45,150 nt of DNA from Planctomycetota bacterium (GTDB lineage Bacteria > Planctomycetota > Planctomycetia > Planctomycetales > Planctomycetaceae), in NCBI GenBank assembly GCA_003670925.1, contig QWQG01000147.1:1-45150 (forward strand). The letters run 5' to 3'. The position numbers were made by a program, and so were the translations under genes. Shown here piece by piece: positions 1 through 45,150 of this stretch. Under the pieces are notes generated by a model. That model did not search any database, was not told the origin of the DNA, and saw only the letters and a list, made by a program, of their open reading frames with translations. Positions within the stretch are counted from its first letter, which is position 1, and the number at the start of each line of letters is the position of its first letter.

Positions 1-344
1 GATTCACTCCTCGAAGATGACACCAAGATTTCCGTTTTTGGCCCTGTTAAACCATCTACGCAAATTTCAGTCGTTATCTTCGTGGAGTTTTTTCGTTTCT
101 CATCCTGCGTTTTTATTACTCAAGTCAATTTACGGACGCGCACTAGTTAGCATGAAACGCCTGCCTTGCTGCGAAACCGGGGGGGATAGTCAGAAATGCC
201 GCTGGACTTTCGATTCAACCTCAGAATAGAGCGGGCGTTGTCATGTCATGGAAGAATGGCCGATCTTCGGTATACTCCGTACGGAAAGCTGAGTGACATT
301 TTTTCAGCAGCGATCAAATGGGGTTTGGAACAGGAGACAGCGAG
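1..344. other. Gene-free left edge
   Basis: No credible gene is seen before the dehydrogenase at 345. A 70-codon frame at 17-229 has no recognisable domain and no good ribosome binding site, so it is not called. The stretch presumably holds the promoter of the 345 gene, but no clear promoter boxes could be picked out. Confidence 0.5.
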
Positions 345-1265
345 ATGACAATGCCGCAGATTGTGGCCGGTAAAACTCGGATTGGATGGATTGGAACGGG
401 AGTCATGGGCTCCAGCATGTGCGGTCATCTGATCAGCGCGGGGTTTGCCACGACGGTATATTCGAGGACGCGGCAAAAAGCGGAGGCGCTCATTGGTAAG
501 GGGGCGACATGGGCAGCATCGCCAAAAGAGGTCGCTCAAAATTCCGACGTAATTTTCGCGATTGTCGGATTTCCGTCGCATGTGCGCGAAGTCATGCTCG
601 GCGAGGACGGTGCGCTGGCCGGCGCGAGAGCGGGGAGTGTACTTGTCGACATGACCACCAGTCAGCCGTCGCTGGCGGTGGAAATTTATCGGGCAGCAAA
701 AACAAAGAGTGTCCACAGCGTGGATGCTCCGGTATCCGGTGGAGACATCGGTGCTCGGAATGCAACCCTGTCAATTATGATTGGTGGTGAGGCAGATGTG
801 GTGGCGACATTGCAACCGCTGTGGGAAACGATGGGAAAAACGATCGTCCACCAAGGCGGTGCCGGTACTGGTCAGCACACGAAAATGGTAAATCAAATTT
901 TAATTGCGACCGGCATGATTGGTGTCTGTGAGGCATTGCTCTACGGCTACAAATCCGGACTAGATTTGCCGACAGTGCTGAAGTCCGTGTCAAGCGGTGC
1001 AGCGGGAAGCTGGTCGTTGTCAAATCTTGGCCCCCGTGTCATCAGCAATAACTTTGATCCCGGATTTTTTGTCGACCACTTTATCAAAGACATGGAGATC
1101 GCGTTGGAAGAATCCCGCCGGATGGGTTTATCGACACCAGGACTTGCGCTGGCACAACAGCTTTATCTTGCCGTAAAAGCACAAGGCTTCGGCCTGAACG
1201 GGACGCATGCCCTGATGCTGGCGTTGGCCCAGTTGTCGGGCATTGAATGGCTCAAACGCGGGTGA
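345..1265 (+). CDS. NAD(P)-dependent beta-hydroxyacid dehydrogenase (3-hydroxyisobutyrate dehydrogenase family)
   Basis: Cytoplasmic oxidoreductase of about 306 residues, the usual size for the family that includes 3-hydroxyisobutyrate dehydrogenase and tartronate semialdehyde reductase. Seen: an N-terminal Rossmann motif ([13 protein letters not shown]), the substrate-binding signature [12 protein letters not shown], and the catalytic-lysine segment [10 protein letters not shown], followed by the all-helical C-terminal domain. An in-frame ATG lies upstream at 318, but the ATG at 345 has a GGAG sequence about 8 bases before it and its product begins just before the Rossmann fold, so 345 is preferred. 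dapA follows 125 bases downstream on the same strand; co-transcription is possible but not shown. The family assignment is firm. The exact substrate cannot be read from the sequence. Confidence 0.9.
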
Positions 1266-1390
1266 GTTTCCCTCATGCGGCAGTCGAACTCTCCATTCCT
1301 GATATTGCGGGAGAATTTCTGTATCATCCGGAATGATTGCTGTTGTTTGCGTGAGTTTCAATTTCTGCTTGTTGAATAAAGAAGAGAGTC

Positions 1391-2284
1391 ATGGCACGAC
1401 GCGGAGAAATGTTTGCGGGCTTGTCGGTTGCGTTGGTCACTCCGATGCACAGTGATGGGTCGCTGAATGAGAGCATGCTCAGAACGTTGATCGATTTTCA
1501 TGTCGAAGCCGGAACGGACACTTTGGTGCCGGTCGGAACAACTGGTGAAAGTCCGACATTGACGCATGACGAGCACGAACGCGTAATCGCAATCACGTGC
1601 GAACACGCCGCAGGTCGAATCACCGTCATGGCAGGAACCGGTTCAAACAGCACGGCGGAAGCAATCCGTCTGACGGCATCTGCGAAGCGCGCCGGAGCGA
1701 ACGGCGCCTTAATGGTGACACCCTATTACAACAAGCCGACGCAGGAAGGTTTCTTTCAGCATTATCGCGCGGTTGCAGAGCATGTGGATCTGCCAATTGT
1801 GCTGTACAACATTCCCGGTCGTACGGCGAAAAATATGGAACCAGAAACGATCTGTCGCGTCGCCGACACCTGTCCAAGCGTTGTCGCCATTAAAGAATCT
1901 ACCGGTTTAATGGATCAGGCTTCACAGATTTTATCCGCTTCCGACCTGACACTGCTCTCGGGTGACGATAGTTTGACCCTGCCGTTGATGGCACTGGGCG
2001 CCAGTGGTGTTGTTTCCGTGGCAGGGAACATCGTACCGAAAGATGTCAAGGCGATGGTGACGGCGTTCAAATCCGGTGATGTAATGACGGCTCAAAAACT
2101 GCATCATCAGCTTTTTCCATTGTGCCGCGACATGTTGGGGCTTTCCACAAACCCAATTCCGGTGAAGGCCGCAATGAAGATGATCGGCATGGACTGTGGG
2201 GAGGTCCGGCTTCCTTTAACCGCACTGACGGATTCTCAATTGGCCGCGTTAAAGACAACCTTGCAGCGTTTTGGTCTGTTATGA
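1391..2284 (+). CDS. dapA: 4-hydroxy-tetrahydrodipicolinate synthase (DapA family)
   Basis: Class I aldolase of 297 residues. In the lysine and meso-diaminopimelate pathway DapA condenses pyruvate with aspartate semialdehyde. Seen: the N-terminal [10 protein letters not shown] strand, the GTTGESPTL loop that binds pyruvate carboxylate, the tyrosine of VLYNIPGRT, and the Schiff-base lysine in VAIKEST. All core DapA landmarks are present and the length is standard. The ATG at 1391 has an AAGAGAG-like ribosome binding site just upstream; a second ATG six codons later is possible. Related aldolases (N-acetylneuraminate lyase, KDG aldolase) share the fold. The upstream hydroxyacid dehydrogenase leaves a small chance of a catabolic role, but the arginine/GTTGE pattern favours DapA. 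Confidence 0.92.
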
Positions 2285-2608
2285 TGAACATGCGCATCGG
2301 CGCATTCCCTGCAGTTACTGCGATGCTGACATCCAGTGGGAGCTCATCCTAGTTTCGGAGTGCACGGAATTCTTGCAGGCAAAGACAAGGTGGGACTATA
2401 GCTATCGTGACGGTCGCCATGATTGTCACAAGCAATGTTCTGGTTAAAATTACGGAACAGAGCACCCCGCTCCGTGCACCGTGACCTACACTTGCTAGCA
2501 CCATGAGGTATCGTTGATTCAAAACGCGAGACTCATCAGATTTGTACTGTGGGGGGGGATAAAATTTCCTCGCTAGTACAAACCCGAAGCAAAGACAGGT
2601 AATTCACT
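2285..2608. other. Intergenic stretch, no gene
   Basis: This 324-base gap separates dapA from the signalling gene at 2609. It contains a run of eight or more G residues near 2550 and a weak spaced match between GTGCACGG and CCGTGCAC (about 2359 and 2472). No ORF, tRNA or convincing terminator was found. Confidence 0.5.
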
Positions 2609-4765
2609 GTGCCAATGATTTTGTCCATCCCCAACAGTTCAGAACGGTCAGCCGACAACCTGACGCCAGCCTTACCAACAGATACCAGCGGTGTCCTGAT
2701 TCGGCTGCTAGCGTGGGCGGAAGACGCACGGCGACACCAGGGGACTGTGTCGGAACGACAGATGATCCCACGCGACATGATGACCCTGTTACTGCGTTGT
2801 ATGAAACTGCAGGACGCGCCGTCATTGATGCATGCTCAACGCGTGGCAGCAATCTCCAGTGGAATCTCCAAGCTGTTGGGCTGGGACGATGAACAGCGTC
2901 GAGCCTTGGAAATTTCTGCGTTACTGCACGACATAGGAAAAATTGGAGTCCCCGAACACATCCTAAAAAAGCCGGGCAAGCTCAGCAGCGAAGAATACGA
3001 CTTTGTCCTGATGCATCATTACGCTGGAGTGAACCTGCTGCAGGTCATGCATACTGACCCTTCAGTCGTGTCGATGCTCACAATGATTCACCAAGATGTC
3101 GACAGTGTCGGAATTACGGATGGAGACAAAGCTCCGCAGACAGGGCTCTCGCTGGGTTCACGCATTTTAGCTGTAGCCGATGCCTATGATTCTCTCAGTT
3201 CGCCTAAGTCATATCGCCGCGGAATGACACACAAGGAAATCATGAATCTCCTTGAGGAACAGGCCGGCAGTCGTTACGACAGCAACGTCATTCGCTCTCT
3301 GAATCGCTGGTTTGAGAAAGATGGGGATTGCTTGTTCCGCTACAGTGATCCATTTCAGCAGCCAACACCAGCCACGAATGTCAGCGACGAGCAGCGAAAC
3401 GAAATTGTCGTGATCGCTCAGTTCATTAATGTGCTCTACCAATTCCAACAGCTTTATGACGGTTATTATATTGTTGACTCCCACGGAAATTACTGCATCT
3501 GGAGTGATGGCATGCCGGGAATGACGGGCCTGCCGCTACAGAGCGTCTTAGGGCGTACATGGCAACACGGCGATGTACAATTGCAATCACTGACTGACAA
3601 TGAGGCAGCGCCACAAAATCGTGAAACAACGATGCTGGGCCAAGTGCTCCAGAATGGTCGCCCTCAACTTGCAATGCAACTCTGTCGTGTGAGTGAATCT
3701 CGGCATCTGAAAGTCGATGTGTATTCAATGCCGATTGTCGATCGAAACAACCATATTTTCGGTGCCGTACAGTTGCTGCGAAGCAACAGTGGCGTGCGCC
3801 GACAGTCTCGTGAATACGTGGAACTTAAACTAGCCGCGACGCGTGATGCGTTGACTGGCGTGGCCAATCGTGGACAGTTGGAGACACAATTGCGGCATAT
3901 GCTTGAGGAATTTCATGGTCGGGAAGGAACACGTCATCTGAGTGCCATCTTTTTGGATGTCGATAAGTTCAAACGAATTAATGATACGTATGGTCATAAA
4001 ATCGGCGATCAAGTGTTGATCGATTTGACGCAGATGCTGCAAAGCGAAACCTATTCGGCTGAAGTCATCGGACGATACGGTGGCGAAGAATTTATCGTCC
4101 TCTGTCCAGATACTGACCTTGATTCGGCCGTCCGGCGCGCCGAACGACTACGGCATGCGATCATTAAGAGTTCGGTTGGGGGCATTACGGACCTCAATGT
4201 GACCTCGTCATTCGGCGTTTCCACTGCGCAGTTAGGCGACACTGTGCAGACCCTGCTGGAACGAGCTGATGTCTGTTTGTATCGGGCGAAGGAAACAGGA
4301 CGCAATCGGACTTGCTGGGAAAGCGAAGTTATCGATAACGAAGCTAACGACAAAGCCAAAGAAGACCAGGACATGCCACAGTTCATTGCACACAAAGGCC
4401 AGTTTGAATTCCGCGAACGGATCGAGGTTGCAACATCGCTGGAACTGACCGCCATGAAACTTCACGCATTCATCCGTGAGTACAAGGTTGAGATCCTGAA
4501 GCAAGATCACTCCCAAATCCAGATCCGCATCGGAAAACTGGGGTTCACGCGGCGCTGGGGCAGCACTACGGAACGAAAACCATTGGAAATTCAAATCCAG
4601 TTCGAAACTACTCGTTCGGCGCAAGGACCAGATGGCAAACCACGAACATCGCGTCTCGTGACCATTATGGCCGTCCCTTACGGTCGCGCACCTGACGGAG
4701 AGGCGTTCGCACACCGCTGCGGAATCTTAATGCGGGAACTGCGTGAGTATTTACTAGGGACTTAG
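2609..4765 (+). CDS. HD-GYP-like / PAS-like / GGDEF signalling protein
   Basis: Soluble 718-residue protein likely acting in cyclic-di-GMP signalling. Domains in order: an HD-type phosphohydrolase domain (about 70-235) with the pair H107-D108 in LLHDIGKIGVP and a DAYDSLSS motif near 191; a PAS-like sensor region (about 265-395); a GGDEF domain (about 405-570) with active-type GGEEF at 491-495; and a C-terminal region of about 140 residues that I do not recognise. The HHxxxDGxGYP segment that defines HD-GYP is replaced by IHQDVDSVGIT at 160-170, so hydrolase activity is doubtful, while the GGEEF suggests diguanylate cyclase activity. No RxxD inhibitory site precedes GGEEF. The start is GTG at 2609 (AGG upstream); ATG at 2615 is the alternative. 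No transmembrane segment was seen. It converges on the peptidase gene, 17 bases away. Confidence 0.88.
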   Translation: MPMILSIPNSSERSADNLTPALPTDTSGVLIRLLAWAEDARRHQGTVSERQMIPRDMMTLLLRCMKLQDAPSLMHAQRVAAISSGISKLLGWDDEQRRALEISALLHDIGKIGVPEHILKKPGKLSSEEYDFVLMHHYAGVNLLQVMHTDPSVVSMLTMIHQDVDSVGITDGDKAPQTGLSLGSRILAVADAYDSLSSPKSYRRGMTHKEIMNLLEEQAGSRYDSNVIRSLNRWFEKDGDCLFRYSDPFQQPTPATNVSDEQRNEIVVIAQFINVLYQFQQLYDGYYIVDSHGNYCIWSDGMPGMTGLPLQSVLGRTWQHGDVQLQSLTDNEAAPQNRETTMLGQVLQNGRPQLAMQLCRVSESRHLKVDVYSMPIVDRNNHIFGAVQLLRSNSGVRRQSREYVELKLAATRDALTGVANRGQLETQLRHMLEEFHGREGTRHLSAIFLDVDKFKRINDTYGHKIGDQVLIDLTQMLQSETYSAEVIGRYGGEEFIVLCPDTDLDSAVRRAERLRHAIIKSSVGGITDLNVTSSFGVSTAQLGDTVQTLLERADVCLYRAKETGRNRTCWESEVIDNEANDKAKEDQDMPQFIAHKGQFEFRERIEVATSLELTAMKLHAFIREYKVEILKQDHSQIQIRIGKLGFTRRWGSTTERKPLEIQIQFETTRSAQGPDGKPRTSRLVTIMAVPYGRAPDGEAFAHRCGILMRELREYLLGT

Positions 4766-4782
4766 CAAAAACATCAAGGCTA

Positions 4783-6648
4783 TTATCGACGTGGTTCAGC
4801 GAGCGTGACTTCTGTTTCTTTCACGTCGCCGCCCCGTTTGAAGCTCAGTTTCAGTTTATCGCCTGGTTTAGATTCGATCAGAATTTCGATCAGCGTCTGG
4901 TATCCTTCCACCGCTGTGTCATCAACCTGCGTGATGACGTCGCCCGTTTGAAGGCCCCCTGCCTGTGCTGGAGATTCTTCGCGCACGGCACGGATCACGA
5001 TGCCTTCTGCCCCACTTGCGGCAAGGTCAGGCTGAATGCCAAGGAACGGGGCTCGATTGGCTGCGCGACGATTACCCGGTTGCGCTGCCACAAACGTGGG
5101 TGCCTTTTCCAGGCCATCAACTCCCCGCAGCAGTTGTTCCGAATAGTCGATAACCGATACAGCACCTTCGATATTCAGCGTTGCAAAATCATCATCCGGC
5201 GTGTGGTAGATTGATGTCATACCGGTAAAACAAAACATCACGGGAATTTGCTTGAGATAGAATGGTAGATGATCACTTCCGGCAAATGCGCCATCGACAA
5301 TCGTGATGTCGATCGGCGTCGCTTCATCAGCTTTCAAGACGATGTTCCGAAACTCTTCCGCAGTCCCCACACCGTTGACTTCGACTACATTATTTTTAAG
5401 GTTGCCAATCATGTCGAAATTGATCATAGCGATTGTGTCCTCTAAAGGCACGACGGGGTGCAGCACGTAGTAGTTGCTGCCAATCAATCCACGTTCTTCG
5501 CCAGAAAAACAAATGAAGACCATTCGTCGCTGTGGTTTAGGGCCGGAAGCAATTCGGCGAGCCAATTCGAGCACCGCAGCAGTGCCCGAAGCATTGTCGT
5601 CGGCTCCGTTATGGATTTCACCATTTCGACTTGGTGACCTAGAACCGTAACCACCGAATCCTAGGTGGTCATAATGACCACCAATGACGATCGTCTCATC
5701 CGCGTGCGGACCTTCACCTTCAATCGCGCCAATCAGATTGTAGGCTGTTACAGCGTCCGCCTGAAATTTCGTGGTCACGTCGGCCGACCAACCCGGCAAT
5801 TCCTGCGACACAGGTTTCAAACTTGCGTCGATGTATTGTGCCACGGCCTGCAAGTTGGACAACGACTCCCCGTCTTTTGCCTTGAGCGGCGTGGCATTCA
5901 ACATGCGGTCGATAATGCTTTGCCTCACATGGGCAAACGGCAGTGATTCCCCGTCGTTTCCAAAACTGGATGGCGCAGCCAATTCGTCGGTTTCCACTGT
6001 GGGAGAACTGGAAACGTCGTTCACAAACAGTACCGCAGCAGCCTTGGCCTTCGTCATCAACTCCAGTTTGCGATCGATATACGCGTCCGAACTCGTAGCC
6101 GTCCCCTTAAAGGCCCCGCCATCGTAACTTTGAGGTTCTCGACGAATCACGACGACCACTTTGCCCTCGACATTGATGTCGGCATAGTCATCGTACTGTT
6201 CTTGGTCTGAGCTAATTCCATATCCCAGAAAAACAACCCCACCAATCCCTTGGCCATTCGCTCCGCGACGAATTGGTTGAAACTCATCACCGAGCTTCAA
6301 CTCGGTGACCGTCCCGTCCGGTGCTGTCAGTTTTACGTGCGTCGATTCGCTAATCACAACGTCGCCCAGAGACACCTCAAAGGGCTGGCGAAAAGATCCT
6401 TCCGGCATTACGGGTTGCAGTCCAAATTTCTGATACTCGGCGATAATGCGTTCGGCTGCTCGTTCAATCCCTTTTGTTTCGATCCCCCGACCTTCCTGAT
6501 CATCCGAAGCCAAGTATTCAATATCGTCTCGCACGCGCGACACAATAGCTTCACGGCTGAGTTCTTCTGCTGCCTGCAATGCATCCGTGGCAGTACAAAG
6601 CACGAGACATACTCTGACCATTAATTCAGGACGCGAAAAAATTCGCAT
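4783..6648 (-). CDS. Secreted M28-family zinc aminopeptidase with PDZ domain
   Basis: Exported peptidase of about 621 residues. Seen: an N-terminal signal peptide (MRIFSRPELMVRVCLVLC, with an A-rich cleavage region), a protease-associated-like domain (about 110-280), and an M28 domain with two-zinc ligands: H325 and H328 in GGHYDH, D351 in GADDNASG, the EE pair near 384, the FDMIG aspartate near 412, and the histidine of YHTPDD near 482. A PDZ domain fills the C terminus (about 530-621). It probably cleaves peptides outside the cytoplasm. An ATG at 6675 is in frame, but ATG 6648 has AAAGGA correctly spaced before it and starts directly with the signal peptide. M28 plus PDZ is a recurring bacterial arrangement. 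Specificity cannot be told. Confidence 0.9.
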   Translation of the reverse strand: MRIFSRPELMVRVCLVLCTATDALQAAEELSREAIVSRVRDDIEYLASDDQEGRGIETKGIERAAERIIAEYQKFGLQPVMPEGSFRQPFEVSLGDVVISESTHVKLTAPDGTVTELKLGDEFQPIRRGANGQGIGGVVFLGYGISSDQEQYDDYADINVEGKVVVVIRREPQSYDGGAFKGTATSSDAYIDRKLELMTKAKAAAVLFVNDVSSSPTVETDELAAPSSFGNDGESLPFAHVRQSIIDRMLNATPLKAKDGESLSNLQAVAQYIDASLKPVSQELPGWSADVTTKFQADAVTAYNLIGAIEGEGPHADETIVIGGHYDHLGFGGYGSRSPSRNGEIHNGADDNASGTAAVLELARRIASGPKPQRRMVFICFSGEERGLIGSNYYVLHPVVPLEDTIAMINFDMIGNLKNNVVEVNGVGTAEEFRNIVLKADEATPIDITIVDGAFAGSDHLPFYLKQIPVMFCFTGMTSIYHTPDDDFATLNIEGAVSVIDYSEQLLRGVDGLEKAPTFVAAQPGNRRAANRAPFLGIQPDLAASGAEGIVIRAVREESPAQAGGLQTGDVITQVDDTAVEGYQTLIEILIESKPGDKLKLSFKRGGDVKETEVTLAEPRR

Positions 6649-6983
6649 ACGTCTTCCTTTAATAAGGTGGCCCATTCAAAACGTAAAGCTGGGAATTTGA
6701 AGTCCGTAATTCTTGGCAGCGTGAACGCTTCAGCTGCTTTGCTCACCACGACAGTCTAAAGGCTATTTTTCTAGCGACGCATTTTTATCCACAACATTTT
6801 GCCAGACTTCCCCCCCTGTGAGCCAATCCACCAACGCATGGATCGATTGCGAACCATACGTTGGTTTGTGGTGCCTGCAGGGATTAGATTATTCAGCTTT
6901 TGATCCCAACGACCCCACGCTTTCCGAGTCATCAACACCAAGCGTGGAACAGTCGAATCATGATCGCGTGGCCGAGATCTTGG
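6649..6983. other. Intergenic stretch between peptidase and superoxide dismutase
   Basis: About 335 bases hold the upstream region of the M28 peptidase (read leftward) and the 3' side of the dismutase gene. A 70-codon GTG-started frame at 6818-7030 overlaps the dismutase end and resembles no family, so it is not called. No clear terminator hairpin was seen. Confidence 0.45.
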
Positions 6984-7595
6984 CTAGCCCTTGGCTGCAG
7001 CAAAGCGACGAGCAACCTCGGCCCAATTGACAATGTTCCAGAATGCGGACACGTAGTCAGGACGGCGATTCTGATAGTTCAAATAATAGGCGTGTTCCCA
7101 GACGTCCAGTCCAAGAATTGGTGTTCGTCCCTCGGACAACGGAGTGTCCTGATTCCCCGTGCTTTCTACAACAAGAGTTCCATCAGCCTTGACGCTAAGC
7201 CAAGCCCAACCGCTACCGAATCGTGTTGCCGCCGCCTTGGCAAACTGTTCTTTGAAAGCATCAAAGCTGCCACAAGCAGTCGTGATCGCCGTCGCCAAAT
7301 CGCCAGTTGGAGTCCCGCCGCCGGTTGGCGACATGACGGTCCAAAACAGTGAGTGGTTTGCATGACCGCCGCCGTTGTTGCGAACAGCCGTACGAATGGC
7401 CTCTGGGACGGCGTTCAATTCACGCATTAAATCATCAATCGGTTTGTCAGCCAAAGGCGATCCTTCCAAGGCCTTGTTGACGTTTGTAATGTAGGCTTGG
7501 TGATGCTTCGTATGGTGGATCTCCATTGTGCGTGCATCGACGTGTGGTTCAAGCGCCGTTGTTGCGTAGGGCAGGGCGGGCAGTGTGTATGGCAT
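6984..7595 (-). CDS. sodA: Superoxide dismutase, Fe/Mn family
   Basis: Converts superoxide to oxygen and hydrogen peroxide. The product is 203 residues, normal for the family. Metal ligands are visible: H27 in MEIHHTKHH, the histidine of [11 protein letters not shown], and the aspartate and histidine of LDVWEHAYY near the C terminus. The [11 protein letters not shown] segment resembles manganese-type enzymes, but the metal cannot be fixed from sequence alone. The open frame extends upstream to 7643; ATG 7595 is chosen because AAGGAG lies 8-9 bases before it and the product begins at the conserved YTLPALPY. No signal peptide is present, so it should be cytoplasmic. The gene stands alone, divergent from the DUF1501 gene at 7963. 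Confidence 0.95.
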
Positions 7596-7962
7596 CGTAA
7601 GTGGACTCCTTCTGAACGACTGATGGTTGCCCGTGATAGGCAACGACTACAACCTCGACAGCGTAAGGTTTCGGCAACACTCACATAGAAACCGTCAGGC
7701 CTGAGATTGCATTCTAGGCAGGTCACTGGGCGGCTCAACCGTTAGCCCCCAACCAATTCCACGAATCCGCAGGACTTTTCAACATCCATCTTGGTTGCAG
7801 CCAACCACGCTCCGGACGAAAACCCCTTGATCCACGTGGTTCAATCCGGTTTTTTCCCTGAATTCGCGTGACGCCCATCGTGAATCTCTTTACACTGCCG
7901 TCGCCGTAATCTGTCAACATCGGCGGTCAACGACCTCCCACCTTGTAATTCAGGAGCCGACA
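7596..7962. other. Divergent promoter region, no gene
   Basis: This 367-base gap lies between the divergently transcribed dismutase and DUF1501 genes and must carry both promoters. Short ORFs here have no recognisable content. No operator-like palindrome could be confidently identified. Confidence 0.45.
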
Positions 7963-9435
7963 ATGCTTGTAATTCCCGGTCGCTATGGAAAAGACACGTG
8001 CGATGGATTTTCGCGCCGCGCAATTCTGCGCGTTGGCAGTTCAGCATTAGCAGGCCTGAGTCTTTCCACGTTACTTGAGAATTCGGCACGCGGCAACGAA
8101 GTGAGCGAGGAAGAAACGCGATACGGAGGCAAAGGTTTCGGGGCAGCGAAAAGCGTGATTCTGCTTTACCTGCAGGGCGGACCGAGTCATTTGGATCTAT
8201 GGGATCCGAAAACCGGCGTGCCCGATAACGTCAAAAGTATCTTTAATCCGATCGACACTACGATCCCCGGCGTGCAATTCACCGAACTCATGCCCAAACT
8301 TGCTCAGCAGATTCATCGGGCGACACTCATTCGTTCATTGAGCTACACACCAATTGGTCTGTTCAATCACACTGCCGCGATCTACCAGATGCTCACCGGT
8401 TACACGGCGGACAATGTCAGTCCTTCGGGACAACTGGAACCACCAAGTCCGAAAGACTTTCCGAACTTCGGTTCCAACATTGTCAAGCTGAAGCCGCTCC
8501 AGAAGCCGATGTTGCCATTCGTCATGATGCCACGTCCACTTCAGGAAAGTAACGTCATCGGCAAAGCAGGGACCGCCGGGTTTCTTGGTCGAGCCTACGA
8601 TCCATACTATCTTTATCCTGCCGGTGACGACATGGATATGGCTAAGATGGACCGCATCAAGGTAGACGATTTGACGTTGCGTTCGGATGTTCCACTTGAT
8701 CGTCTTCAACGTCGCGCGTCACTTCGCGATACGGTGAATGCCGGTATGAAGACACTCGATCGAGCGGTCGATCAGTATGCTCTCAATGAATACTATGGCA
8801 AAGCTTTAGGACTTGTCCTATCTGGTCAGGCGCGTGAAGCGTTTAACCTTACTGCGGAAACTCCTGAGCTGCGTGAAAAGTACGGCAATAACACCTTCGG
8901 GCAGAGTTGTCTGCTGGCACGACGACTGGTCGAAGCTGGCACGCGCGTCGTGGAAGTCAACTGGCCAAAAGTTGCGAACAGCGACAATCATTCATGGGAC
9001 GTCCACACCGGGCTTTCCACGCGGATGAAAACGCAATCTGCTCCGATGCTCGATGCTGCTCTTTCTGCATTGCTAGAAGATCTCGACGAACGCGGACTTC
9101 TGCAGGAAACACTTGTGGTAGCGGTTGGCGAATTCGGACGCAGCCCGAAACGTGGCGTGAGCACTTCTGGCAACAGCAACACTGACGACGGTCGTGATCA
9201 TTGGCCGTATTGCTACACGGGTGTCATCGCTGGGGGTGGCATGAAACGCGGCTATGCCCACGGTAAATCTGACGAAACGGCATCTGCCCCCGCCGAGAAT
9301 CCGGTGCATCCCGGCGAACTACTTGCTTCGATTTACCATGCTGTAGGATTGTATCCCCGCCGCATGGTCCTTAATCACCTGAACCAACCACGCGAAATGG
9401 TGAAATACGACGCTGCGATGGATCTGTTCGCATAA
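7963..9435 (+). CDS. DUF1501 domain protein, Tat-exported
   Basis: A 490-residue member of DUF1501, a sulfatase/alkaline-phosphatase-like fold greatly expanded in planctomycetes. The N terminus carries a twin-arginine signal ([15 protein letters not shown]), and the mature part has the usual landmarks: [24 protein letters not shown], the [11 protein letters not shown] segment and the GRDHWPY metal-site-like motif. The start ATG has CAGGAG seven bases upstream. DUF1501 genes often sit beside DUF1549/DUF1553 cytochrome genes; none is adjacent here, so this is an orphan copy. A terminator-like hairpin follows. The family's reaction is not firmly established. A second DUF1501 gene occurs at 19883. 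Confidence 0.9.
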
Positions 9436-9493
9436 ACGGCTCTTCTAACTTGACTCCCATCGTCGAGCTGCGATTCTATCGCCAATCTCTTAC

Positions 9494-9543
9494 ACAGTCG
9501 CCTGTGACTTGTCCCACGACTAGTCTCATGCGACTGTTTTTTT
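9494..9543 (+). terminator. Rho-independent terminator after the DUF1501 gene
   Basis: Perfect 8-base arms ACAGTCGC (9494-9501) and GCGACTGT (9530-9537) are followed directly by a run of T residues to 9543. The 28-base loop is long, so the hairpin is less stable than textbook terminators, but the T-tract and the position 60 bases after the stop codon support the call. Confidence 0.65.
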
Positions 9544-9581
9544 ATCCTTAAAGTTTCCCCGTTTTACAAAGAATTCGAGCA

Positions 9582-10394
9582 ATGGTAGATCGTTTACTTG
9601 AAGGCAAAGTGGCGCTCGTCACAGGAGCAGGACGTGGCTTAGGACGGGCGTTTGCTGAGCATCTGGCATCACTTGGTTGCCGGGTTGGCATTCATGGGAT
9701 GCGTGAGAATGGCCCCGCAGAATACGGTGAAGGCACAACCCTTACCGCGACGGCCGCCGAGATTGCGATGTCACACGGCGTACAGACGTGCCGTGTGCTA
9801 GGTGATTTGACAAACTCTGATGATGTGAAGCGTGTCGTGGGAGACGTGTGTGCTCAGCTCGGTCCGCTCGACATCCTCGTTCACAACGCTGGCGGTGATA
9901 TCGGAGCGGCTGGCGGTAAACCAAATCCGAACGACGCTGTCGAGATCAAACTGGAGGACATCCGTGCTGTACTTGATCGGAACCTGTTGAGCACAATTCT
10001 GGTCTGCCAAGAAGCGGCTCGCGTGATGATGCCACGCAAGTCTGGCCGCATCCTAACACTCAGTTCAATCTCGGCATTTAAAGGGCTTCCCCAAAGTTCG
10101 ATCTATGCTACGGCGAAAGCGGGCGTCGTAGAATACACGCGATGTCTAGCCGAACAATTACGATCCCACAACATCAACGTCAACACTCTGGCACCTGGTG
10201 ACACACGCACCGGCCGCTTTTTGGGAACGCGCAAAGTTGAGGACGCGCGGCTGGTCACTGACGGCACGCTCGACCGCGTCGGCATGGTCGACGAAGTCAC
10301 CCGCGTCGTCGAATTCTTTGCCGGACCTCTCGGTGCCTTCGTGACCGGCCAGGTTCTGCGAGTCGATGGCGGCAGCCAGATCTGGCCTGCTTAG
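9582..10394 (+). CDS. SDR-family oxidoreductase
   Basis: Classical short-chain dehydrogenase/reductase of 270 residues. Seen: the nucleotide-binding motif TGAGRGLGRAFAE near the N terminus, the NAGG motif (LVHNAGGDIG), the catalytic serine in LTLSSISAF, the YxxxK pair in IYATAKAG, and a C-terminal GQVLRVDGG typical of FabG-like enzymes. The protein is cytoplasmic and oxidises or reduces an alcohol/ketone pair; the substrate is unknown. No strong ribosome binding site precedes the ATG. It is transcribed alone after a terminator and converges on leuS, with 145 bases between them that hold a palindromic repeat. Confidence 0.9.
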   Translation: MVDRLLEGKVALVTGAGRGLGRAFAEHLASLGCRVGIHGMRENGPAEYGEGTTLTATAAEIAMSHGVQTCRVLGDLTNSDDVKRVVGDVCAQLGPLDILVHNAGGDIGAAGGKPNPNDAVEIKLEDIRAVLDRNLLSTILVCQEAARVMMPRKSGRILTLSSISAFKGLPQSSIYATAKAGVVEYTRCLAEQLRSHNINVNTLAPGDTRTGRFLGTRKVEDARLVTDGTLDRVGMVDEVTRVVEFFAGPLGAFVTGQVLRVDGGSQIWPA

Positions 10395-10430
10395 TACCGG
10401 CAAGCGATGAAGGCGTCAGCCTACCGGTAC
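10394..10430. repeat. Palindromic dispersed repeat, copy 1
   Basis: Outer arms GTACCGG (10394-10400) and CCGGTAC (10424-10430) enclose an inner hairpin AGGC-GTCA-GCCT. The right part, GGCGTCAGCC, two bases, CCGGTAC (10412-10430), recurs with identical spacing inside the kinase gene at 17600-17618. It lies between the convergent SDR and leuS genes, so it could also help end transcription, but no T-run is present. Confidence 0.6.
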
Positions 10431-10539
10431 AATCACCTCGATAAGTTCAGCCCTGAAACGTTGACCGCGCCACCTTGCATCACAGCACGAAAGCCTCTTG
10501 ACAGCAAGTCGAACAAGAATATCCAACGTACCTGTCCCA

Positions 10540-13500
10540 CTATTTCACGACAAAATTTAGCAACCGACCCGGCACGGCCACAACTTTGACCACCGTCTTG
10601 CCTTCCAAGTTTTTCTGAACGATTTCCTCCGCTCGTGCGGCGGCTTCAAGTGCCGCAGCGTCCGAATTCGCAGGCACGATGATTTTTGCCCGTACCTTGC
10701 CGTTGATCTGGACAGGAACCTCCACCGTATCTTCAACCAGCAACGCCGGGTCGTACGACGGCCACGGGACATAGGTCAGCGTGGTGGAATGTCCAAGCGC
10801 GTGCCATAACTCTTCCGCAATGTGGGGCGCGAACGGATTGAGCAGCAGAACAAATGGCTCCAAGACTGCTTTGCTCCGCGTCTCTTGGCCGGACATAAAG
10901 TTTGTGAATTCCATCATGCGGCTGATCGCTGTATTGAAAGCCAGACGATCAATATCATCAGTAACGGCTTTAATCGTCTTGTGCAGGATGCGTAGTTGAT
11001 CTTCCGCTGGAGCGGTATCAACGACGGCGGCCGACAGGATGACAGCTTCAGCGCGGTCGTCAATCAGCAACCGCCAAACGCGACCAAGGAAGCGATAAAC
11101 ACCTTCGACCCCATTCATCTGCCATGGCTTCACCTGTTCCAACGGCCCCATGAACATCTCATAAAGCCGTAATGCGTCCGCACCATAGTCTTTGACAACG
11201 TGATCAGGATTGACAACGTTTTTCCGGCTCTTGGACATTTTGTCGGTCCGTCCGGTCAATTCAATTTCAGTGCCTTTCAGATGGGCCTTTCCCTTTTCTT
11301 TGGTCACTTGGTCTTCCGTGAGCGGGCGATAGGCGTCGGGATCGTCCGCAGGATTTCGCAGTGCGACAATTTCAGCATCGTCGGTCTTCAGGACCAAGGG
11401 AATTAATCCCATGCCTTCGAACACGGCACGCTGGCGAGCGAAAACTTCAGGACTCACACTGTAATCTGTGTCCCCCAGAATCATCCCCTGATTTACCAGC
11501 TTCTGAAAAGGTTCAGGGCTGCTGACATGCCCACGATCGAACAGTACTTTGTGCCAGAAGCGCGAGTACAGCAAATGCAGCACAGCATGTTCCGCTCCGC
11601 CGATGTAGAGGTCCACCGGCAGCCAGTACTTTTCCTTCGCGGGATCAATGAACTTGTCTGAGTTCTTGTTGTCACAGAAACGCAGGTAATACCAGCAACT
11701 GCCCGCCCATTGCGGCATGCTGTTGGTTTCTCGCTTGAGCTTGACGCCATCGGCAGCGGTCTTGAACAGCCATTCTGGTGTCGCCTTGGCCAACATCGGT
11801 TCCGGTGTTCCGGTGGGCTTAAAGTCGTCCATATGCGGATGCAGGACCGGTAGCGATTCAGCCGTGTCAGCTCGCATGAGTCCCGTTGGATTGCCGTCGG
11901 CATCCAGTTCGTGCCAGATCGGAAACGGCTCTCCCCAGTATCGCTGACGGCTGAACAACCAATCGCGCAGGCGATAGTTCACAGCTTCCTTGCCAAGCCC
12001 TGCCTGTGATAAATGATTTGAGATTTGACATTTGAAATCTGCAGTGGAGAGACCATCGTATTTGCCAGAGTTGGTTGCGACTCCAATTTCCGTGAACGCA
12101 GCATTTCCCAAGTCTACAATGTGACCACTGCTCAGAGGAGGTGCCACAACCTGTCTGATCGTGAGGCCAAACGTCTTCGCAAATTCGTAGTCGCGTTCAT
12201 CATGTCCTGGCACCGCCATGATGGCTCCGGTGCCATAACTGATCAGCACGTAGTCGGCAATCCAAACAGGCACCCTCGCGCCATTCACTGGATTAAGAGC
12301 GTAACCTCCCGTGAACACGCCCGTTTTTTCTTTGGCAAGGTCCGTGCGGTCGAGATCGCTCTTGAGCGATGACTTGCGGATATATTCGGCAACCGCCGGC
12401 CGCTGCCCTTCAGTCGTGATTTTCTGCACGAGCGCGTGTTCAGGAGACAGCACCATGTATGTCACACCGAATAGCGTATCCGGGCGAGTTGTGTAAACTC
12501 GGATGACGTCGAATTCGGGATCGCGCGGGAAGCCGTTGGATTGACGAGTTGCCTTCCATGTCTCGAATTCTGCTGGCGTACCGGAGGGCTGACGCCCATC
12601 GCGCGCCTGTGATTCCTCCTCACTCATCGCCCCGTGCGGCTCAATCCTAAAATCCACTTCCGCACCGGTACTTCGTCCGATCCAATTCCTCTGCATGAAT
12701 TTGATCGAATCGGACCAGTCGAGTTCATCGAGTTCTGTAGCAAGGCGATCTGCGTAAGCCGTGATCCGCAACATCCATTGTTTGAGCGGCATCCGCACAA
12801 CCGGATGGCCGCCGCGTTCGCTTTTGCCATCAATGATTTCTTCATTAGCGAGCACAGTACCAAGGGCAGGGCACCAGTTGACCGGCGCATCGGAAACGTA
12901 GGCGAGGCGATGTTTGTCTTGGTAGCGACGAATGGCTTCCATCACTTCGGGCGAGCGGCCAGTGTCAACTGGCCGGTCCGATGCGTTTGCGGTCTTCACG
13001 GATTGCGCAGATGCCAACGGCTCGGACGTTGTACTGGAGGGTTGACACTCTCCGCTCGCCAGAATATCGTCAGGAATCGGCAGTTCCGCGATCGGACGCC
13101 CCTTGCCTTTTCGCTGAACTCCATCCGGGCCAGTCCAAACGTGATCCGCGTCGTACCAAGTGTCAAAGATCTGCAGGAAGATCCACTGCGTCCAACGATA
13201 ATAATCCGGATCGGTCGTGGCGAGTTCGCGCGTCCAGTCGTAGCTGAACCCCAGCATTTTTAATTGACGCTTGAAAGTGGCAATGTTCTGTTCCGTTGTC
13301 TCCCGAGGATGCGTGCCGGTCTTGACGGCATGTTCTTCGGCTGGAAGTCCAAAGGCATCCCAGCCCATCGGATGCAAGACGTGTCTCCCCTTCATCCGTG
13401 CGTAACGGCAGACGATATCAGTGGCCGTGTAGCCCTCAGGATGTCCCACATGCAGACCGCTGCCAGACGGGTACGGAAACATGTCGAGCACATACAGTTT

Positions 13501-13614
13501 GGGCTTCTTTGCCGCGTCGCCCGTCGGAACAGTGTCCTCCGTGCGAAACGTCTGGTTCGTTTCCCAAGACTGCTGCCAGTGAGCTTCAATACGTTTGGCG
13601 TCATAACGAGGCAT
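10540..13614 (-). CDS. leuS: Leucyl-tRNA synthetase
   Basis: Class I aminoacyl-tRNA synthetase charging tRNA-Leu. Seen: the HIGH-type motif HVGH within [12 protein letters not shown], the zinc/CP1 region with the editing-site threonines (TTRPDTLFG), the KMSKS motif ([13 protein letters not shown]), the anticodon-binding domain, and the C-terminal [14 protein letters not shown] segment. The frame stays open back to 13890, but the real start is ATG 13614 ([14 protein letters not shown]), giving 1024 residues. That is long compared with about 860 in most bacteria. Part of the excess, residues about 185-222, is encoded by an inverted-repeat element at 12950-13060 and is low in complexity. The gene is divergent from purB and otherwise looks intact. 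Confidence 0.96.
12950..13060. repeat. REPIN-like inverted-repeat element inside leuS
   Basis: Two 20-base arms (12950-12969 and 13041-13060) are inverted copies matching at 18 of 20 positions; the consensus begins GGCGAGCGG and ends AGTGTCAAC. They are separated by 71 bases. The left arm also forms its own hairpin, CGGCCAGT-GTCA-ACTGGCCG (12956-12975). The 111 bases equal exactly 37 codons and read through in frame as a Ser/Thr/Ala-rich peptide between conserved parts of LeuRS. The size and architecture resemble paired REP elements (REPINs). No transposase lies in the window. Confidence 0.7.
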
Positions 13615-13637
13615 AATGTGTTTTCGTCGATTCAAAT

Positions 13638-13663
13638 CGTAGGATGGACATTCATGTCCGTCG
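13638..13663. repeat. GGACAT-palindrome dispersed repeat, copy 1
   Basis: The perfect palindrome GGACAT-TC-ATGTCC (13646-13659) lies in the leuS-purB intergenic region. The 26 bases from 13638 match 23 of 26 positions at 21374-21399, after the second DUF1501 gene. It sits in the 275-base divergent promoter region, so an operator role cannot be excluded, but the second copy lies downstream of a gene, which favours a dispersed repeat. Confidence 0.55.
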
Positions 13664-13889
13664 TATCTGTCTGGTCGGTCGTCATAATCTCCTCGCAGTT
13701 TATTCAACCCACGCCACGATTCAACGTGGTCGAATCCCTCTGTCTCAGCAGATCCCGATTGTGCGACAGGCACGGCGGTGTCTTCCGATATGTCTGGTGC
13801 CGGTGAATTTCGCTGCAGACTGTGGTAATCTTCGGTCGCAAGCTGACGGATCAGACCGATCGAACTGATTTGTCGGAGATTTATCAACA

Positions 13890-15341
13890 ATGAAATCGAA
13901 AGCCCACACTGTGTCCCACGACATCTATGAAAACCCGCTCATTACGCGATACGCATCCCGCGAAATGGCAACCATCTGGTCAGGACAAAAGAAGCATTCG
14001 ACTTGGCGGCGATTGTGGATCGCGCTCGCTGAATGTCAGCAGAAACTCGGCCTGAACATCACAGATGCACAGCTCAACGAAATGCGAGCCAACATCGACA
14101 ACGTCGATTTTAATGCGGCTGACCGTTACGAACGAGAACTCCGACACGACGTCATGGCGCACGTTCACGCCTGGGGTGATCAGTGTCCCAATGCCCGACC
14201 GATCGTGCATCTGGGAGCCACAAGCTGTTTCGTTACCGACAACTCGGAACTCATTCAAATCAAGGAAAGTCTGTTCCTCATTCGCCGCCGCTTGGTTCAG
14301 GTGATCGACCAACTGGCGACATTCGCCGCGCAGTACCGCAACCTCCCATGCCTAGGGTTCACGCATCTTCAGCCCGCTCAGCCGACAACCGTGGGAAAAC
14401 GTGCGACGCTTTGGTGTTGGGATCTGTTGCTGGATCTGGAAGAAATCGAACACCGGCTGGCAACGCTGCGATTTCGAGGCGTCAAGGGAACTACGGGGAC
14501 TCAGGCAACCTTCCTGACGCTGTTCCATGGTGATCATCACAAAGTGGAACAACTGGATCGCATGGTGACGGAAGCTATGGGGTTCAGTCTGAAACATCCC
14601 GTCACCGGCCAGACGTATTCCCGCAAGATCGACAGTCACGTCATGGCCGCCTTGAATGGCGTTGGTCAGACATGTCACAAAGCGGGCGCTGACATTCGCA
14701 TCCTGCAGCACCGTAAGGAAGTGGAAGAACCTTTTGGAAGCAAGCAGATTGGTTCGTCGGCCATGGCCTACAAACGCAACCCCATGCGGAGCGAACGGAT
14801 GTGCTCACTGGCTCGGTTTGCAATGAGTCTTCAGGCTGGAGCCGATGCGACCATGGCGAATCAGTGGATGGAACGTACGCTGGACGACAGTGCCATTCGA
14901 AGACTGGGACTACCGCAGTCGTTTCTGGCAATCGATGCCTGCCTGATTCTGTACCGTAATATCTCGGACGGATTGGTCGTGTATCCGAAGGTGATCGAAA
15001 AAAATCTTGCGGCAGAACTGCCGTTCATGGCAACCGAAGAGATTCTCATGGCCGGCGTGCAGGCGGGTGGCGACCGTCAGGAACTGCACGAGCAAATCCG
15101 AGTTCACAGCCAAGCAGCGGCGGATCAAGTGAAGCAGCAGGGTTCGGATAACGATCTCATCAGCAGGCTGCAAGCTGACCCGCACTTCGCCGCCGTGGAT
15201 CTGGCAGGGACTCTGGATGCTAGCCGATACGTCGGCCGTGCTCCGGAACAGGTCGATCAATTCATTCAGGAATGCGTGCAGCCGGTGCGGCATTTGTATG
15301 CTGCCGATCTAGCTGGCGCGTCGGAGGATCTGCGAGTGTAG
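13890..15341 (+). CDS. purB: Adenylosuccinate lyase
   Basis: Member of the fumarase/aspartase superfamily, 483 residues. PurB removes fumarate at two steps of purine nucleotide synthesis. Seen: the [11 protein letters not shown] segment near residue 110, [14 protein letters not shown] with a catalytic histidine region, [10 protein letters not shown], and the superfamily signature [15 protein letters not shown], in which the mobile serine loop precedes KRNP. The length agrees with eukaryotic-type PurB enzymes. The ATG at 13890 has GGAG about 11 bases before it. It is transcribed away from leuS, with about 190 bases to the next gene. No defects were noticed. Confidence 0.94.
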
Positions 15342-15529
15342 AGTACAGGCCGGACCATGCCCACCGCCGTTCCGGCAAACGCATCGAGTCTGCCCGCGAA
15401 GCACGCGAAAGGGCGAGAATAAAGTCGGAAAAGATTCACGTCTAGATGCGTGATTCGCGGGTAAAAAGCCCTTAATGCCCATGTCATTCGTGAATAACCC
15501 CTCTCTTCTTATTGCCACATGGATCACCA

Positions 15530-16549
15530 ATGCGCGCCGGAAAACTCGTCAGTCGTCGTCAGATAGAATTGGTTGAGATCCAAGAACCTCAACTGCCGTC
15601 GGCTAACTTGTCGTCAGGGCAGATTATTTTTCAGCCGGAAATGACGTGTCTGTGTGGTTCGGATCTGCCATTTTTCGACGGCGACTTCGAAGGACATCCA
15701 ATCGAATATCCGCAGCCTGTCGGCATGTCACTCCATGAAATGGTCGGCACGGTGATCGATACAAACGGCAAACGCTGGAAACCCGGAAGTAGAGTCCTCG
15801 CCGTGCCGATCGGACAAAATGGCTTATTCGAACGCTTTGTACTTCCTGAAGAGCGCGTCGTTGCGTTGGATCCCCGCCTTTCAGACGAGATGGCGATGCT
15901 GGCCCAGCCATTCGGGACGGTTGTGCACGCCCTGAAAAAATTGCCAAATATGATTGACCGAGACGTCGTCGTGCTGGGACAGGGACCGATTGGGCAGATG
16001 TTCAATACCGGCTTGCGAAACATGGGAGCACGGCGGATTATTGGAATTGATCCATTGGTCGCACGTTTAAAAATTAGCCACACGATGGGAGCGACCAACA
16101 CGATTTGCGGCAAAGGCATGGACGCAGGGGAACAGGTGCGTGAGATTCTGACCGGTGAATTACCCGAGATCGTAATCGAAGCCGTCGGCCATCAGGCCCA
16201 GGCCTTGAACGACGCAATTGAACTCACGCGGCCGTTCGGCCAGATTCTGTATTTTGGCGTCCCAGCCCATACGATTGATGGGGTGAAACTCCGAGCCGCA
16301 TTGTTCAAGAATCTTGTGATCACCACCAGCATTCATCCCGATTTCGAACGCACGTTTCCACTCGCCATGCAATGGATCGCCGAAGGTCGAGTCAACCTGA
16401 AACCGCTCATCACACATCGGTTTCCGCTATCACAGATCCAGCAGGCGTTCGACACGTTCCGAGATCGTATTGACGGGGCGCAGAAAGTGCTGGTGGAATT
16501 CCCGAGTTGGAAGCAAGGGAAGTCATTTCATGACGAGCGGGGTACGTAA
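15530..16549 (+). CDS. Zinc-type alcohol dehydrogenase family protein (MDR)
   Basis: Medium-chain dehydrogenase of 339 residues. Seen: the catalytic-zinc cysteine in CLCGSDLPFF, an LHEMVG motif in place of the usual GHE, and an NAD-binding motif (VVLGQGPIGQMF). The four-cysteine structural-zinc lobe of classical alcohol dehydrogenases is absent. Such enzymes oxidise polyols or similar alcohols, but the substrate here is unknown. The frame extends to a TTG at 15512; ATG 15530 is the better start. The last codons overlap a short repeat (16531-16548, also at 21361-21377), so the C-terminal tail may be altered by repeat sequence. It converges on the kinase gene with only five bases between stops. 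Confidence 0.85.
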   Translation: MRAGKLVSRRQIELVEIQEPQLPSANLSSGQIIFQPEMTCLCGSDLPFFDGDFEGHPIEYPQPVGMSLHEMVGTVIDTNGKRWKPGSRVLAVPIGQNGLFERFVLPEERVVALDPRLSDEMAMLAQPFGTVVHALKKLPNMIDRDVVVLGQGPIGQMFNTGLRNMGARRIIGIDPLVARLKISHTMGATNTICGKGMDAGEQVREILTGELPEIVIEAVGHQAQALNDAIELTRPFGQILYFGVPAHTIDGVKLRAALFKNLVITTSIHPDFERTFPLAMQWIAEGRVNLKPLITHRFPLSQIQQAFDTFRDRIDGAQKVLVEFPSWKQGKSFHDERGT

Positions 16550-16554
16550 GTGCC

Positions 16555-18234
16555 CTATTTTTTCTCATCGACCCTTTTTTGGTGCATACCGTGAATCAGT
16601 TCGAGCGTATCCTGAGTTGTTTTTAGCAGTGAATTCAGCTGCGGCTGAATTTCCCCGACTCCATCGAGCTTGCGTGCAAGACTCAACAGATCCGGATGAC
16701 CGGAAGCCATGGGTAATGAAGCAGAACTCTGAAGAAAATCGGCCACCTTGAGATTATCTCCCGCTGACTGTCCGTCGTCTGGAATCTTCAGTAACCGGTT
16801 TTCTGGCCACGTCACAAACGGCCCAATTTGTCCTCCACCATACGCGATGTTCTTCCAAAGCCACATTCGCCACTTTTCATCACCCTTTTCAAATTGCTCA
16901 ACCCAGAGTGTGTAAAAGTCGGCATCCGGATTTGCTTTTACCAGCACTTCGAATGCAGCTTGGTCGAGCAGGGTATCGGGCGGTTGATCATTCAGATGGA
17001 ACTCACCGTCCAGCGTGGGAACGACACGGAGAATTGTCTGTGTGATCAGGTCGGACGTGTCCGGTGAAACCAAGGCCTTGCACGTATCAAACGCCGATTT
17101 TAATCCTGCCGGGCTGCGTTCGCGGGACAGCATTTCCAGCCATTGGCTCAGCGTCTTGCCGTCGTAGAGCGGTTCAGTGGTTTGAAGCGCCGGAGCCTCA
17201 TTCGGAATTCCAGCGATGGCCGTTGGCGCTGGTGCAGGCTCTAATGTTGGGCTCAGGCGGATTCTGGCAATCACCGTCGTACCACTCTGAAGCGTGAATT
17301 GATTGTTGTCGATTGTAAGTCCATCGCTCGGGCCATCGATGATGATTTCATACTTGTCAGCACGCAGGCGAGTGGCAGTAGCACCTTGATTAATGGAAAG
17401 TCCACTGACCGGTTTACCATCATGGATGATCTGAACTTTGACGTTGGCAACGTCGGATTCAATGACAAGCTGGCCCTTCTCCGTTTCCAGCTTGACGAAG
17501 ATTCCAGCGATGAGCAGTAGCGGCAGAATGGCTGCGGTGACGAGCCAGCGCCGCTTTCTTCGGCCACCGTCGATGTTCGCAGCCTCAGGTGAGCGGGGTG
17601 GCGTCAGCCCCCCGGTACTTCTGCGTTCCCCGCGTCGATTGCGTTCCGACGCGATCGGTTCCGGCGACAGAGCCTCCTTCTCCTGCGCTCGTTTCAGCAG
17701 GCTCACGAGATTCGCCGATTCCGTGAACGCTGCGAGTTGCTCGGCCACATGAGCGGCACTCGCAGGGCGATCCTGCGCACTGCGTGCCAGCATTGATCCA
17801 ACCAAAGCCGCCAGTTCTGCCGGTGCTTCGGGACATAACGTGTCCAGCTTCGGCGGCTGATGATTGGCCAGCATTCGCAATTTTTCCAGAGGCGACTGGT
17901 TCGGAGCAGCCGCGAGAGGCGGTCGCCCACAGAGTAATCGAAACAGCGTGGCTCCCATGCCATACAGGTCGGCTCGATAATCCACGCCGCCGCTGAGTTC
18001 TGCCTGTTCCGGGGCCATGTAGTCCAGCGTCCCCATCAACTGTCCGACCGTTGTGAGATCGACACTCGCTTCATCCCAGACGCTCAACTGCGCCAGCCCG
18101 AAGTCCAGAAACTGAGTGCGATCGATCTCGCCCGCATCTGTTGCTGCCACGATCGATGGATGATTCAACCGGCCAACAACACGAATCTCACGTTGAAATC
18201 GAGCCCGCACGTCGGAGTCTTCGGAAGACATCAT
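16555..18234 (-). CDS. Internally deleted Ser/Thr protein kinase (pseudokinase or decaying gene)
   Basis: A 559-codon frame of the planctomycete membrane-anchored Hanks kinase type. It begins at the alpha-C region (REIRVVGRLNHPSIV), so the glycine loop and catalytic lysine are missing. At residue 43 it jumps from DRTQF straight into LDFGLAQL, so the hinge and the whole HRDxKxxN loop are gone. The DFG, MAPE and RADLYGMGATLFRLL segments remain. Next come the in-frame repeat peptide GGLTPPRSP (about 211), one transmembrane helix (about 232-252), a PEGA-like domain, and a C-terminal region starting YDGKTLSQWLEML. The product cannot be an active kinase. The long frame without stops suggests recent decay or a retained scaffold role. 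Its ATG overlaps the stop of the zinc-finger gene. Confidence 0.8.
   Translation of the reverse strand: MMSSEDSDVRARFQREIRVVGRLNHPSIVAATDAGEIDRTQFLDFGLAQLSVWDEASVDLTTVGQLMGTLDYMAPEQAELSGGVDYRADLYGMGATLFRLLCGRPPLAAAPNQSPLEKLRMLANHQPPKLDTLCPEAPAELAALVGSMLARSAQDRPASAAHVAEQLAAFTESANLVSLLKRAQEKEALSPEPIASERNRRGERRSTGGLTPPRSPEAANIDGGRRKRRWLVTAAILPLLLIAGIFVKLETEKGQLVIESDVANVKVQIIHDGKPVSGLSINQGATATRLRADKYEIIIDGPSDGLTIDNNQFTLQSGTTVIARIRLSPTLEPAPAPTAIAGIPNEAPALQTTEPLYDGKTLSQWLEMLSRERSPAGLKSAFDTCKALVSPDTSDLITQTILRVVPTLDGEFHLNDQPPDTLLDQAAFEVLVKANPDADFYTLWVEQFEKGDEKWRMWLWKNIAYGGGQIGPFVTWPENRLLKIPDDGQSAGDNLKVADFLQSSASLPMASGHPDLLSLARKLDGVGEIQPQLNSLLKTTQDTLELIHGMHQKRVDEKK
17600..17618. repeat. Palindromic dispersed repeat, copy 2, inside the kinase gene
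   Basis: GGCGTCAGCC (17600-17609), two bases, CCGGTAC (17612-17618) repeats the arrangement found at 10412-10430. On the coding strand it specifies part of the Pro/Gly-rich juxtamembrane peptide GGLTPPRSP. Next to it is an inverted repeat, CGCGTCG (17631-17637) with CGACGCG (17647-17653). Confidence 0.55.
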
Positions 18235-18482
18235 CGATGTGTTTGAGCCTTTTCAACCGCCGGGCTTTGCAACCACTGCAGCAGCGTGTCTGGCTTGATG
18301 TCAAGTTCCCTCAACGACTGCTCGCAAGCCGGACAAGTTGCCAGATGAATTTCGATGCGTTCAGCTTGAACTTTATCGCACGAGCCGGAAAGGTATTGTT
18401 TGAGTTCATCCGGCGACATGCACGTCGCCGGATCCCGTGAAGACACTGCCGATGTCGCCGAGGCTGCCGTGGAATGCGTCAT
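18231..18482 (-). CDS. Zinc-finger (anti-sigma-like) small protein, likely the detached N terminus of the kinase
   Basis: An 83-residue soluble protein with the pattern CMSPDELKQYL...HLATCPAC, a Hx3Cx2C zinc-binding motif typical of anti-sigma zinc fingers. In planctomycetes this domain commonly forms the N terminus of Ser/Thr kinases paired with ECF sigma factors. Here its TGA overlaps the ATG of the kinase remnant (ATGA), in a different frame. The simplest reading is that one deletion removed the linker and P-loop and left the two parts out of frame. The alternative is a real, translationally coupled two-gene arrangement. It is divergent from the ECF sigma remnant. Confidence 0.65.
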   Translation of the reverse strand: MTHSTAASATSAVSSRDPATCMSPDELKQYLSGSCDKVQAERIEIHLATCPACEQSLRELDIKPDTLLQWLQSPAVEKAQTHR

Positions 18483-18553
18483 CGTTTGAACCTTTTGCCA
18501 AGTTTGTTCAGTCCAAATTGTCCGCCATCGTGTGCCAAAAAGCCAGTGTCATC

Positions 18554-18586
18554 CCGTAGCTCAGTCGCTCCGCCGACTGAGATTCC
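18554..18586. repeat. 33-bp hairpin repeat, copy 1
   Basis: A 33-base sequence identical to 19352-19384, in the same orientation. Its core is the hairpin CTCAGTCG-CTCCGC-CGACTGAG. The pair flanks the ECF sigma remnant. It lies 71 bases upstream of the zinc-finger gene. Confidence 0.75.
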
Positions 18587-18637
18587 TGTCATACGTTATG
18601 ATTATTTGGACAGCGCCACTTTGTCATAAACCGCAGC

Positions 18638-18711
18638 CCATACAAGCACGAAGCGCAAGCGAGTGAATGACTTGCGGCAAATTCACTCGCTTGCGCTTCG
18701 TGCTTGTATGG
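18638..18711. repeat. Perfect inverted repeat with 31-bp arms
   Basis: Arms 18638-18668 and 18681-18711 are exact reverse complements, 31 bases each, around a 12-base loop. It lies between the divergent zinc-finger/kinase and ECF sigma genes. A stem this long and exact cannot be chance and would form a strong hairpin or cruciform. Neither side has a T-run, so a dispersed palindromic repeat is likelier than a simple terminator. Confidence 0.85.
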
Positions 18712-18806
18712 CCCAAAAATGGCGATGTCCAATTATGCAAACAAGCCGAATTCTTCTAACATCGTGAATCACCAGATCAACCGCTCGTTAGCACCAGTCA
18801 ACTCAG

Positions 18807-19246
18807 ATGATGATGGACCAATCCAGCAATGCAACCCGATCCAGCCTGCTGCAGCGTGCGTCGCAGCGGGATGCTCAGGCGTGGCGGGAACTGGTAGACT
18901 TGTACGGGCCGCTTGTCGCAGACTGTTTCGGCGAAACTCTAGGTCTCCCAGGGCATCCGGCGGCTCCACTGCAGTGGGCCTGATGCAACAGGTGATCGAT
19001 CCGGTGCCCATTCCGGACGATGAACCCACCGGCGATCTGCAATTACAGCAACTCACATCCCGCGCATTGTCGCAGGTGCAGAGCGAATTTGAAACACGCA
19101 CCTGGCACGCGTTCTGGCGTTCGGTTGTGGACGGCATTGCTTCGAGTGAAGTGGCAAAGGAATTGAACATGTCCGAAGCCACAGTCCGCCAGTCTCGCAG
19201 CCGCATCCTGCGTCGGTTGAGGCAGCAGTTGGGTGATGTGATGTAA
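18807..19246 (+). pseudogene. ECF sigma factor remnant, deleted and frameshifted
   Basis: Encodes two halves of a planctomycete ECF RNA polymerase sigma factor in different frames. From ATG 18807 one frame gives the start of region 2 (SSLLQRASQRDAQAWRE, then LVDLYGPLV) and ends at a stop at 18981-18983. A second frame resumes at RLFRRNSRSPRASGG and runs through IPDDEPTGDLQLQQL to an intact region 4 with helix-turn-helix (ASSEVAKELNMSEATVRQ, SRILRRLRQQLGD), stopping at 19246. Most of region 2, needed for core and -10 binding, is missing at the switch point near 18920. The second frame alone can be read from a TTG at 18704 as 180 residues, but its N-terminal part is out-of-frame sequence. It is the partner gene of the damaged kinase. 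Confidence 0.8.
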
Positions 19247-19329
19247 TCAACGGACCATGAGAATGAAAAGTAAAAGTTGCTCCTTAAGCGGCGAGTTGCA
19301 CTCTTCGAACAGGAGTTGACAGGAATGCG

Positions 19330-19384
19330 AGTCGGCGGAGCGACATCGCCTCCGTAGCTCAGTCGCTCCGCCGACTGAGATTCC
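19330..19384. repeat. 33-bp hairpin repeat, copy 2, with inverted partner
   Basis: 19352-19384 is identical to 18554-18586. In addition AGTCGGCGGAGCGAC at 19330-19344 is the exact reverse complement of 19362-19376, so this copy forms a larger 15-bp-arm inverted pair, like a REP doublet. It lies between the sigma remnant and slyX. Confidence 0.75.
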
Positions 19385-19434
19385 ACAGTGGCAACATGGT
19401 TATGTAAGGCGACGCCATTTAAGCTGCCCTCGAT

Positions 19435-19710
19435 ATGTCGTTGCCTCGCACGTGTCTGAAAGTCCATCGATCAATGCCGACTCCTGAACCGGAACAAGAA
19501 CACTCCATCGAATTTCGCCTTGAGCGGATCGAATCGGCTCTCGCGCACCTGCAGCATGATGTGGACAGTCTGAATTCAGCATTGCTGGGCTACTTCGGTC
19601 GGTTGCAGGAACTTGACAGTCGATTTGTGCGGCTCGAGCATGAATTACATTCGTCGACTGATCCAACCGACCGGACAGATGCCGAATCTGAGCGGCCTCC
19701 GCATTATTGA
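19435..19710 (+). CDS. slyX: SlyX family protein
   Basis: A small coiled-coil protein of up to 91 residues. Seen: a heptad-patterned helix (EFRLERIESALAHLQHDVDSL) followed by a charged linker and the C-terminal PPHY tetrapeptide, a hallmark of SlyX. SlyX function is unknown; the name comes from an early link to slyD in E. coli. ATG 19435 and ATG 19474 are both possible starts. The second gives a 78-residue protein closer to the usual 70-75, and neither has a strong ribosome binding site. It is cytoplasmic, with no membrane segment. The gene sits alone between the sigma remnant and a DUF1501 gene. Confidence 0.8.
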   Translation: MSLPRTCLKVHRSMPTPEPEQEHSIEFRLERIESALAHLQHDVDSLNSALLGYFGRLQELDSRFVRLEHELHSSTDPTDRTDAESERPPHY

Positions 19711-19882
19711 CCAAGATCGGTGTGGCTGCGGTCGCCGGTCAAAGCCGAAAAGCTGCCCATCCTCAAAAGCCGGCTAACATTCAAATCAGCTGCAGGCAGT
19801 TTTAAGATGTCCTCGCTGCGGATATGATGGCACCCCCGCAAGTTGTCAGCATAATTAAACATTCCGTCATCGGACGCAACTC

Positions 19883-21358
19883 ATGTCCCGCCGCACATAT
19901 CGCCAATCCTTCTCGTCATCCGATGTGACGCGACGTTCGTTCACCACCACGTCGTGTTTTGGTTTCACGAGTCTCGTTGCGGCCGCCATGATGGCTCAGG
20001 AAGATCGCCCAGCAGGAGATCATCCGCGGGAATGGCAGGCTCCGGACGGACTTCCACATCGCACTCCAAAAGCTAAGAGTGTCGTATGGCTGTTTATGAA
20101 TGGCGGCGTTTCGCAGGCAGAATCCTTCGATCCGAAGCCGATGTTGACACAATACGCTGGCAAGTCCATCAATGAGACGCCATTTGCGGACGTCCAAAAT
20201 CCTGAAAAACTGAAACTTGCACGGGTCACTGTGGTCAATGACGCCAACGGGCAACAGCGAAATAAATTGTATCCGTTGCAGGTGGGTTTCAGAAAATACG
20301 GGCAGTCGGGAATTGAATTGAGCGACTGGGTTCCGCACGTGGGCAACTGCATCGATGACATTGCCGTGATTCGATCGATGTACACGACAGACGACAACCA
20401 CGGCGCGCAAACACAGTTTCATTCGGGGAGGCACATGCTGGACGGAGAGTTCCCTACACTGGGGGCTTGGGTGCATTATGGATTGGGCACGCTCAACGAC
20501 AATCTGCCACAGTTTATCTCAATGGGAAAACGCGAATACTGGAACGCCAAAGATGGCCACTATCTTGGACCGGCAAACGACGCCGTCCCAATTCAAGTCG
20601 ATCCGACGAATCCCTTGGACTATGGCAAGTCGGCAGCTGGTCTGACGCACGCAGAACAGAAACTGGCATTTGATCTAGTCGGACGATTGAATCGTTTGAA
20701 GGGAGACCAGTATCCTCATGATGCCTCCCTCGCTGCGCGAATTAAAGCCTATGAGCTGGCGTTTCGGATGCAGTCGTCGGTACCTGAGACGCTAGATTTC
20801 AGTGCGGAGACGCAGGCGATGCAGGACAGCTACGGGCTCAACAATCCTGAGACACGAGATTTTGGCATGCAGATGCTGGCAACGCGGCGATTCATTGAAC
20901 GGGGCGTAAGATTTATTCAGGTTCAGCACGGGGCAGGGGGGGCTGGCGTTTGGGATGCTCACAGTGCATTGAAGTCGAATCATGAAAAGAACTTTAAGGC
21001 CGTGGATCAGCCGATCGCAGCACTGCTGAAAGATCTCAAGCAACGAGGCCTCTTGGATTCGACCATGGTCGTGTTTGCGAGCGAGTTTGGCCGCACGCCG
21101 GGGACTCAAGGAGCTGACGGACGCGACCATCACATCTACGGTTTTTCCATCTGGATGGCGGGTGGCGGAATCAAGGGTGGCATCGCGCACGGGGTCACCG
21201 ACGAAATCGGATTTCATGCCGTTGAGGATCGACATTACGTCACCGACGTCCATGCCACCATTCTCCATCAATTGGGGCTCGATTCGCGCCGCCTTGAAGT
21301 CCCTGACCGCAAACGTTTGGACATCGATCATGGACAGCCGATTTTAGGGATTGTCTGA
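19883..21358 (+). CDS. DUF1501 domain protein, Tat-exported (second copy)
   Basis: A 491-residue DUF1501 protein. The N terminus has a twin-arginine signal ([17 protein letters not shown]). Landmarks of the fold are [46 protein letters not shown] and [17 protein letters not shown], resembling the metal-site region of sulfatase-like enzymes. It differs enough from the copy at 7963 (for instance MNGGVSQAE against LQGGPSHLD) that recent duplication is unlikely. No DUF1549/DUF1553 partner gene lies immediately next to it in this window. No terminator hairpin with a T-run was seen after the stop; instead a composite repeat begins three bases later. Confidence 0.9.
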
Positions 21359-21360
21359 GT

Positions 21361-21399
21361 TGACGAGCGGGGACGTAGCATGGATATTCATGTCGGTCG
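21361..21399. repeat. Composite dispersed repeat after the second DUF1501 gene
   Basis: Two repeats abut here. TGACGAGCGGGG-ACGTA (21361-21377) matches 16531-16548, where one extra T is present. 21374-21399 matches 13638-13663 at 23 of 26 positions but with its palindrome degraded (GGATATTCATGTCG). Further on, GGAGAG-AGC-CTCTCC forms a small hairpin near 21440. Confidence 0.55.
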
Positions 21400-21495
21400 C
21401 ATCTTGGAAATACCTAGCCGTTCTGCACGGGCGTGATTGGAGAGAGCCTCTCCGGACAACCTCGAATAAGGATGTCCAAGGTATAAGAATGCGGC

Positions 21496-22794
21496 TCAAT
21501 CGCGGCGACCGAAGCGCCAGTGGTGATAGTTGGCAAGCCCTTGACCAGCGCGACCGCCAGGCCAGCTAGCGCGGTTCCACTGGCCGGTCTGCTCATCTGG
21601 ACGTTCGCTGTTATAAAACGACAGATGATCGGCGGACGACCAACCGCCGTCCTGCGGGCCTGCGATTTTGAGGGGAACAAAACCGCACAAACGCTTTACA
21701 AGCTGAATCACTTGCAGGCATGCAACTAGTGACAAAAACATGAAAATGCCCATGAGCGGCACGAATGGCCCCATGTCAAAGATTCGTTCGGCCAATGGCC
21801 ACAGAAATGGCCAGCAGAGAATCATGGCTACTGTTGCAAGACTGAGCCACGGACCATAAGGAATCTCACGATCTCGTTTTGTGATCCATGCTAGCAACGC
21901 GGCAAAAATCGCGAGCACTGGAGCTAGAAAAAAAACAGCCGTGACGGGTTGCCACCCGATCACACTGCCAATCATCCCCATCAGTACTACGTCGCCGAAT
22001 CCCATCGCTTCCTGCCGCAGCACCCAGAATCCAGCCAGTCGCACCAACCAGACCATGCCGCCACCGACAAGCAGTCCAGCAACGCTCACCAGAAACCCGT
22101 GCACATGGGGATGCTCCATAGAAAACGGCAGACAATCCCATGAAAACAAGAGCGGTCGCAGCCATTCCGGCGAAATCGAGCGAAGTGTAGATGCCACGCT
22201 CGGATCCTGAAACCAAAGTGGCACAATGAATGCTTGGCCACAGATCGTAGACACGAGAATCGCGAAAAGCATCATTGGGATCGTGGAGCCGTCCGGGATG
22301 ATCTTCAGCTCAAAGTCGATGAAAGTGGCCACAATCAGGCAGCAGATCATGGCGATGTGCAGCCCGTAGCGAAGATGCAGCCATGCGGACGGAGACCAGA
22401 GCGTGGTAATGTTTTGCGGGCCATCAGGGCTTTGTAATCCCGCGTCAGTCCATCCCCAGAAATTTGTCGGCATCTCAATTTGATAGACGACCACAAACAG
22501 GATTCCGGTCAGCAACTCCACCAAGGGATAACGCGGTGAAATCGGTCGTCGACAACTGCGACATTTCCCAAACAGCAACAGCCATCCGAGGAGCGGAATA
22601 TTGTCATGCCACTTGATCGATGCCGCGCAACGAGGACAGCCGGAACCGTGGCTGGTAAGCGATTTCAATTGATCCCGTAACCGCAGTTTCGACGGAAACC
22701 GATGGATGCAGACGTTAAGAAAACTGCCGATGCAGCAACCGAGAATAAACAGACACGGCAATACGAACAGCCGAGGCAAATCAAAATAGTTCAA
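21496..22794 (-). CDS. pilD: Prepilin peptidase / N-methyltransferase (A24 family)
   Basis: Inner-membrane aspartic protease that cleaves type IV pilin-like leader peptides. Its 432 residues are longer than the usual 260-290. Seen: the N-terminal GSFLNVCIHRFP motif; two CxxC pairs (CPRCAASIKWHDNIP and CRSCRRPI) of the zinc-binding methyltransferase domain; the first catalytic aspartate in FIDFELKIIPD; the second in GFGDVVLMG; and eight or so hydrophobic helices. Extra length lies in an insert between helices (about 190-250) and a polar C-terminal tail. Its ATG overlaps the stop of aroK by four bases, so the two are translationally coupled. No pilin gene is in the window. Confidence 0.92.
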   Translation of the reverse strand: MNYFDLPRLFVLPCLFILGCCIGSFLNVCIHRFPSKLRLRDQLKSLTSHGSGCPRCAASIKWHDNIPLLGWLLLFGKCRSCRRPISPRYPLVELLTGILFVVVYQIEMPTNFWGWTDAGLQSPDGPQNITTLWSPSAWLHLRYGLHIAMICCLIVATFIDFELKIIPDGSTIPMMLFAILVSTICGQAFIVPLWFQDPSVASTLRSISPEWLRPLLFSWDCLPFSMEHPHVHGFLVSVAGLLVGGGMVWLVRLAGFWVLRQEAMGFGDVVLMGMIGSVIGWQPVTAVFFLAPVLAIFAALLAWITKRDREIPYGPWLSLATVAMILCWPFLWPLAERIFDMGPFVPLMGIFMFLSLVACLQVIQLVKRLCGFVPLKIAGPQDGGWSSADHLSFYNSERPDEQTGQWNRASWPGGRAGQGLANYHHWRFGRRD

Positions 22795-23354
22795 CGGTCG
22801 CCTCCATCGCCTGCAGCACTGGGGAACCGATAACCCGCTTGCGTGTTAATCTGACGGGCAATCCTGCGGGCAACCTGCTCAGGCCATTCCCGTTCAGAAT
22901 CCACAATTAGCGTGGCACATTCGCGGTACAGCGGTTCCCGGACGGCCATGACTTCAGCGACTTCCTCAGCAATCGGCCGACCGGTCAAACTTGGCCGATT
23001 TTCGCCCGCTGATCCGTCGCGACTGAGGCGCTTTGCCAATGCTTCATTGGATGCATGAAGCCACACAACCGGGCCAGCCACTTTCATCCGAACACGATTT
23101 TCTTCCGCCAGAATTGCGCCACCACCGCTGGCCAGCACTAGATGATCCTGCTGCAACAGTTCCGCCAGAATTTCCGACTCACGCCGCCTGAAACCCACTT
23201 CCCCTTCGGCTTCAAAGATTTGCCGAATTGAACACGCTGCCCGTTCTTCAATCACCCGGTCGCTGTCGATCCACGTCCATTCAAGACGCCGGGCAAGGCG
23301 CGGAGCAATACTGGACTTTCCGCAGCCTCGATAGCCAATGAGTGTGATAACCAT
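22791..23354 (-). CDS. aroK: Shikimate kinase
   Basis: Phosphorylates shikimate with ATP in aromatic amino acid synthesis. The product is 187 residues, a normal length. Seen: Walker A GYRGCGKSS, the shikimate-binding DSD motif (WIDSDRVIEER), the FRRRESEIL segment with a shikimate-contact arginine, and the GGG of LASGGGAIL. It is cytoplasmic. The stop overlaps the prepilin peptidase start (ATGA). Upstream, 170 bases containing palindromic repeats separate it from rplU, so it may be transcribed from its own promoter. Confidence 0.93.
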   Translation of the reverse strand: MVITLIGYRGCGKSSIAPRLARRLEWTWIDSDRVIEERAACSIRQIFEAEGEVGFRRRESEILAELLQQDHLVLASGGGAILAEENRVRMKVAGPVVWLHASNEALAKRLSRDGSAGENRPSLTGRPIAEEVAEVMAVREPLYRECATLIVDSEREWPEQVARRIARQINTQAGYRFPSAAGDGGDR

Positions 23355-23375
23355 GTCACAGGTGCTCTCTCATGG

Positions 23376-23489
23376 GGCAGGGTTCCAGCCTGCCATTGAT
23401 TGCCGAAGGGCTTATTTTCCCATCCATTTGGCAAGCTGTCAGCCTGCGCCAACTCCAAAACAAAACGAGACAGGCTTTCACCTGTCTCG
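23376..23489. repeat. Cluster of CAGG/CCTG palindromes between rplU and aroK
   Basis: Two clear hairpins occur: GGCAGG-7 nt-CCTGCC (23376-23394) and CGAGACAGG-6 nt-CCTGTCTCG (23466-23489), with a weaker one between them near 23430. A related palindrome, GCCTG-5 nt-CAGGC, lies at 27955-27969 between ptsN and ptsH. The hairpin at 23466-23489 could terminate rplU transcription, but it has no T-run. Confidence 0.6.
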
Positions 23490-23525
23490 CCGTATATTTA
23501 CGATAATTTTGTCGCACGTCGCTAA

Positions 23526-23879
23526 CTATTCTGCCACTTTTTCCGCGACAATCTGAATGCCGGGCACCGTGATGGTCTTGATCTGCACACGCGTATGCTT
23601 CTGACGATGGCCAGTATGGCGACGGGAATTCTTCCGCTTTCGAAGCTTCTGAATTTCGAGTTTCAGCCCCTTCTCCTGTGCGATAATCACTTCCGCGACT
23701 ACCGAGGCGCCGGAAATTGTAGGAGTACCGATGACACTCGCACCGCCGCCATTGGCGAGCAATACTTGGTCAAACGTAATCGAAGCGCCTGCTTCGACTT
23801 CGCTGCGATAATCCACAGACAGGAAAGAACCTTCCTGAACACGATGCTGACGATTACCGTCTACGATCACAGCAAACAT
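23526..23879 (-). CDS. rplU: 50S ribosomal protein L21
   Basis: Large-subunit protein binding 23S rRNA, 117 residues. Seen: the start MFAVIVDGNRQHRVQEG (the family's FAVI..GGKQ.KV pattern), a middle DQVLLANGG segment, and the basic RKRKNSRRHTGHRQKHT motif characteristic of L21, followed by ITVPGIQ. The C-terminal tail is slightly extended. The frame opens further upstream (23909), but ATG 23879 is preceded by AAAGGTGA and matches the family start. It follows rng, as in many bacteria. The usual downstream partner rpmA (L27) is absent and aroK takes that place. Confidence 0.96.
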   Translation of the reverse strand: MFAVIVDGNRQHRVQEGSFLSVDYRSEVEAGASITFDQVLLANGGGASVIGTPTISGASVVAEVIIAQEKGLKLEIQKLRKRKNSRRHTGHRQKHTRVQIKTITVPGIQIVAEKVAE

Positions 23880-23966
23880 CGAAAAATCACCTTTAACCAA
23901 CGTCGCCAACGAAAATACAAACCACAGGAGACTGCCTTGCGGCTTCTGTACAAGTTAACAGATCGC

Positions 23967-24047
23967 ACACCCCGCGTTGAATGGAATCGCGGAGTGTAGC
24001 GAGCAAATCCAGAATTTTCGAGTCGGAAATGCCGCAAGTTTCCGACT
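23967..24047 (-). promoter_or_regulatory. Structured leader upstream of rplU (possible)
   Basis: Between rng and rplU are two hairpins: AGTCGGAAA-9 nt-TTTCCGACT (24021-24047, perfect) and ACACCCCGCG-11 nt-CGCGGAGTGT (23967-23997, one mismatch). They lie about 90-170 bases before the rplU start in the transcript. They could be a ribosomal-protein leader, a terminator/antiterminator or RNase processing sites. No known L21 leader consensus was recognised. Confidence 0.4.
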
Positions 24048-24127
24048 TGGGAACAGGAAATTCCAATTTGCTGGTTTCGGAACGCGACGCTAGGCAAAAA
24101 TCAGCCAAAAACGCGATTCTACTCGCT

Positions 24128-25702
24128 CTATCCGATATTGACTTCCCGACTGTTGGCATCTTCAGCGCGGAAGGTCATATGTTCAAGGCACACGTCTGAT
24201 TTCGCCACAATCACGATTTCAACTTCGTGTTCCTCTTCAATTCGAATGAGTTCCTTGCGTTTACGGTTGTTAAGATAATTACCAACCCGATCATGCACTT
24301 CGATCACAATCCGCGTCACTTGCTCGTGTGCGGACGAAGACATCACCATCCGCATGACTTCAATTGACAGACTTTCTGCCGTCTTCACCTGTCCGACTCC
24401 GTTACACGCGGGGCAATTTTCGTACACACTGCGACGCAGTGATGGCCGAATTCGCTGACGGGTCATTTCAATGAGTCCGAATGGACTGATGCGGAGCACA
24501 CGGGTCCGGGCACGGTCACGTGCGACGGCGTCCCGAAGAGCATGTTCTACGCCACGCCGATGGCGTTCATCGCGCATATCAATGAAGTCGTTTACGATGA
24601 CACCTCCCAGATCCCGCAGACGAATCTGACGAGCAATCGCGTCGGCCGCTTTCAGATTCATTTGATAAGCACTGCGTTCAGGATCATTGTCAGCTCGGAA
24701 ACTTCCGCTGTTCACATCGATTGCCACCAAAGCTTCCGTTTGATCGATTACTAGTGAACCTCCACCAGGTAGCGGCACATGTCGATCCTGAATCCGGGCG
24801 ATTTCTTCTTCGATGCCGTACTTATTAAACAGCGGTTCAGTGCCTTCGTATCGCTGCACACGATTAACATGTGTAGGCATGACAATCTTCATAAACTCCC
24901 GAGCTCGCTCATATGCACCGTCTTCGTCGATCAGCACGGTGTCAATTTCATTCGTGTAGATGTCACGAATGGTGCGAATGATCATGTCGCTTTCGGCGTA
25001 GATATCTGTCGGGGCGTCCGTCTTCTTCAGCCGCAGCACAATGGTCTCCCAAAGTCGCAGCAGATAATTAAGGTCACGTTTCAGATCCGATTCTTCGCGA
25101 TCGATTCCAGCCGTGCGAATGATGAACCCCAGACCCTCCGGCGGCTGAATAGCCTTCATTGTCTGGCGTAACTGGCGGCGAGTTTTCTCGTCATCAATTT
25201 TGCGGCTGACTCCCACGCGCTGCAAACCCGGCATGAGCACCAAATAGCGGCCAGGAATGGAAATGTAAGTCGAAAGTGTCGGGCCTTTATTGCCAATACC
25301 CTCTTTAATCACCTGCACTAACACTTCACTTCCACGTTGGAAGATCCGCTGAATCGGCGGCTTGTTTCGCGCGTTGCGTTCATTCAGATGCTTCGGCGGA
25401 CGACTACCGCGACCAGGCTCACGTTCTTCGCGATCGTCTTCTGGTTCATCCTTTAGGAGTTGTTTGTAGTATTGATACTCCACGTCGCTAACGTGCAGGA
25501 ATCCATTACGTCCGACGCCGAAATCGACAAACGCAGCCTGAATGCTGGGTTCTATATTTACGACTCGACCCTTATAGATATTCCCGACGTAGTTTTCCGC
25601 ACTGCTGCGTTCCACATACAATTCTTCCAGCACGCCGTCTTCCACAATGGCGATACGGCTCTCCTCCGGTTGGAGGACATTGATCAGCATTTCTTTTTTC
25701 AT
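24128..25702 (-). CDS. rng: Ribonuclease E/G family endoribonuclease
   Basis: Endoribonuclease for rRNA processing and mRNA decay, 524 residues, closer to RNase G than to full-length RNase E. Seen: the opening MLINVLQPEESRIAIV, an S1-type RNA-binding domain (NIYKGRVVNIEPSIQAAFVDFG) with an Arg/Glu/Asp-rich insert in its distal part (EPEDDREEREPGRGSR), the catalytic aspartate region VAIDVNSGSF and a second acidic site (VIVNDFIDMRD), then the zinc-link cysteines in CPACNGVGQV. There is no long C-terminal degradosome scaffold. The frame extends to 25795, but ATG 25702 (MKKEMLIN) matches the family start. It lies downstream of ptsI with a 96-base gap and upstream of rplU. Confidence 0.94.
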   Translation of the reverse strand: MKKEMLINVLQPEESRIAIVEDGVLEELYVERSSAENYVGNIYKGRVVNIEPSIQAAFVDFGVGRNGFLHVSDVEYQYYKQLLKDEPEDDREEREPGRGSRPPKHLNERNARNKPPIQRIFQRGSEVLVQVIKEGIGNKGPTLSTYISIPGRYLVLMPGLQRVGVSRKIDDEKTRRQLRQTMKAIQPPEGLGFIIRTAGIDREESDLKRDLNYLLRLWETIVLRLKKTDAPTDIYAESDMIIRTIRDIYTNEIDTVLIDEDGAYERAREFMKIVMPTHVNRVQRYEGTEPLFNKYGIEEEIARIQDRHVPLPGGGSLVIDQTEALVAIDVNSGSFRADNDPERSAYQMNLKAADAIARQIRLRDLGGVIVNDFIDMRDERHRRGVEHALRDAVARDRARTRVLRISPFGLIEMTRQRIRPSLRRSVYENCPACNGVGQVKTAESLSIEVMRMVMSSSAHEQVTRIVIEVHDRVGNYLNNRKRKELIRIEEEHEVEIVIVAKSDVCLEHMTFRAEDANSREVNIG

Positions 25703-25798
25703 TGACGCAAGATTCGTTCTATTGCCAGCACGAAGGCTGGCTTTCCATGTTTTCAGTGGACCGACGAACGTCGTCAGCCTCAGTCGTTGGATCAATAT

Positions 25799-27559
25799 CT
25801 AAAACCCGACAGTATCAACAAGATCTGGACAAAGTCGGGAAAGTTCCCCTTGCAAATAGTGTTCAACGTCTCGAGCCAGATCCAGCGAAGATGCGTGTTG
25901 CGAAATACGCACAGCTTCGGAGATCGAAAGGTTTCTCACGACTTCCTTCAACCGTGGAATTGCCTGAGGTGTTGCACTCAGACTTCTCAATCCCATACCC
26001 AGCAACAGCGGAATAAACCGCGGATCAGAACTCATTTGCCCACAGACGGTCACGGGTTTCCCGTGTTTTTCTGCGGCGCGGAGCACCATCTGGATGAGTC
26101 GCAGGATTGACGGATCGCCTGAACGATAAAGGTTAGACACCGCTGGATCCGAACGATCACAAGCGAGAGTGTATTGAATCAGATCGTTTGTACCAATCGA
26201 GAAGAAGTCTACTTCTCGCGCGAATTCTTCCGCCAAAATCACAGCGGACGGGACTTCCACCATCATTCCGATCGGAATATTCCGTTGAAACGGGATGCCT
26301 TCATCCTCCAAGTCTTCCATGACATCCATCAGAATCATTTTCGCCTGACGGAACTCTAAAAGTGTGGAAATCAAGGGAAACATAACGCGTACATTGCCGT
26401 GAACCGATGCCCGCAGGATCGCTCGCAGTTGCCGTTTGAACATCGGTGTGTTCAGCAAACTCAGGCGAATACTGCGGAGCCCTAGCATCGGATTTTGTGA
26501 TTTCGAGAACTGACTTTCCAGTAATTTTGGCACTTTATCCGCGCCAATATCGAGTGTCCTGATCACCACGGGGAGATCGCCACAAGCTTCCACAACGCGA
26601 CAATAGGCTTCGTAATGATCCGATTCTGATGGTTCACGATTGCCGCTCAGAAAGAGGAACTCCGTCCGGTACAGTCCCACACCGTCCGCCCCGCGTTTGA
26701 TGCACTGCCGCACCTCTTCCGGAAATTCAATGTTGCCACAGATAGTGACGCGTTGGCCGTCTTCAGTTTCTGCAGGGAGGGCTTCCATCAGCCCCAGGCG
26801 AGTACGGATTTTTTCGCTGCGGATCTGCATGTCCTGCACACGCGCGACCATTTCGCTATCCGGATCGATAATCACACGACCATTGTCACCATCAAGGATT
26901 ACAGTCTCGCCACCGGACACACCCGCAAGGCATCGACCAAGCCCCACGATCGCCGGGATTTCTAACGCTCCGGCCAGAATCGCCGTGTGACTTGTTCGGC
27001 CACCGACTTCGGTTGCGAATCCCAGCACAAATTTTGTATCAAGAGTTGCGGTTTCACTGGGTGTCAGATCATGAGCCAGCACGATGACGGGCTCCGTCAG
27101 ATTCCGCAGTTCTTCGCGGCTTTCGCCGAGCAATTGGCGGAGCAGACGCTTTTCAAGATCGAAAATATCCAGCGCACGCTCTGAGAGATAACGGTCGCCC
27201 ATCTTTTCGAGCTGTTCGGCATAACTCCTGAGCACTCGACTGACCGCGAATTCCGGTGAACGAGTCTGTTCGCGAATCAGAGCTTCCACTTCACGGATCA
27301 GTCGTGGATCCTGAGCCATCTGTAAATGTGCTGAGAAGATCGCTCCGTACTGCGCTCCCAACTGGGCTGAGACAAGCTGTTCGTTACTCTTGATGTCCCG
27401 GCACACATGTTCATGCGCGGCATGGAAACGATGCAACTCATCGTCGATCGCGTCACGGTTGACATACTTCCGAGGGATACGAAAATTGTCCGACCCAAGC
27501 ACCAAGACTGGGCCAGAGACGACGCCGGGAGAAACCGCGATTCCTGTGTAAACCTTCAT
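25799..27559 (-). CDS. ptsI: Phosphoenolpyruvate-protein phosphotransferase (Enzyme I)
   Basis: First enzyme of the PEP phosphotransferase system; it takes phosphate from PEP and passes it to HPr. The product is 586 residues, the standard length. Seen: an N-terminal HPr-binding domain, the phosphorylated histidine in GGRTSHTAILAG, the PEP-binding segment GADGVGLYRTEFLF, the metal-site region (VEVPSAVILAEEF and FSIGTNDLIQYTLA), and the active cysteine in VTVCGQMS. No N-terminal GAF domain is present, so it is a PtsI type and not PtsP. GAGGGC precedes the ATG. It follows ptsH by 36 bases. No EIIB or EIIC genes are nearby, which suggests a regulatory phosphorelay. Confidence 0.95.
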   Translation of the reverse strand: MKVYTGIAVSPGVVSGPVLVLGSDNFRIPRKYVNRDAIDDELHRFHAAHEHVCRDIKSNEQLVSAQLGAQYGAIFSAHLQMAQDPRLIREVEALIREQTRSPEFAVSRVLRSYAEQLEKMGDRYLSERALDIFDLEKRLLRQLLGESREELRNLTEPVIVLAHDLTPSETATLDTKFVLGFATEVGGRTSHTAILAGALEIPAIVGLGRCLAGVSGGETVILDGDNGRVIIDPDSEMVARVQDMQIRSEKIRTRLGLMEALPAETEDGQRVTICGNIEFPEEVRQCIKRGADGVGLYRTEFLFLSGNREPSESDHYEAYCRVVEACGDLPVVIRTLDIGADKVPKLLESQFSKSQNPMLGLRSIRLSLLNTPMFKRQLRAILRASVHGNVRVMFPLISTLLEFRQAKMILMDVMEDLEDEGIPFQRNIPIGMMVEVPSAVILAEEFAREVDFFSIGTNDLIQYTLACDRSDPAVSNLYRSGDPSILRLIQMVLRAAEKHGKPVTVCGQMSSDPRFIPLLLGMGLRSLSATPQAIPRLKEVVRNLSISEAVRISQHASSLDLARDVEHYLQGELSRLCPDLVDTVGF

Positions 27560-27595
27560 GCCCTCAGTTTAAAGAGATCCCGAGCGCCAAACAAC

Positions 27596-27892
27596 TCAGC
27601 GAATTTCAGAGCCAGATATCGAAAAACCTGTCTCAAAAAGTTCACTAATCGCGTCCGCGGCAGCAACTGCATCAGAACCAGACGTTTCCAAGCACAGGAT
27701 GGCCCCAGTGGGCGCCGCCAATAACATCAAGTCAAATGCCGATTTCACATCAGCTCGGCGATCATCAAACGTCAAGGTTATCGTAGCAGAAAACGTCAAT
27801 GCCTTACGCACAAGCAATTGCAGAGGCCGCAGGTGCAATCCATCCTCTGGAATCACGCGCACTTTTCTGCAAACTACGCCTTCTGCATCCAC
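27596..27892 (-). CDS. ptsH: Phosphocarrier protein HPr
   Basis: Small phosphocarrier of 98 residues, linking Enzyme I to EIIA. Seen: the active histidine H20 in DGLHLRPLQLL (usual GLHARPA), and the second conserved segment ADVKSAFDLMLLAAPTG, with serine S51 at the position of the HPr-kinase site. No HPr kinase gene is in the window, so use of that serine is unknown. The start is GTG at 27892, with GGAG seven bases upstream. It lies between ptsN (87 bases) and ptsI (36 bases), all on the same strand, clearly one operon. Confidence 0.92.
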   Translation of the reverse strand: MDAEGVVCRKVRVIPEDGLHLRPLQLLVRKALTFSATITLTFDDRRADVKSAFDLMLLAAPTGAILCLETSGSDAVAAADAISELFETGFSISGSEIR

Positions 27893-27979
27893 TTTTAGTC
27901 TCCATTCTGACTCAATCTTAACCCGGAAAACCTGCTGATTCCGAATTCCCGTTCGCCTGTGATTCAGGCCACCGTCAGC

Positions 27980-28456
27980 TCAAGAATCACGATCGCCATC
28001 GTCTGCTTCCGTAAGCAGATCCCAGATATCAGTCGTTGTTAGAGACTGCTTGAGGAAGTTACAGAAGTCCTGACTGCGGAGGTGGCGGGAGATGTTTTCT
28101 AGGCCACGCAGGTGATCTCCGGGACGATCCGGCGGTGAGACCAGCAGAAACAGAATAAAAACGTCTTCTCCATCGAGGCTGGAAAAATCCACCCCCGTGC
28201 GGGAAATCGCCACCATGGCTGATAGCTTGTCGACAGACGCATGCTTCGTGTGCGGCACTGCCACGCCGTTCCCAATCCCAGTGGAACCCAGTTCTTCACG
28301 CTTCAGGATGGCGGCAACAACGGCGTCTTCGTCGCCTGCTTTTAATGCGCCAGAAGCTTTCAAATGCGTCACCATTTCACGAATTACGGCTTCCTTTGAC
28401 GTCGCTTTCAGGTTCGGAAGAATCGCATTCTGAATCACAAATTCTGTCAATTTCAT
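27980..28456 (-). CDS. ptsN: PTS EIIA protein, nitrogen/fructose type (PtsN-like)
   Basis: EIIA domain protein of 158 residues that accepts phosphate from HPr. Seen: the N-terminal [21 protein letters not shown], the phosphohistidine in [12 protein letters not shown], and the [12 protein letters not shown] loop followed by LENISRHLR. The match is to the PtsN/fructose EIIA family. ATG 28456 is preferred over 28477 because it matches the family start and has a GAGAGA sequence upstream. With hpf before it and ptsH after it the order resembles the hpf-ptsN-npr region of proteobacteria, implying a regulatory role. The transcript leader carries a three-helix structure (28486-28557). Confidence 0.92.
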
Positions 28457-28485
28457 GTTGTCTCTCACAATCTTCAAATCAGCAA

Positions 28486-28557
28486 CTGCCGGAATGTATG
28501 ATCAGAACTGATCAACGCCAAAAATGAGTTTGTTGCCTCAACAAACTGGTCCGGCAG
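28486..28557 (-). promoter_or_regulatory. Three-helix-junction RNA leader upstream of ptsN
   Basis: Read on the reverse strand, 72 bases fold into three perfect helices: an outer stem CTGCCGGA/TCCGGCAG (28550-28557 with 28486-28493), an inner hairpin AGTTTGTTG-AGG-CAACAAACT (28547-28527) followed by CATTTTT, and an inner hairpin TGATCAG-TT-CTGATCA (28514-28499). The first inner hairpin plus T-run looks like a weak terminator after hpf. The outer stem suggests an alternative or combined fold in the ptsN leader, ending 29 bases before its ATG. It matches no riboswitch that I recognise. Confidence 0.55.
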
Positions 28558-28675
28558 AACCTCTAACTGATGGGCCACACACAAAATTCTAACAGACGCA
28601 CCACGCACGATCGCACTGCCAACGACTGCGATCCTGAGGGAAAACTGTAACCGAGAAACAAATCCTGAGAATTGT

Positions 28676-29044
28676 TTATTCTGCCTGCTGCGTTTCGTCA
28701 GCCTCAATCGCCTTTTCTGCCTGTTCAGTCGCGTCCCCCACTGACGTATTGTGCCGATGGTCGCGGTGCTTTTCTTTGTGCTTGTGAACCTGCTGTTCCA
28801 TCTTATGCAGCGTTTTGTCGAACGTTGCGGCAGCGTCCTCTCCTTCGACATGGGCCACAATTGTGTGAAATCCGTCGATTTCGACAAGCATTTCGACAGA
28901 GACACGCGGCCCTTCAAATTCGATCGTCACGTCAATTTCGCTCACAGTATCGAGATACTTCACGAGCTTTTCCGCTTTGCGGGTGATGTATTCTCGCAGT
29001 TCCGGTCGGATACTGCCGTGACGACAGGTGATTGCAACCTGCAT
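28676..29044 (-). CDS. hpf: Ribosome hibernation promoting factor, short form
   Basis: Ribosome-associated factor of the HPF/YfiA family, 122 residues, acting on the 30S subunit to silence ribosomes in stress or stationary phase. Seen: the beta-alpha-beta pattern MQVAITCRHGSIRPELREYITRK, then LVEIDGFHTIVAHVEGEDAAATFDKTLHKMEQQV with the conserved DAY-like segment, followed by a KHKEKHRDHRH basic stretch and an acidic tail. It lacks the C-terminal dimerisation domain of long HPF. A strong GGAAGGG precedes the ATG. It is first in the hpf-ptsN-ptsH-ptsI cluster, about 220 bases before ptsN. Confidence 0.93.
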   Translation of the reverse strand: MQVAITCRHGSIRPELREYITRKAEKLVKYLDTVSEIDVTIEFEGPRVSVEMLVEIDGFHTIVAHVEGEDAAATFDKTLHKMEQQVHKHKEKHRDHRHNTSVGDATEQAEKAIEADETQQAE

Positions 29045-29316
29045 TTGATGTCCCTTCCATGCTAGTAAAACAAACTATGCCACTTTCAACTGGCCAATCT
29101 CTTGCATTCTAGTCGGGCCACCTGACCGCGAACAGTACGACGTGCAGGTTCTTTGCCCGAAGAAGGAATCTGCAACGCAGAGCAAACTCACGGCAGACAA
29201 ATTTCTGCTGCGGCAATCCTAACAATTGGCCGTCGTTACTTGCAACTTGAGCCGCAGTTCGGACAATTCTGAGGCTTCTAATTCTCCGAACGTCCCACCG
29301 ATCTGGAAAATCCACA

Positions 29317-31053
29317 ATGGCTGAACCAACGGCTTCCGCCGCCCCGGAGGAAATCTACGCGCCTCAGCCTGGCACACCTTATATGCCGGCATGGACGGTG
29401 GGTGAACTTCCTGACGCCCCAAGGTTTCGCTGGTCTCAATTGGCGTTAATGCTCGGGCCTGGCCTTGTGATGGGTGGCGCAGCAATCGGCGGCGGAGAAT
29501 GGCTAACCGGGCCACTCGTCACCGCCCGCTACGGGGGATCGTTGCTCTGGCTGGCTACTTTGAGCGTCGTATTTCAAGTGATCTACAACGTTGAGATCAG
29601 TCGCTACACGTTGTACAGCGGTGAGCCCATTTTTACTGGCAAATTCCGAATTGCCCCCAATCCCACGTTCTGGCTGTGCCTGTACCTAATCTTGGATTTT
29701 GGCTCCATCCTGCCCTATCTGGCTTCGAACGCAGCAATTCCGCTCGGTGCCATGATCCGCGGTGTGATTCCCGATCAGGAAGATCTGTTGCCGCATGTCC
29801 TGCTGACCGTTTTTTCGTGGAAGGTCGTAATGACTGATGCGACGATGCTGAAAATTCTCTCATGCTTAATATTTGTTTCGGTCTTTATTCCTCTCACCAT
29901 CGGCGGACGAATCTACCATTCGATCAAGATCATGATGACCGTCAAACTGGTCCTTGTCTTGGGGTTTCTGACGCTGCTTGCTGTCTGCTTTTCAACGCGC
30001 GAGACATGGAATGAGCTTGGGAGCGGCTTCTTCAAGTTCGGGAACGTCCCCGTCGTTCCGGCGGAAGACTTAAACAAAAATGGCCTTCAAGATAACAACG
30101 AAAAACCACATGGCCCAAATGTGGACAATGTGTTTTCCGCATGGCGTGCGAAGCGATCAATCGCATTCGATTTTGCAGTCGTTGGAATATTGGCATCGAT
30201 GGTAGCGATTTCAGGGAACGGCGGATTGACGAACACTCCAATTAGCTCCTTTACGCGCGATCAGGGCTGGGGCATGGGAAAACACGTCGGTGCCATTCCC
30301 AGTATGGTGGGTGGACATGAAATTGGGTTGTCGCACACCGGCACCGTATTTCATGTCACGCAGGAATCCTTAAAACGCTGGTTCCGCTGGGTGGCGCATG
30401 TGGAACGCGAACAGTATTTAGTCTGGTTGCCTGCGTGCTTCGTCGGCCTTGCTTTACCCAGCATGTTGTCGGTGCAGTTTCTGCCGCATGGAACTATCCT
30501 GAAAGATAAGTGGCAGGCCGCCGGGATGACGGCCGGCGGAGTTCGCGATGCGGTGAGCCAAGCAACGAACCCAGGGCTGGGTAACGCTTTCTGGTACATG
30601 ACCCTATTCTGCGGACTGCTGATTCTCGGCACGAGCATGATTGGGACAGCAGACGGTGTCCTGCGGCGCTGGGTTGACGTTTTCTGGACATCGAGCAAAC
30701 GACTGCAGTCTTGGGATCCGCGGCATGTTGGACGCCTGTATTTCGGTGTGCTTTGTGTCTACATGGCTTTGGGATTCTTTATTCTCCTCTTCGTTCCCGG
30801 CCAAGATCTCCTCGTGATGGCGACCGGCATGATGTATAACTACGCGATTGCCTTCAGTTGCCTGCATACGCTTGTGATTAATACAACGCTCCTGCCGCCA
30901 GAATTGCGCCCCAAAATATGGCAAAGAGTGGGCTTGGTGCTCGGGGCAATCTTCTTCCTGAGCATGGCGATTCTGGCGACGTACGATTCGATCCCCAAGC
31001 TGGTCAAATCGTGGCATGAGACATTTCAACAAGCACCAGCACCCGGAAAGTAG
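29317..31053 (+). CDS. Nramp-like integral membrane transporter
   Basis: A 578-residue inner-membrane protein with about 11-12 hydrophobic helices. The opening LMLGPGLVMGGAAIGGGEW aligns with the first helix of Nramp-type (SLC11) divalent metal transporters of the LeuT fold. The metal-binding DPGN of that helix is replaced by GGGE, and no MPH motif is evident in the sixth helix (AISGNGGLTNTPISS instead), so transport of manganese or iron is uncertain. A hydrophilic insert lies near 245-270 (DLNKNGLQDNNEK, resembling a calcium loop). It is transcribed away from hpf and converges with the next gene, 12 bases between stops. Confidence 0.8.
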   Translation: MAEPTASAAPEEIYAPQPGTPYMPAWTVGELPDAPRFRWSQLALMLGPGLVMGGAAIGGGEWLTGPLVTARYGGSLLWLATLSVVFQVIYNVEISRYTLYSGEPIFTGKFRIAPNPTFWLCLYLILDFGSILPYLASNAAIPLGAMIRGVIPDQEDLLPHVLLTVFSWKVVMTDATMLKILSCLIFVSVFIPLTIGGRIYHSIKIMMTVKLVLVLGFLTLLAVCFSTRETWNELGSGFFKFGNVPVVPAEDLNKNGLQDNNEKPHGPNVDNVFSAWRAKRSIAFDFAVVGILASMVAISGNGGLTNTPISSFTRDQGWGMGKHVGAIPSMVGGHEIGLSHTGTVFHVTQESLKRWFRWVAHVEREQYLVWLPACFVGLALPSMLSVQFLPHGTILKDKWQAAGMTAGGVRDAVSQATNPGLGNAFWYMTLFCGLLILGTSMIGTADGVLRRWVDVFWTSSKRLQSWDPRHVGRLYFGVLCVYMALGFFILLFVPGQDLLVMATGMMYNYAIAFSCLHTLVINTTLLPPELRPKIWQRVGLVLGAIFFLSMAILATYDSIPKLVKSWHETFQQAPAPGK

Positions 31054-31065
31054 ATCTGCGGCAGA

Positions 31066-32526
31066 TCACGGCCCAAGAAATTCCGCATTATTGGTCGCAC
31101 GAAACAACTCGGGATGTTCCACTTCCGCCTCCGCCAAAAATATTGTCGCCGCATTCGCGAGCTCCAACGGAATGCCACCGGCGGTGGTTGCTTTTTTGCA
31201 TTCCTCCGCGAACAGCACGATGGCTTTTTGAGTTGCGCGATCATCGGCACACTCATTCCTGAAAAGCCGCTCCAGTTCCGGCCATGAATCCCAGTCTTTC
31301 CACCGCGCCAGATTGGTGATCGTAAGGATTCTAAGATCATTGTTCGACAGCAATCGCCGCATCGACGACTGCAGACGTGGCTGCGGGATCAGACCGCTTT
31401 CATAAGTCCAAACAAACTGCAACGCCTGCACTACCGCATGCACGCTGTCCGTCGGAACATCAGGCTTCAGACGCGTCTGCTCAAGAAACGCAACGCCGTC
31501 TTCACCAGTCAACAACAAATAGCCCCCCATCAGTCCATCAGTGCCGTAGCGAAAGAATTCCGCATTGTCCTTGCCCGTTGGCGGGACAGTGCCGATCTGC
31601 ATTTTCAAAAATGCGGCATCGTCCACATTGCCGCAGAGCCCCAGCATCATGCCGTAAAGCCCCAGACGTTCAGGGGTCATCATCGGGTCCGCGATCCACT
31701 CTCGCAACTTCGCACGAGGCATCTGGTCTTGCACGGCTTTGACATCGTCATACGTCGCATTTGCAAACTCGGCCCAAGCATCGATCGACAGCAATGGATC
31801 CGGATTTTCAAGGAACTTAAGATAGTACGGCAAGCGTTGAACTTGTGGTATTGACTGGGCGGGGGCGCATTTAATGTAGCGAATTGCTTCCAGTGATACC
31901 GGAGTCGACGTATCCCATGAAATCAGTTCTGGAAGGACCAGTGATGTCCGCTGAATTTTTTTTTGATCGTCGTTCACTGTTTTCAAATTCGCCGTCACGA
32001 TACCCCCATCCTCAGCCGAATCCAACGTCGCAGCGTTGGTGTTCGTTGCGAATGTGGAATCTGTCGCGGAGTTACTGGTCGGTAGCGAACCAAATAACAG
32101 GAACAGGTCGCCGAGTGAACCGGTTAGCTCCTGAGGCACAACGACAGATTGGCCTGCTTGCAACCGACCACACGTTGTGGCAAACTCCGCCCCTTGCAGA
32201 AATTCGCGAATGCGGACCGTTGACTGCGGAATCCGCCTCCCACCTGAACCCACGACTTCAAATCTCAGAAGTTCGACTATCACCACCAAATCCGAAGTGG
32301 CAATTTCTTCGACCAGCGTCATCGGCGGCGAAAGACAAAACGGGCATGCACGCAAAATATTCCCGGCCAGCAAAGCTACGAGTGCCACGGCGCTGCAGAG
32401 CGTCAAACGCTGCGCACGATTCCAACACTTCAAAATTGCCACCACAGGTTCATCCTTGAAACTGCAACCGACTTCTGGGCAGAATGATGCCATCCGCCAG
32501 ACAACTTCCGATAAATCGGCACTCAT
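31066..32526 (-). CDS. Secreted or membrane-anchored protein of unknown function
   Basis: A protein of up to 486 residues that I do not recognise functionally. A hydrophobic segment (LCSAVALVALLAGNILRA) is followed by CPFCLSPPMTLVEEIA, a cysteine-pair opening common in planctomycete exported proteins, then a beta-rich region with an IREFLQGAEF segment and a helical, HEAT-like C-terminal half (MRRLLSNNDLRILTITNLARW). The ATG at 32526 places 40 polar residues before the signal-like helix, which is long; ATG 32493 or a nearby GTG/TTG may be the true start. Convergent with the transporter; a common function is not implied. Confidence 0.7.
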   Translation of the reverse strand: MSADLSEVVWRMASFCPEVGCSFKDEPVVAILKCWNRAQRLTLCSAVALVALLAGNILRACPFCLSPPMTLVEEIATSDLVVIVELLRFEVVGSGGRRIPQSTVRIREFLQGAEFATTCGRLQAGQSVVVPQELTGSLGDLFLLFGSLPTSNSATDSTFATNTNAATLDSAEDGGIVTANLKTVNDDQKKIQRTSLVLPELISWDTSTPVSLEAIRYIKCAPAQSIPQVQRLPYYLKFLENPDPLLSIDAWAEFANATYDDVKAVQDQMPRAKLREWIADPMMTPERLGLYGMMLGLCGNVDDAAFLKMQIGTVPPTGKDNAEFFRYGTDGLMGGYLLLTGEDGVAFLEQTRLKPDVPTDSVHAVVQALQFVWTYESGLIPQPRLQSSMRRLLSNNDLRILTITNLARWKDWDSWPELERLFRNECADDRATQKAIVLFAEECKKATTAGGIPLELANAATIFLAEAEVEHPELFRATNNAEFLGP

Positions 32527-32657
32527 CCCGACTTCTGGCGAGCCTCATTCCTCGCACAGGATGCACCATTTACCCACCGTCCAATGACTTCAGACGAATT
32601 TGAGCAGAATGTGCCGAAACGGTAAATAAGAAACCGTGGAGGACCGCTCAGAGCAGA

Positions 32658-33881
32658 TTACTCGTCCGTTGCTCCGAATCTGCGAATGCTACGTTTCGGA
32701 CGTTCACGAGTCCGGAATGCTTCAAAATTATCGACTTTGTATTCCGGCAGAACCGTGTTGATTCGCTTTTCAATATTGGTCAGTTCACCGCCCTGTTGCA
32801 GTGTCACAAATGTGATCGCGCGGCCATTCTGATCTGACGACAGACGCCCGGTTCGACCCACACGATGCACATAGTCGTCGCAGTATTCCGGGATGTCATA
32901 ATTGATGATATGCGAAATGCCGCTGATGTCGATGCCGCGACCGACAACGTCTGTGGCAATCAGCAGACGCAGTTCACCGGCGCGCAACGATTTGATCACC
33001 TGATCACGTTTGCGTTGGGGCAGGTCGCCGTGAATTGCGGCGATGCGATCAGATTTTAGACGCTTCGAAAACTCCGCGAACAACGCATCAGCCCCCCGCT
33101 TGGTGCGCGTGAACACAATAGCCTGCTGGGGCTTTTCTTTAGCGAGCACACGCAGCAGCAACGGCCTTTTGCGATCTTCATCTACCGTGATGTAAAATTG
33201 CTCGATCGTATCCACGACGACGCGGTCTTCGGAAAGATCCACCATCTCCGGTTCAATCATAAATCGCTGAGCCAGCTTCTCAACGGGCGGCGGCAACGTT
33301 GCCGACAACAGCATTGTCTGACGTTCTGTCGGGCAGGATCGCAGGATGCGTTCGATGTCCGGACGAAATCCGATATCGAGCATGCGATCCGCTTCATCCA
33401 GCACAACGACCTTCAGATCATTCAGCTTCAGATGCTGCCGACGCAGTAAGTCGATGACGCGGCCTGGCGTGCCGATAACAACATGGGCTCCGTTTTCAAG
33501 ATCAGCAATTTGTCTTCCAATCGGACGGCCACCGACAGCCAGCGCAAATTTCAGTTTGGATGTGCCGCTGAGCTTGATTGATTCCCCATGAACCTGTTCG
33601 CCAAGTTCCCGAGTCGGTGCCATCACAAGCAACTGAACTCGCCCCATAGTCACGTCGAGGCGCTCCATCGCGGGCAACATGAAAGCTGCCGTTTTACCTG
33701 TACCTGTCCGCGCCTGACCAATGCAGTCGCGACCAGAAAGAGCGATGGGAATGAAAGCCACTTGGATGGGGCTCGGCTTTTCGTAGCCGATTTTTGTGAT
33801 CGTTTTTAGGGTGGCTGGCGCTAGCCCCAGCTGGGCAAAAGTTAACACTGTTTCCGTCGGTACGTCCAAGGCAAATTCCAA
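32658..33881 (-). CDS. DEAD-box ATP-dependent RNA helicase
   Basis: RNA helicase of about 407 residues. Seen: the Q motif ([16 protein letters not shown] ... PSPIQ), motif I ARTGTGKT, motif Ia PTRELGEQ, motif II DEAD ([10 protein letters not shown]), motif III SAT, and in the second RecA domain [12 protein letters not shown] and HRVGRTGRL. The C-terminal tail is short and basic ([10 protein letters not shown]), as in RhlE-type helicases. The frame is open to 34043 but no ATG precedes the Q motif. TTG 33881, with GGCGGAAGA just upstream, is taken as the start; a TTG four codons on is possible. It acts in RNA remodelling; the exact substrate is unknown. Confidence 0.9.
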
Positions 33882-34254
33882 GATCTTCCGCCAACTTAGA
33901 GAGTCATTTTGAGCATCCGTGTCGGCAGTCTTATGCACGGAACTCCCACAGAGCCTCAGCGCAACGGATGGCGAAAACAGGGTCGCGAGGCAAGAAATCC
34001 GTGGAATTGTCACTCTACGCCATCTTTCACGACCCGTCAACACTTCAGTTCAAGTCCTTGCCAGGACGGACCATTTCTGCTGTCCACTGTGCGTTCAGTC
34101 GCCGAAATTGGGATTCCCGCGTTCTGGAGTCTGTCTTCTGAAGTGCTTCCCCGCGATTCTCCTCAAAAATCAAAGGCCTGCTTACTGGAAGATTCAGGGG
34201 CAATATGGCTAAACTTCCGAAATCCCTTCACAAATTTTTTTCCGGTGCTAATCC
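33882..34254. other. Divergent intergenic region, no gene
   Basis: About 373 bases between the helicase and the membrane protein gene. Overlapping short frames here have no recognisable domains. It should hold both promoters; no hairpins, operators or RNA genes were recognised. Confidence 0.45.
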
Positions 34255-34728
34255 ATGGATCCTCTGTTTGACCTCTTCAGCAGCCTAGTCAACGTAATCT
34301 GGTCGTTGCTGGATGTGGTAGTCAATCTTGTCCGAGTCATCTTACCTTGGTTGCCCTTGCTGGCGTGGGTTGGATTCTGGACGTTCGCGGTGAATTGGGC
34401 GAAGACGCTTCCTATTCTTCGACGAGGTGGTTTCATCGGAATACTGCTGCTCATGTTTGTGGCAGTGCTGGTTTGGGCTGCTGTCGCTCCCCCCGAGAAT
34501 GGCAAACATCTGATGCTAGGACTGTCGGTAAGCAATCACGCCGGCAAGTTTATTTATGTCACGATGCTGACTTGCATCGCGCTGCTTTGCGGATCAGCGC
34601 AACTTTCAGGATCCTTTGGACGACTGGTTGAATTTCCTGAGGAACCAAGTGCCGATGATCACGGTCACGAACATGACGACACACATGGTGGCCACGATCA
34701 CAGCCATGATGTCGCACATGCTCATTAG
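34255..34728 (+). CDS. Small membrane protein with His-rich C terminus
   Basis: A 157-residue protein with four hydrophobic segments (about 7-25, 30-45, 58-78 and 95-115) and a cytoplasmic or periplasmic tail of about 25 residues packed with His and Asp (DDHGHEHDDTHGGHDHSH). Such tails bind transition metals in zinc and nickel transport proteins, but no known transporter motif is seen. No family is recognised. The ATG has no strong ribosome binding site. It precedes the PQQ-propeller gene by 179 bases on the same strand. Confidence 0.7.
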   Translation: MDPLFDLFSSLVNVIWSLLDVVVNLVRVILPWLPLLAWVGFWTFAVNWAKTLPILRRGGFIGILLLMFVAVLVWAAVAPPENGKHLMLGLSVSNHAGKFIYVTMLTCIALLCGSAQLSGSFGRLVEFPEEPSADDHGHEHDDTHGGHDHSHDVAHAH

Positions 34729-34907
34729 CGATTAGTTTTCACGGGACGCTGAGTACTCACCAGCAATTTTTTGATACGCACTGCGAGTCGGTGCTGAAAT
34801 CTTGGCTCCACCATACCTAACGTGCAACTCTCACCATTTGGCAGCACGCCATCTTTATTCTTGTTCCCTCCCGCCGCTTGAATCTCCGCCTGCTTGGAAC
34901 CTTCGCC

Positions 34908-36176
34908 ATGAAACCACTCCTTCTGCTTGCAATGTTATCTGCTTCTTCCCTGTCGCTCGCAGGAGACTGGCCGAATTGGCGCGGACCGCACGGGAACGGA
35001 ACTGCCGACGGTGTCGGCTATGCCACAGAATGGTCAGCAGAAAAGAATATTGTCTGGAAGTACGAGTTGCACGGTCGCGGAGCCTCAACACCAACTGTCG
35101 CCGGCGATACAATTTTTGTAACGACGACAATCGATGGTCAGAATAAGATCATGGCCCTTGGAATGGACGGCCTAGAACGCTGGTCAAAGACTCTCGGAGC
35201 TGCCGTGGAAGGGAAACCGGGCAAAGATGGTACCGGCGCCAATCCATCGACGGTCACCGATGGAACTTACGTTTTCGCATATTTCAAAAGCGGCGATCTG
35301 GGCTGTTTTTCAGTTGCTGGTGAATTAAAGTGGCAAAAGAATCTGCAAGCAGAATATGGCGAAGATTCGCTCTGGTGGGATCTGGGAACATCTCCGGTCC
35401 TGACAAAGGATGCAGTCGTGATTGCGTGTATGCAAACCGGACCATCCTACGTTGCCGCGTTTTCAAAGGCCGATGGTGCGGTCCTCTGGAAACACGATCG
35501 TGACCTTGGAGCACCGGAAGAGGCAGCTCAGAGTTACGCGACGCCTGTGGTTGTGGACGAAGCAAGTGGTCAGGTGATCGTTGTCCTTGGGGCGGACCAT
35601 GTGACTGCTCATGAAGCTGCTAGCGGCAAAGAGATCTGGCGTGTTGGCGGATTGAATCCGACGAATCACAAATACTTTCGCTCAATTGCCTCAGCCGCAG
35701 TCTCCGATGGAATAGTCATCGCTCCGTACGCCCGTGGTGAATCTTTGACTGCCATCAAGATGGGTGGCCACGGCGATGTGACAGCCAGCCATATTTCTTG
35801 GTTTAACCAAGCGACGTCAGGGGACGTCCCGACACCCGCCATTGCCAATGGTCGTGTGTTTAATTGCCGTGACGGTGGTGATTCGCGTGGAATAATCGAT
35901 TGCCTAGACCTCCTGACTGGAAAAACAATCTGGTCCGGCCAGTTGCCAAAGAATCGTAATACCTACCGCTCATCGCCCACCGTAGCCGATGGCAAGTTGT
36001 ATGTGGCCCGCCAAGACGGCACGGTATTTGTGTTGGACGCAATGGGCAGCGAATTCAAAATTTTAGCTCAGAATACCATTGCCGAAGAACATACTGTGGC
36101 CACGCCCGTCTGTCTCGATGGTAAGATCATTCTTCGCACGGACACCCATGTGTATCTGATTGGGAACAACGGCTGA
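34908..36176 (+). CDS. Exported PQQ-like beta-propeller protein
   Basis: A 422-residue secreted protein. It starts with a signal peptide (MKPLLLLAMLSASSLSLAG) followed immediately by DWPNWRGPHGNGTADG, the standard opening of planctomycete PQQ-binding-like propellers, and several blades with the pattern A..G..LW (for example ADGAVLWKHDRDLG and ASGKEIWRVGG). Such proteins are widespread in planctomycetes. They may bind a quinone cofactor or act as scaffolds; the catalytic dehydrogenase motifs of methanol dehydrogenase are not seen. ATG 34908 is chosen over the upstream TTG at 34878 because it begins the signal peptide. Confidence 0.88.
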   Translation: MKPLLLLAMLSASSLSLAGDWPNWRGPHGNGTADGVGYATEWSAEKNIVWKYELHGRGASTPTVAGDTIFVTTTIDGQNKIMALGMDGLERWSKTLGAAVEGKPGKDGTGANPSTVTDGTYVFAYFKSGDLGCFSVAGELKWQKNLQAEYGEDSLWWDLGTSPVLTKDAVVIACMQTGPSYVAAFSKADGAVLWKHDRDLGAPEEAAQSYATPVVVDEASGQVIVVLGADHVTAHEAASGKEIWRVGGLNPTNHKYFRSIASAAVSDGIVIAPYARGESLTAIKMGGHGDVTASHISWFNQATSGDVPTPAIANGRVFNCRDGGDSRGIIDCLDLLTGKTIWSGQLPKNRNTYRSSPTVADGKLYVARQDGTVFVLDAMGSEFKILAQNTIAEEHTVATPVCLDGKIILRTDTHVYLIGNNG

Positions 36177-36303
36177 TCGACGTTTCGAGAAATCGCAACG
36201 ACGATGATTCAGAGTGGATTGAACGTCTGCTTCGGTGCGGGTAGATTCGCGGTCGAATTGTCCAACACCGTCGAGAGGATTCCCTGAGAGGACTCTGGGG
36301 CCG

Positions 36304-37272
36304 ATGCTACTGTCCGAAATTCCTGTAAGCGGCCCATGGGGCGAGCGGCATCTGCTGGGGCTGGAACATCTTTCCGCCGATCAGCTCAAAACAGTACTTG
36401 ACCTCGCCAAATATTACGACACGATCACCAATGGTGGTTCGCAACGCTTGGACGTGCTAAAAGGACTTGTGGTCGCAAACCTATTCTTCGAGAACTCCAC
36501 CCGCACTCGGACCAGTTTCAGTCTGGCAGCACGCCGTCTGGGTGCTGACACGGTCGATTTTACGGCCAGTTCCAGCAGCCTCTCGAAAGGCGAAACTTTT
36601 ATCGACACGGCACAAACCATTGAAGCGATGGGAGTCGATTTGGTTGTCTGTCGTCATCGCACGCCTGGATCGCCACATTTGCTCGCCAGAAATCTGAAAG
36701 CAGGAGTGCTCAACGCTGGTGATGGAACACACGAACATCCTACCCAGGGTTTGTTGGATATCTATACAATCCTGAAGCAACGCGGGCAGATCGCGGGCCT
36801 GACAGTGGCATTGGTGGGTGATATTCGTCACAGTCGTGTGGCCCGTTCAAATATTCATGGACTGAAAGCCCTAGGTGCTCGCGTGATCGTCTGCGGTCCG
36901 GCAACATTGATTCCCAGTGACATCACTCGGCTGGGCGTCGAAGTCGCATACAATCTGGACGAAATCCTTCCGGAAGTGGATTGTGTCAATCTCCTCCGCG
37001 TCCAGTTTGAACGTCAGCGCGGCGCATTTTTCCCATCAATCTCGGAGTATGCTCATCTGTTCGGAATGAATGGTGACCGAATTCGTAGGGCTCGTAAAAA
37101 CCTGCTGGTGCTGGCTCCGGGTCCAATCAATCGGGGTGTCGAATTAACGCCAGAAGTTGCCGACGGTCCAAATTCTCTAATCCTGAATCAAGTCACTAAT
37201 GGACTTCTGATTCGCATGGCATGCCTGACGCTTCTGGCTCAGGAACGTCGCCACGATCAGGAGGCAAACTGA
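36304..37272 (+). CDS. pyrB: Aspartate carbamoyltransferase catalytic subunit
   Basis: Catalyses the first committed step of pyrimidine synthesis, joining carbamoyl phosphate and aspartate. The product is 322 residues. Seen: the carbamoyl-phosphate site [10 protein letters not shown], the second lobe motif [14 protein letters not shown], the aspartate-domain [12 protein letters not shown], and the C-terminal [12 protein letters not shown]. The frame extends to a GTG at 36235, but ATG 36304 begins near the family start and follows GAGAGGA. Its stop overlaps the start of pyrC (TGATG), so the two are coupled. No pyrI regulatory subunit gene is seen. Taken with the altered pyrC, this resembles the PyrBC' arrangement of pseudomonads. 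Confidence 0.95.
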
Positions 37273-38591
37273 TGAGTTCTCTTGTGATTTCCGGGGGACG
37301 TGTGATTGATCCGGCGAACAGTCTGGATGCGATTGCGGATGTTCTAATTCTCGACGGAAAAATTGCCGCCGTGACTCGGCGTGACGCGGGTTTTGCTCCG
37401 CTGGATGTACCGCACGGGATCCCTGTGATTGAGGCGACGGGGCGAATTGTGTGCCCGGGATTTATTGATCCACATGTGTCGCTTCGAGAACCCGGCTTTG
37501 AGGAAGACGAATGCACGGCGACTGGAACAGCGGCAGCCTTGGCGGGCGGCTTCACGACCATCGCCGCGCAGTCTGATACCTATCCGGTTGTGGATCATCG
37601 CGCCGCCGCAGAATTCATCCGACTCCAGGCCGATCGCGCTCGAAATTGCCGTGTCTATCCACTCGGGGCAGTAACGAAGGAAAGCAAAGGCGAAGAACTT
37701 GCCGAAATCGGGCAGTTAGTGCAGGGCGGGGCGGTCGGTTTTTCTGACGCAAAACGCCCTGTGGCAAATGCTGAAGTGATGCGGCGGGCGCTCGAATATA
37801 CGCGGATGTTCAATCGCCCGATTCTGCACTTCGCAATGGTGCCAGAATTGTCAGACGGTGGTGTGATGCATGAAGGCTTTGAAGCGACGCGGCTTGGCTT
37901 TCGGGGAATTCCGGCGGCAGCACAGGACATCATGACAGGGCGTGACATCGCGTTGGCTGAATTGACAGGTGGCCGGATTCATCTGATGTGTGTCACCACG
38001 ATGGATTCGGTCGAACGTATTCGCAAGGCAAAATCCCTAGGTATTTCGGTCACTGCGGACGTCACACCACATCATTTACTGCTGACTGATGAAGTCATGC
38101 GTTCTTTTGAAACCATGTACAAGTGCAATCCACCGCTGCGGTCCCAAGAACATGTGGACGCCCTGATTGCGGGACTCCAAGATGGAACCTTATCAGCAAT
38201 CTCATCCGACCATCAGCCGCTCGCACTCGAAAAAAAACAGGTTGATATGGATACGGCGCCGTTCGGAATTTGCGGAATCGAAACATTGCTTCCGGTGTGC
38301 ATTCGCGCGTTGATTGAGCCTGGCCATCTGACGTGGCTGCAACTCATCGCCCGTTTAACAACCGGACCTGCGGCGATTCTGAGCGTCAACCATGGAACCT
38401 TGTCCGTAGGGCAGCCCGCTGACGTCACGGTCATTGATCCCGCGAAAACATGGACCGTCCGCGCGCATGAATTTTATTCCCGCAGCCGAAACACGCCGTT
38501 CGAAGGCGCCAAATTTACAGGAAAAGTTGTGACCACAATCGTGGATGGTGAGATCCGATTTCAAAACAACCGACAACCGATTCCTGATTGA
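37272..38591 (+). CDS. pyrC: Dihydroorotase-like protein, probably non-catalytic (PyrC')
   Basis: Amidohydrolase-fold protein of 439 residues, similar throughout to class I dihydroorotase (DPHVSLREPGFEEDE, DVTPHHLLLTDE, APFGICGIETLLP). Key zinc ligands are altered: the HxH pair is H68-V-S70, the histidine normally before the VST-type segment is C240 (LMCVTT), and the SDHAPH motif is SDHQPL. H186 and D313 remain. The enzyme is therefore unlikely to bind the usual two-zinc centre. In Pseudomonas an inactive PyrC' is needed to assemble aspartate carbamoyltransferase, and the one-base overlap with pyrB fits that role. A genuine dihydroorotase should then be encoded elsewhere. The alternative is an active enzyme with unusual metal ligation. 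Confidence 0.88.
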   Translation: MSSLVISGGRVIDPANSLDAIADVLILDGKIAAVTRRDAGFAPLDVPHGIPVIEATGRIVCPGFIDPHVSLREPGFEEDECTATGTAAALAGGFTTIAAQSDTYPVVDHRAAAEFIRLQADRARNCRVYPLGAVTKESKGEELAEIGQLVQGGAVGFSDAKRPVANAEVMRRALEYTRMFNRPILHFAMVPELSDGGVMHEGFEATRLGFRGIPAAAQDIMTGRDIALAELTGGRIHLMCVTTMDSVERIRKAKSLGISVTADVTPHHLLLTDEVMRSFETMYKCNPPLRSQEHVDALIAGLQDGTLSAISSDHQPLALEKKQVDMDTAPFGICGIETLLPVCIRALIEPGHLTWLQLIARLTTGPAAILSVNHGTLSVGQPADVTVIDPAKTWTVRAHEFYSRSRNTPFEGAKFTGKVVTTIVDGEIRFQNNRQPIPD

Positions 38592-38643
38592 ACATTTCCA
38601 AGTCCCACCATCCTCCCCGCTCTTTTCTTCCAGTTCTTAAACA

Positions 38644-39030
38644 ATGTCGCTCACACAATCTATCCTGCTCGAAGTCAAAAACATCAAAGGCAAGGGCCGC
38701 GGCGTTTTCGCCCGCACGCTTATCCCCAAAGGTACCATCTTTGAACGAGTGCCATTGCTGGTAATTCCGGCTAAAGAGATCCTGGAATGCGATCACGGAA
38801 CATTATTGCTGGGCTACGTCTTCGAATACAAGAAACAGGTAGCTCTGGCGCTAGGTTACGGTTCGTTATACAACCACTCGTACAATCCAAATGCCCGGTA
38901 TGATGACGCTGGGCGGCAAATCAAGGAATTCAGCGCCTTGCGTGATATCCATCCGGGCGAAGAAATCACAATCAACTATAACGGAGCTGAAGACGTCATG
39001 GACCCGGTTGAGTTTCCCGTGTTGGAGTGA
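38644..39030 (+). CDS. Small SET-domain protein (putative lysine methyltransferase)
   Basis: A 128-residue protein that is almost entirely one SET domain. Seen: the SAM-site opening KGKGRGVFARTLIPKGT, the core YNHSYNPNARYD (the NHSxxPN motif), and EEITINYNG, which supplies the catalytic tyrosine of the family. There is no pre-SET or post-SET cysteine cluster. Family members methylate lysines on proteins; bacterial substrates are mostly unknown. It lies 52 bases after pyrC on the same strand and its stop is about 90 bases before the PVC-dehydrogenase start, so it may share a transcript with either neighbour. Confidence 0.85.
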   Translation: MSLTQSILLEVKNIKGKGRGVFARTLIPKGTIFERVPLLVIPAKEILECDHGTLLLGYVFEYKKQVALALGYGSLYNHSYNPNARYDDAGRQIKEFSALRDIHPGEEITINYNGAEDVMDPVEFPVLE

Positions 39031-39119
39031 CAACTAGGCTAAAATCACGTCTTGAGAAGGCGAAGATTCGCCGCCTGTACCACTCTCCATTTTTCCACCA
39101 GATTCCGGAGTCATGCTGC

Positions 39120-42100
39120 ATGCCTCTCTGTTTCCCACCACGTTTCATCTCAATCTTGATCTGCCTCCTGATGGCAGCCGCAAGCTGCCACGCTCAACCA
39201 GCGGAGGAAGATCCGTTTGCGTTGGGTGTGCGCACTACGGAACCTGTCAGTCCAGAAGAGGAGCAACGGTCATTTGTCGTGCCGGATGGTTTTCGCGTGG
39301 AACTCGTAGCGGCCGAACCGGACATTGCAAAACCGCTGAATCTGGCCTTCGACGCCAAAGGTCGCTTGTGGGTCAGCAGTTCATTGGAATATCCCTTTGC
39401 GGCTGCAGCGGACGTGACGCCGCGCGACACGATTCGCATTCTGGAAGACAAAAACGGCGATGGTAAAGCGGATATTGTTTCGGTATTTGCAGACAAACTG
39501 AACATCCCGATCGGACTCATCCCGTACGGTGATGGTGTGATTTGTTTCAGTATTCCAAACATCTGGTTTCTGCATGACAAAGATGGCGACGGGACATGCG
39601 ATGAACGGGAAGTGTTATACGGTCCGTTCGATACGACTCGTGATACGCACGGCATGTGTAATGCCTTTCGACGCGGCGACGACGGTTGGATTTATGCGTG
39701 CCATGGATTCAACAATCGTTCTGACGTTGCCGGCAAAGATGGGGATCGGGTGCAGATGTCCTCTGGCAATACGTTTCGTTTTCGTCCGGATGGTTCGCGC
39801 ATTGAGCTTTATACTCAGGGGCAGGTAAATCCTTTCGGGATGGCGATCGACCGGTATGGTGATATATACACGGCCGACTGTCACACAAAGCCGGTGACCC
39901 TCCTGTTACCAGGCGGCTGCTATGACAGTTTTGGCCGAGCACATGATGGACTTGGCTATGTGCCAAACGTGATGGAACATTTGCATGGCTCAACCGCGAT
40001 CGCCGCGTTGGCCCTTGGTTCGGACACCAATTTTCCGCGAGAATTCGCCGACACAACGTTCGACGGAAATGTGATGACTTCCCGGATCAATCAGAACTTT
40101 CTGAAGCGTACGGGGTCCAGTGTGCGTGCGGTTGAGCAGCCAGATCTCCTGAGCAACCGTGATCCGTGGTTTCGCCCGGTGGACATTGTGACCGGCCCTG
40201 ATGGATCGCTGTATGTTGCCGATTTTTACAATCGGATTATTGGTCATTATGAAGTGCCTCTGATGCATCCTGGCCGCGACCGATTTCGAGGCCGTATCTG
40301 GCGGATCACCTATGCACAAGACGATACCGCAACGCGAAAACTTGAGGGCTACGGTGCGAATCTCACAACGCAGAGTGTGCCCCTGTTACTGGATGTAATT
40401 CGAGACAGCCCCATGATCCAGAAAAATCTGGCGCGGGATTTGATTGCTGATAGGCTGGGAACAGATGTCACCGAAATCCTCGCACAGCATGCGAAAGACT
40501 CGGACGCGACCGTGCGGCGATATGTGCTGCGTCTGTTGGCTCAAAGGAATGCATTGACCATCGATCAATTGACATTAGCGGTGCGTGATTCTGACGACCT
40601 TGTTCGCGTCCATGCGTTTCGAGCCCTGCGGGAATTTTCCACGGATGCGATCAGTGAAGGAGAATCCTCCGCGCTTCTGCGACGTGGTTTCGGTGACTTG
40701 TCGGCATTGGTACGACGTGCGGCAGTCGCGGGATCTTCGCGGCATCTTTCCCACAGCTTGCTTGGTCCACTGCTCAGGATGCTCCATACGACCGATCTGG
40801 CGGACGTGTATCTGCGGCATTCGATTCGCATCGCGTTGCGGGATCACCTGCTGCATGAAGACTGGTTTCGCGACCTCGCATCGCGGGCGCCACTCGCCAT
40901 GGACCGCCTCGCACTTGCAGACTTAAGTCTCGCTTTGAAGACTGGTGCCGCGGCCGAGTATATCGCAGCGCACGTCGAGTTTTTGGGAGCCACTCAACCT
41001 AGTAAATTGGCTGAGTATCTGCAATTTGCAGCAGCGTATGTGTCGCCCGATGCCGCCTCGGACGTCGTCGCCACGGTGCGTGCACGGTTCGCCGGGAATT
41101 CGGCATTGCAGTTGCAACTCCTGAATTCCATGCGGCAGGGTTTTGCCCAACGGGGTCAGAATCCGCCGCAGGCCGTGCGTGAATGGGCACTGCACACCGC
41201 TCTAACATTGCTGCAGATGAAGTCGCCAGACGATCTGCAGGCACTTGATTCTAAAATAGCATTCGGTTGGTCATATGCGACTCTTTCTGATGCGCCCGAT
41301 CCTCATAGCTGTTGGGGGATTACGACGTCCAGAAAGTCGGTGGACGGGGTCGAAGGTGCGCCGCTCTTCAGCAGTATTGAACAAGGGGAACAACGCACGG
41401 GACTGTATCGTTCGGACAGTTTTGAGCCTGCGGAAAGTCTGAGTTTCTACGTCGCAGGACATGACGGTCTTCCGGACAAACCCCTCAAGCAGGCAAATTT
41501 TGTACGCTTACGAGATACCGCCACTGGAGAAATCCTGAAAGAAGCTTCGCCGCCGCGCAACGACGTGGCTCATGAGGTGCAATGGGAAACAGCGGAATTC
41601 CGTGGACGTAGCGTCTTCGTAGAACTCGTCGATGGTGATTCAGGAGCAGCCTACGCGTGGCTCGCTGTCGGTCGTTTTTCTGATCAGCGACTGAATCCGT
41701 CCGATTCTCAATTACAGCGAATTCAAGCTGCTTCACTGATCGGTGACTTCACAATTGACGAACTGCGGCCCGCTCTGATTCGGCTGATTGGCAATCCTGA
41801 CCAACCACGGGCAACCCGCGCCCTGTTTGCCGCCGCAATCTTGAAATTGCGATCTGATTCGCGGCTTGCTGCAGTTGCCTTGGTGCCGTTGATCGCAGGC
41901 GTGACGGACGCGATCATCAACGACGCGATGCTCGTCGTAGCGAATAACCAACCCGACGTGACGGGGACAATCCTAGAGTCTGTTTTCCAGGTTGCGACAT
42001 CGCCAGAACAACTGACACTGGCGGAACAACTCGCAGCAGATGCAATCGGTGCTGACATGTTGTTGCGCCTCATGGAATCGGGAAAAGCATCGGCTCGCTT

Positions 42101-42665
42101 ACTCCTCAGACCCACCGTTCAACAACGCCTTGAAGCCATTGGTACCGACGAAATTAAACAACGCGCAAAATCGTTGACGGAGAATCTTCCCAGCGAAGAT
42201 GCCGTCATCGAACAACTCCTTGTTGTCCGCCGGAATGCGGTAAATGCGACTGCCGGCGATGCGACGTCTGGCAAAGAATTGTTTAAGAAGAGTTGCCTCA
42301 TCTGCCATCAGATTGCCGGTGAAGGTAAGCAGGTCGGGCCTAATTTGGATGGCATCGGTAATCGTGGACTTGATCGCGTTTTGGAAGACGTACTCGCGCC
42401 AAATCGCAATGTCGATGTCGCGTTCCGGACGACAACTGTCGTCACAAAGGAAGGCAAGGCTTACAGCGGACTGTTGAAGGAACTGGAAGGAAATCGCGTC
42501 AGCATTATCGATAGTCTGGCAAAGGAAACCATTCTGCAGAGCGACACGATTGAAGAACGCCAAGCCGCCACAACGTCCCCCATGCCATCCAACGTGGGCG
42601 AAACATTTTCTGAATCCCAACTTCGCGATCTGGTTACGTACCTGTTGATGCAACGCCGAAAGTAA
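39120..42665 (+). CDS. PVC-type membrane-bound dehydrogenase with c-type haem domain
   Basis: A very large secreted protein of 1181 residues. Layout: signal peptide (FISILICLLMAAASCHAQP); a six-bladed propeller of the planctomycete dehydrogenase type (FVVPDGFRVELVAAEPDI, HGMCNAFRRGDDGWIY) with two EF-hand-like calcium loops, DKNGDGKADI (about residue 112) and DKDGDGTCDE (about 154); a long HEAT-repeat-like helical region (about 420-980); and a C-terminal cytochrome c domain with CLICH at about 1059-1063 and a distal SPM methionine. It probably oxidises a sugar-like substrate in the periplasm and passes electrons through the haem. The frame opens earlier (39027), but ATG 39120 follows GGAG and starts the signal peptide. 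A terminator-like structure overlaps the stop. Confidence 0.88.
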   Translation: MPLCFPPRFISILICLLMAAASCHAQPAEEDPFALGVRTTEPVSPEEEQRSFVVPDGFRVELVAAEPDIAKPLNLAFDAKGRLWVSSSLEYPFAAAADVTPRDTIRILEDKNGDGKADIVSVFADKLNIPIGLIPYGDGVICFSIPNIWFLHDKDGDGTCDEREVLYGPFDTTRDTHGMCNAFRRGDDGWIYACHGFNNRSDVAGKDGDRVQMSSGNTFRFRPDGSRIELYTQGQVNPFGMAIDRYGDIYTADCHTKPVTLLLPGGCYDSFGRAHDGLGYVPNVMEHLHGSTAIAALALGSDTNFPREFADTTFDGNVMTSRINQNFLKRTGSSVRAVEQPDLLSNRDPWFRPVDIVTGPDGSLYVADFYNRIIGHYEVPLMHPGRDRFRGRIWRITYAQDDTATRKLEGYGANLTTQSVPLLLDVIRDSPMIQKNLARDLIADRLGTDVTEILAQHAKDSDATVRRYVLRLLAQRNALTIDQLTLAVRDSDDLVRVHAFRALREFSTDAISEGESSALLRRGFGDLSALVRRAAVAGSSRHLSHSLLGPLLRMLHTTDLADVYLRHSIRIALRDHLLHEDWFRDLASRAPLAMDRLALADLSLALKTGAAAEYIAAHVEFLGATQPSKLAEYLQFAAAYVSPDAASDVVATVRARFAGNSALQLQLLNSMRQGFAQRGQNPPQAVREWALHTALTLLQMKSPDDLQALDSKIAFGWSYATLSDAPDPHSCWGITTSRKSVDGVEGAPLFSSIEQGEQRTGLYRSDSFEPAESLSFYVAGHDGLPDKPLKQANFVRLRDTATGEILKEASPPRNDVAHEVQWETAEFRGRSVFVELVDGDSGAAYAWLAVGRFSDQRLNPSDSQLQRIQAASLIGDFTIDELRPALIRLIGNPDQPRATRALFAAAILKLRSDSRLAAVALVPLIAGVTDAIINDAMLVVANNQPDVTGTILESVFQVATSPEQLTLAEQLAADAIGADMLLRLMESGKASARLLLRPTVQQRLEAIGTDEIKQRAKSLTENLPSEDAVIEQLLVVRRNAVNATAGDATSGKELFKKSCLICHQIAGEGKQVGPNLDGIGNRGLDRVLEDVLAPNRNVDVAFRTTTVVTKEGKAYSGLLKELEGNRVSIIDSLAKETILQSDTIEERQAATTSPMPSNVGETFSESQLRDLVTYLLMQRRK

Positions 42666-42727
42666 AGATGCCACGTTGACAAAAATCGCTTCCACGCACG
42701 GCACGGCGATTTTTCTGAGGCATCTTT
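42664..42727 (+). terminator. Nested inverted repeats, probable terminator
   Basis: Outer arms AAAGATGCC/GGCATCTTT (42664-42672 and 42719-42727) enclose inner arms AAAAATCGC/GCGATTTTT (42681-42689 and 42706-42714). The outer arm begins at the stop codon of the dehydrogenase gene. The TTTTT that follows the inner stem suits termination on the plus strand. Confidence 0.6.
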
Positions 42728-42870
42728 GGCTAATCAGGGAAATTTAGTGAAACTTCACAGGAGACGTTTTCACTGAGACAAGGAAATTCACAAAACGAAC
42801 GCTTGACGCTGTCCGAAAACAGGAAAAACGTCTAGAACGCGGGCATTCAGCCGTTATTTATGGGTCTCAA

Positions 42871-44010
42871 ATGGTTTTTAGCGTCGATCAATGGTCTTTC
42901 GACGTGTCTCAAGCCGCGTTTCGGGTTTATTTCATGGATGGCCGTCAGGGACAAATAAATCCGGATCATGATTTGCTACGATCGCAGCAGATCGAACTGT
43001 GCGATTCGCATCCGTTTAGTCTCCCCGGCGACGCCTTGCCGGGTGTCCCGGAATTCCGCCCCGCACGCGGCTTATCCAGTCCGCATGCACAGACGGCTTG
43101 GGCAACGCTCTTCCCTAGGCTGATTCAGCTTACCGCGACTATCGAGCGCAGGCTTCGACTGGATGATGGCGACATGCTCGTCATGCACGACGACTGCCCT
43201 CAGGAATGGCGACGCGGCGATCATGTGGTTCTGATGCTCCACGGTCTGGGCGGCTCTCATCGCAGTGGCTACATGGTCCGTCTGGCGGCCCGACTTCAGC
43301 AACGCGGCGTGCGATCGTTTCGCATGGATCATCGCGGCTGTGGCGCGGGCACTAGTCTCGCAAAATACCCATATCACGCCGGACGTATAGAAGACCTTGC
43401 GGCAGCCGTCAGCATGGTCGAGCGATTGTGTCCCGGATCTCCGATTTCTCTCGCCGGTTTTTCGCTCAGCGGAAACCTGTTGCTGCGATACCTTGGTGAA
43501 TTCGGCGCCGATCTGCCGTTGAGTCTGTTTCGCGCCGTGGCCGTGTGTCCGCCGATTGACCTGCAGCATTGTTCATCCATGCTGAATGCGTCACGCATGG
43601 GTCAGCGCTATGATCTGTATTTTGCCCGCAGGCTGGTCCGGCAACTGTCGAATTCAACACAATGGAGAGACGACGTCCCGCTAGCCACCGTGCGGCGTCC
43701 GCCCCGCCGTTTGTACGACTTCGATGAACTTTACACGGCACCTGCGTCCGGATTTGAATCCGCCGACCATTATTACGATCGCGCATCCTCCAAGCCGGTG
43801 ATTCATCAGATTCGCGTTCACACCACCATTCTTGCGTCGCAGGACGATCCTGTTGTCAGCACGCATGCGTTTCGAGGACTCGAACTGCCTCCCAACGTCA
43901 CGCTTTGCCTGACGAAGCACGGCGGTCACCTCGGCTTTGTCGGTCGCAGCGGCGTTGATCCTGACCGCCGCTGGATGGACTGGCGCCTGCTGGAATGGCT
44001 GCTGAATTAG
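42871..44010 (+). CDS. YheT-like alpha/beta hydrolase
   Basis: A 379-residue alpha/beta hydrolase of the YheT/UPF0017 family. Seen: the family opening FRPARGLSSPHAQTAWATLFP, the oxyanion-region HGLGGSHRSGY, the nucleophile serine in GFSLSGN, the acid in ASQDDPVVS, and the catalytic histidine in TKHGGHLGFVG. The segment RLYDFDELYTAPASGFESADHYY is also typical of YheT. The natural substrate is unknown; relatives are esterase-like. About 60 residues precede the family core, so the start may lie at ATG 42934 or further in. The gene ends tail to tail with the retropepsin gene, the two stops sharing bases (44007-44010). Confidence 0.85.
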   Translation: MVFSVDQWSFDVSQAAFRVYFMDGRQGQINPDHDLLRSQQIELCDSHPFSLPGDALPGVPEFRPARGLSSPHAQTAWATLFPRLIQLTATIERRLRLDDGDMLVMHDDCPQEWRRGDHVVLMLHGLGGSHRSGYMVRLAARLQQRGVRSFRMDHRGCGAGTSLAKYPYHAGRIEDLAAAVSMVERLCPGSPISLAGFSLSGNLLLRYLGEFGADLPLSLFRAVAVCPPIDLQHCSSMLNASRMGQRYDLYFARRLVRQLSNSTQWRDDVPLATVRRPPRRLYDFDELYTAPASGFESADHYYDRASSKPVIHQIRVHTTILASQDDPVVSTHAFRGLELPPNVTLCLTKHGGHLGFVGRSGVDPDRRWMDWRLLEWLLN

Positions 44011-45150
44011 GGTTCAGCGTCATCCCGCTTTTCGGGCACGGCGTCCGGATTGAATTCTTCCGGCTCCGGGGGCCATTCCGGCGGGAAAGGATAGTCATCT
44101 TTGAGTTTGATATCGACGTCGAAATCCTTACCGTCGCGTCGGAATTTCAGACTCAGATTTATGCTGGCCTGCGAGAACTCTTCTTGGACAGAGTAGTAGG
44201 TGTATTCATCGACGGACATTCCGTTGATCTCGATGATCTCGTCACCTGGTCGGATCCCGCTGCGTATTGCCAGACCGTCAGCATCCATGTTTTCCTGAAT
44301 GAGCAGTTGACGCTTCGCGTCAAACTTAGCAGCGAACCCCATACCGTCCATGCCGTTCAGACCCAACGGACAATGAACGATAGTCTGAAGTGAATTCATC
44401 CAGAGTCGATTGGAATTACAATCAATCGTCAAATCAAAGTGCTTGAGTATCGACATGCTCACCAGGGACGTGGTTCCGGTCGCGACCATCACGTTGTCAA
44501 ATCGTACGCCGCAAATATCAATCTTTCTGAGCCAGTAGCGTTTTACTTCAAACTTACTCCCATCCGGATTAACGAATTCTGTTCCTGCTTCCGGCACCCT
44601 CACAGCATGACCACCACGCTCCAATTGCTGCAATCGATCGGGTTCCATTTCGATCGCGCCATTCAATCCTGTCGCAATCTCAAAATCGCGGACTCCAAGT
44701 AACGGCAGGCTTACAGGCACCAACGGGGCTTTCTTTTTGGTTCGCCGAAGCGTGATCGCCGGACTCTGCGGTAACTCGAGTTCATCCGTGATCTGTGCGA
44801 ATTTTCCGTAGTTCCCGTTGAATCGGATCGGCTGGTTCTCCAGGTAACTCATCCCGACAATCACCTGAAAGGCAAAATCGGAGTTGTCAAATGTGTTTAT
44901 GTCAATCGCGGTCGTCAGGACTTCGGCTGATTTGCACCCGGCAATCTGTATTGGGAGGGTGAACACAGGCGCCGACACCCTGCGTCCATCTGCCAGACTG
45001 ATCTCTTCATTGCGGTCAACGGCTTCGGCCGCAAGTTGATTTTTGAAGAATTCTTTGTCAAGAATACAGGCAGTAGATCCAGTGTCTATCAATCCCAACA
45101 CGTCCTGATCGTAGACTCGTACCGGCACAATATACAGTCCGGTACATTCA
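44007..45150 (-). CDS. Retropepsin-like aspartic protease with PDZ domain (5' end beyond the window)
   Basis: At least 380 codons; the frame runs off the right edge, so the start is not in the window (a GTG at 45128 is in frame but the sequence before it, TGLYIVPV, already fits the domain). Seen: a retropepsin active-site motif LGLIDTGSTACILD with DTGS, a second related half around 150-260 (ATGLNGAIEME, LVSMSILKHFDL), and a PDZ domain near the C terminus (IRSGIRPGDEIIEINGMSV). The tail is Glu/Pro-rich. Retropepsin-type proteases work as dimers or as pseudo-dimers with two such halves; here only the first half shows DTG. Localisation is unknown because the N terminus is missing. Confidence 0.82.
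   Translation of the reverse strand, partial: ECTGLYIVPVRVYDQDVLGLIDTGSTACILDKEFFKNQLAAEAVDRNEEISLADGRRVSAPVFTLPIQIAGCKSAEVLTTAIDINTFDNSDFAFQVIVGMSYLENQPIRFNGNYGKFAQITDELELPQSPAITLRRTKKKAPLVPVSLPLLGVRDFEIATGLNGAIEMEPDRLQQLERGGHAVRVPEAGTEFVNPDGSKFEVKRYWLRKIDICGVRFDNVMVATGTTSLVSMSILKHFDLTIDCNSNRLWMNSLQTIVHCPLGLNGMDGMGFAAKFDAKRQLLIQENMDADGLAIRSGIRPGDEIIEINGMSVDEYTYYSVQEEFSQASINLSLKFRRDGKDFDVDIKLKDDYPFPPEWPPEPEEFNPDAVPEKRDDAEP

Follow-up and report, generated by a model that had tools for sequence, protein, structure and literature searches.

The leucyl-tRNA synthetase gene studied here carries a short palindromic element within its reading frame, which raises the question of what kind of element this is, how it came to lie in an essential gene and whether the enzyme gains anything from it. 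Mobile hairpins of the REPIN kind are normally intergenic. The gene lies in what we call the window, the whole stretch of 45,150 nucleotides that was analysed (contig QWQG01000147.1 of an uncultured Planctomycetota bacterium, whose genome is G000 below; other genomes are numbered likewise). We consider it very probable that the element is a REPIN of a RAYT-moved family which landed in a tolerant loop and has been kept there as a passenger.

The leuS product shows editing, catalytic and anticodon domains, and its best Foldseek match is E. coli LeuRS. Its start at 13614 is our own choice, on which the residue numbering depends. The features of the locus are the following:

10540 to 13614, minus strand: leuS, leucyl-tRNA synthetase, 1024 aa, from domain matches and Foldseek.
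12946 to 13056, minus strand: leuS codons 187-223, the 37 residues made by the REPIN, from the open frame and the alignment.
12950 to 12979, plus strand: left REP hairpin of the leuS REPIN, GGCGAG-CGGCCAGT-GTCA-ACTGGCCG-GTCC.
12980 to 13030, plus strand: spacer of the leuS REPIN; own-genome matches stop near the arms.
13031 to 13060, minus strand: right REP hairpin of the leuS REPIN, inverted, GGCGAG-CGGAGAGT-GTCA-ACCCTCCA-GTAC.
12578 to 12607, minus strand: second REP, single and in frame in leuS, GGCGCGCGATGGGCGTCAGCCCTCCGGTAC, peptide ARDGRQPSG (residues 337-345).

Comparison of the arms confirms the geometry given in the original prediction. Two inverted 20-base arms (12950-12969, GGCGAGCGGCCAGTGTCAAC, and 13041-13060, as reverse complement GGCGAGCGGAGAGTGTCAAC) share 18 of their 20 positions and are separated by 71 bases, and the REPIN spans 111 nt, or 37 codons, of leuS. 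A repeat search lengthens the arms to 24 nt at 88% identity. Each arm also forms a hairpin of its own, with a mismatch in the right-arm stem, and the element has the paired layout of a REPIN, two inverted REPs with a short spacer between them. The second REP belongs to the same family as the REPIN arms and was absent from the original prediction. A chance palindrome was rejected, both on the folding of the element strand (z = -4.4, with none of 200 shuffles as good) and on counts of the arm pattern, which at up to three mismatches matches three places in the window, the two leuS arms included, where 0.19 are expected, and which exceeds the reversed controls given below. The other eight own-genome matches to the element cover the arms and extend at most a few bases past them, while 38 of the middle 51 bases of the insert (12976-13026) are common to the copy in G014. 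Between these two copies the left stem differs by a double change that keeps the pairing, a T-A pair in G000 being C-G in G014, and the right REP of G000 has one stem mismatch and has lost its outer pair. Neither a target-site duplication nor an exact empty site was established for the leuS copy, and a search of a plasmid collection at E 0.01 gave no match to it.

The element had also been suggested to be a mobile or dispersed repeat, and other copies of its arms are indeed found across the genome and the genus. With up to two mismatches the arm pattern occurs at 44 places in G000; as its reversed form occurs at 22, part of the weaker matches are chance. Typing of 59 places, merged into 54 fetched regions with the window's own copies left out, gave 62 elements against 4 in reversed sequence; this count leaves out C118, C172, C191:6498, C243 and C251, which are not REP-like by eye, and C37:4684, which lies outside its region. 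For G004, 57 regions were typed from the 100 listed of 124 places, and for G014 six chosen regions of 79 planned. Paired elements make up 30 of 62 in G000 and 41 of 90 in G004, the remainder being single, and the REPINs among those listed are 70-164 nt long. The commonest form in G000 is GGCGAGCGGCATGCGTCAG(CTTGCCGGTAC). A related pattern is found in 12 of 18 genomes of the same genus, with up to 288 copies, and the reversed pattern has no match in any of them. The many copies that are typical of REPINs are thus present in both the own genome and the genus.

The stems of these arms covary. A set of 19 arms chosen among 44 distinct ones shows 92% pairing over the eight stem pairs, and its covariation score is 0.441 against 0.173 when shuffled, with none of 500 shuffles as high; two of the five measures, pairs with a double change and further pair types, were not above the shuffles (240 and 428 of 500). 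The tails of the arms vary between species. GTA follows at least 49 of 92 arms in G000, giving GTAC at the stem foot, and CTA at least 3; in G004 at least 100 of 131 arms are followed by AGT, AGC or TGT, both counts being taken over the 12 commonest tails. In the direction of the stem the tail mostly reads GTAC in G000, and in G004 it is mostly ACTCGG-, GCTCGG- or ACACGG-like. GTAG at the stem foot, which characterises the GTAG REP super-family, is not the mark of the family arms in these two genomes. Many of the G000 copies are enclosed by a larger inverted unit, whose left end is ATACTCCGCGCGG-like and whose right end is CCGCGCGGAGTAT-like; at L014, L020, L034 and similar loci the unit with ATACTCCGCGCGG-like ends may be a separate mobile element. 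Elsewhere in the window, the open reading frame at 16555-18234 (minus strand), which has a protein-kinase domain, contains a single in-frame family REP at 17588-17614 with the peptide STGGLTPPRSPE.

The distribution of possible movers follows that of the REPs. Y1-type genes (PF01797) are present in the same 12 genomes as the REPs and absent from the same six, and the two counts rise together (Spearman 0.94, and 0.81 within the 12 genomes, neither corrected for kinship). G014 encodes P0001, a RAYT-like protein of 185 residues whose gene is flanked by two family REPINs. Ten genes of the P0001 type, P0001 included, are full-length or nearly so; they come from six genomes, and each has family arms within 1.5 kb at up to five mismatches, a threshold at which the background is 19 arms in 390,686 bases of G000. 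None of the five weaker homologues has family arms within 1.5 kb. P0001 scores 25.8 bits with Pfam Y1_Tnp, above the cut-off of 23, and 31.5 bits with the NCBIfam RAYT model NF047646, below its cut-off of 80. All ten aligned relatives have an H-x-H and, at one C-terminal place, a tyrosine, which we take to be the HUH motif and the catalytic residue.

The link between family and RAYT comes from six of the 12 REP-bearing genomes. Draft genomes G003, G005, G016, G017 and G009 have REPs and no full-length P0001-type match, with one weak match in G009. RAYT-type genes, which the original prediction proposed to look for, lie beside family copies in six relatives; in G000 an intact P0001-type gene was not found, only a fragment. 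This C-terminal fragment of 73 aligned residues adjoins a REPIN, has D at the presumed catalytic tyrosine place and does not include the residues that precede the HUH motif. Its closest match is the C456 gene of G006 (40 of 73 residues identical), and the arms near that gene and the leuS copy have GTGTCAAC and GGTAC-like features in common. As a C-terminal fragment is all that is left of it, the P0001-type mover is probably gone from G000. L043 or L041, which are among the five Y1 matches of that genome, might move the family there: the score of L043, 80.1, lies just above the RAYT cut-off of 80, and one family arm is found about 780 bases from this gene; L041 is truncated by the end of a contig. 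Family arms were not found near L042 and L044. By eye, L042 (C136), L044 (C155) and L040 (C170) have other palindromes at their flanks, which suggests several REP systems in one genome. At 18641-18708 of the window, TACAAGCACGAAGCGCAAGCGAG is present in two inverted copies, which form a REPIN-like unit belonging to another family and resemble the palindromes beside the L044 Y1 gene.

Given the paired layout, the covarying stems and the copies beside RAYT-type genes in six relatives, the identity of the leuS element as a REPIN in the broad sense is well supported. The accessible text of PMC8049555 describes REPINs as two inverted REPs with a diverse spacer, present in many copies and linked to RAYT genes, with single REPs existing as well. 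Against that description, the paired REPs, the many copies, the RAYT-adjacent copies in relatives and the single REPs are the same here, whereas the copy in an essential gene, the reduction of the own matching RAYT to a fragment and the several Y1 genes are different. GTAG REPs, according to the accessible parts of PMC3733652, are dispersed tagged stem-loops linked to RAYT genes and occur in the group containing planctomycetes; they lie within many genes, in-frame insertion is known, and intragenic copies are reported in tRNA synthetases of X. oryzae, E. lithoralis and S. alaskensis (spelling of that paper). The present family shares the dispersed tagged stem-loops, the RAYT link and the insertion in genes including tRNA synthetases, but its tag is not GTAG, and it recurs in the Leu, Ile and Val synthetases of one genus. 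Rickettsia palindromic elements, compared by description only, are in the accessible text of PMC10969869 about 150 bp long, encode a conserved peptide and lie in frame in many unrelated genes. Palindromic elements in frame in many unrelated genes are found here too, but the length of about 150 bp together with a conserved peptide is not.

An alignment of LeuRS from relatives shows where the enzyme accepts such insertions. Among the matches listed, LeuRS matches in many of 58 other genomes stop near residue 189 and resume near 225. The alignment has 24 rows, 22 of which, our own included, are readable at this place (site 1). Here 14 of the 22 have a short spacer only, G005 and G015 among them, so that the insert, put at about residues 185-222 in the original prediction and at 187-223 here, is missing from related enzymes, a point that the prediction proposed to check. 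Neither outcome on which that prediction would have failed, the same peptide conserved in LeuRS of distant planctomycetes or an absence of other genomic arm copies, was seen. A REPIN occupies site 1 in G000, G014, G001 and G004, and other inserts are found there in G012, G017, G021 and G006; those of G012 and G017 (L048 and L407) are of a SENRKLK type and come from TTTTCGGTTTTC-like DNA. The site 1 copies of G000 and G014 can be aligned with each other, and G001 and G004 have another subtype in the same place. G005 and G015, which have no insert at site 1, are sisters of G004 in the tree. At site 2, the place of the second REP, G000 and G014 have a single REP and G001, G004 and G005 a REPIN. 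The LeuRS tree leaves the order of G000, G001 and G014 unresolved (support for G000 with G014 is 75/60), and a single old insertion followed by loss and exchange is therefore indistinguishable from repeated insertion.

The arrival of the element in leuS could be explained as follows. A copy of this non-autonomous element, belonging to a family moved by a RAYT (an HUH tyrosine transposase), presumably through single-stranded DNA, would have landed in a length-tolerant loop of leuS; the RAYT-REP reaction is the subject of PMC8266576, in its accessible text. With a length of 111 nt and no stop in that frame, the unit left the leuS reading frame intact, and the enzyme would thereby have gained a disordered segment of 37 residues and, we infer, would have continued to work, with the copy persisting as a neutral passenger. 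In a phmmer comparison, residues 1-151 and 237-325 align to Thermus LeuRS, which has two residues between these blocks. In the AlphaFold model (mean pLDDT 85.2, 30 sequences in the alignment) four stretches have a pLDDT below 50, the two longest being 190-217 and 337-344. Both of these REP-derived stretches are thus predicted to be disordered, bearing in mind that residues without aligned relatives tend to get low pLDDT anyway.

The leuS insertion is not the only one of its kind. Judged by the coding scores of both flanks, elements in frame within ORFs number 13 of 90 in G004, 6 of 62 in G000 and, for the chosen regions, 2 of 12 in G014. The remaining elements lie beside or between coding flanks, change the frame, fall at a stop or have non-coding flanks. 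These calls were made with a hexamer score, which is right for 98.7% of 240-nt windows from its own training ORFs, and which replaced an earlier codon-usage classifier with a fixed threshold (2 in-frame elements in G004, none in G000 and G014). Different host genes read the element in different frames, with three types of peptide, SGRASALR...GGLTPNRSP, RRAAGRQPS-like and ERQGVSPPS-like, and the 15 scanned host ORFs include tRNA synthetases, DUF7133, squalene-hopene cyclase-type and TPR proteins and a helicase.

The insertions recur in three related synthetases. Arms with up to three mismatches are found in the frames of Leu, Ile or Val synthetases in 14 of 24 gene-genome pairs from eight REP-bearing genomes (Leu 5, Ile 5, Val 4), and in none of the 16 pairs of the controls AlaRS and RpoB; these arm counts are not independent events, because arms are paired and genomes share ancestry, and the control genes are two only. 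The REP-less G007 and G010 have no arms at this threshold in any of the five genes, and at up to five mismatches there is one match, in the IleRS of G010, which we take for chance. ValRS and IleRS were named from Pfam domains and length rather than from a tree. The count leaves out G012, G013 and a 250-residue ORF of G014 (L453), all without arms there, and includes partial loci (ValRS of G003, G015, G014 and others, IleRS of G015; among the controls AlaRS of G003, G015 and G010 and RpoB of G006). In G000 the Leu, Ile and Val genes have 7 arms in 10,371 bases, with none in IleRS, compared with 1 arm in 235,434 bases of long ORFs in a 390,686-base sample of chosen contigs. It is possible, and we suggest it tentatively, that loops of the Leu/Ile/Val editing synthetases are places of repeated entry and turnover for the RAYT-linked REPINs of this genus, where the arm subtype of the resident family replaces older copies. 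These enzymes would then be a favoured sink, either because targeting is linked to replication or because a change in loop length is tolerated or even of benefit.

Such a pattern might also be expected if the element were a coding mobile element favoured for being read in frame and supplying useful linkers, and the in-frame cases and the Leu/Ile/Val recurrence do speak for this. We nevertheless regard it as unlikely. Of the 37 codons of the insert, 8 differ between G000 and G014 at the first position, 8 at the second and 6 at the third, and this equal divergence indicates that its amino acids are under no constraint of their own. Counted per element, open frames are as numerous as in one random draw of stretches of the same length, or slightly more so: in G004 2.56 against 2.56 for REPINs and 5.04 against 4.69 for single REPs, in G000 3.6 against 3.07 and 5.13 against 4.59. 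There is thus little or no excess. Several frames are used, most elements are not in frame inside genes, and the sisters of G004 do without the insert at site 1. Together with the predicted disorder of both REP-derived stretches, the equal codon-position divergence makes a tolerated passenger a better fit than a selected linker. The original prediction had allowed for an element that either tolerates in-frame reading or is selected for it, and of these the first is the better fit, while the second was not supported.

It is similarly improbable that we are dealing with a miniature transposon that belongs to a DDE transposase, is bounded by long terminal repeats and has the REP-like arms in its interior. 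The outer ends that enclose many G000 copies would fit such an element, but these ends are missing from the leuS copy and from others, among them L019, L023, L027 and L029, and the family arms adjoin RAYT genes.

The passenger reading has to account for one further observation, which is the slow divergence of the insert. It differs at 22 of 111 positions compared with 208 of 440 fourfold sites in the rest of leuS (P = 9e-8), and its third positions alone at 6 of 37 (P = 0.0002), which argues against simple neutrality since a shared insertion. Constraint on the hairpin or later exchange between copies or lineages could be the reason. A palindrome retained because its RNA or DNA structure influences leuS expression would agree with this slowness, third positions included, and with the double change that preserves the left stem, but it is the least probable of the explanations, given that 14 of 22 readable rows lack the insert, that the right stem is weakened in G000 and that Rfam gives no match at the gathering threshold over positions 10000-18500.

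We therefore see the leuS insert, as a passenger REPIN, as a known kind of element in an unusual and recurrent home. Intragenic REPs have been published before, those in tRNA synthetases included, and the apparent novelty is that they recur in Leu, Ile and Val synthetases; the titles and abstracts of the literature on REPINs in planctomycetes, in coding genes and in synthetases, with incomplete coverage of journals, contained nothing closer. This excess deserves a proper test. The genus offers a natural series of close species in which fixed points of essential enzymes carry no mobile hairpin, one, two or one of another subtype, and the genomes without REPs and Y1 genes provide a built-in control. 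Such a series permits tests of whether REPINs are harmless within proteins, of how they turn over and of why three related synthetases collect them.
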